NCBI GenBank assembly: GCA_944393215.1
Contig: CALXZL010000010.1
Span: forward strand, 1 to 45,356
Origin: an uncultured Alphaproteobacteria bacterium
GTDB taxonomy: Bacteria; Pseudomonadota; Alphaproteobacteria; RF32; CAG-239
Length of the DNA stretch: 45,356 bases
Reading direction: 5' to 3'
Each line of letters starts with the position of its first letter. The first letter of the stretch is position 1. A program made the position numbers and the translations under genes. The notes under the pieces are model-generated. The model was not told where the DNA came from. It made no database searches and saw only the letters and a list, made by a program, of their open reading frames with translations. Positions 1-45,356 of the stretch are shown in pieces.

Positions 1-117
1 CCGGGAGCATACCGCCGTTTGTTGTCAGCAGCCCGTTTCACGGTCTGCGTGTAGTTCCTTGTAAACTGACCTAATTTTCTGAATAAATAAAAAATCCTTT
101 GGCATTTTAAATTAAAT

Positions 118-135
118 GTTTTATAACGATAAAAC
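118..135. repeat. Perfect 7-bp inverted repeat upstream of PBP1A
   Basis: GTTTTAT (118-124) and ATAAAAC (129-135) are perfect inverted arms around a 4-base loop, followed by the self-complementary GTACGTAC at 136-143. They lie 40 bases before the PBP1A start, where a promoter or operator would sit. No T-tract follows, so this is not a clear terminator. The role is unknown. The rest of 1-173 holds no gene I can support. Confidence 0.35.
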
Positions 136-173
136 GTACGTACATAAATTTATCATGATAAAACCGAGGTAAA

Positions 174-2645
174 ATGTTAAAAACATTATCTTCATTGATA
201 AGCACATGCTTTTTCTTCGCGGTCATAGCGTTCATTTTGGTAATTAGTTCTTTGTGGGAATATGCCGAACAGCTTCCCGATTATCATCAGCTGGCAAAAT
301 ATGAACCGGCAGTGACCACCAGACTTTATGCCGGTGACGGACAATTATTAAAGGAATATGCCAGTGAAAAGCGCTTGTTTGTTCCCGTAAACAAGATTCC
401 GGAAAGAGTAAAACAAGCCTTCATTTCGGCAGAAGATAAAAATTTTTATCATCACTCGGGAGTAGATTTTTTAGGCATCGCCAGAGCTGTTGTCGGTAAT
501 ATCAAAAATATCGGAACGGGACGTCGTCCGGCAGGTGCGTCAACCATAACCCAGCAAGTTGCAAAAAACTTTTTATTGTCATCTGAATTATCTTATACGC
601 GCAAAATAAAAGAAGCCATATTGGCAATGCGTATGGAACAAGCATTTACCAAAGATCATATCCTGGAATTATATTTAAATGAAATATATTTGGGTAACCG
701 TTCATACGGAGTTGCCGCGGCAGCGTTAAATTATTTCGGCAAACCACTTGATAAATTAGAAATAGAGGAAGCGGCATATTTGGCAGCACTACCGAAAGGT
801 CCGAATAATTATAATCCGAAAACCAAATATGATGCAGCAATTGCCAGACGCAACTGGGTGATAGAAAGGATGTATGAAGAAGGCTATATAAGCGAAGAAG
901 AAGCAGAAATAGCTAAAAGCAAACCGTTGCAAACGGTAGATAGAGATAATGAATTTATTCAGGATGCGGAATATTTCAGTGAAGAGGTTCGTCGTGAGAT
1001 TAGTGAAAAATTCGGAACGGAAGCCTTGTATGAAGGCGGTTTGATTGTCAGAACAACGGTTGATCCGCGATTGCAAAAAATTGCCACTAAAGTTTTTCGT
1101 CAGGAAATAGAAAATTATGATACAAGACATGGCTACAGGGGAGCGTTGACCAATATTCCGTTGGATGAAAAATATAAAGAAGCTTTGTCGGAAGTGCAGA
1201 TTCCCAAAGGCTCAAAGGCAGGCTGGGAAAAAGCAATAGTAAAAGACGTTTCAACCGGAGAGGCACAAATAGAAACGGAAGACGGAAAAGCCGGAGTTAT
1301 TCCGTTGTCGCTGACCAAATGGGCTCGTAAAACATTAAAAAATCAAGGAATTACGGATGAACCGAATTCTATGACGAAAGTTTTAGCCAAAGGTGATGTT
1401 ATTTTAGTTGAAAAAGTGGCTGAAAAAACGGCGAAAGCCAAAAAATTAGCCGAGAACAGCTACTATCTGCGCCAGGTTCCCAATGTGGAAGGAGCACTTT
1501 TGGCATTAGATCCGCATACGGGAAAAGTTTTAGCCGCAGTCGGAGGATATGATTTTAAAAAATCTCAATATAATCGAGCCACGCAAGCATTAAGACAAAC
1601 CGGATCGGCATTTAAGCCGGTGGTATATTTAGCGGCGCTGGATAACGGCTATTCTCCGAACGATTTGATTTTGGATGCTCCGTTTGTTTTAGACCAAGGA
1701 CCGGGACTTCCGAAATGGAAGCCGGAAAACTATTCCAAAAAATTCTACGGTTTAATGACCTTACGTCAGGGAGTAGAAAAATCCAAAAACTTAATGACTG
1801 TTCGTTTGGCTCAGGATTTAGGTATGGATAAGGTTGCGGAATATGCCAAAAAATTAGGTGTTAATGACCATTTGCCGCATTTATTGTCAATGTCGTTGGG
1901 TGCGGGTGAAACCCACGTTATAGATATGGCAAGAGCCTATGGCATTATGGTCAACGGCGGTAAAAATATTAAACCTTATTTTGTGGAGCAAATTCAGGAT
2001 CGTTACGGGCGCAATATATTAAAACAAGACAAACGTAATTGTGAAACCTGCAATGTTGAGGCATGGGGCGACGGACAAGAGATTCCGAAACTTCCGGACA
2101 CAAGAGAACAAATAGTAGATCCGTTAAGTGCATATCAAATAACCTCCATACTGGAAGGAGTTGCAGTTCGCGGTACCGGTGCACGTTTACGCTCAATCAA
2201 CAAACATTTAGGCGGCAAGACCGGGACATCTAATGATACGCAAGATGCATGGTTTGTAGGCTTTTCACCGGATTTGGTTGTTGCCGTATATGTCGGCTTT
2301 GATAATCCGAGAACATTAGGACGCTATGAAACCGGAGCTGCGGCAGCATTACCGATTTTCAAAAATTTCATGGAAGAAGCTTTGGCTAATCAACCGGATA
2401 TACCGTTCCGTATTCCGACCGGAATAAAGTTAGTCAGAATAAATTATGATACGGGACGCCCCGCTACCCCGAGTGATAAATCCGTCATCACGGAAGCCTT
2501 AAAGCCGGATTATAGTTTTGATAAAAATAAACAACGTGTTATCGGCGGTGGTACGGAAGATGCGGAAGAAAACGGTTCTGATAATAAAGCAGAAACGTAT
2601 CAGGCTGCCGAAGAAGATGAATTCATGATGGGAACGGAATATTAA
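174..2645 (+). CDS. mrcA: Penicillin-binding protein 1A (bifunctional transglycosylase/transpeptidase)
   Basis: Class A PBP that polymerises lipid II and crosslinks peptidoglycan on the periplasmic face of the inner membrane. The 823 residues fit the family. One membrane anchor lies at about residues 8-28. The GT51 domain follows, with catalytic Glu87 in EDKNF and the GASTITQQ motif. The transpeptidase domain has Ser478 in SAFK, SKN at 537-539 and KTGT at 682-685, so both activities look intact. The C-terminus is acidic. The ATG has GAGG five bases upstream. prfB follows after 11 bases, an arrangement typical of alphaproteobacteria, so the two are probably cotranscribed. The symbol ponA is equally used. 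Confidence 0.96.
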   Translation: MLKTLSSLISTCFFFAVIAFILVISSLWEYAEQLPDYHQLAKYEPAVTTRLYAGDGQLLKEYASEKRLFVPVNKIPERVKQAFISAEDKNFYHHSGVDFLGIARAVVGNIKNIGTGRRPAGASTITQQVAKNFLLSSELSYTRKIKEAILAMRMEQAFTKDHILELYLNEIYLGNRSYGVAAAALNYFGKPLDKLEIEEAAYLAALPKGPNNYNPKTKYDAAIARRNWVIERMYEEGYISEEEAEIAKSKPLQTVDRDNEFIQDAEYFSEEVRREISEKFGTEALYEGGLIVRTTVDPRLQKIATKVFRQEIENYDTRHGYRGALTNIPLDEKYKEALSEVQIPKGSKAGWEKAIVKDVSTGEAQIETEDGKAGVIPLSLTKWARKTLKNQGITDEPNSMTKVLAKGDVILVEKVAEKTAKAKKLAENSYYLRQVPNVEGALLALDPHTGKVLAAVGGYDFKKSQYNRATQALRQTGSAFKPVVYLAALDNGYSPNDLILDAPFVLDQGPGLPKWKPENYSKKFYGLMTLRQGVEKSKNLMTVRLAQDLGMDKVAEYAKKLGVNDHLPHLLSMSLGAGETHVIDMARAYGIMVNGGKNIKPYFVEQIQDRYGRNILKQDKRNCETCNVEAWGDGQEIPKLPDTREQIVDPLSAYQITSILEGVAVRGTGARLRSINKHLGGKTGTSNDTQDAWFVGFSPDLVVAVYVGFDNPRTLGRYETGAAAALPIFKNFMEEALANQPDIPFRIPTGIKLVRINYDTGRPATPSDKSVITEALKPDYSFDKNKQRVIGGGTEDAEENGSDNKAETYQAAEEDEFMMGTEY

Positions 2646-2656
2646 CGGAGAAGAAA

Positions 2657-3755
2657 ATGCGTGCAGAAATCAGCAATATGATAGAAGAGATAAAGCAGTC
2701 ATTAGCTCTGCTGAGGAGGTCTCTTTGACTATGATAACGCCATCCTTCGCTTAGATGAATTAAACGCGCTTTCGTCAGATGCCGATTTGTGGAACAATCC
2801 CGAAAAAGCACAAAAATTGATGAGCGAAAAGACCAATTTGGAAGAAAACCTACACAATTTTCAAGAGATGCAAAAAAGTTTGGAAGAATATGCCGAACTA
2901 TCTGAAATAGCCGAAGCAGAAGGAGATGAAGCAGTTTTGGATGACATCAGTTCTCATTTGGCAATTTTAAGAAATCAAACCAAAAGAGGCGAGTTGGAAG
3001 CCTTGTTGTCAGGAGAAGTTGACGGTAATGATGCATTTTTGGAAATTCACTCCGGTAGCGGAGGAACGGAAGCGCAAGATTGGGCGCAAATGTTGTTGCG
3101 GATGTATTGTCGTTGGGCAGAAGCACATAAATATAAAATAGAATATGTCGATGAAGAAGAGGGAGACGTTGCCGGTATAAAGTCTGTAACAATCAAAATT
3201 ATCGGGCACAATGCCTATGGCTGGTTAAAATCAGAAACGGGCGTGCATCGTTTGGTACGCATCTCTCCGTTTGACAGCGGCGCCAGACGCCATACCAGTT
3301 TTGCTTCGGTAGGAGTATATCCGGTGATAGATGATGCCATCAAAATCGAAATAAATGAAGCTGACTGCCGTGTTGATACTTATAGAGCTTCGGGCGCAGG
3401 CGGACAACACATCAATAAAACCGATTCTGCCGTCAGAATAACACATATTCCGACCGGCATAGTTGTACAGTGCCAAAACCAGAGATCGCAATTTCAGAAC
3501 CGGGAAAGCGCGTGGAACATGCTTAAAGCCAGACTATATGAGATCGAGTTAAAAAAGAGAGAAGCCAAAGCCGAAGAAGCCCGAGACAATCAAGGGGATA
3601 ACGGTTGGGGTTATCAGATACGTTCATATGTTTTACAGCCCTATAAATTGGTCAAAGATTTGCGTACTGAGGTTGAAACCTCTGATGCCAAAGCCGTATT
3701 AGACGGGGATATAGATTTATTTTTGGCAGCATCATTGGCGGCAAAAATCGGGTAG
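2657..3755 (+). CDS. prfB: Peptide chain release factor 2, read through a programmed +1 frameshift
   Basis: RF2 ends translation at UGA and UAA. The gene begins at ATG 2657, not at the later in-frame starts of the long open frame. Codons run from 2657 to CTT at 2723, then an in-frame TGA at 2726; a +1 shift makes GAC at 2727 the next codon. The product is 365 residues, as in E. coli RF2. The anticodon-like SPF tripeptide is at 203-205 and the peptidyl-hydrolysis GGQ at 248-250. The gene's own stop is TAG, which RF1 reads. It sits between PBP1A and the AsmA-like gene. A caller that does not model the shift would lose about 40 N-terminal residues. Confidence 0.96.
2714..2729 (+). promoter_or_regulatory. 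RF2 autoregulatory +1 frameshift site
   Basis: AGGAGG (2714-2719) acts as an internal Shine-Dalgarno-like element three bases before the slippery CTT, TGA stop and C (2723-2729). This is the classic prfB arrangement. Low RF2 lets the ribosome pause at UGA and slip forward; ample RF2 terminates and limits its own synthesis. Confidence 0.95.
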
Positions 3756-3766
3756 GGAAAAAAAGG

Positions 3767-6700
3767 ATGAAAAAATTAGGACCGAGAGCATATCGCCTGC
3801 ACAAAATCATGGATTTTGTCGGAGTGATATTTTTAGGCTTTTTTCTGCTTTTTTTGTGGCAGCTGTATCGCGGTCCGGTAGAAGTCCCATTTTTAAAACC
3901 ATATATCATCAAAGCTCTGAATCATGATGACAGCCAATATCAAGTAACGTTGGACAATGTAAACATTGAGCTGGTCAGATCCATAAAACCGTTAAAAATC
4001 ATAGCCAATAACGTAGATTATCGTAAAACCGACGGAAGCTTTATCATCACGGCACCGAGGACTTCTTTATCATTTAGTATCCGAGCCTTATTAAGAGGTA
4101 TAATTGCACCGAGTTCAATCGAAGTCAGTAAGCCGACGGTTTACATATTTACAAACTACGGCATCAAAGAAGAAAACAAAAATGAAGTTAATCAAAAGAA
4201 AATCGAATATTATTTTGACGGTTTTGAAGAATTTATTGAAAGATTTAATTCAGAAGATAAAGTTTATCCGGAAAGTTATATTAATGACATTGCCATAGAA
4301 AACGCCTCTGTCGAATTTCATGAAGTGGATTTAGGGCGCAAATGGGTGTTTTCGGATTTAAATTATCATTTTGAACGCAATTTTTCCAACATAGAAAGCA
4401 GCTTTAATGCACTGATAAAATCTAATGAACATGAAGCTTCAATAGGATTAGATGCCGAATACCGACCATTTGGCAACAAAGTCGGATTGCAGTTTTATTT
4501 TAATGAACTGTTTCCGACGGATATAATAGAAAGTTTGCTCGGAGAAGAAGAGGCTAAGAAATTTTTGAAGATAAATATACCGGTAAGCGGACGTATAGAT
4601 ACGTTAATAGATTTTGCCGCAGTCTTGAAAAATAAAGATAATATAGTTCAAAGTCTAGACAGCGCCATAGAAAGTTTGCAATTTAATTTTGAAGGCGGCA
4701 GCGGAACCATACATTTCAGTGACAAAGCCGAAGAAGATTATAAAATTTCCGGATTTTTATTGGAAGGAGATTTATCGGCAGGTTTGGATAAATTGCAAAT
4801 TGAAAATGCATCGCTTGATTTAGGCAAACAAAATGCGTTGCTAAGTGTTTATGTTAACGGTGTCAAAGATTATCTTTTGAAGCGCTCAATGGATAATTTA
4901 CAACTGAAATTAAAAACCAAAGTCAACAGTGTCAAATTTGATGAACTATATGATTATTGGCCCAGATACGCCGGAACGTTGGCTTGGGATTGGTGTAAGA
5001 GCAGTTTATTCGGAGGAGAAATAAAAAATGCCGAATTTGAATTTGATTTTGGCTATAATAAAAAGAATAAACAATTTACATTTGAAAATTTATCAGGGAT
5101 AGGTATAATCGCTGATACAACTTTAGATTATCTTACCGGAATGCCAAGAGTTGCGGGCATATACGGAACGGCGCATTTTTCCAATGATACAATCAAAATA
5201 GATATAGATAAAGCCATATCCAATAATGTATTAGTGAACAGTGGTTTTGTCCGTTTATATGACTTGAATAAATATGATAATTTTGCCGAAATCAGTTTGC
5301 AGGCAGAATCAGATATATCTGCGGCATTAGATTTAATAGACCATAATCCGTTAAATTATGCTACGGAAATGGGAATTAAGCCGGATTCGTTTAAGGGAAC
5401 GGCAGAGACGGATTTGTATTTGGATTTTGAGCTGAAAAGAGATTTGGCACCGGATGAGGTTAAAGTGAAAGTCAGTTCCGTGCTGAACAATGTAGAAATT
5501 CCCGATGTTCTGGATAAGCAAGCCATAACGGCACAAAAGCTGGATTTACATGTTGATAACAACGGCTTGACGGTATCAGGGCAAGCCAAACTGGATAACA
5601 TCCCGTTAGAATTATCCTGGAACGAAAATTTTGCTAATAAATTATATAAAAGTCGCTATAATCTGAGTTTTATTTTTGATGACAATGTCAAAAAGAAAGC
5701 CGGAATAACCACAGAATTTATCAATCCGCCATATATAGAAGGGACGACCAAAGTTTTGGCGACGATTACAAAATTTGATGATACGCATATCCAGGCAGAT
5801 TTAACGGCAGATATGACGGAAGCACAGGTTGATTACTCCTTTTTTGGCTTATATAAACCAATACAAGAGGTAGGTGACGCGACCATACGTCTTGATTTTA
5901 AGAACGGAAAGTTAAGAGAGATACCGAATTTTGGTTTCAATAAAAAAGATTTTCTATTGCAAGGAAAAATGGATATAGATAAAGACGGGCAAATAAAAGT
6001 CATAGACATAACACAAATAAAGGCTCCGAAAACCAATGCCAAAGCTAAAATAGAATTTACCAACGAAGCTAAGCAAAAGGTGAAAATAAACGTATCGGGA
6101 AGTAGCTATGATTTATCGGCATTTTTCAAAGAAAAAGCAGAAGTTGTCACGGCAGACGGTAAGAAAAACACAGGGGTTAAGGAAGAAGAAGATGCATTGG
6201 AACAAGTAACAGATACGGATATATTTATTGCCGTAAACAATATTTGGACCAATGAATATGCTTCAGTTAAAAACTTTGCCGGTTCGGCAAAATTGCGTCA
6301 TGGAATAGGCATAGAAGACATGCATTTAATCGGCAATTTTGACGGCTCACAAAAACAATTTATAAAGCTGGATTATACACCACGTCCGAACAATGAATAT
6401 TTATTATCGGTAGAGAGTAATGATGCCGGCGGAACGTTAAAGTTTTTGCGAGTTTATGATAACATGCGCGGAGGTCGTTTGAGCATAAACGGTAAAAGAG
6501 GTCGAAATAAACAATTTATCGGACACGCGCAAATAAGAGATTTCAGCATACATAATACGCCGTTGTTAGCAAAATTATTAACGGTAGCTTCTTTAAGCGG
6601 CATAGTAAACATGCTAACAGGTGAGGGAATAGCTTTTTCTCATTTAGACATTCCGTTTACCTATCGCAATCAAGTGCTCAGTTTTAATGAAGGCAAAGCA

Positions 6701-6991
6701 TTTGGAAATGTAATGGGAATAACGGTCAACGGAGAGTTTGACCGTAATACGGAAGAATTAAATATTAAAGGCGTTATTGCCCCGGCATATGGTTTAAACA
6801 ATTTTATAGGTAAGTTACCGATATTGGGCAATCTTTTAAGTGGAAAAGACGGAACGGTATTTGCCGCTAATTATAACATCGGAGGCAATTTAGATAATCC
6901 GGACATAAGTATCAATCCGCTGTCGGCGTTAAGTCCGAGTTCATTAAAAGATTTGCTCGGTTCGATGTTTGGAGATTCGAAAGGTGACTAA
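3767..6991 (+). CDS. AsmA-like/DUF3971-type envelope protein (YhdP-like)
   Basis: A 1074-residue protein with one N-terminal membrane segment (about residues 17-37) and a long periplasmic part rich in beta strands. The C-terminal third matches the AsmA-like C-terminal region as I know it: a FAGSAKLRHG-type segment, then SLSGIVNMLTGEG, then an INPLSALSPSS ending. Proteins of this AsmA/TamB/YhdP group are thought to form lipid-conducting bridges between inner and outer membranes. That role is family knowledge and not shown here. The gene starts 11 bases after prfB and overlaps the start of the next gene by eight bases, suggesting one transcript from mrcA through the HAD gene. Confidence 0.8.
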   Translation: MKKLGPRAYRLHKIMDFVGVIFLGFFLLFLWQLYRGPVEVPFLKPYIIKALNHDDSQYQVTLDNVNIELVRSIKPLKIIANNVDYRKTDGSFIITAPRTSLSFSIRALLRGIIAPSSIEVSKPTVYIFTNYGIKEENKNEVNQKKIEYYFDGFEEFIERFNSEDKVYPESYINDIAIENASVEFHEVDLGRKWVFSDLNYHFERNFSNIESSFNALIKSNEHEASIGLDAEYRPFGNKVGLQFYFNELFPTDIIESLLGEEEAKKFLKINIPVSGRIDTLIDFAAVLKNKDNIVQSLDSAIESLQFNFEGGSGTIHFSDKAEEDYKISGFLLEGDLSAGLDKLQIENASLDLGKQNALLSVYVNGVKDYLLKRSMDNLQLKLKTKVNSVKFDELYDYWPRYAGTLAWDWCKSSLFGGEIKNAEFEFDFGYNKKNKQFTFENLSGIGIIADTTLDYLTGMPRVAGIYGTAHFSNDTIKIDIDKAISNNVLVNSGFVRLYDLNKYDNFAEISLQAESDISAALDLIDHNPLNYATEMGIKPDSFKGTAETDLYLDFELKRDLAPDEVKVKVSSVLNNVEIPDVLDKQAITAQKLDLHVDNNGLTVSGQAKLDNIPLELSWNENFANKLYKSRYNLSFIFDDNVKKKAGITTEFINPPYIEGTTKVLATITKFDDTHIQADLTADMTEAQVDYSFFGLYKPIQEVGDATIRLDFKNGKLREIPNFGFNKKDFLLQGKMDIDKDGQIKVIDITQIKAPKTNAKAKIEFTNEAKQKVKINVSGSSYDLSAFFKEKAEVVTADGKKNTGVKEEEDALEQVTDTDIFIAVNNIWTNEYASVKNFAGSAKLRHGIGIEDMHLIGNFDGSQKQFIKLDYTPRPNNEYLLSVESNDAGGTLKFLRVYDNMRGGRLSINGKRGRNKQFIGHAQIRDFSIHNTPLLAKLLTVASLSGIVNMLTGEGIAFSHLDIPFTYRNQVLSFNEGKAFGNVMGITVNGEFDRNTEELNIKGVIAPAYGLNNFIGKLPILGNLLSGKDGTVFAANYNIGGNLDNPDISINPLSALSPSSLKDLLGSMFGDSKGD

Positions 6992-7463
6992 AGAGCCAAT
7001 ACGCATAGGTCTGGATTTTCATGGGGTGGTGAACAAGTATCCTGATTATTTCAGAGAGTTTACGCATATAGCCAAGACGATGGGTATAGAAATTTATATA
7101 ATAACCGGAGGTCCGAGAAAAGTTGTAGATCGCTTTTTGCAAGATCACGGCATCATATATAAGGAACTTTTCGCCATATTAGATTATTATGATGCGCATG
7201 GAATGGTCGAATATTTTAAAAACGGAGAATATAAAGTTCCTGATATGTTGTGGAATATGGCAAAGGGAGAATATTGCGCCGAGAAAAAGATCACACTTCA
7301 TATAGATGACAGCAAAGAATATGCGGATTGGTTTTCCACGCCGTTTTGTTTTTATGATGCACAAAATCAGAAATGTACGTTAGGAAATAAAATATCAATA
7401 GATTTTTCTCAAGATCCGCAGCACACGTTAGAACAAATAAATCAAACCTTTGGCAACGACTGA
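6984..7463 (+). CDS. HAD-like hydrolase family protein
   Basis: A 159-residue protein with a HAD-type layout: LDFHGVVN near the N-terminus (motif I Asp), IITGG (motif II) and HIDDS (motif IV). Motif I is DxH instead of the usual DxD, so the general acid/base Asp is replaced by His and the chemistry is uncertain. I chose GTG at 6984 because GGAG lies nine bases upstream. A TTG at 6969 would add five residues but lacks such a site. The start overlaps the end of the AsmA-like gene, so translation is probably coupled. The substrate is unknown; small nucleotidase-like HAD proteins are the closest look-alikes. It ends exactly where the convergent phage-module gene ends. Confidence 0.7.
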   Translation: MTKEPIRIGLDFHGVVNKYPDYFREFTHIAKTMGIEIYIITGGPRKVVDRFLQDHGIIYKELFAILDYYDAHGMVEYFKNGEYKVPDMLWNMAKGEYCAEKKITLHIDDSKEYADWFSTPFCFYDAQNQKCTLGNKISIDFSQDPQHTLEQINQTFGND

Positions 7464-7709
7464 TTATTCCGGTCTGACAAAAAGGCTTAATATAGCTTTT
7501 TTTCGTTTTTCGGAGAGACGTTTTTCTGCAATTTGCGTTTGTTTATTTTGAGCGTGAAGTTTAGCGATTCTGACAGTTTCTTTTAGACAATATTTATCAG
7601 CAGAAAGGGAGAGATTTTCAACTTCTTGAATATCGGGTAAAAAGTTATATTTACTTTCCAATTCGGTAAGTTTAGAATTACTGAGTTTGAGATATTTTTT
7701 TATGTTCAA
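7464..7709 (-). CDS. Small hypothetical protein downstream of the repressor
   Basis: An 81-residue basic, helix-rich protein that I do not recognise. It is read from TTG at 7709, which has AGAGGAG nine bases upstream, just after the repressor stop. An upstream GTG at 7742 would give 92 residues and overlap the repressor by 16 bases but has no good ribosome site. The C-terminal half is rich in Lys, Arg, Glu and Gln (about residues 45-75) and could form a coiled coil. It is cotranscribed with the repressor, which suggests a role in the same regulatory circuit; that is inference. Its stop directly abuts the stop of the HAD gene on the other strand. Confidence 0.6.
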   Translation of the reverse strand: MNIKKYLKLSNSKLTELESKYNFLPDIQEVENLSLSADKYCLKETVRIAKLHAQNKQTQIAEKRLSEKRKKAILSLFVRPE

Positions 7710-7726
7710 AATAAGATTCTCCTCTG

Positions 7727-8374
7727 CTATTGGCTGATCCACACGATTCGGTTAATAAGGCAGATATCTGCAATGGGAATATTCTCTTCCGCATGAGGTA
7801 GATTAATATCGGTAACAATCAATTTAGATGGTGTACGACGAACAAATTCTTTGATAATGACATCAGAATTATTAAGATAAATAATGACACGGTCGGCTTT
7901 TCTGATATCGGAGTTTTGGGAGGCCACCACAAGAGTTCCGTATCTGTAAAGGGGAGCATAGGCTTCGGAATCAATTTCAATGGCATAGAGCGCATCTCTA
8001 AAATCAGGGAAGAGGACTTTTCCCCATTTTTGCCAAACAGGGTTATTGTCAGAAATAAAGTCAGAAATTTCAGAAAGTTTGGCAAAGGGGATAGATCCGT
8101 TTTCTTTTTCTTCATTACCGGAGCTGAGAGCATAGAACTGTTCAAAAGACAGATTAAAAATTTCAAGTAAGCGGTTGATACTGTCTAGGGATGGCCAACG
8201 TTTTTTTCCGTCAGGGCGGATACGTTTGCTTTTATTAAAAGTTGTAGCATCCAAGCCGGCGAGTTTAGCCAAGCCGGAAGGAGAAAGACCGTGTTTTTTT
8301 GCTAACTTATCAACAGCATCCCAAACATTTTCATATTTCATTTTTTTTATGCTTTCAAAAGGTTTTTCAGGCAA
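7727..8374 (-). CDS. S24/LexA-fold helix-turn-helix repressor lacking the catalytic serine
   Basis: A 215-residue phage-repressor-type regulator. Residues about 18-75 form a Cro/C1-like helix-turn-helix domain (LSPSGLAKLAGLDATTFNKSK). Residues about 125-215 form the S24 fold, ending in NRIVWISQ, close to the usual alphaproteobacterial ending. In relatives the serine sits in a GDSMxP motif; aligning on PLYR places Ala138 there, while the partner Lys175 (IIKEF) is kept. Self-cleavage therefore looks lost. The TTG start at 8374 has AGGA upstream; an in-frame ATG at 8341 would remove 11 residues but has no ribosome site. It probably represses the divergent promoters next to it. Confidence 0.85.
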   Translation of the reverse strand: MPEKPFESIKKMKYENVWDAVDKLAKKHGLSPSGLAKLAGLDATTFNKSKRIRPDGKKRWPSLDSINRLLEIFNLSFEQFYALSSGNEEKENGSIPFAKLSEISDFISDNNPVWQKWGKVLFPDFRDALYAIEIDSEAYAPLYRYGTLVVASQNSDIRKADRVIIYLNNSDVIIKEFVRRTPSKLIVTDINLPHAEENIPIADICLINRIVWISQ

Positions 8375-8377
8375 TTT

Positions 8378-8434
8378 TTCCTATCATAACACAAAATAGA
8401 ATAGGAATCAATTCTTTTTGTGTTGAAATTCCTA
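8378..8434. promoter_or_regulatory. Candidate repressor operators: three TAGGAA half-sites
   Basis: TTCCTAT at 8378-8384, ATAGGAAT at 8401-8408 and ATTCCTA at 8428-8434 are related seven-base arms in alternating orientation. Adjacent pairs form inverted repeats with 16- and 19-base spacers. They overlap both divergent promoters, as expected of a lysogenic switch controlled by the adjacent regulator. The first also contains the repressor's ribosome site, so chance cannot be excluded. Confidence 0.45.
8383..8411 (-). promoter_or_regulatory. Leftward promoter of the repressor gene
   Basis: On the minus strand, TTGATT (complement of 8406-8411) and TATGAT (complement of 8383-8388) are separated by 17 bases, a good sigma-70 match. 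It points at the repressor, whose TTG start is at 8374, so the leader would be very short. Two TAGGAA-type half-sites overlap it. Confidence 0.6.
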
Positions 8435-8450
8435 CAACCTTATGTATAAA
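8423..8450 (+). promoter_or_regulatory. Rightward promoter of the early phage-module genes
   Basis: TTGAAA (8423-8428) and TATAAA (8445-8450) are separated by 16 bases, and TG directly precedes the -10. The spacer contains half-site ATTCCTA, so repressor binding would block it. The first gene starts at 8510 after a leader of about 50 bases. Confidence 0.55.
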
Positions 8451-8509
8451 TCTTTATGGTTAATATTTAGTTAATTGCATAAAACAATTCAAGGGGGAGA
8501 AAAAAGGGG

Positions 8510-8836
8510 ATGAAGGATAATTTTGAACCGTTTGAAAATGCCGAAGAAGTCTGGTTTTGGTTCTGCACCTCATTGCAGGCACGCGGAGGACTACGTTCCA
8601 AAACGGATTATTGCGGAAAACCGAGATGTTGTGAAATTACGGATATATATAGGATTCTCAAAATAATGAAACAGCACAGACATATAAGCAACAGACATTT
8701 GAGAATAATGGTAGAGTGGGGAGAAAAACAAGAGTCTCCGTGGTATGATCGCCGCGCCAAAAGAAGCGAGGTTCGGTTGTGGGAAGAAGGGATAAAAAAT
8801 TTTGAAGTTTATTTGCGATATTATAAAATATTGTAG
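8510..8836 (+). CDS. Conserved alphaproteobacterial protein of unknown function (FENAEE-WFWF family)
   Basis: A 108-residue protein with an aromatic N-terminus (FENAEEVWFWF), a central CEITDIYRILK segment and a C-terminal RLWEEGIKNFE helix. I recall similar short proteins in many alphaproteobacteria, often near phage-like genes, but can name no function. It has no signal peptide or membrane segment. Four cysteines (two clustered near CGKPRCCE) might bind metal, which is speculation. It is the first gene from the rightward promoter and opposite the repressor, the place of an early regulatory gene. A GGGG stretch directly precedes the ATG, with a stronger GGGGGAG about 12 bases upstream. Confidence 0.7.
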   Translation: MKDNFEPFENAEEVWFWFCTSLQARGGLRSKTDYCGKPRCCEITDIYRILKIMKQHRHISNRHLRIMVEWGEKQESPWYDRRAKRSEVRLWEEGIKNFEVYLRYYKIL

Positions 8837-8845
8837 AGGATAGCC

Positions 8846-9247
8846 ATGCAAAATCAGGGAATTATAAGCAGATATTATGCCAAGGGATATGTTGTCTTTG
8901 AAGATAATACAACTCTTTGGTGGTTAAAATTTTTAAAAAAAGGGTTCAGACACTGTTATATAATAATTTGTCTGTCAAAAAGTAAGGATATATGGCTGGA
9001 ACTAAATCCTATGTCCAACCAAGTTTACATATTTGAACACGAATCAATGTTAAGGTTGGATTACCTCAATCATATAAAAAAGCATAAAAAAAGCAAAATA
9101 TTAGAAGTAGATTTTAAGCAAGCACCATTAAAATGTGCACCGTTGGGAATATTTACTTGTGTAGAATTTGTAAAAAGAATTATGGGAATACATAGGGTTA
9201 GCATAGTTACGCCATATCAGCTGTATAAATTTTTAATAAAAAATTAA
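8846..9247 (+). CDS. Phage-associated hypothetical protein, upstream of the late promoter
   Basis: A 133-residue protein with a recognisable but uncharacterised pattern: LKKGFRHCY near residue 30, an LELNP segment, and a C-terminal FTCVEFVKRIMGI followed by TPYQLYKFL. I recall this pattern from alphaproteobacterial phage-like clusters, without an assigned activity. The Cys and His in GFRHC and FTCVE hint at a papain-like or NlpC-like fold, but a full catalytic set cannot be shown. It starts nine bases after the previous gene. It lies just upstream of a promoter-terminator pair, the position held by the Q antiterminator in lambdoid phages; equivalence is only a hypothesis. Confidence 0.7.
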   Translation: MQNQGIISRYYAKGYVVFEDNTTLWWLKFLKKGFRHCYIIICLSKSKDIWLELNPMSNQVYIFEHESMLRLDYLNHIKKHKKSKILEVDFKQAPLKCAPLGIFTCVEFVKRIMGIHRVSIVTPYQLYKFLIKN

Positions 9248-9266
9248 AAATAGTAGGAAAAAAGTC

Positions 9267-9295
9267 TTGACAATGAATTTTTTTTAATATATAAA
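9267..9295 (+). promoter_or_regulatory. Strong promoter ahead of the late (packaging and structural) operon
   Basis: A consensus TTGACA (9267-9272), a 17-base spacer and TATAAA (9290-9295) predict a start near 9302. It is the best promoter in the module. Transcripts from it meet an intrinsic terminator after about 60 bases, giving a short leader RNA unless termination is overcome. Confidence 0.75.
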
Positions 9296-9338
9296 CATAA
9301 CATCACTTGCTGGTAGTGTATCTGAAACAAAATAAAGG

Positions 9339-9362
9339 GCTCCGATGACGGAGCTTTTTTTT
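9339..9362 (+). terminator. Promoter-proximal intrinsic terminator (attenuator)
   Basis: GCTCCG (9339-9344) pairs with CGGAGC (9349-9354) around the loop ATGA, followed by eight T. It lies 17 bases before the first late gene and about 40 bases after the predicted transcription start, so it would attenuate the whole late operon. Confidence 0.85.
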
Positions 9363-9378
9363 ATGGGAAACGGATAAA

Positions 9379-9690
9379 ATGCCGAGTAAAAAAATAAAAA
9401 CATTACAATCATTAAAAAATAATTTGAAAAAGACGTTACCGCAAAAAATATCGGAGGTTATAAAAAGTTATGAAAATTTTGCCGAACAACCGGCACCGGC
9501 GGATGCCAAAGGTTTTAGCGCACATCACAGCGCTTGCAAATCGGCAGTCGTCCATGCCGAAACCTTGTTAAAATTGGCTCGTTGGACCGAAGATGAACCG
9601 CTTCCGCCAACCGAGCGAGATGAAATTGACATAACATCTTTGTTGGAAGAAGCACATCATCAGGAGGAAGAAGATGAAGAAGAAAGCTGA
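9379..9690 (+). CDS. Small protein in the terminase small-subunit position
   Basis: A 103-residue hydrophilic protein with a basic N-terminus (MPSKKIKTLQSLKNNLKK), a central helical stretch (AHHSACKSAVVHAETLLKLARW) and a very acidic tail. Such proteins precede the large terminase in related phage clusters. By position it could be the DNA-recognising small terminase subunit, but no helix-turn-helix can be shown, so this is inference. It overlaps terL by 17 bases and is probably translationally coupled to it. It is the first gene after the attenuator. Confidence 0.6.
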   Translation: MPSKKIKTLQSLKNNLKKTLPQKISEVIKSYENFAEQPAPADAKGFSAHHSACKSAVVHAETLLKLARWTEDEPLPPTERDEIDITSLLEEAHHQEEEDEEES

Positions 9691-11185
9691 CTTAAATAAA
9701 AAAGTCAGCTTTTTTGATTTTGTATATGTTTGGATGCATTTGCAGGGTTTAAGTGTTCCCAAACACCAAAACAAGATGACGCATTGGCTTTCTGAATTGT
9801 TTGAAAGCAAAGAGAGCAGACAAGGTTTGTTAATGGCTTTTCGCAATTCGGGAAAATCCACGATTGTAGGTTTGTTTTGTGCATGGTTTTTATATTATAA
9901 GCCGGAAACCAGAATATTGGTTATGGCGGCAGATCATGCTTTGGCAAAGAAAATGGTTAGAAATGTCAAACGCATCATAGAGCAACATCCTTTGACCAAA
10001 GGTTTAAAACCGCAAAAGACGGATCAATGGGCATCGGGACAATTTACCATTAATCGTCCGCAAGAACTAAGAGATCCGTCCATGTTAGCAAAAGGTTTGG
10101 GTGCAAATATCACGGGTTTGCGCGCAGATTTGATAATATGTGATGATGTTGAAGTTCCCAAAAATTCAGATTCACCTGTCAAAAGAGCAGACATAAGGGA
10201 GAAGCTGGAAGAATTGGATTATATTTTAACCCCGGAAGGGATGCAGTTATATATAGGCACACCGCATACCTTCTATACCATTTATCAGGTTGAGTATGAT
10301 TCCAAGAAGCCGGAAACGGAACCGTTTTTGCTAGGTTTTAAAAAGCTTGAATTGCCGATTTTGGATAAAAACGGAAAATCAAACTGGAAGGAAAGGTTTA
10401 GTGAAGAAAAAATTGCTTCGATACGAGTTCGATCGGGAGAAAACAAATTTCTTTCCCAAATGATGCTGACACCGGTCAATTTTTCCGACAGCATATTAAA
10501 CCCGGAAAGTCTAAAGGCATATGAGGGAGAAATACAAATAATTTCTTCCAACGGGCGAGATTATTTAAAAATCGGGGAGAAGAAAATGTTGTCGGCATCT
10601 TGCTGGTGGGATCCGTCTTTTGCCGCATCAGGTGGAGACAATTCCGTAATTGCCTGTGTTTTTACGGATGAAGACGGACACTATTGGCTGCATGATTTGG
10701 AATATATAAAAATAGATGAGCATATTCGCGATAATGCAGCATCGGAACAATGTCAAAAGGTTGCCGCCTTTATAGAGAGGAATCATCTGAATGCGGTAAG
10801 AGTTGAAGCCAACGGCATCGGAAAATTTTTGCCGGGGATATTAAAGCAGGTTTTGGCACAAAAAAATTTGCGAGTTGCGGTATTGGAGATGTATTCAAGT
10901 TCAAACAAAGCCGAAAGAATAGTTTCGGCTTTTGAAGTATTATTGGCGGAACGCGCATTAAATGTGCACAAAAAAATATGGCAAACACCGTTTATTGAAG
11001 AAATGCGAGAATTTTCACCGGAAGGCAAAGGGCATGATGATGCATTGGATGCCGTTGCCGGATGTTTGAATTCCGAACCGGTTCGATTAACGGTAAGTTT
11101 CACAAAAGATGCACTGCCAAAATATAACAAATGGCAAGGGCGTTCCGAGCAATTTTCGGCACACACAACATTTGAATTAGAATAG
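9674..11185 (+). CDS. terL: Phage terminase, large subunit
   Basis: Packaging motor ATPase and nuclease that pumps DNA into the prohead. In 503 residues there is a Walker A-like AFRNSGKST with Lys61, a Walker B strand DLIICDDVE (152-160), and a C-terminal RNase-H-fold nuclease with Asp313 in WWDPSF and a GHDDALDA motif around Asp455. The FRNSGKS type resembles T7-like and other podoviral terminases. All motifs look intact. GGAGG lies upstream of the ATG, inside the preceding gene. The lysis genes follow directly, an unusual position between packaging and head genes. Confidence 0.92.
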   Translation: MKKKADLNKKVSFFDFVYVWMHLQGLSVPKHQNKMTHWLSELFESKESRQGLLMAFRNSGKSTIVGLFCAWFLYYKPETRILVMAADHALAKKMVRNVKRIIEQHPLTKGLKPQKTDQWASGQFTINRPQELRDPSMLAKGLGANITGLRADLIICDDVEVPKNSDSPVKRADIREKLEELDYILTPEGMQLYIGTPHTFYTIYQVEYDSKKPETEPFLLGFKKLELPILDKNGKSNWKERFSEEKIASIRVRSGENKFLSQMMLTPVNFSDSILNPESLKAYEGEIQIISSNGRDYLKIGEKKMLSASCWWDPSFAASGGDNSVIACVFTDEDGHYWLHDLEYIKIDEHIRDNAASEQCQKVAAFIERNHLNAVRVEANGIGKFLPGILKQVLAQKNLRVAVLEMYSSSNKAERIVSAFEVLLAERALNVHKKIWQTPFIEEMREFSPEGKGHDDALDAVAGCLNSEPVRLTVSFTKDALPKYNKWQGRSEQFSAHTTFELE

Positions 11186-11194
11186 GTGAAAATA

Positions 11195-11482
11195 ATGTTT
11201 AATGAAATAACCAACTGGATAGCCATGGTCGAGCTTCCGGTGTTTGCCGCATTGTTTCGATTGGTAAACCGTAACAAAAAAGAGGCGGATACGGGAATAG
11301 AACATTTGAAGGAAGCACATGATGCACATGTTTCAAATTTGAAAGATGCGCTTGCCGATTTCAAGCTTCACGTTGCCCGCAATTATGTTTCGGTCAATTA
11401 TCTGAAAGATGTGGAAAACAGATTAACCGACCATTTGTTGAGAATAGAAAAGAAATTAGACGGGGTAGGAAGAAATTCATGA
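11195..11482 (+). CDS. Small phage protein with a coiled-coil C-terminus
   Basis: A 95-residue protein of unknown function. The N-terminus has a short hydrophobic segment (ITNWIAMVELPVFAALFRLV). Residues from about 30 on are amphipathic and helical and contain a LADFKLHVARNYVSVNYLKDVE block with an ENRLTDHLLRIEKKLD ending. I recall this pattern beside lysis genes of proteobacterial phages. ATG at 11195 is preferred, with AGGTG seven bases upstream; GTG at 11186 has no ribosome site. It overlaps the endolysin by four bases. An accessory lysis or membrane role fits the place but is not proven. Confidence 0.6.
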   Translation: MFNEITNWIAMVELPVFAALFRLVNRNKKEADTGIEHLKEAHDAHVSNLKDALADFKLHVARNYVSVNYLKDVENRLTDHLLRIEKKLDGVGRNS

Positions 11483-11898
11483 CGGATTTAACAACGGATA
11501 TCTTAGCCAAAACCATATATGGAGAGGCACGAGGCGAACCGTTATCGGGACAAGAAGCGATAGCCTCGGTAATTATGAACAGAAAAACAATAAGCAAAAA
11601 GAAAGGAGGATATTGGTGGGGAAATAATATAGCGGAAATATGTCAAAAAGATAAGCAATTTTCCTGTTGGAATTTAGATGATCCCAATTATCGGGTATTG
11701 CTTCGTGTTGATGAAGGAAACCCGATATATGCCACTTGTAAGCGTATTGCCAAGAGGGCTTTATCAGGATTGCTGTCGGATAGAACTTACGGCGCAACGC
11801 ATTATCACAACAAACAGGTATGTCCCCGTTGGTCCATCGGGAAAATACCTTGTGCCGAAATCGGCAATCATGTCTTTTACAATGATGTGGAGGGCTAA
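11479..11898 (+). CDS. Endolysin, cell wall hydrolase of the SleB/CwlJ family
   Basis: A 139-residue peptidoglycan hydrolase of the Hydrolase_2 type. Hallmarks are YGEARGE with the likely catalytic Glu16, SVIMNRK, the FSCWN segment and GATHYHN near the end. The whole protein is one catalytic domain, as expected for a phage of a Gram-negative host. No signal peptide is seen, so release across the membrane would need the holin encoded next. It overlaps the preceding gene by four bases and touches the holin gene end to start. Confidence 0.88.
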   Translation: MTDLTTDILAKTIYGEARGEPLSGQEAIASVIMNRKTISKKKGGYWWGNNIAEICQKDKQFSCWNLDDPNYRVLLRVDEGNPIYATCKRIAKRALSGLLSDRTYGATHYHNKQVCPRWSIGKIPCAEIGNHVFYNDVEG

Positions 11899-12429
11899 AT
11901 GTTACTAAAAATATTAAGTAAGGTAGGCTTACCTTTTTTGATTAAATTGGTAAGTACGGGTTTGGAAGCAATAGGAGGTGATACGGCGCAAAAGGCAAAT
12001 GCCGCGCTGGGAGAAGTAAGTTTAGACATAGAAAAACAAAAAATATCGAGTGAAAAAATCACTGAAGTCAATCGGCATATGGAAAAGATGCAAGAGTTGG
12101 AAAATGAGTTGGATAACAACACGTTAAATCAGATACATCAGACCATACGTCAAGAAATGAACGCCGAAGACAAATTTGTTCGTTTTTGGCGCCCGGCATT
12201 TGGTTATTCCGTGGCACTTGCATGGCTGCTGACAATCGGAACCTTGTGTTATGTTGTTTTGGCAGATTATCCCAATGCGGAAGGAATAATCAATGCGCTG
12301 GTAGAAACCACATCACTGTGGAGTATCGCTCTGGGTGTGCTGGGTATTCAGGTTGTGAAAAGCGCACAAGAAAATAAAAAAAGAACCAATGACGGAGGAA
12401 TATCGAAAGTCATTAATAAAATAAGCTAA
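11899..12429 (+). CDS. Holin of the 3-TM type
   Basis: A 176-residue protein. After an amphipathic N-terminus come a charged helical linker and a FVRFWRPAFGYSVALAW-type block with hydrophobic segments around residues 100-120 and 135-155. This matches the 3-TM holin family, first described for release of gene transfer agents in alphaproteobacteria. It would open the inner membrane for the endolysin. It begins right after the endolysin stop (no gap), and a strong terminator follows its own stop. Confidence 0.8.
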   Translation: MLLKILSKVGLPFLIKLVSTGLEAIGGDTAQKANAALGEVSLDIEKQKISSEKITEVNRHMEKMQELENELDNNTLNQIHQTIRQEMNAEDKFVRFWRPAFGYSVALAWLLTIGTLCYVVLADYPNAEGIINALVETTSLWSIALGVLGIQVVKSAQENKKRTNDGGISKVINKIS

Positions 12430-12431
12430 CC

Positions 12432-12461
12432 GGTCCGAATAAAAGTTCGGACCTTTTTTTT
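12432..12461 (+). terminator. Internal intrinsic terminator between lysis and head genes
   Basis: GGTCCGAA (12432-12439) and TTCGGACC (12446-12453) form a perfect 8-bp stem with a six-base loop, followed by eight T. It stands inside the late operon, and no clear promoter is visible between it and the next gene at 12481. Confidence 0.9.
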
Positions 12462-12480
12462 ATAAAAGAAAGGAGAAAAC

Positions 12481-12675
12481 ATGGGAGGAGTATTTAGCGG
12501 AAGTCCGAAAACCAAGGTGGTTAAAGATACCTCTGCGGAAGATGAAGAAAAAGCAAGAAAAGAAGCTTTAGCCAGACAACGTCGAGGCTTGGAAAGTACA
12601 ATACATACTTCATATGCCGGGATTTTTGATCCGCAAAATCGCGATTTGAACCGAAAAAAATTATTGGGAGAATAA
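12481..12675 (+). CDS. Small phage protein before the portal
   Basis: A 64-residue protein with a glycine-rich start (MGGVFSGSPKTK), a charged middle and the ending RKKLLGE. Small proteins with the same kind of start and ending precede portal genes in related phage clusters. The function is unknown; a minor virion or assembly role is a guess. AGGAG lies upstream of the ATG, and the portal gene starts two bases after its stop. Confidence 0.65.
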   Translation: MGGVFSGSPKTKVVKDTSAEDEEKARKEALARQRRGLESTIHTSYAGIFDPQNRDLNRKKLLGE

Positions 12676-12677
12676 GT

Positions 12678-14213
12678 ATGGAAGATAAAATAGAAAAGCT
12701 TATCAAACGTTATCAAAAAGCTGTAGAAAGAAAACAGAACTGGGAGCCCCATTGGCAGGAATGTTATGAATATGCTTTTCCGCAAAGAGAAAATGCGTGC
12801 AGTACAATGTATCAAAATTCCGAAGGAAGCAAAAAAAATATTCATATATATGACGCCACGGCACCGGATGCGGTTGATCAGTTGGCATCATCATTGCTGG
12901 CGGAATTAACGCCGCCCTGGTCAAAATGGTTTGGATTAACAGCAGGTCCGGAGTTGTTGCCGGAAGAAGCCGCCCAGATAAGTGATACGTTGTCCAAAAC
13001 GGCAGATATCATGCTGCAACATTTTGAACATTCAAATTTTGCCGTTGAAATTCACCAGTGTTATTTAGATTTAATTACGGTAGGAACAGCATGTTTAATG
13101 TTTGAAGAAGCCCCGATCGGAGAAGCTTCGGCATTTAGATTTTATGCAGTTCCGTTAAGAGAAATAGCACTGGAAGAGAGTGCGGACGGAAAATTAGATA
13201 CAACTTTTCGCTGTTCTCAAGTCAGTATAGATGATATTCGCTTACGTTTTCCGGAAGCCGAACTAACCGATAATTGGCTTGAACAGGCAAAAAATCCTGA
13301 TTTTCGCCTGAGTTTGATAGAAGCGGTTATTCCGCAAAACGGCAAGTTTGGAGCTTCCGGATATGAGTATACGGCTTTTGTCTGGGATGAAAACAGCGGT
13401 GTTGAAGATAATGTGGTGTTGAAGGAAGGCATATTTTCTTCCTCTCCGTTTATCAATTTTCGTTGGTTGAAAGCTCCGGGAGAAATTTATGGTCGTTCAC
13501 CGGTAATGAAGGCTTTGCCGGATATTAAAACAGCAAATAAAGTAGTTGAATTGATATTAAAAAATGCCTCCATTTCGGTTACGGGAATTTGGCAGGCGGA
13601 TGATGACGGAATATTAAATCCCGCCAATATCAAATTAGTCCCCGGTGCCATCATTCCCAAAGCGGTTGGTTCCAAAGGGCTGACACCGCTAGAAGCACCC
13701 GGAAAATTTGATGTTTCGCAGCTGATTTTGGAAAATTTGCAAAAAAGTATCAATCATGCGTTGTTGGCAGACAGATTATCACAGGTTAATGCACCGAACA
13801 TGACCGCGACTGAAGTTTTGGAAAGGACGGCAGAAATTGCGCGCATTTTGGGAGCCAGTTTCGGACGTTTACAAACCGAATTGCTGACACCGTTAATAAA
13901 GAGAGCCTTTCTGATTTTGCGACGTCGCGGCGATATCATGAATTTTGACTTGGACGGTAAAATTGTCGATTTGCAATATAAATCACCGTTAGCCATGCTC
14001 AAAGCCCGAGAAGATGTCAATAATATCAGTCAGTGGGTAACATTGGTATCATCATTGGGGGCACTGGGAATGGGAGCCGTAAATGCCTTTGAAGCAGCCA
14101 AAACACTCGGAAAAATATTAAACGTTCCCGACAATTTAATTAATGAACAAATAATAGATGAAAATCTGTTGCAGGGATTAATCGGCGGAGGTGAAGAAAA
14201 TGCCGCCGTTTGA
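12678..14213 (+). CDS. Portal protein (T7-type head-tail connector)
   Basis: Forms the dodecameric portal through which DNA enters and leaves the head. The 511 residues match the podoviral head-to-tail connector family: an N-terminal KQNWEPHWQECYEYAFP block, IYDATAPDAVDQLASSLLAELTP, then the FFxxxWLK-like INFRWLKAPGEIYGRSPVMKALPDIK segment, and a late NMTATEVLERT block. The length is typical. Together with TerL it sets the podovirus assignment. It overlaps the next gene by 14 bases. Confidence 0.88.
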   Translation: MEDKIEKLIKRYQKAVERKQNWEPHWQECYEYAFPQRENACSTMYQNSEGSKKNIHIYDATAPDAVDQLASSLLAELTPPWSKWFGLTAGPELLPEEAAQISDTLSKTADIMLQHFEHSNFAVEIHQCYLDLITVGTACLMFEEAPIGEASAFRFYAVPLREIALEESADGKLDTTFRCSQVSIDDIRLRFPEAELTDNWLEQAKNPDFRLSLIEAVIPQNGKFGASGYEYTAFVWDENSGVEDNVVLKEGIFSSSPFINFRWLKAPGEIYGRSPVMKALPDIKTANKVVELILKNASISVTGIWQADDDGILNPANIKLVPGAIIPKAVGSKGLTPLEAPGKFDVSQLILENLQKSINHALLADRLSQVNAPNMTATEVLERTAEIARILGASFGRLQTELLTPLIKRAFLILRRRGDIMNFDLDGKIVDLQYKSPLAMLKAREDVNNISQWVTLVSSLGALGMGAVNAFEAAKTLGKILNVPDNLINEQIIDENLLQGLIGGGEENAAV

Positions 14214-14427
14214 AGATTATGAGATCGAACAAATGAGTGAAGAAGAAATAAAAAAAGCCTTTGTTCGATGTTTCATAAGCAAAGAGGGCAAAATTGTCCT
14301 CTCATATCTGCGTCGTCAAACCATCGAGAGAAGTTTGGGACCAGACGCGGAAGACCGCCATTTACGCGATTTGGAAGGGCAAAGAAGATTAGTTCGCCAA
14401 ATTGAGCGATTAAGTGGCATCAATTAA
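14200..14427 (+). CDS. Bbp19-like small phage protein
   Basis: A 75-residue protein with VLSYLRRQTIER and a GPDAEDRHLRDLEGQRRLVRQI segment. I associate this pattern with the Bbp19-type family of podoviral small proteins found between portal and scaffold; its exact role is unknown to me. ATG at 14200 has GGAGG eight bases upstream. The GTG at 14191 is part of that same ribosome site and so is unlikely as start. Confidence 0.7.
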   Translation: MPPFEDYEIEQMSEEEIKKAFVRCFISKEGKIVLSYLRRQTIERSLGPDAEDRHLRDLEGQRRLVRQIERLSGIN

Positions 14428-14450
14428 TTTTTTACATGAAAGGAAAATAA

Positions 14451-15161
14451 ATGCAGCCAAAAGCTAAAAGTGAAAATCTTTTGGAAACATCCGCTATTGC
14501 CGAAAAAAGCGGATATTCCAACAAACCGCAAGGATTACCGGAGCAATTCTGGGATGAACAAACCGGAGAAGTCAGACTGGAAGAGTTGATAGCCGCGTAT
14601 AATGATTTGGCAAGAAGAGATGACAATCTCATAGAGACCAATCTGCGCAACATGCCGCAAAATTATACACAATATCAAATCAAAAGTCCGTCACCGGTTT
14701 TGGAGGTGGATGAAGATTTGATGAAACGGTTTTATGAAAAAGGCTTTACCAACGACCAAGCACAGTTTGTCTATGATTTGGCAGGAGAAAGAGTTTTACC
14801 TGTGTTAGATGAAATGGCGGTCAATTTTGAAGCCGAAAGACAACTGGAAAAATTAGCCCGACACTTTGGCGGAAGAGAAAAATTCAACGAGATTTCTCGT
14901 TCGCTTTCCAACTGGGCAAAACAAAATGTCAATCCGGAAGTTTATGAAGCGCTGGGTTCTACGGCAGAGGGGGTTATTGCTCTTTATAACATGATGAGTT
15001 CATCCGAACCGTTATTGGGAAAAAATGAAGGAGACATGGCAAATCTGAGTGAAGCCGGACTTCGTAAAATGATGGAAGATCCGCGTTATTGGCGTGATAA
15101 GGATAGCGCCTATATCGCCAAAATCACCCGTGGTTTTGAAAAACTTTATCCTGAAAAATAA
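14451..15161 (+). CDS. Capsid assembly (scaffolding) protein
   Basis: A 236-residue acidic, helix-rich protein directly before the major capsid gene, the usual scaffold position in T7-like phages. Features resembling the family are GLPEQFWDEQTGEVRLEELI near the start and a C-terminal half with LARHFGGREKFNEISRSLSNWA, GVIALYNMMSS and an ending with MMEDPRYWRDKD and FVR-like repeats. The scaffold guides head assembly and is not kept in the mature capsid. AGGA lies upstream of the ATG. No protease domain is seen. Confidence 0.75.
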   Translation: MQPKAKSENLLETSAIAEKSGYSNKPQGLPEQFWDEQTGEVRLEELIAAYNDLARRDDNLIETNLRNMPQNYTQYQIKSPSPVLEVDEDLMKRFYEKGFTNDQAQFVYDLAGERVLPVLDEMAVNFEAERQLEKLARHFGGREKFNEISRSLSNWAKQNVNPEVYEALGSTAEGVIALYNMMSSSEPLLGKNEGDMANLSEAGLRKMMEDPRYWRDKDSAYIAKITRGFEKLYPEK

Positions 15162-15203
15162 ACGTAAAACATTAACTTTTTAGATGAAAAGGAAAATAAA
15201 AAC

Positions 15204-16028
15204 ATGTCAACAGAAGTAAGTAAATCCTTTATAAAAAATTTTGAAGCCGATGTTCATTTGGCATATCAACAAATGGGATCGAAATTAAGAAACGCCGTAC
15301 GATACAAAGGTAATATCGTCGGAGCCACCACCGTATTCCAAAAAGTAGGCAAAGGTATTGCCTCAGGCAAGGCACGTCATGGACTGGTTCCGGTAATGAG
15401 CATTGACCATACCCCGGTTGAGTGCGAATTGCTCGACTATTATGCCGGCGATTGGGTAGATGCATTAGATGAGCTCAAAATGAGCATTGATGAACGTCGT
15501 GTGGTAGCCAGTGCCGGAGCATATGCTTTGGGAAGAAAAACCGATGAATTGATTATTGAAGCTTTGAATAAAGCGCCGTCAGATAATGATGTCGGTGATT
15601 ATGCTCAAGTTTTGACTAAAGATACTATTTTAGACGCTTTTGCCAAATTGAACAGTAATGATGTTCCCGATGACGGGCAACGTTTCGGTATTGTCGGACC
15701 GTTGCAATGGAATGCCTTGTTGAATATTGATGAATTTTCAAATTCAGATTACGCAGGCGACAATTTGCCGTTTTTGAAGGGTACTGAAAGCCGCAAATGG
15801 CTGGGCATCAACTGGATTATGCACACCGGTTTGCCTCTTGACGGTACCAATCGCGATTGTTTCATTTTTCACAAAACTGCAGTCGGACATGCTTCCGGTC
15901 AAGATGTGAAGTCAGACATCACATGGCACGGAGATCATGCCGCACACTTCGTCAATAACATGATGAGTCAAGGTGCTTGCCTGATTGACGGAACAGGTGT
16001 TGTTCGCATCAAATGTAAAGAAGAATAA
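15204..16028 (+). CDS. Major capsid protein
   Basis: A 274-residue protein after the scaffold, matching a family of phage capsid proteins of podovirus-like elements: an N-terminal AYQQMGSKLRNAVRYKGNIVGATTVFQKVGKG block, VECELLDYYAGDWVDALDELK, and a C-terminal part with FGIVGPLQWNALL and GINWIMHTGLP. HK97-like folding is expected from family knowledge. AAGGAAA precedes the ATG. It shares its last base with an upstream in-frame start of the next gene, but the better start there is 24 bases on. Confidence 0.85.
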   Translation: MSTEVSKSFIKNFEADVHLAYQQMGSKLRNAVRYKGNIVGATTVFQKVGKGIASGKARHGLVPVMSIDHTPVECELLDYYAGDWVDALDELKMSIDERRVVASAGAYALGRKTDELIIEALNKAPSDNDVGDYAQVLTKDTILDAFAKLNSNDVPDDGQRFGIVGPLQWNALLNIDEFSNSDYAGDNLPFLKGTESRKWLGINWIMHTGLPLDGTNRDCFIFHKTAVGHASGQDVKSDITWHGDHAAHFVNNMMSQGACLIDGTGVVRIKCKEE

Positions 16029-16051
16029 TGAAAAAGAAAGGAATAAAAAAT

Positions 16052-16321
16052 ATGTCTTATAATGCAAAAAATTTCAGTGTAATGGCTTATGCCAATGGTT
16101 TTACTTTGTGGAATTATTCTACGGAAGATGATTTAAACACGGTCAAAGGGAGCGGTTACTTTAATGATATTGCACCTTTTGCACGTAAAGGAGATATGAT
16201 TTTAACTAATGCCGGCACGGCAAGTACGTTAGAACCGGCGGTTTTGTCCGTATCCTCGATTGAAGACGGTGAGGTCAGTGTAGCTGTTTTGGCAACACCG
16301 ACAGCAGCGGCAGCCGCGTAA
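16052..16321 (+). CDS. Small virion-associated protein after the capsid gene
   Basis: An 89-residue protein starting MSYNAKNFSVMAYANGFTLW, containing GYFNDIAPFARKGDMIL and ending in an alanine run. I recall similar proteins after capsid genes in alphaproteobacterial phage clusters. The place fits a head decoration protein, unproven. ATG at 16052 has AAAGGA at suitable distance; ATG at 16028, sharing its first base with the capsid stop, would add eight lysine-rich residues with no ribosome site. A terminator follows. Confidence 0.65.
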   Translation: MSYNAKNFSVMAYANGFTLWNYSTEDDLNTVKGSGYFNDIAPFARKGDMILTNAGTASTLEPAVLSVSSIEDGEVSVAVLATPTAAAAA

Positions 16322-16389
16322 CGGGAATAAATTACTCCTTTTATAGAAAATGGTTTTAAATAAAAAAATACACTAGTAGCAAATGATAG

Positions 16390-16424
16390 GGAGCCTGTGA
16401 AAAAAAAGCAGGCTCCTTTTTTTT
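16390..16424 (+). terminator. Internal intrinsic terminator between head and tail genes
   Basis: GGAGCCTG (16390-16397) and CAGGCTCC (16409-16416) form a perfect 8-bp stem with an 11-base loop, then eight T. It lies 15 bases before the tail tube gene and would stop most upstream transcription. I see no convincing promoter in 16322-16438. Confidence 0.9.
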
Positions 16425-16438
16425 GAAGGGAAAAATAT

Positions 16439-17008
16439 ATGAGTAACAGTAGCATCAATATTTGTTCGCAAGCGTTATTAAAAATAGGAGCTTCCAGTAT
16501 CACCAGTTTTGAAGACGGCACGGCAGAAGCAGAAATATCGGCTAACTTATATTCGCAAATACGAGATGCCTTATTATCGTCATATCCATGGAGCTTTGCC
16601 ATAATGCAGACAAAATTGGCACGCCTGGAGCAAACCCCATTGGCAGATTATCGTTATGCTTATTTACTTCCGTCAGATTTTTTGCGGGTTATATCGGCAG
16701 GAAACGGGAGCAGAGGAAGAGGAACGGAATATAAAATAGTCAAAGATTGTTTATACAGCAATCATCAGCAAATCAATTTAACATATATATATCGTCCGCT
16801 GGAAAATAATTTTCCGGCATATTTTTGTGAGGCATTAATAAACAAACTGGCATATGAATTTTGTTTACCATTAACCGAAAGTACAACCAGAGCAGAATTT
16901 TTAAGCAAAGTTGCAGAAGACAGTATCAATCGGGCGCGTTCGATTGATGCCCAGCAATCAACCCCGTCCAGATTTGAAGATTTCAGCCTTGTGGAGATAA
17001 GACAATGA
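16439..17008 (+). CDS. Tail tubular protein A (T7 gp11-like)
   Basis: A 189-residue protein that closes the portal and forms the upper tail ring in podoviruses. Family marks are an N-terminal ICSQALLKIGASSITSF block, a LLSSYPWSFA segment (the SYPWxF signature), YAYLLPSDFLRV, and a helical C-terminal part with EALINKLAYEFCLPLT. The length fits gp11 and its relatives. It overlaps the nozzle gene by four bases (ATGA). AAGGGA precedes the ATG. Confidence 0.85.
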   Translation: MSNSSINICSQALLKIGASSITSFEDGTAEAEISANLYSQIRDALLSSYPWSFAIMQTKLARLEQTPLADYRYAYLLPSDFLRVISAGNGSRGRGTEYKIVKDCLYSNHQQINLTYIYRPLENNFPAYFCEALINKLAYEFCLPLTESTTRAEFLSKVAEDSINRARSIDAQQSTPSRFEDFSLVEIRQ

Positions 17009-18903
17009 ATCAAATATGTGTCAAAACAAATTTTACGTCAGGACAGTTGTCAGATAAATTATATGGGCGCGGTGATTTAAGAATATATGAAAACGGTGCG
17101 GGAAAATTACAAAATGTCCAAATTCATCCGACCGGCGGCGTATCCAGAAGAAAAGGTTTAATGTATATAGATGAGATAGGAGAAGAGGGCAGGTTAATTT
17201 CATTTGAATTTAATACCGAACAAACCTATTTAATCTGTTTTTTGAATAAGAGTGCGAAGGTATATAAAAATAAAGAAGTTATTGCCACATTGGAGACACC
17301 GTGGACAACGGAGCAACTGCATCAAATAAATTGGACGCAAAGTGCCGATACCTTATTGATAGTACATCCGGATGTCCCGCCGCAGCAAATTAGCCGCAAT
17401 AATGATGAAGTATGGAAAATTTCGGCATGGTCGTTTTATCAAAAAGACGGGCAAGTTTTTTGTCCGTATTATAATTTTTATCAAAATAAAATAAAATTCA
17501 AACCGAGCGGAGCCAGCGGCAGCATCACAATAACAAGCGATACTAATATATTTACATCGGACTATGTTGGGATTCGGATAAAAATAAATGAGGGTGAAGC
17601 CATAATAAGAAGTGTCAGTGACAGCAAAAACTGCACGGCGGAAGTGAGTAAAAGATTAACAAGTACCACTGAAACCAATGAGTGGGAAGAACAAGCTTTT
17701 TCTGCATTGAGAGGATATCCAAATTCTGTAACGTTTCATCAAGACAGAATGGTTATAGGAGGTTCAAAAAGCTTACCGAACCATTTATGGCTGTCCAAAT
17801 CATCCGATTTGTTTAATTTTGACATCGGAACGGGCTTGGATGATGAATCAATCGATTTTGCCATATTGTCAGATCAGGTCAATGCCGTACTCAATGTTGT
17901 ATCAACAAGACATTTATTGGTTTTTACCACGGGGGCGGAGTGGATGGTCTCGGGAGAACCGTTAACACCAACCAGTATAACCCTAAATCGGCAAACAAAT
18001 ATCGGAACATATGGTAAATGCTCGCTGGCTCCGCAAAATGTAGACGGTGCCACATTATTTGTGTCACAAAACGGAAAGCAGTTAAGAGAATTTTTATATG
18101 CCGATGTAGAACAAGCTTATCAGGCAAAAGATTTAACCCTGCTTTCAAATGATATCATAAAAAATCCGATAGATTGCGTATATTTTCAAGGAGACAGCAT
18201 ATTATACATTATTTTGTCAGACGGCACGATCTCATGTTTAACCTCATATCGTACGGAAGAAGTTAATGCTTGGAGTAAAATGACCACACAGGGAAAATTT
18301 ATCTCTTGTGCTGTTATCGGAGATGAAATTTATTTCATCGTTAAAAGAGATGAAAAATATTTTTTGGAAATGTTAACGGAAGACATGTATGTAGATTGCG
18401 GGAGCATACAAACGTCAGATACGGCAAAAAAGAGCTGGAGCGGATTAGATTATTTGGAAGGCAAGGAAGTTTCTGTTGTCGGTGATGATTTTACAATCGG
18501 AGAAATAACGGTCGAAGACGGCAAGATAGAATTATCGGAGGCGGTAAAGCAAATCAAAGTCGGTTTGTCTTATGAACACATCATAGAACCGCTACCGTTA
18601 ATGTTAGATTCCGCCAAACCGTATCCGCCCAAAGCCTATCGCATGGTTTATGGCATTTTCCGAATTATCGGAACAAAATCGCTGTGTTTAGATTTTGGCA
18701 ACGGCTATTTTGAAGTACCGTTAAAAAAAATGTATCGCGACCAAATTTTAGATTCCCCGCCCAATGCCTATAGTGGGGATATTGAATTGCGTTCAATTGG
18801 TTGGATAAGAGAACCGCAAAAACCGATGTGGAGTATAAAAAGCAGTGTTCCGGATGCATTTGAATTATTGTCGGTTGCAACGGAAATAAAAACCAAAGAT
18901 TAA
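17005..18903 (+). CDS. Tail nozzle protein (tail tubular protein B-like)
   Basis: A 632-residue beta-rich protein. Family marks are FTSGQLSDKLYGRGDLRIYENGA at the start, GGVSRRKGLMYI, a FNTEQTYLICF strand, a DTLLIVHPDVPPQ segment, RGYPNSVTFHQDRMVIGGS and LVFTTGAEWMVSG. It is shorter than T7 gp12. It would form the tail end below tail tube A. No fibre-like C-terminal repeat is visible, and no fibre gene follows, so how a particle would recognise cells is open. Confidence 0.8.
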   Translation: MNQICVKTNFTSGQLSDKLYGRGDLRIYENGAGKLQNVQIHPTGGVSRRKGLMYIDEIGEEGRLISFEFNTEQTYLICFLNKSAKVYKNKEVIATLETPWTTEQLHQINWTQSADTLLIVHPDVPPQQISRNNDEVWKISAWSFYQKDGQVFCPYYNFYQNKIKFKPSGASGSITITSDTNIFTSDYVGIRIKINEGEAIIRSVSDSKNCTAEVSKRLTSTTETNEWEEQAFSALRGYPNSVTFHQDRMVIGGSKSLPNHLWLSKSSDLFNFDIGTGLDDESIDFAILSDQVNAVLNVVSTRHLLVFTTGAEWMVSGEPLTPTSITLNRQTNIGTYGKCSLAPQNVDGATLFVSQNGKQLREFLYADVEQAYQAKDLTLLSNDIIKNPIDCVYFQGDSILYIILSDGTISCLTSYRTEEVNAWSKMTTQGKFISCAVIGDEIYFIVKRDEKYFLEMLTEDMYVDCGSIQTSDTAKKSWSGLDYLEGKEVSVVGDDFTIGEITVEDGKIELSEAVKQIKVGLSYEHIIEPLPLMLDSAKPYPPKAYRMVYGIFRIIGTKSLCLDFGNGYFEVPLKKMYRDQILDSPPNAYSGDIELRSIGWIREPQKPMWSIKSSVPDAFELLSVATEIKTKD

Positions 18904-18918
18904 AGAAGGGAGAAATAA

Positions 18919-19287
18919 ATGGGAGGAATAGGTACAGCCATAACGGCAGGTTTGTCTGCGGTCAATTTGTTAAATGAGGCAAATGCCCAAAGCAAACAGT
19001 TAAAACAAATGCAGAAGGAATATGAATACAATCAAAAGAAGCGAAAAAATTTATTGGATGCACAGTTGGCAAGTCGCCGAGCCAGTTTGAGCTCAATGGG
19101 TTTGAGTTCAAGCAAATCAGCGCTGGCGGCGCAACAAAGAGAGCTAAAAGAAGGATATGACGACTTAGCCTATAATAATGATAATTTTGATTATAATTAT
19201 CAGCAAAAGTATCGAGAAAAAGAAAAGAATTTGACTTCGGGTATCTTAGATTCAATTTGGGATACCACGGGAAAAATCATTAAATAG
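18919..19287 (+). CDS. Small helical phage protein, possible internal virion protein
   Basis: A 122-residue protein with a glycine/alanine-rich hydrophobic start (MGGIGTAITAGLSAVNLL) and a long charged helical middle (about 25-95). The pattern resembles the small T7 gp14-like internal protein that inserts in the outer membrane during ejection, but the match is weak. The much larger partner proteins gp15 and gp16 of T7 are absent. GGGAG precedes the ATG. Confidence 0.5.
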   Translation: MGGIGTAITAGLSAVNLLNEANAQSKQLKQMQKEYEYNQKKRKNLLDAQLASRRASLSSMGLSSSKSALAAQQRELKEGYDDLAYNNDNFDYNYQQKYREKEKNLTSGILDSIWDTTGKIIK

Positions 19288-19296
19288 GAGAAAAAC

Positions 19297-19494
19297 ATGC
19301 CGAGAAGAAAAACAACCTATAAAGAAAAGAGACAAAAAGCCTATGAAAAAAATTTGCCATTAGGAGAACAACTGGATGCCATATTGAAAGCCTTTGACAT
19401 GGTTTTGCAAGAAGGCGGAGATTTGCCCTATGAGTTGATAGATGTGATTGAAAAATGGCAAGCGATTAAGTTCAAATATCCAAAACAATTATAA
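19297..19494 (+). CDS. Small hypothetical phage protein
   Basis: A 65-residue protein with a basic start (MPRRKTTYKEKRQKAYEK) and an acidic second half (LPLGEQLDAILKAFDMVLQEGGDLPYELIDVIEKW) ending IKFKYPK. A similar closing pattern occurs in phage proteins that follow tail genes, with unknown role. GGAG lies nine bases before the ATG. It is the last intact gene of the structural operon. Confidence 0.55.
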   Translation: MPRRKTTYKEKRQKAYEKNLPLGEQLDAILKAFDMVLQEGGDLPYELIDVIEKWQAIKFKYPKQL

Positions 19495-19505
19495 AGGAGA
19501 AAACA

Positions 19506-19756
19506 ATGAATAAAATAATAAAAGAATTAGGAAAATAGCATTAAAGAAGGTAAAAAATAAAAGTGTAAATAAAGCAATGGAAAAAGCTAGTGAAACTTAC
19601 AAAAAAATAAAAAATGAAGTCCTTGGAATTAAAACTCTTAATGTTGGCGAAAAAGAAACAATAAAGTGTTTAAAAAATTCAAGAAATAGCGTAAGTAAAT
19701 GTAAAAACATTGGCAATAAAGTGAGAAAAAACTATCATAAAAACAAGAATATATAA
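19506..19756 (+). pseudogene. Small basic protein gene with an apparent -1 frameshift
   Basis: A strong ribosome site (AAAGGAG) and ATG at 19506 open a frame that stops at TAG 19536 after ten codons. The -1 frame is open from there to TAA at 19756 and would add about 73 residues that are very rich in Lys and Asn. The break is at an A-run (19532-19535): one extra A would give one reading frame of about 83 residues. This could be a disabled gene, a programmed -1 frameshift or a sequencing error. ATG at 19577 alone would give 59 residues. I do not recognise the product. AT content is higher than in the tail genes. Confidence 0.5.
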
Positions 19757-19766
19757 ACAATATAAT

Positions 19767-19794
19767 AAAAGGCAATATTTTTATATTGCCTTTT
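19767..19794. terminator. Terminator closing the structural operon
   Basis: GGCAATAT (19771-19778) and ATATTGCC (19783-19790) pair around TTTT, extended by AAAA before and TTTT after. The symmetric tracts allow termination in both directions. It closes the phage operon. Confidence 0.85.
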
Positions 19795-19832
19795 ATTTAA
19801 TTTTTATTATCTTGAAACAAAAAGAGGATATC

Positions 19833-20093
19833 ATGAAGAAGATAATGTTTTTCATAATTGGTTTTTTTATTGTTCCAATAATTATGGGGGGCATAACGGC
19901 ATTTGTCTTCAATCCGCAAGACTATGAGTTATATGCAGGTTTTTGGGGAAGTGTTTATCTACTCATATATATAATATTCCCACTTCTGTATCGTCCGAAA
20001 ATCAAACAAAAAATGAGCAAACCGGCGTTTTATGTGCTGATATATGCCGTGTTGTTTATCCTCACCGGCTTAAGCTTAATCTATTTCAATTAA
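19833..20093 (+). CDS. Small three-helix membrane protein
   Basis: An 86-residue protein with hydrophobic segments at about residues 2-24, 35-55 and 63-85, separated by short charged loops. I do not recognise the family. ATG at 19833 has GAGG six bases upstream; TTG at 19812 would add seven residues. It follows the phage operon terminator and precedes the repeat region, so it may be an accessory (moron-type) gene of the phage module or an unrelated chromosomal gene. No promoter is obvious. Confidence 0.55.
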   Translation: MKKIMFFIIGFFIVPIIMGGITAFVFNPQDYELYAGFWGSVYLLIYIIFPLLYRPKIKQKMSKPAFYVLIYAVLFILTGLSLIYFN

Positions 20094-20119
20094 TTTTTTT
20101 TCAAAAACACAATCTCCAC

Positions 20120-20305
20120 AAGGCACGAACCAAGCTGATACGGTCAAGCTGGCTTCAGCTTGTCAAATGCTCTTTCTTTTATTGCCTGCGCGAGGCACTT
20201 CAGCTCCGTCCAGAACGTAAAGAGCATCGCGGCATCAAGGCACGGGCAGAGCGACAATCAAACAGATGCGGTCAAGCTGGCATCAGCTTGTTTACGTTTT
20301 TTTTA
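20120..20305. other. Palindrome-rich, GC-richer stretch; possible structured RNA or dispersed element
   Basis: There is no convincing gene in 20094-20353. TGCTCTTT (20168-20175) pairs with AAAGAGCA (20219-20226), enclosing the hairpin TGCCT/AGGCA (20183-20197). AACGTAAA (20214-20221) pairs with TTTACGTT (20291-20298), enclosing the last hairpin. The two long stems share three bases and so exclude each other. The last hairpin, CAAGCTG/CAGCTTG (20273-20290), is followed by a T-rich run and could terminate rightward transcription. A weak frame crossing this stretch looks like a chance translation. Confidence 0.4.
20137..20291. repeat. Two 27-bp direct repeats, each containing a palindrome
   Basis: The copies at 20137-20163 and 20265-20291 differ at two of 27 positions. 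Both contain CAAGCTG, a four-base loop (GCTT or GCAT) and CAGCTTG. Each is preceded at variable distance by CAAGGCACG (20118-20126 and 20235-20243), so the repeated unit may be longer. The two loop bases differ but the stems are kept, which suggests that the hairpin matters. Confidence 0.75.
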
Positions 20306-20353
20306 GAAAATTGGCATTAAAGTAACGCGAGAGAAAAAATCGGATTCGTAAAA

Positions 20354-21070
20354 ATGTTAAATGCCATAAATGAAGAGATAGTATACGTTAACGGGCAGCC
20401 GCGCAAATTAATAATATTTCTGCACGGCTACATAGACAGTGCTGATTATTTGGAAGGAAAATTGCAAAATTTCATCAAGGCATTTGATAATACGGCAATA
20501 CATTTGCCGCAAGCACCGATATGTTGTGAAATTTTGGAAGACAAGCGTCAGTGGTATTCCATGCATCGATTTGATCCAGATGATGAGAGAAAAACGGTTC
20601 CAAGTATGGAAGAGTGCATAGCCATATATGATAAAATGACCTTAGGGTTAGAAGAGTCATTTTCTTATCTAAATGATTATATTGAGCAATGTCTGAATGA
20701 ATATCAATTAGAAGACAAAGATTTATATTTGTGCGGCTTCTCTCAAGGAGCAATGTTGGCAATATATACGGCGCTGATGAGAGAGCATCAAATCGGAGGG
20801 TGTGTCAGTTTCAGCGGGATTATGGCAGGGCATAAATTTTTAATGAAGCATGCACAATCCAAGCCGGATATATTATTAATACACGGAGATGCCGATAATT
20901 TAGTTCGTTTTGAGGCAATGTCTTTCACGGAAAAAGAACTAAAAAAATTGGGCATAAAAGTAGAAACATGCAAAGTCAAAGCCGGACAGCACCGCATCAG
21001 CGAAGAAGGGTTGGAAGCCGCGGTTGATTTTATTATGAAGCATAATTTTTCGCAAAGGAAAATAGCTTAG
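20354..21070 (+). CDS. Alpha/beta hydrolase of the phospholipase/carboxylesterase family
   Basis: A 238-residue cytosolic serine esterase. The triad is visible: Ser130 in GFSQGAM, Asp181 in HGDADNLV and His213 in GQHRISEEG, with an oxyanion-type LHGYIDSADYL loop near residue 24. The length and motifs match the YpfH/lysophospholipase-like group; the physiological substrate cannot be told. It is preceded by the repeat region and has only a weak ribosome site. The end overlaps the end of the convergent binding-protein gene by four bases. Confidence 0.88.
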   Translation: MLNAINEEIVYVNGQPRKLIIFLHGYIDSADYLEGKLQNFIKAFDNTAIHLPQAPICCEILEDKRQWYSMHRFDPDDERKTVPSMEECIAIYDKMTLGLEESFSYLNDYIEQCLNEYQLEDKDLYLCGFSQGAMLAIYTALMREHQIGGCVSFSGIMAGHKFLMKHAQSKPDILLIHGDADNLVRFEAMSFTEKELKKLGIKVETCKVKAGQHRISEEGLEAAVDFIMKHNFSQRKIA

Positions 21071-22086
21071 AAGAAAGATTGAGCGCCGATAAGTCCGCCG
21101 TTTTCGATCAGATTATTTTTATCTCTTTTAATTTTAAATTCAGAAAGCTCACCCAGATTTCTTTCATAAATTTCGCCATAATTTCCGAGTTCTTTGATAG
21201 CAATTCGAACCCAGTCGGGATTGAGCTCAAATTTATTCCAAACGTCGGGATTAAAGCCTAAAAGATTTTTAAGAGATTCATCTTTAATACCGATAAAGAC
21301 ATCAATATTTTTAGAATTAATACCTTGTTTTTCAGCCAAAGCCAAGGCATTAATAATCCATTTGACCGAAGCCCGGAGTTTTTGATTATCTTTCAAAACC
21401 TGGGCATAAATTGGTTTTTCGGCAACGACTTCAGGTAAAATTTCAATTTGCACGTTAGCATTTTTAAGATGATTGATAATGCTGATTAAATCGAGTTCAT
21501 TACCGGTAAAGAGATCGCATCTTTTAAGGAGAAAAGCTTCCAAGGCGCTGTGCTGATTATTAAAAAAGAGGGGACGCAAATCCAAATTATATTTATTATT
21601 AAAATCTCTGAAATTATAAAAATCGTAATTTTTATTAAGCAGACAAATCTTTTTACCTTTAAAATCTTCCATGGAAGTTGCCTGATTATTTTTATGAGCA
21701 AGGAACATTTGTCTGGTATAATAAATCAGCTCGGCTTGAGTTGTTTTTCCTGAAATATCTTGAGAAGCAGTTCCGGGAGCATTTCCGAGCATGATATCAA
21801 TTTTATTATGAGCAATGGCAGAATTGACTTGATTTTCTTTAACATTGACCAAGCGAAATTTATCGGATCTTCCGAAAATGGCAATAGAAAAAACGCGACA
21901 CAAGTCGGCGTCAATTCCGCGCCAATATCCGGCTTCATCTTTATAAGCATAAGTTTCGGAATCCAAATCAGTACCGCAAAGGACTTCACCGCGAGACTTT
22001 ATATATCTGAACCCGATATCTGCCGCCCAAGCATTAGCAGTCAAAAAACATCCGCAAAGACATAAAAAGAAAAATTTTTGTTTCAT
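21067..22086 (-). CDS. Periplasmic amino-acid-binding protein of an ABC transporter (AapJ-like)
   Basis: A family 3 solute-binding protein of 339 residues. A signal peptide covers about residues 1-22 (ending ANAWA). Marks of the general L-amino-acid binding group are FRYIKSRGEVLCG, YWRGIDADLCRVFSIAIFG and a late NPDWVRIAIKELGNYGEIYERN block. No permease or ATPase lies nearby, so it must work with a distant transporter or is a solitary receptor. ATG at 22086 puts the signal peptide in place; TTG at 22098 would add four residues. No good ribosome site is seen for either. Confidence 0.85.
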   Translation of the reverse strand: MKQKFFFLCLCGCFLTANAWAADIGFRYIKSRGEVLCGTDLDSETYAYKDEAGYWRGIDADLCRVFSIAIFGRSDKFRLVNVKENQVNSAIAHNKIDIMLGNAPGTASQDISGKTTQAELIYYTRQMFLAHKNNQATSMEDFKGKKICLLNKNYDFYNFRDFNNKYNLDLRPLFFNNQHSALEAFLLKRCDLFTGNELDLISIINHLKNANVQIEILPEVVAEKPIYAQVLKDNQKLRASVKWIINALALAEKQGINSKNIDVFIGIKDESLKNLLGFNPDVWNKFELNPDWVRIAIKELGNYGEIYERNLGELSEFKIKRDKNNLIENGGLIGAQSFF

Positions 22087-22146
22087 TTTTTTAACCAATT
22101 AATGTTATAATAAATCAAATTTAAAAATAATATAGGACATATTTAA

Positions 22147-22812
22147 ATGAAAAGTAAGCAAATTTTTCAACTTATTATCGGTTGTTTTATGTTGATAAAT
22201 TTTCCGGCATATGCGGCGGCACCGGAAGCAAAAGAAGCCATGACATGGTCAGAAGATAAGGGAAATTTATTGTTACAAACTTTTCAGGAAAAAAATCTGG
22301 CAGAAAAATATAAAAAGCTGGATGAGTTATTTTTAAATTATGTCGATTTAGGCTACATAAGCAAATTTGTCATGGGAAAATATTGGCGAGAGATGAGTCC
22401 AGAGCAACAGGAGCAGTATCAAGATTTGTTCAAAAGATATGCTTTGGCAGTATATAAAGGCTTTCCGTTGACATTTAATTATCCGATAACCTTTAGTCTG
22501 AACAATGCCATAGTTTCTCAAAATTATACGGAAGTATTTGCCACAATAGATTTGGGCGGCAATTTTCAAGAAAAAGAAAATCAGCCTCAAAAAATCAATG
22601 TGATTTTTAAGCTGGTTAAAAATGGAAATGACATCAAAATCATCGATTTAACCTTGGCGGAAAGCAGTCTGATTTTATCATATCGCAACCGTTTTTATCA
22701 AATGGTGGCAGAAGATGAAGGAGACATGAGCTGGTTTTTGGAAGATTTTGAGACCATAGTAACATCAACCGAAAAGACCAATCGGCAAAAATTGGAAGAA
22801 AATCAGCAATAA
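22147..22812 (+). CDS. mlaC: MlaC-like phospholipid-binding protein
   Basis: A 221-residue periplasmic protein of the toluene-tolerance Ttg2D/MlaC family. It has a signal peptide (about 1-23, ending AYAAA), then the typical LDELFLNYVDLGYISKFVMGKYWREMSPEQQEQYQDLF block and a beta-rich part with a YRNRF segment. MlaC shuttles phospholipids between the outer-membrane MlaA complex and the inner-membrane MlaFEDB transporter. None of those genes is in the window. AGGA precedes the ATG. It is divergent from the binding-protein gene, 60 bases apart. Confidence 0.85.
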   Translation: MKSKQIFQLIIGCFMLINFPAYAAAPEAKEAMTWSEDKGNLLLQTFQEKNLAEKYKKLDELFLNYVDLGYISKFVMGKYWREMSPEQQEQYQDLFKRYALAVYKGFPLTFNYPITFSLNNAIVSQNYTEVFATIDLGGNFQEKENQPQKINVIFKLVKNGNDIKIIDLTLAESSLILSYRNRFYQMVAEDEGDMSWFLEDFETIVTSTEKTNRQKLEENQQ

Positions 22813-22836
22813 AAGCGCAATTATAATAAAATAACC

Positions 22837-22863
22837 TTGAATTTATAAAGATAAACTTATAAT
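22837..22863 (+). promoter_or_regulatory. Candidate promoter of gltX
   Basis: TTGAAT (22837-22842) and a perfect TATAAT (22858-22863) are separated by 15 bases, slightly short. The gltX start is 44 bases downstream. Confidence 0.45.
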
Positions 22864-22906
22864 ATCGGCTTTAGTTTTGTAATAATTAAAGTGGATATTT
22901 TAAGTT

Positions 22907-24229
22907 ATGAGTGAAATAAAAGTCAGATTTGCACCGTCGCCGACCGGTTATATGCATATCGGAAACACCAGAACAGCTTTGTTCAACTGGTTGTTAGCCA
23001 AGAAGTTGGGCGGCAAGTTTATGCTTCGTATTGATGATACCGATAAGTTGCGTTCAAAAGAAGAATATGAGCTTTCTTTGAGAGATTCGTTAAAATGGCT
23101 CGGGCTTGTTTGGGAAGAAGAAGCCAGACAATCTGCCCGTTTTGACAGATATAACGAAGTGGTTGAACAATTAAAGAAGGAAGGCAGAATATATGCTTGC
23201 TATGAAACGGCGGAAGAATTGGAGTTTATGCGCAAACGTCTGATGAACAAAGGTTTACCGCCGATTTATGATCGTTCGGCGTTGAAGTTGACGGCAGAAC
23301 AAATTGCCGCTTATGAAAAAGAAGGCCGCAAACCGCACTATCGTTTCAAGTTACTTGACGGCGAAATTAAGTGGAATGATATGGTTAGAGGCGAAGTGAA
23401 ATATGAAGCCAAAAATTTGAGCGATCCGATTATTATCAGAGAGGACGGAAGCTTTTTATATCACTTACCATCAGTCATTGATGACCATGATTTTGGTATT
23501 ACACACATTATCCGTGGTGAAGACCACGTGACCAACACCGCATCTCAAGTTCAAATGTTTGAGGCTTTGGGCGGAACGGTGCCGACATTCGGGCACTTGC
23601 CGTTGTTGACCGGAAAAGAAGGTAAATTGTCCAAACGCTTGGGCAGCTTGGGTGTGAGAGAATTAAAAGCCGAGGGCATTGAGCCAATGGCGATTAGCTC
23701 ATTCTTAGCCAAATTAGGCACGTCAGAGAGTATTGAGCCGTTTTATGATTTGGAAAGTTTGGCAAAATCTTTGGATTTGAGCAAAATCGGTCGTTCTCAG
23801 CCTAAGTTTGATGTTGAAGAATTGGAAATGTTCAATACCAAATTTATTCACGGTGCACCTTATGAATACGTTAAAGGTCGTGTGGATGTCGATGAAAACT
23901 TCTGGAATGCCGTTAAAGGTAATTTGACCTTTGTCAAAGATATAAGTGCTTGGGAAGACATTTGCCACAAAGAAGTTAAACCGATAATTGAAGATTCTGC
24001 TTTGACCGAAGCCGCCGCTGATTTGTTGCCGGCAGAACCCTGGAATGAAGAAACCTTCAATCTTTGGGTTAATGAAGTCAAAGCCAAAACCGGTAAAAAG
24101 GGTAAAGATTTGTTCCACCCGATAAGAAAAGCATTAACTGCTCAAGAAAACGGACCGGAACTTAAAATCTTAATGCCTTTGATGGGCAGAGCCAAAGCCT
24201 ATAAGAGATTAAAAGGCGAAGCCGCATAA
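22907..24229 (+). CDS. gltX: Glutamyl-tRNA synthetase
   Basis: Class I synthetase that charges tRNA-Glu. In 440 residues the ATP-binding HIGN is at 17-20, and KLSKR at 240-244; IDDTD follows the first motif. The size fits bacterial GluRS without extra domains. Many alphaproteobacteria carry two gltX copies, one mischarging tRNA-Gln for the GatCAB route; which role this copy has cannot be told from the sequence. cysS follows after 30 bases, so an operon of two synthetases is likely. Confidence 0.95.
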   Translation: MSEIKVRFAPSPTGYMHIGNTRTALFNWLLAKKLGGKFMLRIDDTDKLRSKEEYELSLRDSLKWLGLVWEEEARQSARFDRYNEVVEQLKKEGRIYACYETAEELEFMRKRLMNKGLPPIYDRSALKLTAEQIAAYEKEGRKPHYRFKLLDGEIKWNDMVRGEVKYEAKNLSDPIIIREDGSFLYHLPSVIDDHDFGITHIIRGEDHVTNTASQVQMFEALGGTVPTFGHLPLLTGKEGKLSKRLGSLGVRELKAEGIEPMAISSFLAKLGTSESIEPFYDLESLAKSLDLSKIGRSQPKFDVEELEMFNTKFIHGAPYEYVKGRVDVDENFWNAVKGNLTFVKDISAWEDICHKEVKPIIEDSALTEAAADLLPAEPWNEETFNLWVNEVKAKTGKKGKDLFHPIRKALTAQENGPELKILMPLMGRAKAYKRLKGEAA

Positions 24230-24259
24230 TTAAAATAACAAAAATAAAGGAGAAAAATC

Positions 24260-25636
24260 GTGGTAGACATATACTTGCATAACACATTAACACGTCGCAA
24301 AGAAAAGTTTGTTCCGATAGACTGTAACAATGTGCGCATGTATGTCTGTGGTCCCACGGTTTATGATAAAGCCCACTTGGGCAACGGTAAAACGCCGGTG
24401 TCTTATGACGTGCTTTATCGTCTGCTCCGCTATGTTTATGGTGCGGAACACGTAACTTATGTTTCAAACATCACCGATGTTGATGACAAGATTTTAAATA
24501 AGCACAAAGAAACCGGAAAGCCGATTCGCGAGATTACCGAAGAGACTTATAATTGGTATATTGAAGATATGAAAAAGCTCGGCAATTTGGAGCCGAACTA
24601 TCGTCCGAGAGCAACGGATTATATCAACGAGATGATAGAGCTGGTCAAACGCTTGATAGAAAACGGACACGCCTATGAGGCGGAAGGACATGTCCTGTTT
24701 TCGGTTGATTCAATGCCGGATTACGGTTGCTTGTCAGGCAGAAGCATGAAGGAGATGTTGGCAGGTGCCAGAGTGGAAGTGGCAGATTATAAGAAAAATC
24801 CGGCAGACTTCGTGCTTTGGAAACCATCAGAAGCAACAGAGCCGGGCTGGAACAGCCCATGGGGATATGGTCGCCCCGGGTGGCATTTGGAATGCTCTGC
24901 CATGAGTTCTAAGTTGCTCGGGAATGATTTTGATATTCATGGCGGCGGTTCGGATTTGATTTTCCCGCACCACGAAAATGAGTGCGCTCAATCAAGATGT
25001 GCTTTTGAAGGAACTAAGTTTGCGCATTATTGGGTTCATGCCGGAATGTTGATGGTCGATGGCGTGAAGATGTCTAAGTCCTTGGGCAATTTTTATATCT
25101 TGGATGATGTTTTGGCAAAAGCACCGGCAGAAGCATTAAGATTGTTGTTCTTGAGCTCTCATTATCATCAACCGTTTAACTTCACCTTTGAGGGCTTGAA
25201 CAACGCCAAAGCCACTTTAGATAAGTTTTACAATGCCTTGTTAAGAGTTAAAGATGTGAGGGTTGAAAAAGTTGAGCCGGACGCAAGAGTGGTTGAAGCC
25301 TTGGCAGATGACTTGAATACGCCTTTGGCTCTGACTTCTTTGCATGAAAATGTCAATAATTTAAATAAGGCAGAAAGCGAAGAAGACAAGATTAAATATA
25401 AATCCGAGTTATTGGCAAATGCTTATTTGTTGGGCTTGTTGTGGCAAGATGCCGAAAGCTGGTTCAAAGGCGGAGACAAGGGAGATGATTCTGAGATTGA
25501 AGCCAAAATCCAAGCCCGTGCCGAAGCCAAAAAGAACAAAGATTGGGCAACAGCCGATAAAATTCGTAATGAATTAAAAGAGCTGGGGATTATCTTGGAA
25601 GATGGACCCAACGGTACCACTTGGAAAAGGATATAA
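24260..25636 (+). CDS. cysS: Cysteinyl-tRNA synthetase
   Basis: Class I synthetase that charges tRNA-Cys. In 458 residues the zinc-ligand Cys30 precedes the HLGN form of the HIGH motif (39-42); GWHLECSAM supplies further zinc-site residues, and KMSKS is at 270-274. The start is GTG, supported by AAGGAG nine bases upstream. The C-terminal anticodon-binding part ends in GPNGTTWKRI, as expected. A terminator follows. Confidence 0.96.
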   Translation: MVDIYLHNTLTRRKEKFVPIDCNNVRMYVCGPTVYDKAHLGNGKTPVSYDVLYRLLRYVYGAEHVTYVSNITDVDDKILNKHKETGKPIREITEETYNWYIEDMKKLGNLEPNYRPRATDYINEMIELVKRLIENGHAYEAEGHVLFSVDSMPDYGCLSGRSMKEMLAGARVEVADYKKNPADFVLWKPSEATEPGWNSPWGYGRPGWHLECSAMSSKLLGNDFDIHGGGSDLIFPHHENECAQSRCAFEGTKFAHYWVHAGMLMVDGVKMSKSLGNFYILDDVLAKAPAEALRLLFLSSHYHQPFNFTFEGLNNAKATLDKFYNALLRVKDVRVEKVEPDARVVEALADDLNTPLALTSLHENVNNLNKAESEEDKIKYKSELLANAYLLGLLWQDAESWFKGGDKGDDSEIEAKIQARAEAKKNKDWATADKIRNELKELGIILEDGPNGTTWKRI

Positions 25637-25642
25637 TAAAAA

Positions 25643-25670
25643 AATCTCGGAAAATTCCGAGATTTTTTTT
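25643..25670. terminator. Terminator between cysS and the convergent kinase gene
   Basis: ATCTCGG (25644-25650) and CCGAGAT (25657-25663) form the stem, flanked by an A-run before and eight T from 25663 on. It can act on both strands, serving cysS and the convergent histidine kinase gene, whose stop is at 25680. Confidence 0.85.
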
Positions 25671-25679
25671 GCAGATTAT

Positions 25680-27101
25680 CTATTGGTGAACGGGAAGATA
25701 GATAGTAAATGTTGTTCCGTTATAAGAAGTTGATGTAACGGTCAAATTGCCGCGGTGACGCAAGATAATTTGTTTGGCAATGGAAAGACCGAGTCCTGTC
25801 CCTTTGATATTTAAGTCTTTATGTTCTTGCAAGCGGAAAAAACGTTCGGTTAAACGAGCCAAATTTTCGGGGCTGATTTTAGGACCTTTATTATTAATAG
25901 AAATGGCAACGGCTTTTCCGTCAGCCACTTTATAGCTTTTAGAAGGGGGAATAGAGTCGGCTTTATACACGCTAAGTGTCACATCACTTTGAGCCAAGCC
26001 GTATTTGAGAGCATTATCGGTCAAATTTTGAATAACTTGTTTGACCTGACCGGCATCGGCAACAATTTCGGGAATATGACTTTCTTCTCTGATTTTGATA
26101 TTAATTTCTCTTTCGGCAGCTTTAAGCGAAAGAGCTTCTTGGACTTCTTGCATAAGTTTGGAAACATTTGCTTTTCCGTCCGGTTTTTGATCAAGGTTCA
26201 TTTCAATTTTGGAAAGAGAAAGGAGGTTTTCAATCAAAGAAGACATATATTCGGCTTGTTCCTTCATGATTTTTAAGAAATTTTCACGAGCTTGTTCATC
26301 ATCTTTGGCGGTTGTTTGCAAGGTTTCGATAAACCCGGAGATAATTGCCAGCGGCGTGCGGAGTTCATGACTGGCATTTGCCACAAAGTCGGATTGCATT
26401 TTTTCAATTTTCATGGCTTTGGTCAGATCATAAATAGAAATAACGGCAACGGCTCTGCCTTTAGACATCCAGGGAAGCTGTTTAATATGGGCATAAAGCT
26501 TTTGCTGCACCGGTTTTTTTACATAAAAGATAAGGTTTTCGGAAGTACTTTCTTTTTTGAGGACTTTGGAGACGGCATCAATAAAATTATTAGAGTTAAA
26601 GATCCGGTCAATGTTCTTATCGGTAATATTTTTGCCGAATACGGTACGAGCAGAAAGGTTCGCACCAAGAATATTTCCGGTACGATCAATCATCATAATC
26701 GGATCGGGGAGGGAATCCAAAACGGCAGTATCAGAAATGGTTTGAGCTTCCAAAATATCGGTTTTATGAGCCCAAAAGCTGTGCATGGTATTAACGGCAT
26801 TGACAATAGCTTTAGAATCTTTTTCGGAAAGTTTCATTGAAATTTCATCAAAATCTTTACCGGAAGCCAAGCTTTCAATATATTTTTTAACCTGTTGCAT
26901 TTCAAACGTAACCGGAAAAAGCAAAATGACGTTAAAAATGATAATTGAAGCATAAGAAACAATAGCCATAATCGGAGACATAATTTGCAAAGCAACAAGC
27001 AAGATAAAGACCAGAGCGGTGGGTATGGAAAGAAAAATGATTCTTTGTGCAAAACGATTGTTTTTTTCAAAATTAAAAAGATTATGACCGAATTTTAACA
27101 T
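25680..27101 (-). CDS. PhoR-like sensor histidine kinase
   Basis: A 473-residue membrane-bound kinase. Two hydrophobic segments at about 21-41 and 43-65 leave almost no periplasmic loop. A PAS domain covers about 125-230. The HisKA box has His245 in ASHELRTP, and the ATPase domain has NLTDNALKYG and GTGLGLSIAKQI. The layout resembles PhoR of phosphate control, but no response regulator or pst/pho gene lies here, so the signal and partner are unknown. It converges on cysS and diverges from mutS. Confidence 0.88.
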   Translation of the reverse strand: MLKFGHNLFNFEKNNRFAQRIIFLSIPTALVFILLVALQIMSPIMAIVSYASIIIFNVILLFPVTFEMQQVKKYIESLASGKDFDEISMKLSEKDSKAIVNAVNTMHSFWAHKTDILEAQTISDTAVLDSLPDPIMMIDRTGNILGANLSARTVFGKNITDKNIDRIFNSNNFIDAVSKVLKKESTSENLIFYVKKPVQQKLYAHIKQLPWMSKGRAVAVISIYDLTKAMKIEKMQSDFVANASHELRTPLAIISGFIETLQTTAKDDEQARENFLKIMKEQAEYMSSLIENLLSLSKIEMNLDQKPDGKANVSKLMQEVQEALSLKAAEREINIKIREESHIPEIVADAGQVKQVIQNLTDNALKYGLAQSDVTLSVYKADSIPPSKSYKVADGKAVAISINNKGPKISPENLARLTERFFRLQEHKDLNIKGTGLGLSIAKQIILRHRGNLTVTSTSYNGTTFTIYLPVHQ

Positions 27102-27198
27102 GGTTTTATTCCATAAGTAGCAAAAAGTTCTAGACTAAGCCTATAAATATACTATTATGCAAATAAGTTTAAATTTGATAAATTTTTATAGAAAAGAA

Positions 27199-29901
27199 AT
27201 GACCAATACGCAGAATTTGAGTAATAATGTCACGCCGATGATGGCACAATATTTAGAGATAAAAAAAGCTCATCAAGACTATTTGTTGTTTTATCGTATG
27301 GGCGATTTTTATGAGCTGTTTTTTGAAGATGCAATAATTGCCTCCAAAGCGTTAGACATAGCCTTAACCAAACGCGGAAAGCATGAAAATGCGGATGTTC
27401 CGATGTGCGGCGTGCCGTTTCATGCCTATGAGAGCTATTTGGCAAAGCTTATAAGACAAGGCTATAAAGTTGCCATATGCGAGCAAATGGAAGATCCGCA
27501 AGAGGCAAGGAAGAGAGGATCCAAGTCAGTTGTAAAAAGAGACGTCATCAGACTGGTCACGGCGGGAACACTGACGGAAGATCATTTATTGGATTCAAAG
27601 AAAAACAATTTTTTGTTAGGAATCTCCAAAGTTTCAGACATATTAGGCATAGCGTGGATAGATGTTTCAACGGGAGATTTTTATACTCAGGATGTCAGTT
27701 TAAGAGATAAAAACGAAGCCGTTGTATTGAGTACCATATTGGCAAGATTAAATCCGGTTGAAATATTGATATCGGACAGTTTTTTACAAAATCCGAAAAT
27801 TTTTGAAATATTAAAAGAATATCGCGAACAGCTGAGCGTATTACCGCAAGCCAGATTTAATTATGAAAATGCCAAGAAAAGACTGCAAGAAGTATATGAG
27901 GTGCACTCGCTGGAGGTTTTCGGGGCGTTCAGCAAGCCGGAAGTAATTGCCTCCGGGTTATTGCTGGATTATATTGAGAGCACGCAAAAAGGCAAAATTC
28001 CGAGAATAGAAAAGCCGATTAAGCTACATGAAAATAAGGTAATCGAGATAGACGGAGCCACAAGACGTTCTTTAGAGCTGACAGAAAGTTTGACCGGAGA
28101 TAAGAGCGCTTGTCTGTTTGGTGTATTGGACAGAACCATTACCGGCGCCGGTGGCAGAATGTTGCATAACCGAATAGCCAATCCGCTGTTGGATATAGAA
28201 GAGATAAACAATCGCTTGGATGTTATAGAGTTTTTCCGTGAAAATAATAGCGTGCGCAATGATTTTCGAGAAATTTTGCGTTCTTGTCCTGATGTTGAAC
28301 GCGCCGTCACCCGTTTGAGTTTAGGTCGCGGCGGTCCGCGCGATTTAGCCAATATCGGGCAAGGTTTAAATCTGATACCGCAAATTAAGAATCTGTTGGC
28401 AGATTTTTCACAAAAGCCGGACGGACAAATGATAAAAGATATGCCGCCGGCAGTAAAAGATATTTTGGAACGCTTGGGCTATCATAATGATTTGGTGAAC
28501 AAGATTCTCTCGGCATTAGATGAGGATTTACCTCTGTTATCAAGAGACGGAGGTTTTATCAAAGAAGGATATTATCCGCCTTTGGATGAGATTCGCCATA
28601 TCAAGAATGATAGCCATAAAATGCTGATGGATATGCAGGCAAGATATATCAAAGATACCGGGATTCTGCAGCTGAAAATAAAATATAACAACGTAATCGG
28701 ATATTTTGTTGAGACGCCGAGTAAATTTGCCTCAAAAATGCTTGAAAACAAGTTTTTCATCCATAGACAATCGGTTTTGAACGCCACACGTTTCACCACG
28801 GTAGAGCTGACCGAGTTGGAAAATAAAATCCGCGGGGCTGAAGATAAAGCTTTGGCAATGGAGTTGGAGCTTTTTGCCCAAATGGTGGAAGATGTGATTC
28901 GTTTATCAGATGACATTTCGCATACAGCGAAGGCTCTTGCCGAGTTGGATGTTGCGGCAGCTTTGGCTGATTTATCTTTGGAAGAAAATTATACCAGACC
29001 GGTTGTGGATGAAAGTTTGGTCTTTGATGTGAAGGAGGGCAGACATCCGGTTGTTGAAGCCGCTATTAATAAAGAGCATAACGGTGCCTTTGTCGGCAAC
29101 GATTGTGTTTTGAGCGAAGAAAACGGAAAGATATGGCTTTTGACCGGTCCGAATATGGCAGGTAAGTCAACTTTTCTGCGCCAAAATGCCATAATTGCGA
29201 TTATGGCGCAAATGGGGTGCTTTGTTCCGGCGAAAGAAGCGCATATCGGCGTCGTTGATAAAATCTTCTCGCGTGTCGGGGCTTCTGATGATTTAGCTAA
29301 AGGACGATCCACCTTTATGGTTGAAATGGTTGAAACCGCCAGCATTTTGAATCAGGCGGACGAGCGCTCTTTTGTGATTTTGGATGAAATCGGTCGAGGT
29401 ACGGCAACTTATGACGGTTTGTCGATTGCTTGGGCAGTGGTAGAGCATTTGCATGATGTTAATAAGTGCCGCGCTTTGTTCGCCACCCACTATCATGAAT
29501 TGACATTGTTGAATAGCAAGCTGAAAAATATGAGCTTGCATTGCATGAAAATCAAAGAGTTCAACGGCGAAGTTATTTTCTTGCATGAAGTGATTGACGG
29601 TGCCGCCGACAGATCGTATGGTATTCACGTTGCCAAACTGGCAGGCTTGCCGAAATTGGTCGTCAAACGTGCCGAACAAGTGCTTGATTCATTAGAGCAT
29701 AGCGACAAGAGTACCTATATCACCAAGATGATAGATGACTTACCGTTGTTTGCCGTCGTGCAAAAGAAAATGGAAGAAAAAGAAGAGAGGGAAGAAGAAA
29801 TGCCTCTGGTTAAGGCGATGAAGGAGCTTAATCCTGATGATTATAGCCCCAAAGAAGCCTTGGCAAAACTCTATGAATTGAAGGAATTATTAGGAAAATA
29901 A
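27199..29901 (+). CDS. mutS: DNA mismatch repair protein MutS
   Basis: Recognises mismatches and starts methyl-directed or strand-directed repair. In 900 residues the mismatch-contacting Phe-Tyr-Glu is in GDFYELF near the start, Walker A is GPNMAGKST, and [16 protein letters not shown] carries the signature segment. I chose ATG at 27199, directly before [18 protein letters not shown], matching usual MutS starts. An upstream ATG at 27157 would add 14 hydrophobic residues not seen in the family. A terminator follows. Confidence 0.95.
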
Positions 29902-29904
29902 ACA

Positions 29905-29929
29905 AAAGGGTGGAAAAAAGCCACCCTTT
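29905..29929 (+). terminator. Terminator after mutS
   Basis: AAAGGGTGG (29905-29913) and CCACCCTTT (29921-29929) form a 9-bp stem around seven bases; an interrupted T-rich run follows. The remaining bases to the L13 gene are AT-rich and hold its promoter. Confidence 0.75.
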
Positions 29930-30039
29930 AAAATTTTTCAATTTTCATGAAAATGCATAAAACAAGCAAAATCAATAAGATAACAAGCGGTATTATAATA
30001 CCATAAATTAATACATTGAAAAATAATAAAATTTTTTAG

Positions 30040-30067
30040 TTGACAATCAAAACTTTTCCTGTATATT
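30040..30067 (+). promoter_or_regulatory. Promoter of the L13-S9 operon
   Basis: Consensus TTGACA (30040-30045), 16 bases, then TATATT (30062-30067). Transcription would begin about 35 bases before the rplM start. Confidence 0.7.
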
Positions 30068-30107
30068 CAAACCGAATTTAACAACTATCTTTAAAAAGAG
30101 AGAAAAT

Positions 30108-30575
30108 ATGAACACATATGCAACAAAACCATCTGACATTGAAAGAAAATGGTATGTCGTTGACGCATCTGGAGTAGTATTGGGACGTCTTTCTGCCGAA
30201 ATCGCCAAGATTTTGCGCGGCAAACACAAACCTTGCTTTGTTCCTAACTTGGACTGCGGTGACTATGTCGTTGTTATCAATGCCGATAAAGTAAAATTGA
30301 CCGGTAAGAAATTGACACATAAAAAATATTTCAAACACACCGGTTGGATTGGCGGAATCAAAGAAACCACCCCTGCAAAAATTTTGGCAGGTCGTTTCCC
30401 TGAAAGAGTTATTGAGAAAGCCGTTGAACGCATGATTTCTCGTAATCCTTTGGGCCGTCAAATGATGACCAAATTGAAAGTTTATGCCGGTGAAAATCAC
30501 CCGCATGCAGCACAAAATCCTGAAATTTTGGATATTGCTGCCAAGAACCCGAAAAATAAAAGGAGTGCATTATAA
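30108..30575 (+). CDS. rplM: 50S ribosomal protein L13
   Basis: A 155-residue L13 with the conserved start [27 protein letters not shown], the [20 protein letters not shown] block and [18 protein letters not shown] near the end. It belongs to the large-subunit core assembled early. It forms a two-gene operon with rpsI, overlapping by one base (TAATG), the usual order in bacteria. Codon use is visibly more GC-containing than in neighbours, as expected for highly expressed genes. Confidence 0.97.
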
Positions 30576-31033
30576 TGGATTTGCAAGAAATCAAAAACGC
30601 CTCTAACAACGAAGAAGTTAAGGTTCGTAAACCAAACCGCGACAAATTAGGTCGTTCTTATGCCACAGGTAAAAGAAAAGACGCTGTCGCTCGTGTATGG
30701 ATTAAACCCGGAAAAGGCAACATCACCATCAATGACAAATCCATTGACCAATATTTTGCTCGTCCGGTTTTGAAAATGATTATCAACCAACCGTTTGAAG
30801 TTGCCAACCGCGTTAATGAATTTGACGTTGTTTGCACTGTTAAAGGTGGTGGCTTGTCTGGTCAAGCCGGTGCTATCAAACACGGTATTTCCAAAGCTTT
30901 GAACGAATATGAGCCGGAATTAAGAGCCGCTTTGAAGAAAGCCGGATTCTTAACCCGTGATGATCGTACTGTTGAACGTAAAAAATACGGTCGTGCAAAA
31001 GCTCGTCGTTCTTACCAATTCTCTAAACGTTAA
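30575..31033 (+). CDS. rpsI: 30S ribosomal protein S9
   Basis: A 152-residue S9. The conserved core is [22 protein letters not shown] and [19 protein letters not shown], and the protein ends in RRSYQFSKR, whose C-terminal tail reaches the P-site tRNA. An extra N-terminal stretch of about 28 residues, as in other alphaproteobacterial S9, precedes the core. AGGAG upstream of the ATG lies inside the end of rplM. A terminator follows within 30 bases. Confidence 0.97.
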
Positions 31034-31062
31034 TCGTTTGAGCTTAAGGCGAAGATATCAAA

Positions 31063-31091
31063 AGGGGTGCTATATGGCACTCCTTTTTTTT
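31063..31091 (+). terminator. Terminator of the L13-S9 operon
   Basis: AGGGGTGC (31063-31070) and GCACTCCT (31077-31084) form an 8-bp stem with one G-T pair and a six-base loop, then a T-run. Confidence 0.85.
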
Positions 31092-31231
31092 GTGAAAAAT
31101 ATGCTGAATTGGTAATTTAAAATTAAAGATAATTATTGAAATTTTTGTCCAAAAAGCTCTTGCAAATAGTGGCAAAATGTATTATTCTTTGCCCATTATA
31201 GAAAATTATTTAGACAGCAAAGGATAAAAAT

Positions 31232-32209
31232 ATGAAAGATATATATCGTGAGCTGCGTCATACCATTGCAAATAGTCAAACGGTTTATTATCCGAAAAAA
31301 GCCAAATCAGAGGTTGTGCCGTTATCAGAAAATTATGTCAATTTGATGGTCAATAAAGTTTGTACGCAACAGATTGAAAATTCAAAACCATTAGAAGAAG
31401 GAGAAACGCCGGTAGCCGAAATTGTATTAGGTTATCCCGGTGCCGGAAAATCCAACGTAGAAAGAGCCTTATTAAAAAAATATAACGGCAACTTAGTTGG
31501 TGCCGATTTTGACGAATTTCGTCCTTATGATAAGCGCGTTTTGGAAGCAATCAAAGAAAATCCGTTGGTGGCGGATTATTATTGTCAGCTTCCGTTAGCT
31601 CTGCGTGATAACATGCTTTATCGTACGGCAGATGCGAGAAGACATATAATGATCTCCACACCGTGTATAGATATTAATGAACATCCTAAAAACTCTTTGG
31701 AGGCAGTATTTGGAAAAAAAGGATATCATTTGAACATTACCTATGTTGCAGCCAATAAGCATATGTGTTGTTTGAGTAATATCACCAGATATTTTCAGGC
31801 ACGTCGTCACAATCTGGAACATCCGGAAGAAGAGCCGATAATTCCCAGATTGGTTGCTTTTCAAGATCATGATTTTTTGTGTGGAGAAACAATGAAGAAA
31901 ATAAACTTTGTTGTGGACGGTATAAGTCATGGCTCTCCGATAACAATGAAAGTTGTAGATAGAAATAATAAGTTTTTGTGTGATGAAACAAATTATCAGC
32001 AAATTCCGCATGTGATAAAAGCCAAAGAAAGACAACCTTTATCCCCGTATGAAGAAAAACGCTTGGCATATGAATTAAATTATATTAATGAATCAATTCA
32101 GATATTGGGATTAAGCAAACAAGAGAAAAGGATTCTTTCAAACTTCTTTAACGGTCGTTTGATTAATCATCAAAATATTGCCTACAGCAATCATCACGGA
32201 GGAAGATAA
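31232..32209 (+). CDS. Zeta-toxin-like P-loop kinase family protein
   Basis: A 325-residue protein with Walker A GYPGAGKS (67-74), then NLVGADFDEFRPYDKR, closely like the strand with the substrate-binding acidic residues in zeta toxins, and later a ITYVAANKHMCCLSNITRYFQARR-type segment. Zeta toxins phosphorylate UDP-N-acetylglucosamine and block wall synthesis. Related P-loop kinases with other roles exist, so toxicity is not assured. No epsilon-type antitoxin gene is beside it. Its stop is immediately followed by the surE start, which suggests cotranscription and coupling. ATG at 31232 is preceded by AAAGGA. Confidence 0.65.
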   Translation: MKDIYRELRHTIANSQTVYYPKKAKSEVVPLSENYVNLMVNKVCTQQIENSKPLEEGETPVAEIVLGYPGAGKSNVERALLKKYNGNLVGADFDEFRPYDKRVLEAIKENPLVADYYCQLPLALRDNMLYRTADARRHIMISTPCIDINEHPKNSLEAVFGKKGYHLNITYVAANKHMCCLSNITRYFQARRHNLEHPEEEPIIPRLVAFQDHDFLCGETMKKINFVVDGISHGSPITMKVVDRNNKFLCDETNYQQIPHVIKAKERQPLSPYEEKRLAYELNYINESIQILGLSKQEKRILSNFFNGRLINHQNIAYSNHHGGR

Positions 32210-33022
32210 ATGCATTTTAAGCCGATAACAAATTGGAAGTCAGCCACCATTTTGATTTCCAATGATGACGGAATTGAAGCCAGAGGAATAAAACTACTTG
32301 AAAAGATATTGCTGCGTTTAGGTGCAGATGTATGGGTAGTTGCCCCCAATAAAGAAAAGAGCGGCGCCAGTCATGCCATCACGTCAGATACCTTAAGAAG
32401 CATGGCAGGACACAGTTCCGCCGAAAGTTTTCCCAATGTAATTCATCCGGTTGATGAGAGACATTTTGCGGTTGAAGGAACCCCGACAGATTGTGTGCGA
32501 ATTGCTTTATCGATGATTCTGAAGGATAAAAAGCCAAATTTAATCGTTTCGGGCATAAACAACGGTCGTAATATTGCCGATGATATTACCTATTCTGGAA
32601 CAATCGGTGTTGCCATAGAAGGCTTGTTGCACGGTGTGATGTCCATAGCCGTATCACAACTGACGGATGGCGCTGAGGTTGTAAATTGGGATTTGGCAGA
32701 TATTTATTTGGAAGAAATTATCAGAAAAGTTTGTGCGCAAACTTATAATGCCGATTGTCTGATAAATATCAATTTTCCTAATGTCCCGACGGAAGAGATC
32801 GGGAAAATAGTTGTTTGTCGGCACGGAACCAGACGTTTTAATGAGGGAAGCGTTGAGAAAAAAAGGATGTGTATGGAAAATTTGGCGGGAGAATTCAATC
32901 CCGAAAGCACATTTCCTGACGATGATAAAGAAATTCACTCGCGCAACATTACAATTTCGGCATTAAGCATTAATTTGACGGATGAAAAGGAAAATCATAA
33001 ATTAGTTCGGATTTTTGCTTAG
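32210..33022 (+). CDS. surE: 5'/3'-nucleotidase SurE
   Basis: A 270-residue metal-dependent nucleoside monophosphate phosphatase. Typical marks are ILISNDDGIEARG with the metal-binding Asp pair, VVAPNKEKSGASHAIT, FAVEGTPTDCVRIAL and VSGINNGRNIADDITYSGTIGVAIEG. In many alphaproteobacteria surE follows serS near the tat genes; here it follows a zeta-like kinase with no gap. The ribosome site GGAGG lies in the end of that gene. A terminator follows. Confidence 0.95.
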   Translation: MHFKPITNWKSATILISNDDGIEARGIKLLEKILLRLGADVWVVAPNKEKSGASHAITSDTLRSMAGHSSAESFPNVIHPVDERHFAVEGTPTDCVRIALSMILKDKKPNLIVSGINNGRNIADDITYSGTIGVAIEGLLHGVMSIAVSQLTDGAEVVNWDLADIYLEEIIRKVCAQTYNADCLININFPNVPTEEIGKIVVCRHGTRRFNEGSVEKKRMCMENLAGEFNPESTFPDDDKEIHSRNITISALSINLTDEKENHKLVRIFA

Positions 33023-33029
33023 AAAAAAG

Positions 33030-33060
33030 GAGTGAGAAAATTTTCTCACTCTTTTTTTTT
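33030..33060. terminator. Terminator between surE and the convergent CoA-transferase genes
   Basis: GAGTGAGAAAA (33030-33040) and TTTTCTCACTC (33041-33051) form a long perfect inverted repeat, flanked by an A-rich side and a T-run. It serves surE and perhaps also the minus-strand operon. Confidence 0.85.
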
Positions 33061-33081
33061 GAGATAAATATTCAAAGAAAA

Positions 33082-33747
33082 TTACACGGCTTTTTGTGTA
33101 AAGGCTTCGGGAATAATCAACTCGGCATCAGTTTCTGCCAAAACCTCTTCCAAAGAGAAAAGCGGATTAATTTCTTTTAAGAGCAAACCTTGCGGTGTCA
33201 CATCAATGACGCACATTTCGGTTACAATCATATCCACTTCATGAGCTGCGGTAAGGGGAAGGGTGCATTTTTTGACAATTCTTTTTTCGCCTTTCGCCGT
33301 ATGCTCCATGGCAATAATCACTTTCTTGGCACCAACAACCAAATCCATGGCGCCGCCCATACCGGGAACAAAAACTTCCGGCACCATCCAGTTGGCAAGA
33401 TTACCTTCTTCATCAACTTGGAGAGCACCCAAAACGGTCACATCAACATGCCCACCTCGAATAAGGGTAAAAGACATGGCAGAATCAAAAAAACAAGCCC
33501 CTTTTTTAGTAGTAACGGGAATTCCGCCGGCATTAGTTACAATCGGGCGTTCCGGAGCATTAAAATCTCTATGCCCGACGCCGATCATGCCGTTTTCCGA
33601 CTGCAAGATGATATTCACATCATGAGGAACATAGTTAGCCACTTCGGTAGGAAGTCCGATACCAAGAGTAATAACATCACCGTCATGAAGCTCTTGAGCC
33701 ACACGTTTGGCAATAATTTCACGTTTTTGTTCTTTAGACAGTTCCAT
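33082..33747 (-). CDS. 3-oxoacid CoA-transferase, subunit B
   Basis: Family I CoA-transferase beta subunit of 221 residues. The catalytic glutamate is Glu51 in LQSENGMIGVG. GIGLPTEVANYVP precedes it, and a GGHVDVTVLGALQVDEEGNLANW segment follows. With subunit A it moves CoA between carboxylic acids, for example acetoacetate/succinyl-CoA or butyrate/acetoacetate; the sequence does not fix the substrate. It starts nine bases after subunit A, with AGGAGT upstream. Called scoB or atoA in relatives. Confidence 0.92.
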   Translation of the reverse strand: MELSKEQKREIIAKRVAQELHDGDVITLGIGLPTEVANYVPHDVNIILQSENGMIGVGHRDFNAPERPIVTNAGGIPVTTKKGACFFDSAMSFTLIRGGHVDVTVLGALQVDEEGNLANWMVPEVFVPGMGGAMDLVVGAKKVIIAMEHTAKGEKRIVKKCTLPLTAAHEVDMIVTEMCVIDVTPQGLLLKEINPLFSLEEVLAETDAELIIPEAFTQKAV

Positions 33748-33756
33748 ATTAACTCC

Positions 33757-34398
33757 TTAAATGGCAATATAATCAATAAACACGCCGGGGATAGTTACAT
33801 AATTGGGATCAAGCGGTTCATCGGAAAGTTCCTGAGCTTCAACAATAACGGTATCGGCGGCGGTAGCCATAACGGTATTAAAATTTCGGGTTGTACCTTC
33901 CAGGAAGGCATTTCCAAACTTATCAACCTTATTAGCATAAATAATGGCAAAATCTGCTTTAAGCGGTTTTTCATAAATAAATTTTTTGCCGTCAATATCA
34001 AAAGTCTGCTTACCTTCTTCGACAATGGTTCCGACACCGGTCGGAGTGAGCACGCCGCCTAAACCGGCACCGGCAGCACGAATACGTTCAATCAAAGTAC
34101 CCATGGGGACTAATTCGACTTCAATTTCTTTATTATGCATTTGTTTACCGGTTTCGGGATTTGTACCGATATGAGTAGCAATAACTTTTTTAACCAGTTT
34201 ATTGACAATAAGCTTACCTCTTCCAGAATCCGGAATACAAGTATCATTAGCAATAAGAGTCAAATCAGAAGTTTTATTTTTAACCAATTCATCAATAATT
34301 TTAGCCGGAGTACCACAACGCAAAAAACCACCGATCATAACGGAGGAATTGCTTTTAACAAGTTTACCGGCATCAGAGATTGAAATTATTTTTTTCAC
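33757..34398 (-). CDS. 3-oxoacid CoA-transferase, subunit A
   Basis: CoA-transferase alpha subunit of 213 residues from GTG at 34398, which has AAGG upstream and gives the usual family start KKIISISDAGKLVKSNSSVMIGGF. A start at 34443 would add 15 residues unlike the family. Conserved parts are GGFLRCGTPAKIIDEL, ELVPMGTLIERIRAAGAGLGGVLTPTGVGT and RNFNTVMATAADTVIVEAQEL. It is the first gene of the minus-strand pair and diverges from the molybdenum-type transferase gene. Called scoA or atoD in relatives. Confidence 0.92.
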   Translation of the reverse strand: MKKIISISDAGKLVKSNSSVMIGGFLRCGTPAKIIDELVKNKTSDLTLIANDTCIPDSGRGKLIVNKLVKKVIATHIGTNPETGKQMHNKEIEVELVPMGTLIERIRAAGAGLGGVLTPTGVGTIVEEGKQTFDIDGKKFIYEKPLKADFAIIYANKVDKFGNAFLEGTTRNFNTVMATAADTVIVEAQELSDEPLDPNYVTIPGVFIDYIAI

Positions 34399-34564
34399 GA
34401 TAAACCTTAATCTATTAAAATTATTGAAAGCACTATAGTGCATTTTTTTTTTAAAGTCATCAATTTTTTAAGAGATAGGATAAATGCTGTTGTAAACTGA
34501 CAATTCATGCTTTTACTTTTGAAAAAATTTGTTAATCTTGGAAGGTAAGGAAAAGGAATAAAAG

Positions 34565-36211
34565 ATGAAATGCCAAGAACTCAAAGTAACCGAAGCCATA
34601 GGGATGTATTTATTCAATCAGATGGTTGTCGGCGGCGTATTCTTCCCCAAAGCGCATAAATTGGAAGAAGAAGATATATTTCTGCTTAAGCAAAATAAAA
34701 TAGAAAAAATATTTGTGGCACAAATGGAAGAAGGAGACATTAGCTTTGAGGCGGCATTAGGCGAAGTTGCTGCCAAATTATGCGGAAGGAACACGGCATA
34801 TAGTGTGGGCAAAGACGGCATTTGCCGGATAGCTGCCGGGATGGATGGTGTCTTTATGCTTAATGAAGAACGTGTGGCAAAATTCAATCGTCATGGCAGT
34901 TTTTTTATATTGAACACAATTCAGCCATATAAAATTGTGGAAGCAGACAGTATAATAGCCGAGTTAGAATTAAATCTGCCAATTATTCCGCAAGAGAAGG
35001 TCGATGAAATTTTATATAGCCTTTCCGGCAATACGGACATGCTTTCAGTGCATGACATCAGCGCTAAAAAAGTTGGGCTAATGTATACCAGACTGACCAA
35101 TGACAGGCTGGAAACACGCCATTTCACCAATATTGTTAAAAGACTGGTCAAAGATTTTCCGAATATGGATTTGAAATTTGAGCATGAATATGAAGCGCCC
35201 CACCAAATGGAAGAAATCGCCAACATGTTGCAACGCGCCTTAAAAGATAATAACGACGTGCTGTTTGTTCTGCCGGCGCAACAAACCAGATGTCCGCACG
35301 ATATTGTTGTTCAGGCAATCAAGAGCATCGCGGATGAAATCGTTTGTCCGTATTTGCCACAGGTCAGCGCTGGAGACTTTATTATTGCCGCTAAAAAAGG
35401 AAAAAGGATAATAGTTGTTCCATATAATTACGGAATCATAGACAGTTCATACGCAGTGAGATACATCAAGCAGGCAATCGTAGCAGATAAGTTGAATATA
35501 TATGACTTTGATCACCCGCAAAATTTCATTATTCCTACGATCAATAAACTTCCCGAAGAATTGATGAAAAATTATATCACTTCATCCGGACATGATGAAA
35601 ACGGCAAAGAAGCCAGAATTGCGGCAATCGTTTTGGCAGCCGGTGTCGGTACAAGATGCGGAAGAAATAAACTTTTAACGGATATAAACGGAGAACCCTT
35701 ATTTATAAAAGCTTTGGAAGCTGCGGTGAAATCAAAAGCATCCCCGGTATTTTTAATCACCGGTTACCAAGCAGAATTAATGGAAGAATATTTAGATAAA
35801 GTTGATGTTAATGTGTTGTATAATTCGGGTTTTCGCTCGGGGATAAAAACGTCAATAAGTATGGGAATAAAATCGGTACCGAGTTTTTGTGAGGGAGCAA
35901 TTCTTATTCCTGCAGATATGCCGAATATTACGGTTGAACATATCAATAATATGATTAAAAATTTCAAAAAAGGGAAAGGCAAACAAGTTATTATGTCCAT
36001 GTATGAAGGCAAAAAACTCAATCCGATTATCTGGAGCAAAGAGTTATATGATTTTGCCGATATTGTTCCCGAAAATGCCGATTTAAGACCGGTTTTTGTT
36101 GAGTTTGCCGATTATACCAAAACAATCGAGATAAAAGACAAAAAAGAAGCTTTGGATATTACTTATCCGTTAGATTTGGAAGAATATGCCAAATCATTTA
36201 ATCAAGAATAA
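34565..36211 (+). CDS. Fused molybdopterin-binding domain and MobA/MocA-like nucleotidyltransferase
   Basis: A 548-residue two-part protein known from alphaproteobacteria. The first about 340 residues contain a molybdopterin-binding (MoaB/MogA-like) fold: RLTNDRLETRHFTNIVKRL, DVLFVLPAQQTRCPHDIV and SAGDFIIAAKKGKRIIVVPYNYG. From about residue 350 comes a MobA-like NTP transferase with LAAGVGTRCGRNKLL (357-371) and AILIPADMPNI. It would attach CMP or GMP to molybdopterin or mature a molybdenum enzyme. No molybdoenzyme is in the window. The first domain looks degenerate around its expected GG motif. Confidence 0.8.
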   Translation: MKCQELKVTEAIGMYLFNQMVVGGVFFPKAHKLEEEDIFLLKQNKIEKIFVAQMEEGDISFEAALGEVAAKLCGRNTAYSVGKDGICRIAAGMDGVFMLNEERVAKFNRHGSFFILNTIQPYKIVEADSIIAELELNLPIIPQEKVDEILYSLSGNTDMLSVHDISAKKVGLMYTRLTNDRLETRHFTNIVKRLVKDFPNMDLKFEHEYEAPHQMEEIANMLQRALKDNNDVLFVLPAQQTRCPHDIVVQAIKSIADEIVCPYLPQVSAGDFIIAAKKGKRIIVVPYNYGIIDSSYAVRYIKQAIVADKLNIYDFDHPQNFIIPTINKLPEELMKNYITSSGHDENGKEARIAAIVLAAGVGTRCGRNKLLTDINGEPLFIKALEAAVKSKASPVFLITGYQAELMEEYLDKVDVNVLYNSGFRSGIKTSISMGIKSVPSFCEGAILIPADMPNITVEHINNMIKNFKKGKGKQVIMSMYEGKKLNPIIWSKELYDFADIVPENADLRPVFVEFADYTKTIEIKDKKEALDITYPLDLEEYAKSFNQE

Positions 36212-36269
36212 ATAGCAGAAAAAATCCTGACCGAAATGAACCAAAATAAAAAGGTTTATAACAAAAGAG

Positions 36270-36713
36270 TTATACAAACTGGTCCACTTCTTCTAAAGGC
36301 TCATTTTTTTCATAAAAATGTTTGAGGTAAGATGTGCTCTTACGCTCTTTCTGTTCACGGGTAATCATGGATTGATTATTGCCATAAATGCCGATGTTAT
36401 TAGCGTTTCGAGCATGAGAATCTTCCTCGGATTCATAAGCTCCGCTGGCTTCCAGAGCTTCTAAAGCGCTGGCAACATAAGTCTGTGGCTGATTTCCCGA
36501 AACTTCAGTCTTTTCAGCATTATTTTTATTTGGTTGTTGATACTCTTGTTGATTTTGATGCTCCTGCTCAAAATCTTTTTTTATCAACACATTATTAGCC
36601 GTATCAATATGCTCAACAAAGGCATTACCTTCATTGTTTGAGGCATACAAGCGATCATTTTTTCTTGTTGTTAAGGTCGCGCCTGATACTTTTCTGGTAG
36701 ACGATATACTCAT
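36270..36713 (-). CDS. Hypothetical low-complexity hydrophilic protein
   Basis: A 147-residue protein that I do not recognise. The N-terminus is Ser/Thr/Lys-rich (MSISSTRKVSGATLTTRK). The middle (about 48-85) is rich in Gln, Asn and Glu, probably disordered. The C-terminus ends in TSYLKHFYEKNEPLEEVDQFV, the most ordered-looking part. It has no signal peptide, membrane segment or cysteine. GGAG lies seven bases before the ATG. It converges with the MocA-like gene and lies after a terminator, so it is probably a single-gene transcript. Confidence 0.65.
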   Translation of the reverse strand: MSISSTRKVSGATLTTRKNDRLYASNNEGNAFVEHIDTANNVLIKKDFEQEHQNQQEYQQPNKNNAEKTEVSGNQPQTYVASALEALEASGAYESEEDSHARNANNIGIYGNNQSMITREQKERKSTSYLKHFYEKNEPLEEVDQFV

Positions 36714-36802
36714 TGTAATTCTCCAACGGTATGTAACCCATATATTAGTTATAACACAAAAACAAAATAAAATCCATAATTATATGATTTTTCTTATAAA
36801 AT

Positions 36803-36832
36803 AAAAAAACGGCATTTTGATTAAAAATGCCG
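36803..36832 (-). terminator. Terminator of the dgt-nagZ-TatA-like operon
   Basis: On the minus strand CGGCATTTT and AAAATGCCG (complements of 36824-36832 and 36810-36818) form a 9-bp stem, followed by a T-run (complement of the A-run at 36803-36809). It lies just after the small TatA-like gene and closes the minus-strand operon. Confidence 0.8.
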
Positions 36833-36840
36833 AAACAAAA

Positions 36841-37011
36841 TCATTTTTTTTCTTTATCAGATTTTTGGGACGCCGCAATCTGTTCTTTTTTTTCTTTAGC
36901 CTTTTTAAGCAAATCCTCGCCGAGAACAACAATCTTGTCTTTGAGTGCCGGCAAATCCTTGGCATAAAAAATAGCGGCAATGACGGCAATAATAAGTATC
37001 CACTCTAACAT
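36841..37011 (-). CDS. Small TatA-like membrane protein
   Basis: A 56-residue protein. MLEWILIIAVIAAIFYAKDL gives one N-terminal membrane helix, then the LP of a TatA/TatB-type FGxxxLP hinge (here FYAKDLP), an amphipathic helix (KDKIVVLGEDLLKKAKEKK) and a lysine-rich tail. The hinge glycine is replaced by Tyr. AGGAG lies seven bases before the ATG, inside the end of nagZ, and the start is one base after the nagZ stop. In many alphaproteobacteria tatA follows nagZ, scpA and scpB, so position supports the reading. No tatB or tatC is in the window. It could instead be an unrelated small membrane protein. Confidence 0.6.
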   Translation of the reverse strand: MLEWILIIAVIAAIFYAKDLPALKDKIVVLGEDLLKKAKEKKEQIAASQKSDKEKK

Positions 37012-37012
37012 C

Positions 37013-38107
37013 TTAATTCTCCTGACTTTTTAATTCTTCCATAAGTCGTAAAGTTTCAGTCGCGTCATATTTTTCATCATATTTATCAATGCTTCCGCAA
37101 ATATGAGCATAATCACCTTCCGTCACGGAATAATCTTTAATCTTGGGACTATTTTGAAAGATATTTTCAATTTTGGCAAGTCTGTTAAGTGAGTTATCCG
37201 TCAAAAAAGGACAATTTTTAGCCAAATTAATCATCTCATCGATATTTCCGTAGCAATAACAAATAGCATCACAACCGGCATCAAGGCAAGAAATGGCTCT
37301 TTCGGTCAAAGAGCCTTTAAGTGCATGCATGGTAATTGAATCGGAAATTAAAAAACCGTCAAAGCCGATTTCTCCTCTGATAATCTGTTTAATGGCAATT
37401 TTACTTTGTGTCACCGGATGTTTATCATCAACTGCTTTTATAACGACATGAGCAGTCATGCCTGCAGGAGCTTTTCGGTTAAAGTAAAAAGGAAAAAAGT
37501 CTTTTTTTAGTTCGGAAAGGGGATTATTAAGTATGGGCAATCCGAGGTGAGGATCAACGGTAACGCGACCGTGTCCCGGCATATGTTTGATACAGGGACA
37601 AATTCCCGATTGAATATAAGCCTCAATCATTTCGTGACCAAGTTGTGCAACTTTTTTCTCATCATTGCCTAAACAGCGACTTTTCAAAACCTCGGAAGTT
37701 TGAGGATAACAAATATCCAAGCAAGGTGCATAGTTCCAATTAATCCCGCATTCAAGCAAATCTTGAGAGATGAGCAGAGCATGATTTCGGACTGTTCGTA
37801 ATACGGTTTCATGGTCATATTTTTCATCCAGTCGTCCCAACTCAATCTGTGCGGCATAGCTTCTGAATTCGGGTTCTTTAAGACGACGAACACGACCGCC
37901 TTCTTGATCAATGGCAATAAGCACATTTTCTCTGCCGATAACTTCTTTAATTTCTTTGGTCAGAGATTTAAGCTGGGATTTATTTTCAATATTTTTTGCA
38001 AAAAGGGTAATTCCGAGTGGATTAAACTGTTCAAACAGGCGTTTTTCATCATCGGAAAGTTTTGTCTCCGAAATTGAAAGCATTGCTGCCAGAATAGGTT
38101 TTTCCAT
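37013..38107 (-). CDS. nagZ: Beta-N-acetylhexosaminidase NagZ (glycoside hydrolase family 3)
   Basis: Cytosolic enzyme of peptidoglycan recycling that removes N-acetylglucosamine from muropeptides. In 364 residues the IDQEGGRVRRL loop, the KHMPGHG motif with the catalytic His (174-180) and nucleophile Asp256 in LISDSITM are all present. Length and motifs are typical. It starts nine bases after the protease gene and is followed after one base by the TatA-like gene, within one minus-strand operon. Confidence 0.93.
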   Translation of the reverse strand: MEKPILAAMLSISETKLSDDEKRLFEQFNPLGITLFAKNIENKSQLKSLTKEIKEVIGRENVLIAIDQEGGRVRRLKEPEFRSYAAQIELGRLDEKYDHETVLRTVRNHALLISQDLLECGINWNYAPCLDICYPQTSEVLKSRCLGNDEKKVAQLGHEMIEAYIQSGICPCIKHMPGHGRVTVDPHLGLPILNNPLSELKKDFFPFYFNRKAPAGMTAHVVIKAVDDKHPVTQSKIAIKQIIRGEIGFDGFLISDSITMHALKGSLTERAISCLDAGCDAICYCYGNIDEMINLAKNCPFLTDNSLNRLAKIENIFQNSPKIKDYSVTEGDYAHICGSIDKYDEKYDATETLRLMEELKSQEN

Positions 38108-38116
38108 CCTCGTCCC

Positions 38117-38779
38117 CTAAATAAGCATTGAAATAAAAAATTTTGAAACATGCATAACATACCAACCGACCAAGTTCCAATTTTGCTCAAAAAAAGTCCC
38201 GATAAGAGGCAAAATAACGGCAACAACAAAAAAGACCATTAAACCGATTCTGTCAGCGGCAATATATTTCTGAGCCCAGGTTTTATGGATGCCGCCGAAA
38301 AATATTTTAGATCCGTCCATCGGAGGAAAAGGTAAAATATTAAATACGGCAAGAACGATGTTATATACGACCATATTAACAAAAAACACTTCCAACACCC
38401 CATGCAAAAACGGAGAAGAAATAAGGTCAATCGGAATAAGAATCAGAGCAGAAAACAAAGCCAGAGCAATATTCATGACAATACCGGCGGAGGCAACGAG
38501 CAGCATTTTCTTTGGCGAATTGAGCTTGGCATAGTTTACCGGAACCGGGCGCGCCCATCCAAAAATAAAACCCACGTTTGAAGCATAGAGAAGTGCAGGA
38601 AATATAATTGTACCAAACAAATCAATATGCTTTAGTGGATTAAGAGATAATCGTCCAAAACGTTGAGCGGTATTATCACCAAGTTTAAGAGCGGCATAAC
38701 CGTGAGCAATCTCATGGAGGATAATAGCCAACATGATTGGAATAAAATTTAAGATGATGACGAAAGAATATGCCAACAT
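38117..38779 (-). CDS. Site-2 protease family (M50) membrane metalloprotease
   Basis: A 220-residue multi-spanning protein. The zinc motif HEIAH is at 22-26, and NILPFPPMDGSKI carries the second NPxxDG-like motif, here with LPFPPMDG. About five to six hydrophobic segments are visible, and no PDZ domain, as in the short YwhC-like group. Targets are unknown. It overlaps the end of the SPOR gene by one base (TAATG) and precedes nagZ. This position in the cluster is not one I know as conserved. Confidence 0.88.
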   Translation of the reverse strand: MLAYSFVIILNFIPIMLAIILHEIAHGYAALKLGDNTAQRFGRLSLNPLKHIDLFGTIIFPALLYASNVGFIFGWARPVPVNYAKLNSPKKMLLVASAGIVMNIALALFSALILIPIDLISSPFLHGVLEVFFVNMVVYNIVLAVFNILPFPPMDGSKIFFGGIHKTWAQKYIAADRIGLMVFFVVAVILPLIGTFFEQNWNLVGWYVMHVSKFFISMLI

Positions 38780-39765
38780 TATTTTTTCTTTACAATACAG
38801 GTTCCACCCAGGGCTTTAATATCTTTGCACAGTTCATCGGCACCGTCACGAGTAGCAAACGCACCGGCTTTTAAGCGATAATAAATTCCTTTGGCACCCA
38901 AATCAGCCGTCTCAATTTCATAAGGTTGATTAATCAAGACATTATATTTTGAACTAAGAGTTTTCCAAGATTTCTCAACGGCATTTTTATTATTTGAGGA
39001 CATAAGCTGAACCTGCCAAACTCCAGAGGCAATTTGTGACGGCTGACTTTGTTGAGAAGTTACTTTTCCGTTTTTAATTTGAACCGTATAAACGCTTTTT
39101 ACTTCATCTTGAGAGATTTTGATAGTTTCCTTTGCCGGAATTTTAATTTCAGCTTTTTTCGGAGCGGGCGGAGTAGCTTCCACAACTTGAGACAAAGGCT
39201 TAACTTGATCTTCTGTTTTCTCTTCTTGAACGGGAGCCGCTTTCGGAGCCGTAGCCACATTAATAATTTCTTCGGCTTTTTGAGCAACTGATTTATCATT
39301 GGTTTCGGCATTAGCCTTTTCTAAAATATCTTCTACGGAAGCAGGGGGAGTTGTTTCGCTGGGGGCAATAACCGGTAATTTAGGTTCTTCCGGAGGAGGA
39401 AGAAGATTTTCCACCACTTTTTTATCCGTTTTTGACTTGTCCAAAATATCATAAACTGACTTATCTTGATTAAGAATTTCCATGCCGCCGGGCTCGGTAG
39501 GTTGCATCTTAACGGCGGTTTGAGGTCTGCGGATGACGGGAAGTTCAACATTTTCATCATGAACATAACGAGGAGAAAGAATAAACCACCCGACAACTCC
39601 GGCAAGAGCCACACCGGCAACGGCGCCGATAAACACGCTTTTAGATTTGTTCAGTTCGTTTCTTCTTTCTTCAAAAGAAATATTAGACTGCTCTGCAATC
39701 TTTTGACGAAATTCGTTCAAGAAGTCATCATTTTTATTATCATCTGGAAAATCCGGAAACATCAA
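38779..39765 (-). CDS. SPOR-domain cell-envelope protein
   Basis: A 328-residue protein with a cytosolic N-terminus, one membrane helix at about 46-66 (VFIGAVAGVALAGVVGWFIL), a long Pro/Lys/Glu-rich linker, and a C-terminal SPOR domain at about 248-326 (GVWQVQLMSSNN ... YYRLKAGAFATRDGADELCKDI). SPOR domains bind denuded glycan strands at division sites. A SPOR protein between argS and nagZ is a standard alphaproteobacterial arrangement. GGAG is present near its start. Confidence 0.88.
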   Translation of the reverse strand: MMFPDFPDDNKNDDFLNEFRQKIAEQSNISFEERRNELNKSKSVFIGAVAGVALAGVVGWFILSPRYVHDENVELPVIRRPQTAVKMQPTEPGGMEILNQDKSVYDILDKSKTDKKVVENLLPPPEEPKLPVIAPSETTPPASVEDILEKANAETNDKSVAQKAEEIINVATAPKAAPVQEEKTEDQVKPLSQVVEATPPAPKKAEIKIPAKETIKISQDEVKSVYTVQIKNGKVTSQQSQPSQIASGVWQVQLMSSNNKNAVEKSWKTLSSKYNVLINQPYEIETADLGAKGIYYRLKAGAFATRDGADELCKDIKALGGTCIVKKK

Positions 39766-39847
39766 AGCTCCTCCTATACAAAACTTTTATATTTGTTAGG
39801 ATTCTATAACAAAAAGCTTTATAATCATTTAACAAAAGAGCAATTTC

Positions 39848-41002
39848 TTAAAAACGCGTATGGGGATCATAAAGTTTTTTGTGTTCTTCAATAGCATACA
39901 TATCAGTCATATTGGCAATATATTCGCAAACAATATCGGCAATTTGAGCATCGGAAGATTGTGCGGAAAGATATTTTCGAACATCCATGGGCAGCAACAG
40001 CCAATTATTTGTAAAAATGGTAAACAGCTCTTCGACAATGCGTTGCGATTTCATGTCCATACGAGAAACAAGAGTATTAGTGTAGAAATGCTGTTTCAAA
40101 AACTGATGCAGAAGAGCAATTTCGGCATGCATGGAAGGAGAAAAGTCAACAATAAAAGCTTTATGCCGTCTGGCGTCATTTGGCGATTGGATATTAAATT
40201 TTCTGATATTTTCTCTAGAATTATCAAGAAGATCAAAAATCATACGGGCAATCATATTGCGGGTAATGGCATAGATTCGCAAATTATCATCGGCATTGGG
40301 GTTTTCGGCTTCAAATTTTGTCAGAATTTCATTGATAAAGGGCAGTTCTCTTAAGTCATTAATTGAGAAAAAGCCGGCGCGGAAACCGTCATCAATATCA
40401 TGATTGTTGTAAGCAATATCATCGGCAAAAGAAGCAACTTGAGCTTCCAGAGAAGGATAATTTTTCAAATCCAAATCAAATTTTTTGTTAAAATCTTTAA
40501 GGTAATTGTTTGAGATTTTTTTAATAGGTCCGTTATGTTTGACGGTTCCTTCAAGAGTTTCCCAAGTGAGGTTCAAACCTTCAAATTCGGGATAATGAAT
40601 TTCAATTTTGGTCATAATTTTAAGAGAGTGGATATTATGATCAAAACCGCCGTATTTTTTCATGGAATTTTGCAAACCGCGTTCACCGGCATGTCCGAAG
40701 GGAGAGTGTCCGAGGTCATGAGCAAGGGCAAGAGCTTCTGCAAGTTCCTCATTAAGATTAAGACTTTTACAAATGGTGCGTGTAATTTGTGAAACTTCAA
40801 TGCTGTGGGTGAGGCGGGTACGATAATTTTTGCCTTCATGATAAGCAAAAACCTGAGTTTTCCCATCCAAGCGACGAAAAGCTGAAGAGTGAATAAGTCT
40901 GTCACGGTCGCGTTGGAAGGGAGAACGTATGATATTGGTAAAATCCAGATACAAGCGTCCGCGGCTATTCTCCGGATGAGTTGCATAAGTTGCTAAGTCC
41001 AT
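39848..41002 (-). CDS. dgt: dGTPase-like HD-domain triphosphohydrolase
   Basis: A 384-residue dNTP triphosphohydrolase-like protein. The HD metal site is visible as His66 (RLTHSIEV), His95-Asp96 (AHDLGHSPFGH) and the later FADDIAYNNHD segment. The family splits dGTP to deoxyguanosine and triphosphate. It heads the minus-strand cluster whose usual next member, argS, is missing here. It diverges from xthA, with 68 bases between the starts. Confidence 0.92.
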   Translation of the reverse strand: MDLATYATHPENSRGRLYLDFTNIIRSPFQRDRDRLIHSSAFRRLDGKTQVFAYHEGKNYRTRLTHSIEVSQITRTICKSLNLNEELAEALALAHDLGHSPFGHAGERGLQNSMKKYGGFDHNIHSLKIMTKIEIHYPEFEGLNLTWETLEGTVKHNGPIKKISNNYLKDFNKKFDLDLKNYPSLEAQVASFADDIAYNNHDIDDGFRAGFFSINDLRELPFINEILTKFEAENPNADDNLRIYAITRNMIARMIFDLLDNSRENIRKFNIQSPNDARRHKAFIVDFSPSMHAEIALLHQFLKQHFYTNTLVSRMDMKSQRIVEELFTIFTNNWLLLPMDVRKYLSAQSSDAQIADIVCEYIANMTDMYAIEEHKKLYDPHTRF

Positions 41003-41070
41003 TGTAAAATCCCTTTGCTAAAATATATTTTTAATATACAATGCAAAGCAAAAAAAAGTAAAGGAACAAT

Positions 41071-41880
41071 ATGAAGATTTCAACGTTCAATGTCAATTCA
41101 ATCAACGCCCGCATGGAAAATTTGAGCACTTGGCTTAAAGCGGAGCAACCTGATATTGTTTTGTTGCAAGAGCTAAAATGCGAAGAAGCGGCATTTCCGT
41201 TTTTGGAAATAAGCGCCTTGGGGTATAATACCGTCATGTTGGGAGAAAAAAGTTATAACGGCGTGGCAATATTAAGCCGCCGCAAAATAAAAGTCATACA
41301 TGAAGGTTTACCGGGTTTTAAAGATGAACATGCCCGTTATCTGGAAGCAGAAGTAGAGACGGAAAAAGAAAAATATCGCGTGGCATCAATTTATCTGCCC
41401 AACGGCAATCCGCCCTATAATAACAGTAAAGATGAAAGCAAGTTTGTTTATAAATTGGCTTTTATGGATGCCTTGTATCAGCATGCTCAAAAGTTGCTTG
41501 AAAGTGGCGAGAATGTGATATTGGGCGGCGACTTTAACGTGATTATGAGCGCGTTGGATGTTTATGATGAAAAAGCCTTTATCGGCAATGCCTTGTATCG
41601 ACCGGAAGTCATAAGCCGATTGAAATCAATTTTGTATTTGGGCTATTATGATGCCTACAGAATGCTCTATCCCAACCATGTCGGCTACACCTATTGGGAT
41701 TATGCCGGCAATGCCTTTGCTGCAGATTCGGGTTTGAGAATAGACTATTTATTGTTATCGCCGAGCGTTGCAGACAAGCTTATCAACGTGGCTATAGATA
41801 AAAATCCGCGAAGGGGAATAAAGCCCTCCGATCATACACCGTTAATTGCCGAGATAAATCAATATGAACAGAAAAAATAA
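41071..41880 (+). CDS. xthA: Exodeoxyribonuclease III
   Basis: AP endonuclease and 3'-5' exonuclease of base excision repair. In 269 residues the metal-binding Glu34 is in LLQELKCEE, GGDFNV gives the catalytic Asp and Asn, LRIDYLLLS is conserved, and SDHTPL holds the catalytic His. The start MKISTFNVNSINAR is typical. Its end overlaps the RNase R gene by 17 bases, so the two are probably translated from one transcript. Confidence 0.95.
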   Translation: MKISTFNVNSINARMENLSTWLKAEQPDIVLLQELKCEEAAFPFLEISALGYNTVMLGEKSYNGVAILSRRKIKVIHEGLPGFKDEHARYLEAEVETEKEKYRVASIYLPNGNPPYNNSKDESKFVYKLAFMDALYQHAQKLLESGENVILGGDFNVIMSALDVYDEKAFIGNALYRPEVISRLKSILYLGYYDAYRMLYPNHVGYTYWDYAGNAFAADSGLRIDYLLLSPSVADKLINVAIDKNPRRGIKPSDHTPLIAEINQYEQKK

Positions 41881-44020
41881 ATATCAAAATAAAGAAATAC
41901 CGGAAAGCTGTGTGTTGGAAATTTCCGGTGTCAGTGATTTCGGTGATTATACCGCAGTGACATCCGAGCCGAGCGATAATCCGTTAAATATTCCGATTTA
42001 TGTGGTCGAAAACAAGCGCCTTAAACCGGCTTTAGGTATGGGTGATAAGTTTTTGGCGCGCTTGGAAAAACGCAAAGATTGCTATATGGCAAAACCGATT
42101 ATGCGTTTGGGCAATCCCCATATTCCCGATGAAATTATCTATGGCATAGTTGAGAAAAAAGACGGCAAGTTTTATCTCAAACCGGCAGAGAAAAAAGACT
42201 ATATGTCTTATCTTTTGGAAGATGATGCAAATATCAAAGAGGGCGATTTTGTTAAGGTGGCTTTAGGCGGAAGCAAAAGGTTCAAACAAGCGCGAGTGAT
42301 AAAGTCTTACGGCGCATTTGCTTTGCAAAAAGCGGCATCGTTGTTGGTATTGGAAAAATATGATATTCCGCATGAATTTCCTAAAGAAGTGATAAAAGAA
42401 ACGCATAATCTGCCGATATTTAATAAGAGTCTGCGAGAAGATTTGAGCAATATTCCATTGGTAACGATTGACGGAGATGACGCCAAAGATTTTGATGATG
42501 CGGTCTATGCGCAACCCACACCGGATGGATTTTTATTGATTGTTGCCATTGCCGATGTCAGCTTTTACGTGCGTCCGTTTTCGGCATTGGATAAAGAGGC
42601 TTATAAGCGAGGCAATTCAGTATATCTGCCGGATAGGGTTGTGCCGATGTTGCCGGAAGTTCTCTGCAATGATTTATGTTCTTTGCGCCCTAAAGAAGAA
42701 CGCGCCGCCATAGCTTGTTTTATCGATATTGATAAGCAGGGAAATATAATACAATATGACTTTAAGCGTGCGGTGATAAAGTCTGCGGCAAGATTGACTT
42801 ATAAAGAAGTGCAAAATGCTTTGGAAGGCAAAAAATCGGCAAATATTAAAGAAGTGTATGTCAAAACCATAGAGCCGATTTATCGCGCTTATTTAGCCTT
42901 AAAAACGGCAAGAGAAAAACGCGGCGCGCTCAATTTGGAGAGTAATGAATATAAGATTCGCTTTAATGACAAAGGCGAGGTTGTAGCCATTGAAAAAGAA
43001 GAGAGCCTTGAATCAAACAAGATAATAGAAGAGTTCATGATTGCCGCCAATATTTGTGCCGCCAAAGCTCTTGGACGGAGCAAATTGCCGACCATGTATC
43101 GCGTGCATGAAAAGCCGCTGGAAGAAAAGCTAAAAGAAATTGAACCATTGTTGCATAATCTGCATTTGAAGTTGCCGGATATTAATGCCTTAAAGCCGGA
43201 GCATTTTAACAAGATTTTGGCTCTCTGCAGTGACGGCGGTTATAATGCCGGTGTCGGGGAATTGATTTTAAGATTGCAGTGCCAAGCCAAATATTCGCCG
43301 CATAATTTAGGACACTTTGGCTTGGGACTAAGTGATTATGCGCATTTTACTTCCCCGATAAGACGATATGCCGATTTGCTGGTGCATCGTGCGTTGGTCA
43401 AGGCTTATCAAATGCCGGAAGGCGGAGAATTGGAAGATTCGGCAAGTGTGAAAAGCTTTGAAGAAACCGGGGAGCATTTAAGCGTAACGGAGAGAAGAGC
43501 CGCCAATGCCGAACGAGAGATGACGGCGCGTTATGTTTCGGAATATTTATTGCCGATGATAGGGGCAGATTTTGAAGTTAAGGTATCAGGCGTATCGGCA
43601 GCCGGAGTGTTTGTCGAGATTGAGAGTATAGGAGCAGAAGGGCTGATACCGATGTCCAGTTTGCCGACGGATATGTATGTGTTGAACGAAGGCAATATGA
43701 GTTTGAGCGGACAAAGATACGGCTTGAGTTTTCACTTTGGGCAAAAGCTGCAGGTGAGGTTACTGGAAGCCAGCCCGATAACCGGAGGTTTAATATTTAA
43801 ATATATTGATCCCGAAGAAGGTGTTTCTTATGTTGAAAAGGGAGGAAGATTTTTCGGCGGCTATAAAAAAGTAATGGCACAAAAGAAAGCTTTGAAAAAA
43901 GAAAAGCCGGAAAAGAAGGCAAAGAAAAAGAAGGAAAAGTTACCTAAAAAGCAACGTAAGCAAAAGATTAAAGATAAAAATAAATTAAAACAAAAAAGAA
44001 GGAAGTCCAACGCCAAATGA
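41864..44020 (+). CDS. rnr: Ribonuclease R
   Basis: Processive 3'-5' exoribonuclease of the RNB family, able to digest structured RNA. In 718 residues the catalytic aspartates lie in IDGDDAKDFDDAVYA (202-216), with PEVLCNDLCSLRP and the HFTSPIRRYADLLVHRAL block later. An S1 domain lies at about 560-650. The last 55 residues are strongly lysine-rich, as in other RNase R proteins. It overlaps xthA in front and the S41 protease gene behind by four bases (ATGA). Confidence 0.94.
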   Translation: MNRKNKYQNKEIPESCVLEISGVSDFGDYTAVTSEPSDNPLNIPIYVVENKRLKPALGMGDKFLARLEKRKDCYMAKPIMRLGNPHIPDEIIYGIVEKKDGKFYLKPAEKKDYMSYLLEDDANIKEGDFVKVALGGSKRFKQARVIKSYGAFALQKAASLLVLEKYDIPHEFPKEVIKETHNLPIFNKSLREDLSNIPLVTIDGDDAKDFDDAVYAQPTPDGFLLIVAIADVSFYVRPFSALDKEAYKRGNSVYLPDRVVPMLPEVLCNDLCSLRPKEERAAIACFIDIDKQGNIIQYDFKRAVIKSAARLTYKEVQNALEGKKSANIKEVYVKTIEPIYRAYLALKTAREKRGALNLESNEYKIRFNDKGEVVAIEKEESLESNKIIEEFMIAANICAAKALGRSKLPTMYRVHEKPLEEKLKEIEPLLHNLHLKLPDINALKPEHFNKILALCSDGGYNAGVGELILRLQCQAKYSPHNLGHFGLGLSDYAHFTSPIRRYADLLVHRALVKAYQMPEGGELEDSASVKSFEETGEHLSVTERRAANAEREMTARYVSEYLLPMIGADFEVKVSGVSAAGVFVEIESIGAEGLIPMSSLPTDMYVLNEGNMSLSGQRYGLSFHFGQKLQVRLLEASPITGGLIFKYIDPEEGVSYVEKGGRFFGGYKKVMAQKKALKKEKPEKKAKKKKEKLPKKQRKQKIKDKNKLKQKRRKSNAK

Positions 44021-45135
44021 AAAAATTTTTGATAATAGCCTGTTTAAGTATAATGGCACCACAAATTGTCCAAGCTCAAGAATATACGGATGAAGAGATA
44101 TATAATAGTGTGTTCGGGTTAGTTAAAGACAACTATATTCTGTATCAATCTGCCGATATGGAAAAAATGGCAATAAACGGAATAAAAGGACTTTCAAAGC
44201 TGGATAAAAACGTAAAAATCGGCAATGACAATTCCCGAGTGAGTTTATATTATAAAGGCATATTGAAAAGGAGCAAATTAAAACCCGAAGATCGGGAGAA
44301 TATAGAAGGCTGGAACAAGCTCAATCAAGATATGATTGAAGAAGTCAAGAAAATATCTCCGCATATGAAAAAATATGACTTTGAAATATTGGATAATATA
44401 TTGGAGATAGCAATAAATGAAAGCTTGGACAAAGCCAGTAAATATTATCCCGAAGGTCAGAGCGAAGAAGTGGTTAATCAGGGTGTTAAAAGAAGTTTCA
44501 CGGCAAGTATGCAAGAAAATATTTTGTATATAAAAATCAGTTCATTTAATAAATACACGGCAAAAAATTTGGAAGAAACCTTAAAAACTCATAAAACGTA
44601 TGAGGGTGTGATATTAGATTTGCGAGGTTCGGTCGGTGGCGAATTATCAGAGGCGTTGAAGGTTGCCGATACTTTTTTGTCGGGCGGTGTAATGATAATG
44701 GAAGGCAAAGATAAAAACAATTTAACGTATTATCATGCGGATGAAGAAGACAAGACGGAAGACAAGCCTTTAGTCATCTTAATAGACGGAGCCACCACCT
44801 CGGCGGCAGAATTAGTAGCCTCGGCATTACAATCGCAGAGTCGAGGCAAGTTGGTAGGGACAACAACATATGGTAAAGGCAGCAAGCAAGAGCTGTATGA
44901 ATTGCCCAACGGAGCGGTTTTAGGTTTAACGCGAGGATATTTTTACACGGCGGGAGAAGAAGCAATAGATAAAAAAGGCATAAAGCCGGATATATGTACA
45001 TACGGACAAACAGAGATAGGAAATATGGAAAAATATGTGAGTCAGAAGATACAAGGAATATGCAAGAGAGAAGGGAGAGAAAATCAGGCTATAGATATGG
45101 AAGTTGCAAAATATATAATAGATTCCCAATTATAA
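44017..45135 (+). CDS. S41-family serine protease (C-terminal processing-like)
   Basis: A 372-residue exported protease. A signal peptide covers about 1-20 (ending QIVQA). The catalytic Ser262 lies in DGATTSAAELVASALQS and Lys287 in TTYGKGSKQ, the Ser-Lys pair of the CtpA/Tsp family. GVILDLRGSVGG is conserved. I see no clear PDZ domain in the about 150 residues before the catalytic domain, unlike standard CtpA. ATGA coupling to rnr suggests cotranscription. In alphaproteobacteria an S41 protease often lies elsewhere, so this is likely a paralogue. Confidence 0.85.
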   Translation: MKKFLIIACLSIMAPQIVQAQEYTDEEIYNSVFGLVKDNYILYQSADMEKMAINGIKGLSKLDKNVKIGNDNSRVSLYYKGILKRSKLKPEDRENIEGWNKLNQDMIEEVKKISPHMKKYDFEILDNILEIAINESLDKASKYYPEGQSEEVVNQGVKRSFTASMQENILYIKISSFNKYTAKNLEETLKTHKTYEGVILDLRGSVGGELSEALKVADTFLSGGVMIMEGKDKNNLTYYHADEEDKTEDKPLVILIDGATTSAAELVASALQSQSRGKLVGTTTYGKGSKQELYELPNGAVLGLTRGYFYTAGEEAIDKKGIKPDICTYGQTEIGNMEKYVSQKIQGICKREGRENQAIDMEVAKYIIDSQL

Positions 45136-45147
45136 TAAAAAAATTTA

Positions 45148-45175
45148 TTGACAAAGTTTAGGAAACGTGCATAAT
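45148..45175 (+). promoter_or_regulatory. Promoter of rpmG
   Basis: Consensus TTGACA (45148-45153), 16 bases, then CATAAT (45170-45175), with TG just before the -10. The leader to rpmG is about 40 bases. Confidence 0.7.
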
Positions 45176-45222
45176 GCGGCTAAATGTTTTAATTTGAAAC
45201 CTAAAAATAAGAGTATAAGAAA

Positions 45223-45356
45223 ATGGCAAAAGCAGTAAAAGTAAAAGTTAAAATGGAAAGCACAGCCGGAACCGGCACATTTTTTCTTGCTGAAAAGAAT
45301 CCGAGAACTCATCCGGAAAAATTGACTTTGAAAAAATATGACAAGAAGTCAAGAAA
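45223..45356 (+). CDS. rpmG: 50S ribosomal protein L33 (partial, cut by the window end)
   Basis: The first 44 residues are present, with the L33 marks [18 protein letters not shown] and [12 protein letters not shown]. The cysteines of the zinc-binding type are absent where expected, so this is the zinc-independent form common in Gram-negative bacteria. About ten residues are missing beyond the window. It has its own promoter after the S41 gene. Confidence 0.93.

Follow-up and report, generated by a model that had tools for sequence, protein, structure and literature searches.

A T7-like short-tailed phage particle module as a candidate gene transfer agent in an uncultured alphaproteobacterium

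Results

Gene content of the module

Analysis of the window, the whole stretch of 45,356 nucleotides, revealed a phage-particle module spanning positions 7464-19494 (Table 1). All its named genes are open and share one orientation, with a divergently oriented repressor alongside, the last being p65, which ends at 19494. An initial annotation had proposed a terminase, portal, scaffold, capsid, tail tube A, nozzle, endolysin and holin in one orientation under a repressor, and all of these were confirmed by family matches, including the assignment of the holin to a family linked to gene transfer agents (GTAs). It had also reported the absence of integrase, excisionase, replication, large ejection and fibre genes, and indeed none of these families was matched among the module proteins scanned (all but p59). 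ARAGORN found zero tRNAs over the window, in agreement with the reported lack of a flanking tRNA, and Rfam returned nothing at gathering score over the same stretch. p59 and p93, which are less conserved than the module genes, may lie outside the module. An ORF resembling m92 (28-69%) occupies the same place in some loci of the host family. p133 is possibly a permuted NlpC/P60-like enzyme.

Table 1. Features of the particle module and its control region (positions in the window)
Feature	Position	Strand	Evidence and remarks
m92, small ORF	7464..7742	-	adjoins repressor; no family over cut-off
Repressor	7727..8374	-	C-terminal half S24-like without catalytic Ser; N-terminal DNA-binding half by inspection
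Operator-like imperfect inverted repeat, TAGGAATCAA..TTGAAATTCCTA	8402..8434	.	overlaps -35; strongly conserved in 25 family regions
Putative sigma70-type promoter	8423..8450	+	TTGAAA - 16 - TATAAA, by inspection
CtrA-type box	8460..8474	.	TTAA-N7-TTAA
p108	8510..8836	+	conserved; possible late regulator, from position
p133	8846..9247	+	conserved; His36 and Cys105 invariant in 10 rows
p103, putative small terminase	9379..9690	+	position and size; overlaps TerL start; PHROG 31793 (unknown function), 1.1e-37
Large terminase TerL	9674..11185	+	PHROG 38, 1.6e-82; ATPase and nuclease motifs
p98	11186..11482	+	PHROG 29007, 5.3e-38
Endolysin	11479..11898	+	PHROG 938, 1.7e-20
Holin	11899..12429	+	PF11351 GTA_holin_3TM, 1.4e-9; length varies among relatives
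p64	12481..12675	+	conserved
Portal (head-tail connector)	12678..14213	+	PF12236, 4.3e-128
p78, Bbp19-like	14191..14427	+	PF25181, 1.8e-11
T7-type scaffold	14451..15161	+	PF05396, 6.8e-17
Major capsid protein	15204..16028	+	PF19821, 3.8e-74
p97	16028..16321	+	PHROG 18004 (unknown function), 3.4e-17; possible head protein, from position
Tail tubular protein A	16439..17008	+	PHROG 394, 1.1e-52
Tail nozzle	17005..18903	+	PHROG 376, 3.1e-144
p122, small protein	18919..19287	+	in 20/22 modules; possibly an internal or ejection protein
p65	19297..19494	+	conserved; in 18/22 modules, absent from all four of genus g40

The absence of a fibre gene holds for the module locus and not for the genome, as a fibre gene was found at a second locus (G000:C2, about 116.7-119.2 kb). 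This unlinked fibre locus was present in 23 of 26 module carriers vs only 2 of 127 other genomes of the family, and the genes downstream in it differ between genera.

Terminase and control region

In a pattern search of 22 TerL proteins, Walker B, the C-motif and the first nuclease Asp were found in all 22, while 21 matched the pattern used for Walker A and 19 that for the last nuclease motif. Since these motifs are largely conserved and purifying selection acts strongly on TerL, portal and scaffold, DNA packaging seems to be needed. With regard to p103, profile searches gave no DNA-binding family, and comparison with solved structures gave nothing below E 0.35. Loss of this domain was considered as a mark of domestication and rejected: the same short protein occurs at L018, L062 and L086, and because homologues in other lineages also lack such a domain, its absence is no sign of domestication.

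The repressor matched Peptidase_S24 (PF00717) at E 5e-4 and 20.2 bits, below the cut-off of 23.3. Among 27 repressors of the host family, two of them lone, the catalytic Ser column holds Ser in none and the dyad Lys is present in 10, so that the Ser-Lys dyad of an SOS-inducible S24 repressor was not found in this family. The CtrA-type box, located some 10 bp downstream of the presumed -10 element, is present in 25/25 family regions with all eight TTAA columns invariant, and the genome encodes a CtrA orthologue scoring over the curated cut-off. The relative L087 has kept the Ser, and no CtrA-type box was found there; nor was one found upstream of repressors in other families, a search weakened by GC-rich DNA. 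As the repressor lacks the self-cleavage Ser and a CtrA-type box lies near the promoter, the module is probably controlled by the cell-cycle regulator CtrA rather than by the SOS response.

Site, inheritance and selection

The module is carried by 26 of the 153 genomes of the host family, whose named records are metagenome assemblies, and is therefore dispensable. The initial annotation had proposed a shared site between a HAD and an esterase gene, with dN/dS well below 1, as a check for domestication, and both were observed. The left flank holds AsmA and/or HAD in 20 of 22 full modules, the right flank holds the esterase on the same contig in 20 of 22, and pooled dN/dS is 0.029-0.076 (seven pairs). 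The frequent pseudogenes it had considered were not found: of the 330 core genes in 22 genomes, 329 have nearly their full length and a single one is shortened. In 20 genomes from seven genera, the module tree holds 7/7 rpoB splits and 11/11 flank splits at at least 95% support, without any supported conflict. Repeated insertion at a hot spot was rejected, as trees are congruent and gene order is identical.

Patchy presence, another of its concerns, was thus partly borne out, but the absences look like losses, because HAD and esterase are neighbours in 12 of the 16 non-carriers inspected, two of the 16 (both genus g8) retain a lone repressor, and fibre relics persist in the non-carriers G003 and G125. 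A TerL in G160 (27%) and a capsid in G130 (64%) were set aside as belonging to other phages. The latter comes from a T7-like prophage (L145-L146) in the same host family, with portal, tube and nozzle similar to those of the module at 24-31%. It carries an integrase, a primase, a fibre and lysis-type genes and, following the nozzle, ORFs encoding 633-797 aa, one of which belongs to a virion structural protein family. The initial annotation had envisaged a sister genome carrying this phage with integrase and replication genes at the same site; the G130 prophage lies at a different locus, and the HAD and esterase genes of G130 are adjacent.

Relatives beyond the host family

The best TerL identity to named phages was 31.6% among the 20 matches listed. 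The best capsid match (78%) was an unannotated 5-kb faecal contig, followed by a Pelagibacter phage (42%), and viral contigs of IMG/VR also hold related capsids (594 of 600 stretches among the matches listed). At a threshold of at least 50% identity, the capsid was found in 59 of 385 sampled Alphaproteobacteria; 35 of the family codes sampled contain it, and in the capsid/tail tree 11 of 12 host groups form a single clade. A scan of 137 unassigned ORFs around 19 class-wide loci matched 58 PHROG families. One ORF caller used in the analysis is crude, yielding false frames in GC-rich DNA, and the shared flanks it indicated were left out of account. No integrase was found among the 25 families listed of these 58; DNA polymerase, helicase and methyltransferase families matched single or paired ORFs, which we took for neighbouring host genes.

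A relative of the module was found in 162 of 183 Enterousia-type genomes (0.6-1.1 Mb), where it is interrupted by host genes. Both terminase halves are present at 39 such loci, and in 38 of these they are separated by dnaB, which is the sole dnaB found in G177, G178 and G180.

Discussion

This study revealed, in a gut bacterium and many of its relatives, a set of intact particle genes at one site, with host-like inheritance and no copying genes, which makes the module a strong candidate GTA built on a T7-like phage. By the six features listed in PMC9662315, these agents consist of tailed-phage-derived proteins, encapsidate mostly random host DNA, are fully endogenised, often at several loci, have a head too small for the full genome, are mostly vertically inherited and deliver DNA to other cells. 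The module shows the phage-derived proteins, endogenisation at one site with an unlinked fibre locus, and mostly vertical inheritance with co-diversification. An active temperate prophage is characterized by integrase and replication genes of its own, and no such family was matched in the module.

Type I GTAs of Alphaproteobacteria are siphovirus-like. With these (RcGTA and CcGTA, Rhodogtaviriformidae), as they are described, the module shares a phage-derived cluster, vertical inheritance and extra loci elsewhere, and CtrA is reported to take part in the control of RcGTA, which recalls the putative box found here. In contrast to RcGTA, family matches place the module capsid in PF19821 and the portal in PF12236, beside a T7-type scaffold, tube and nozzle, and no long-tail family was matched in the module proteins, in line with the distinction from Rhodobacter-type GTAs drawn at the outset. 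The Bartonella GTA (Bartogtaviriformidae) is also alphaproteobacterial, has its main structural genes in a cluster of roughly 14 kb and co-evolved with its hosts; its particles are reported as tailless or short-tailed in B. henselae and long-tailed in B. grahamii. Going by its description, it is set apart by an HK97-type capsid and a link to run-off replication. A short-tailed GTA-like element has already been published, namely FpGTA of Faecalibacterium (PMC12946183). By the description given there, it resembles the module in being podovirus-like, in its gut host, its two operons and its unlinked fibre, whereas its host is Gram-positive and its operon II holds both fibre and lysis genes; the lysis genes of the module lie in the main cluster. 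Short-tailed S06B particles of Bradyrhizobium japonicum, whose packaged DNA gave reads spread evenly over the host genome, were likened to a GTA by their authors (PMC10127595), who draw attention to a predicted prophage, about 60 kb long, that encodes a GpA-type terminase; the DNA yield was low, and bacterial contamination is possible. Among the matches listed from the open-access literature, none described a T7-like alphaproteobacterial GTA.

The module is almost certainly a short-tailed phage particle domesticated by its host lineage, and, given domestication, gene transfer is its likely function. Taken as a whole, a domesticated, host-controlled short-tailed particle acting as a GTA is the best explanation, with a probability of roughly 0.68. 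A host-controlled switch would open the late promoter, TerL would pack host DNA into T7-type heads, and the nozzle and the unlinked fibre would join the filled heads. Holin and endolysin would then lyse a few producing cells, and the released particles would carry DNA to kin in the manner of GTAs. Genuine phages with related capsids (the G130 prophage and the Pelagibacter phage) count against this explanation, as do the dispensability of the module and the SOS-type repressor kept in 16 of 23 relatives elsewhere.

Every domestication result would fit equally well with a particle kept for another use, either as a DNA-filled, PBSX-like killing particle against competitors, or for lysis that releases public goods, gene delivery being incidental. 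The retained lysis genes agree with this, and the genus-specific genes downstream in the fibre locus fit competition; the conserved TerL motifs and the strong selection on TerL, portal and scaffold suggest that packaging is needed, and we consider such a use rather unlikely. Far less probable is a vertically fixed prophage that is still mobile, or a satellite borrowing integration and replication functions. The capsids in IMG/VR viral contigs and the integrase-bearing prophage of G130 are in its favour, but the single site, the congruent trees across seven genera and the splitting of the Enterousia-type relative by host genes oppose it, and satellites normally borrow a capsid, whereas the full particle set is encoded here. 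The missing integrase, replication and large ejection genes could also indicate a decaying prophage, a reading that we rejected as scarcely credible in view of the near full-length genes, the dN/dS of 0.03-0.08 and the conservation across families.

On a broader scale, the module and its relatives may represent an ancient third, T7-like type of GTA in Alphaproteobacteria that was rewired in gut lineages, by loss of SOS and gain of CtrA control in the family studied here and, in Enterousia-type genomes, by placement of terminase motor and nuclease genes on either side of the dnaB region; we see the odds of this as even. If true, alphaproteobacterial GTAs would include a widespread short-tailed T7-like kind, close to universal in one gut-bacterial family with genomes of 0.6-1.1 Mb. 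The split terminase would open packaging motor and nuclease to study as separate proteins, and uncultured gut bacteria would possess a capsid route for gene flow, tied in one family to CtrA.

Content and site of the module

The particle and lysis set under a repressor that the initial annotation had described was confirmed: repressor, TerL, portal, scaffold, capsid, tail tube, nozzle, endolysin and holin are all present. A divergent repressor and its small neighbour m92 face 17 genes of opposite direction, in the order p108, p133, p103 (putative small terminase), TerL, p98, endolysin, holin, p64, portal, p78, scaffold, capsid, p97, tail tube A, nozzle, p122 and p65. The genome holding the window is 1.72 Mb in size. 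Azospirillum sp. CAG:239 (L077) has the same locus, which points to a gut alphaproteobacterium as the most likely host.

TerL matches were obtained in 27 of the 153 host-family genomes sampled; that of G160 (27% identity) was rejected, as it belongs to another phage, leaving 26 carriers in eight genera. Gene order was identical in all 22 full-length modules (the window and L035-L055). Domestication had been expected to place the module between HAD and esterase genes across the family, and this is what was found: AsmA and/or HAD adjoins 20/22 full-length modules on the left, and the esterase lies to the right on the same contig in 20/22. On the left, the contig of G014 stops ~500 bp past the repressor, and neither AsmA nor HAD was found in the 1.6 kb preceding the contig start in G015. 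On the right, the contig of G006 ends before any esterase, the esterase of G018 lies 80-90 kb from the module, and several kb of other DNA intervene in G086.

Coordinates of the module and of related features
Feature	Sequence	Position	Description
Module	window	7464-19494	
TTAA-N7-TTAA boxes	window	8460; 9233	the only two in the window
p93	window	19812-20093	small ORF resembling a membrane protein
Unlinked fibre locus	G000 (genome of the window), C2	~116.7-119.2 kb	526-aa fibre, 172-aa and 120-aa proteins; host genes on either side
Lone repressor homologue	L154	8391-9017	beside esterase, genus g8
Lone repressor homologue	L155	6987-7625	beside esterase, genus g8
Lipoprotein-like ORF	L218 (G018)	10771-10998	small, near unlinked fibre
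Lipoprotein-like ORF	L223 (G163)	11341-11598	small, near unlinked fibre
Split-terminase region	L126	13741-18521	ATPase and nuclease halves separate, flanking host dnaB region

Inheritance, selection and probable loss

Trees of 14 module genes were compared with those of five flank genes and of rpoB in 20 genomes from seven genera. Every split supported at >=95% (7/7 of rpoB, 11/11 of the flanks) was recovered in the module tree, which showed no supported conflict with either in these genomes; regardless of support, the module tree shares 12/17 splits with rpoB and 16/17 with the flanks. Module distances correlate with those of rpoB (0.86) and the flanks (0.95), values matched in 0/2000 permutations. 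The predicted dN/dS well below 1 was observed (pooled 0.029-0.076 in seven pairs over 15-16 module genes, with a single-gene maximum of 0.226; 0.014-0.077 for 2-6 flank genes), dS being saturated in some cases. Frequent pseudogenes, named beforehand as evidence against domestication, were not encountered: at least 85% of the window's gene length is kept in 329/330 cases (15 core genes, 22 genomes), a count that leaves out the more variable holin, p122 and p65, and the sole shortened gene is tail tube A in G093.

Patchy presence had also been named as contrary evidence. The module is indeed carried by a minority of the family (26/153), but its absence in non-carriers looks like loss. Stretches were fetched from 16 such genomes. 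The HAD-esterase gap measures ~66-251 bp in ten (G130, G128, G026, G127, G007, G082, G084, G088, G100, G072), 788 bp in G160 and 835 bp in G165, while G125 and G087 have the esterase with no HAD nearby. G013 and G109 retain a repressor homologue (41-42% identity) by the esterase without particle genes, and G003 and G125, which lack the module, still encode the fibre, set among the host genes that surround it in their carrier relatives. Mapped on an rpoB tree (27 genomes), module presence requires four changes, a count that by itself cannot separate gain from loss.

An unlinked fibre locus

The reported lack of a fibre gene holds at the module locus, but a fibre is encoded elsewhere in most carriers. 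A Pfam scan placed T7 fibre N-termini at an unlinked position in 14 of the 21 carriers scanned and also in G160, a non-carrier, all but one match falling below the curated cut-off. At C2, the 172-aa protein matches tail and tail-fibre families and the 120-aa protein a tail-assembly-chaperone family. A profile (A2) built from the fibres of 12 carriers gave strong matches (E <= 1e-25, a limit picked after the list was viewed) in 23/26 carriers vs 2/127 others (p = 6e-22 by Fisher's test; kinship makes the genomes non-independent), and in 11/14 vs 2/127 without its building genomes (p = 4e-12). At a looser limit of 1e-4, the counts were 23/26 vs 27/127 (p = 1e-10), with genus g4 contributing 17 of the weaker matches. 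Genome completeness is 59-86% in the three carriers that gave no match. The host context of the locus varies from genus to genus.

The weaker fibre-like gene of g4 (L233-L237) occurs in 17/18 genomes, none with this module, and may mark another domesticated particle. By inspection, its neighbours in L233 and L234 are a short membrane ORF, a 747-762 aa ORF and an htpG-like gene; in L235 and L236, a p93 homologue (36-37% identity) lies ~2 kb from it. The lipoprotein-like ORFs of L218 and L223, possibly spanins, are 34-37% identical to an ORF following the lysis genes in L062.

Control region

The S24 serine is substituted in all 27 aligned family repressors (two of them lone) and the lysine is kept in 10/27. 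Among 23 distinct repressors of class-wide relatives (L087 and L278, with equal coordinates, counted once), 16 have both residues, five lack the serine and two are not assignable. An operator-like inverted repeat overlaps a TTGAAA/TATAA-type promoter in 25/25 regulatory regions, and all 25 carry TTAA-N7-TTAA downstream of it with invariant TTAA columns; when single regions are shuffled, 4.9% contain the box, and the 25 are related, hence not independent. The box corresponds to the CtrA motif described in the literature (PMC9437464). CtrA orthologues above the curated cut-off were found in 7/7 family genomes and 0/3 Enterousia-type genomes tested. CtrA may either repress the operon or drive the repressor.

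Relatives across the class

Capsid matches were found in 90 of 385 sampled Alphaproteobacteria, 59 at >=50% identity (two partial; 35 family codes) and 31 at 26-36%. Repressor, portal and TerL occur together in 19/40 fetched stretches; the others hold capsid and tail genes without these three, or end. A capsid/tail tree (56 rows), obtained by a quick search on sequences of uneven letter composition, resolves 11/12 host groups as one clade each and f52 as two. At least 594 of the 600 IMG/VR stretches listed encode a relative. Gene order in 15 chosen loci among these follows that of the window, of Enterousia or of the compact class type, with the contig end cutting some short. G130 contains a T7-like prophage with integrase (L145-L146), its capsid 64% identical, and has HAD and esterase adjacent. 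No match to the integrase or primase of this prophage was found in the 15 loci, a test that would miss other integrases. These data suggest an old particle lineage; for domestication across the class there is less evidence than for the window's family.

The capsid query matched 503/524 stretches in a species-genome collection, of which the best 80 were kept. A second group of 57 loci (L088-L144), one being Candidatus Enterousia scatequi, has its terminase in two genes. In L126, the halves align to positions 2-190 and 334-500 of one T7 terminase model, with a DnaB gene separating them; its product scores above threshold for two cellular replicative-helicase models and below it for the phage DnaB model. 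This DnaB gene is adjoined by a helix-turn-helix regulator and an unassigned gene, and a biotin ligase gene precedes the endolysin. DnaB-type genes occur in 51/57 loci and biotin ligase in 45/57, some stretches being short; DnaB separates the terminase halves in 38/39 loci holding both (exception, L105). In G177, G178 and G180 no further DnaB was found. Comparison of DnaB and module trees (30 of 35 eligible loci) recovered 11/11 supported DnaB splits in the module tree, with no supported conflict and 15/27 splits common overall. The capsid is present in 162/183 genomes (0.6-1.1 Mb) of the Enterousia-type family, the dnaB/split-terminase arrangement being read in the fetched loci only.

Implications

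For the module in the window, the evidence comes close to showing domestication. We refer to the module as GTA-like rather than as a GTA (gene transfer agent) because genome sequence bears on three of the six published GTA features, and it is these three that were found. Its use, judged from the genes, would be that of a GTA, which requires a packaging motor, head and short tail together with fibre and lysis functions, all of them intact here and with no self-replication.
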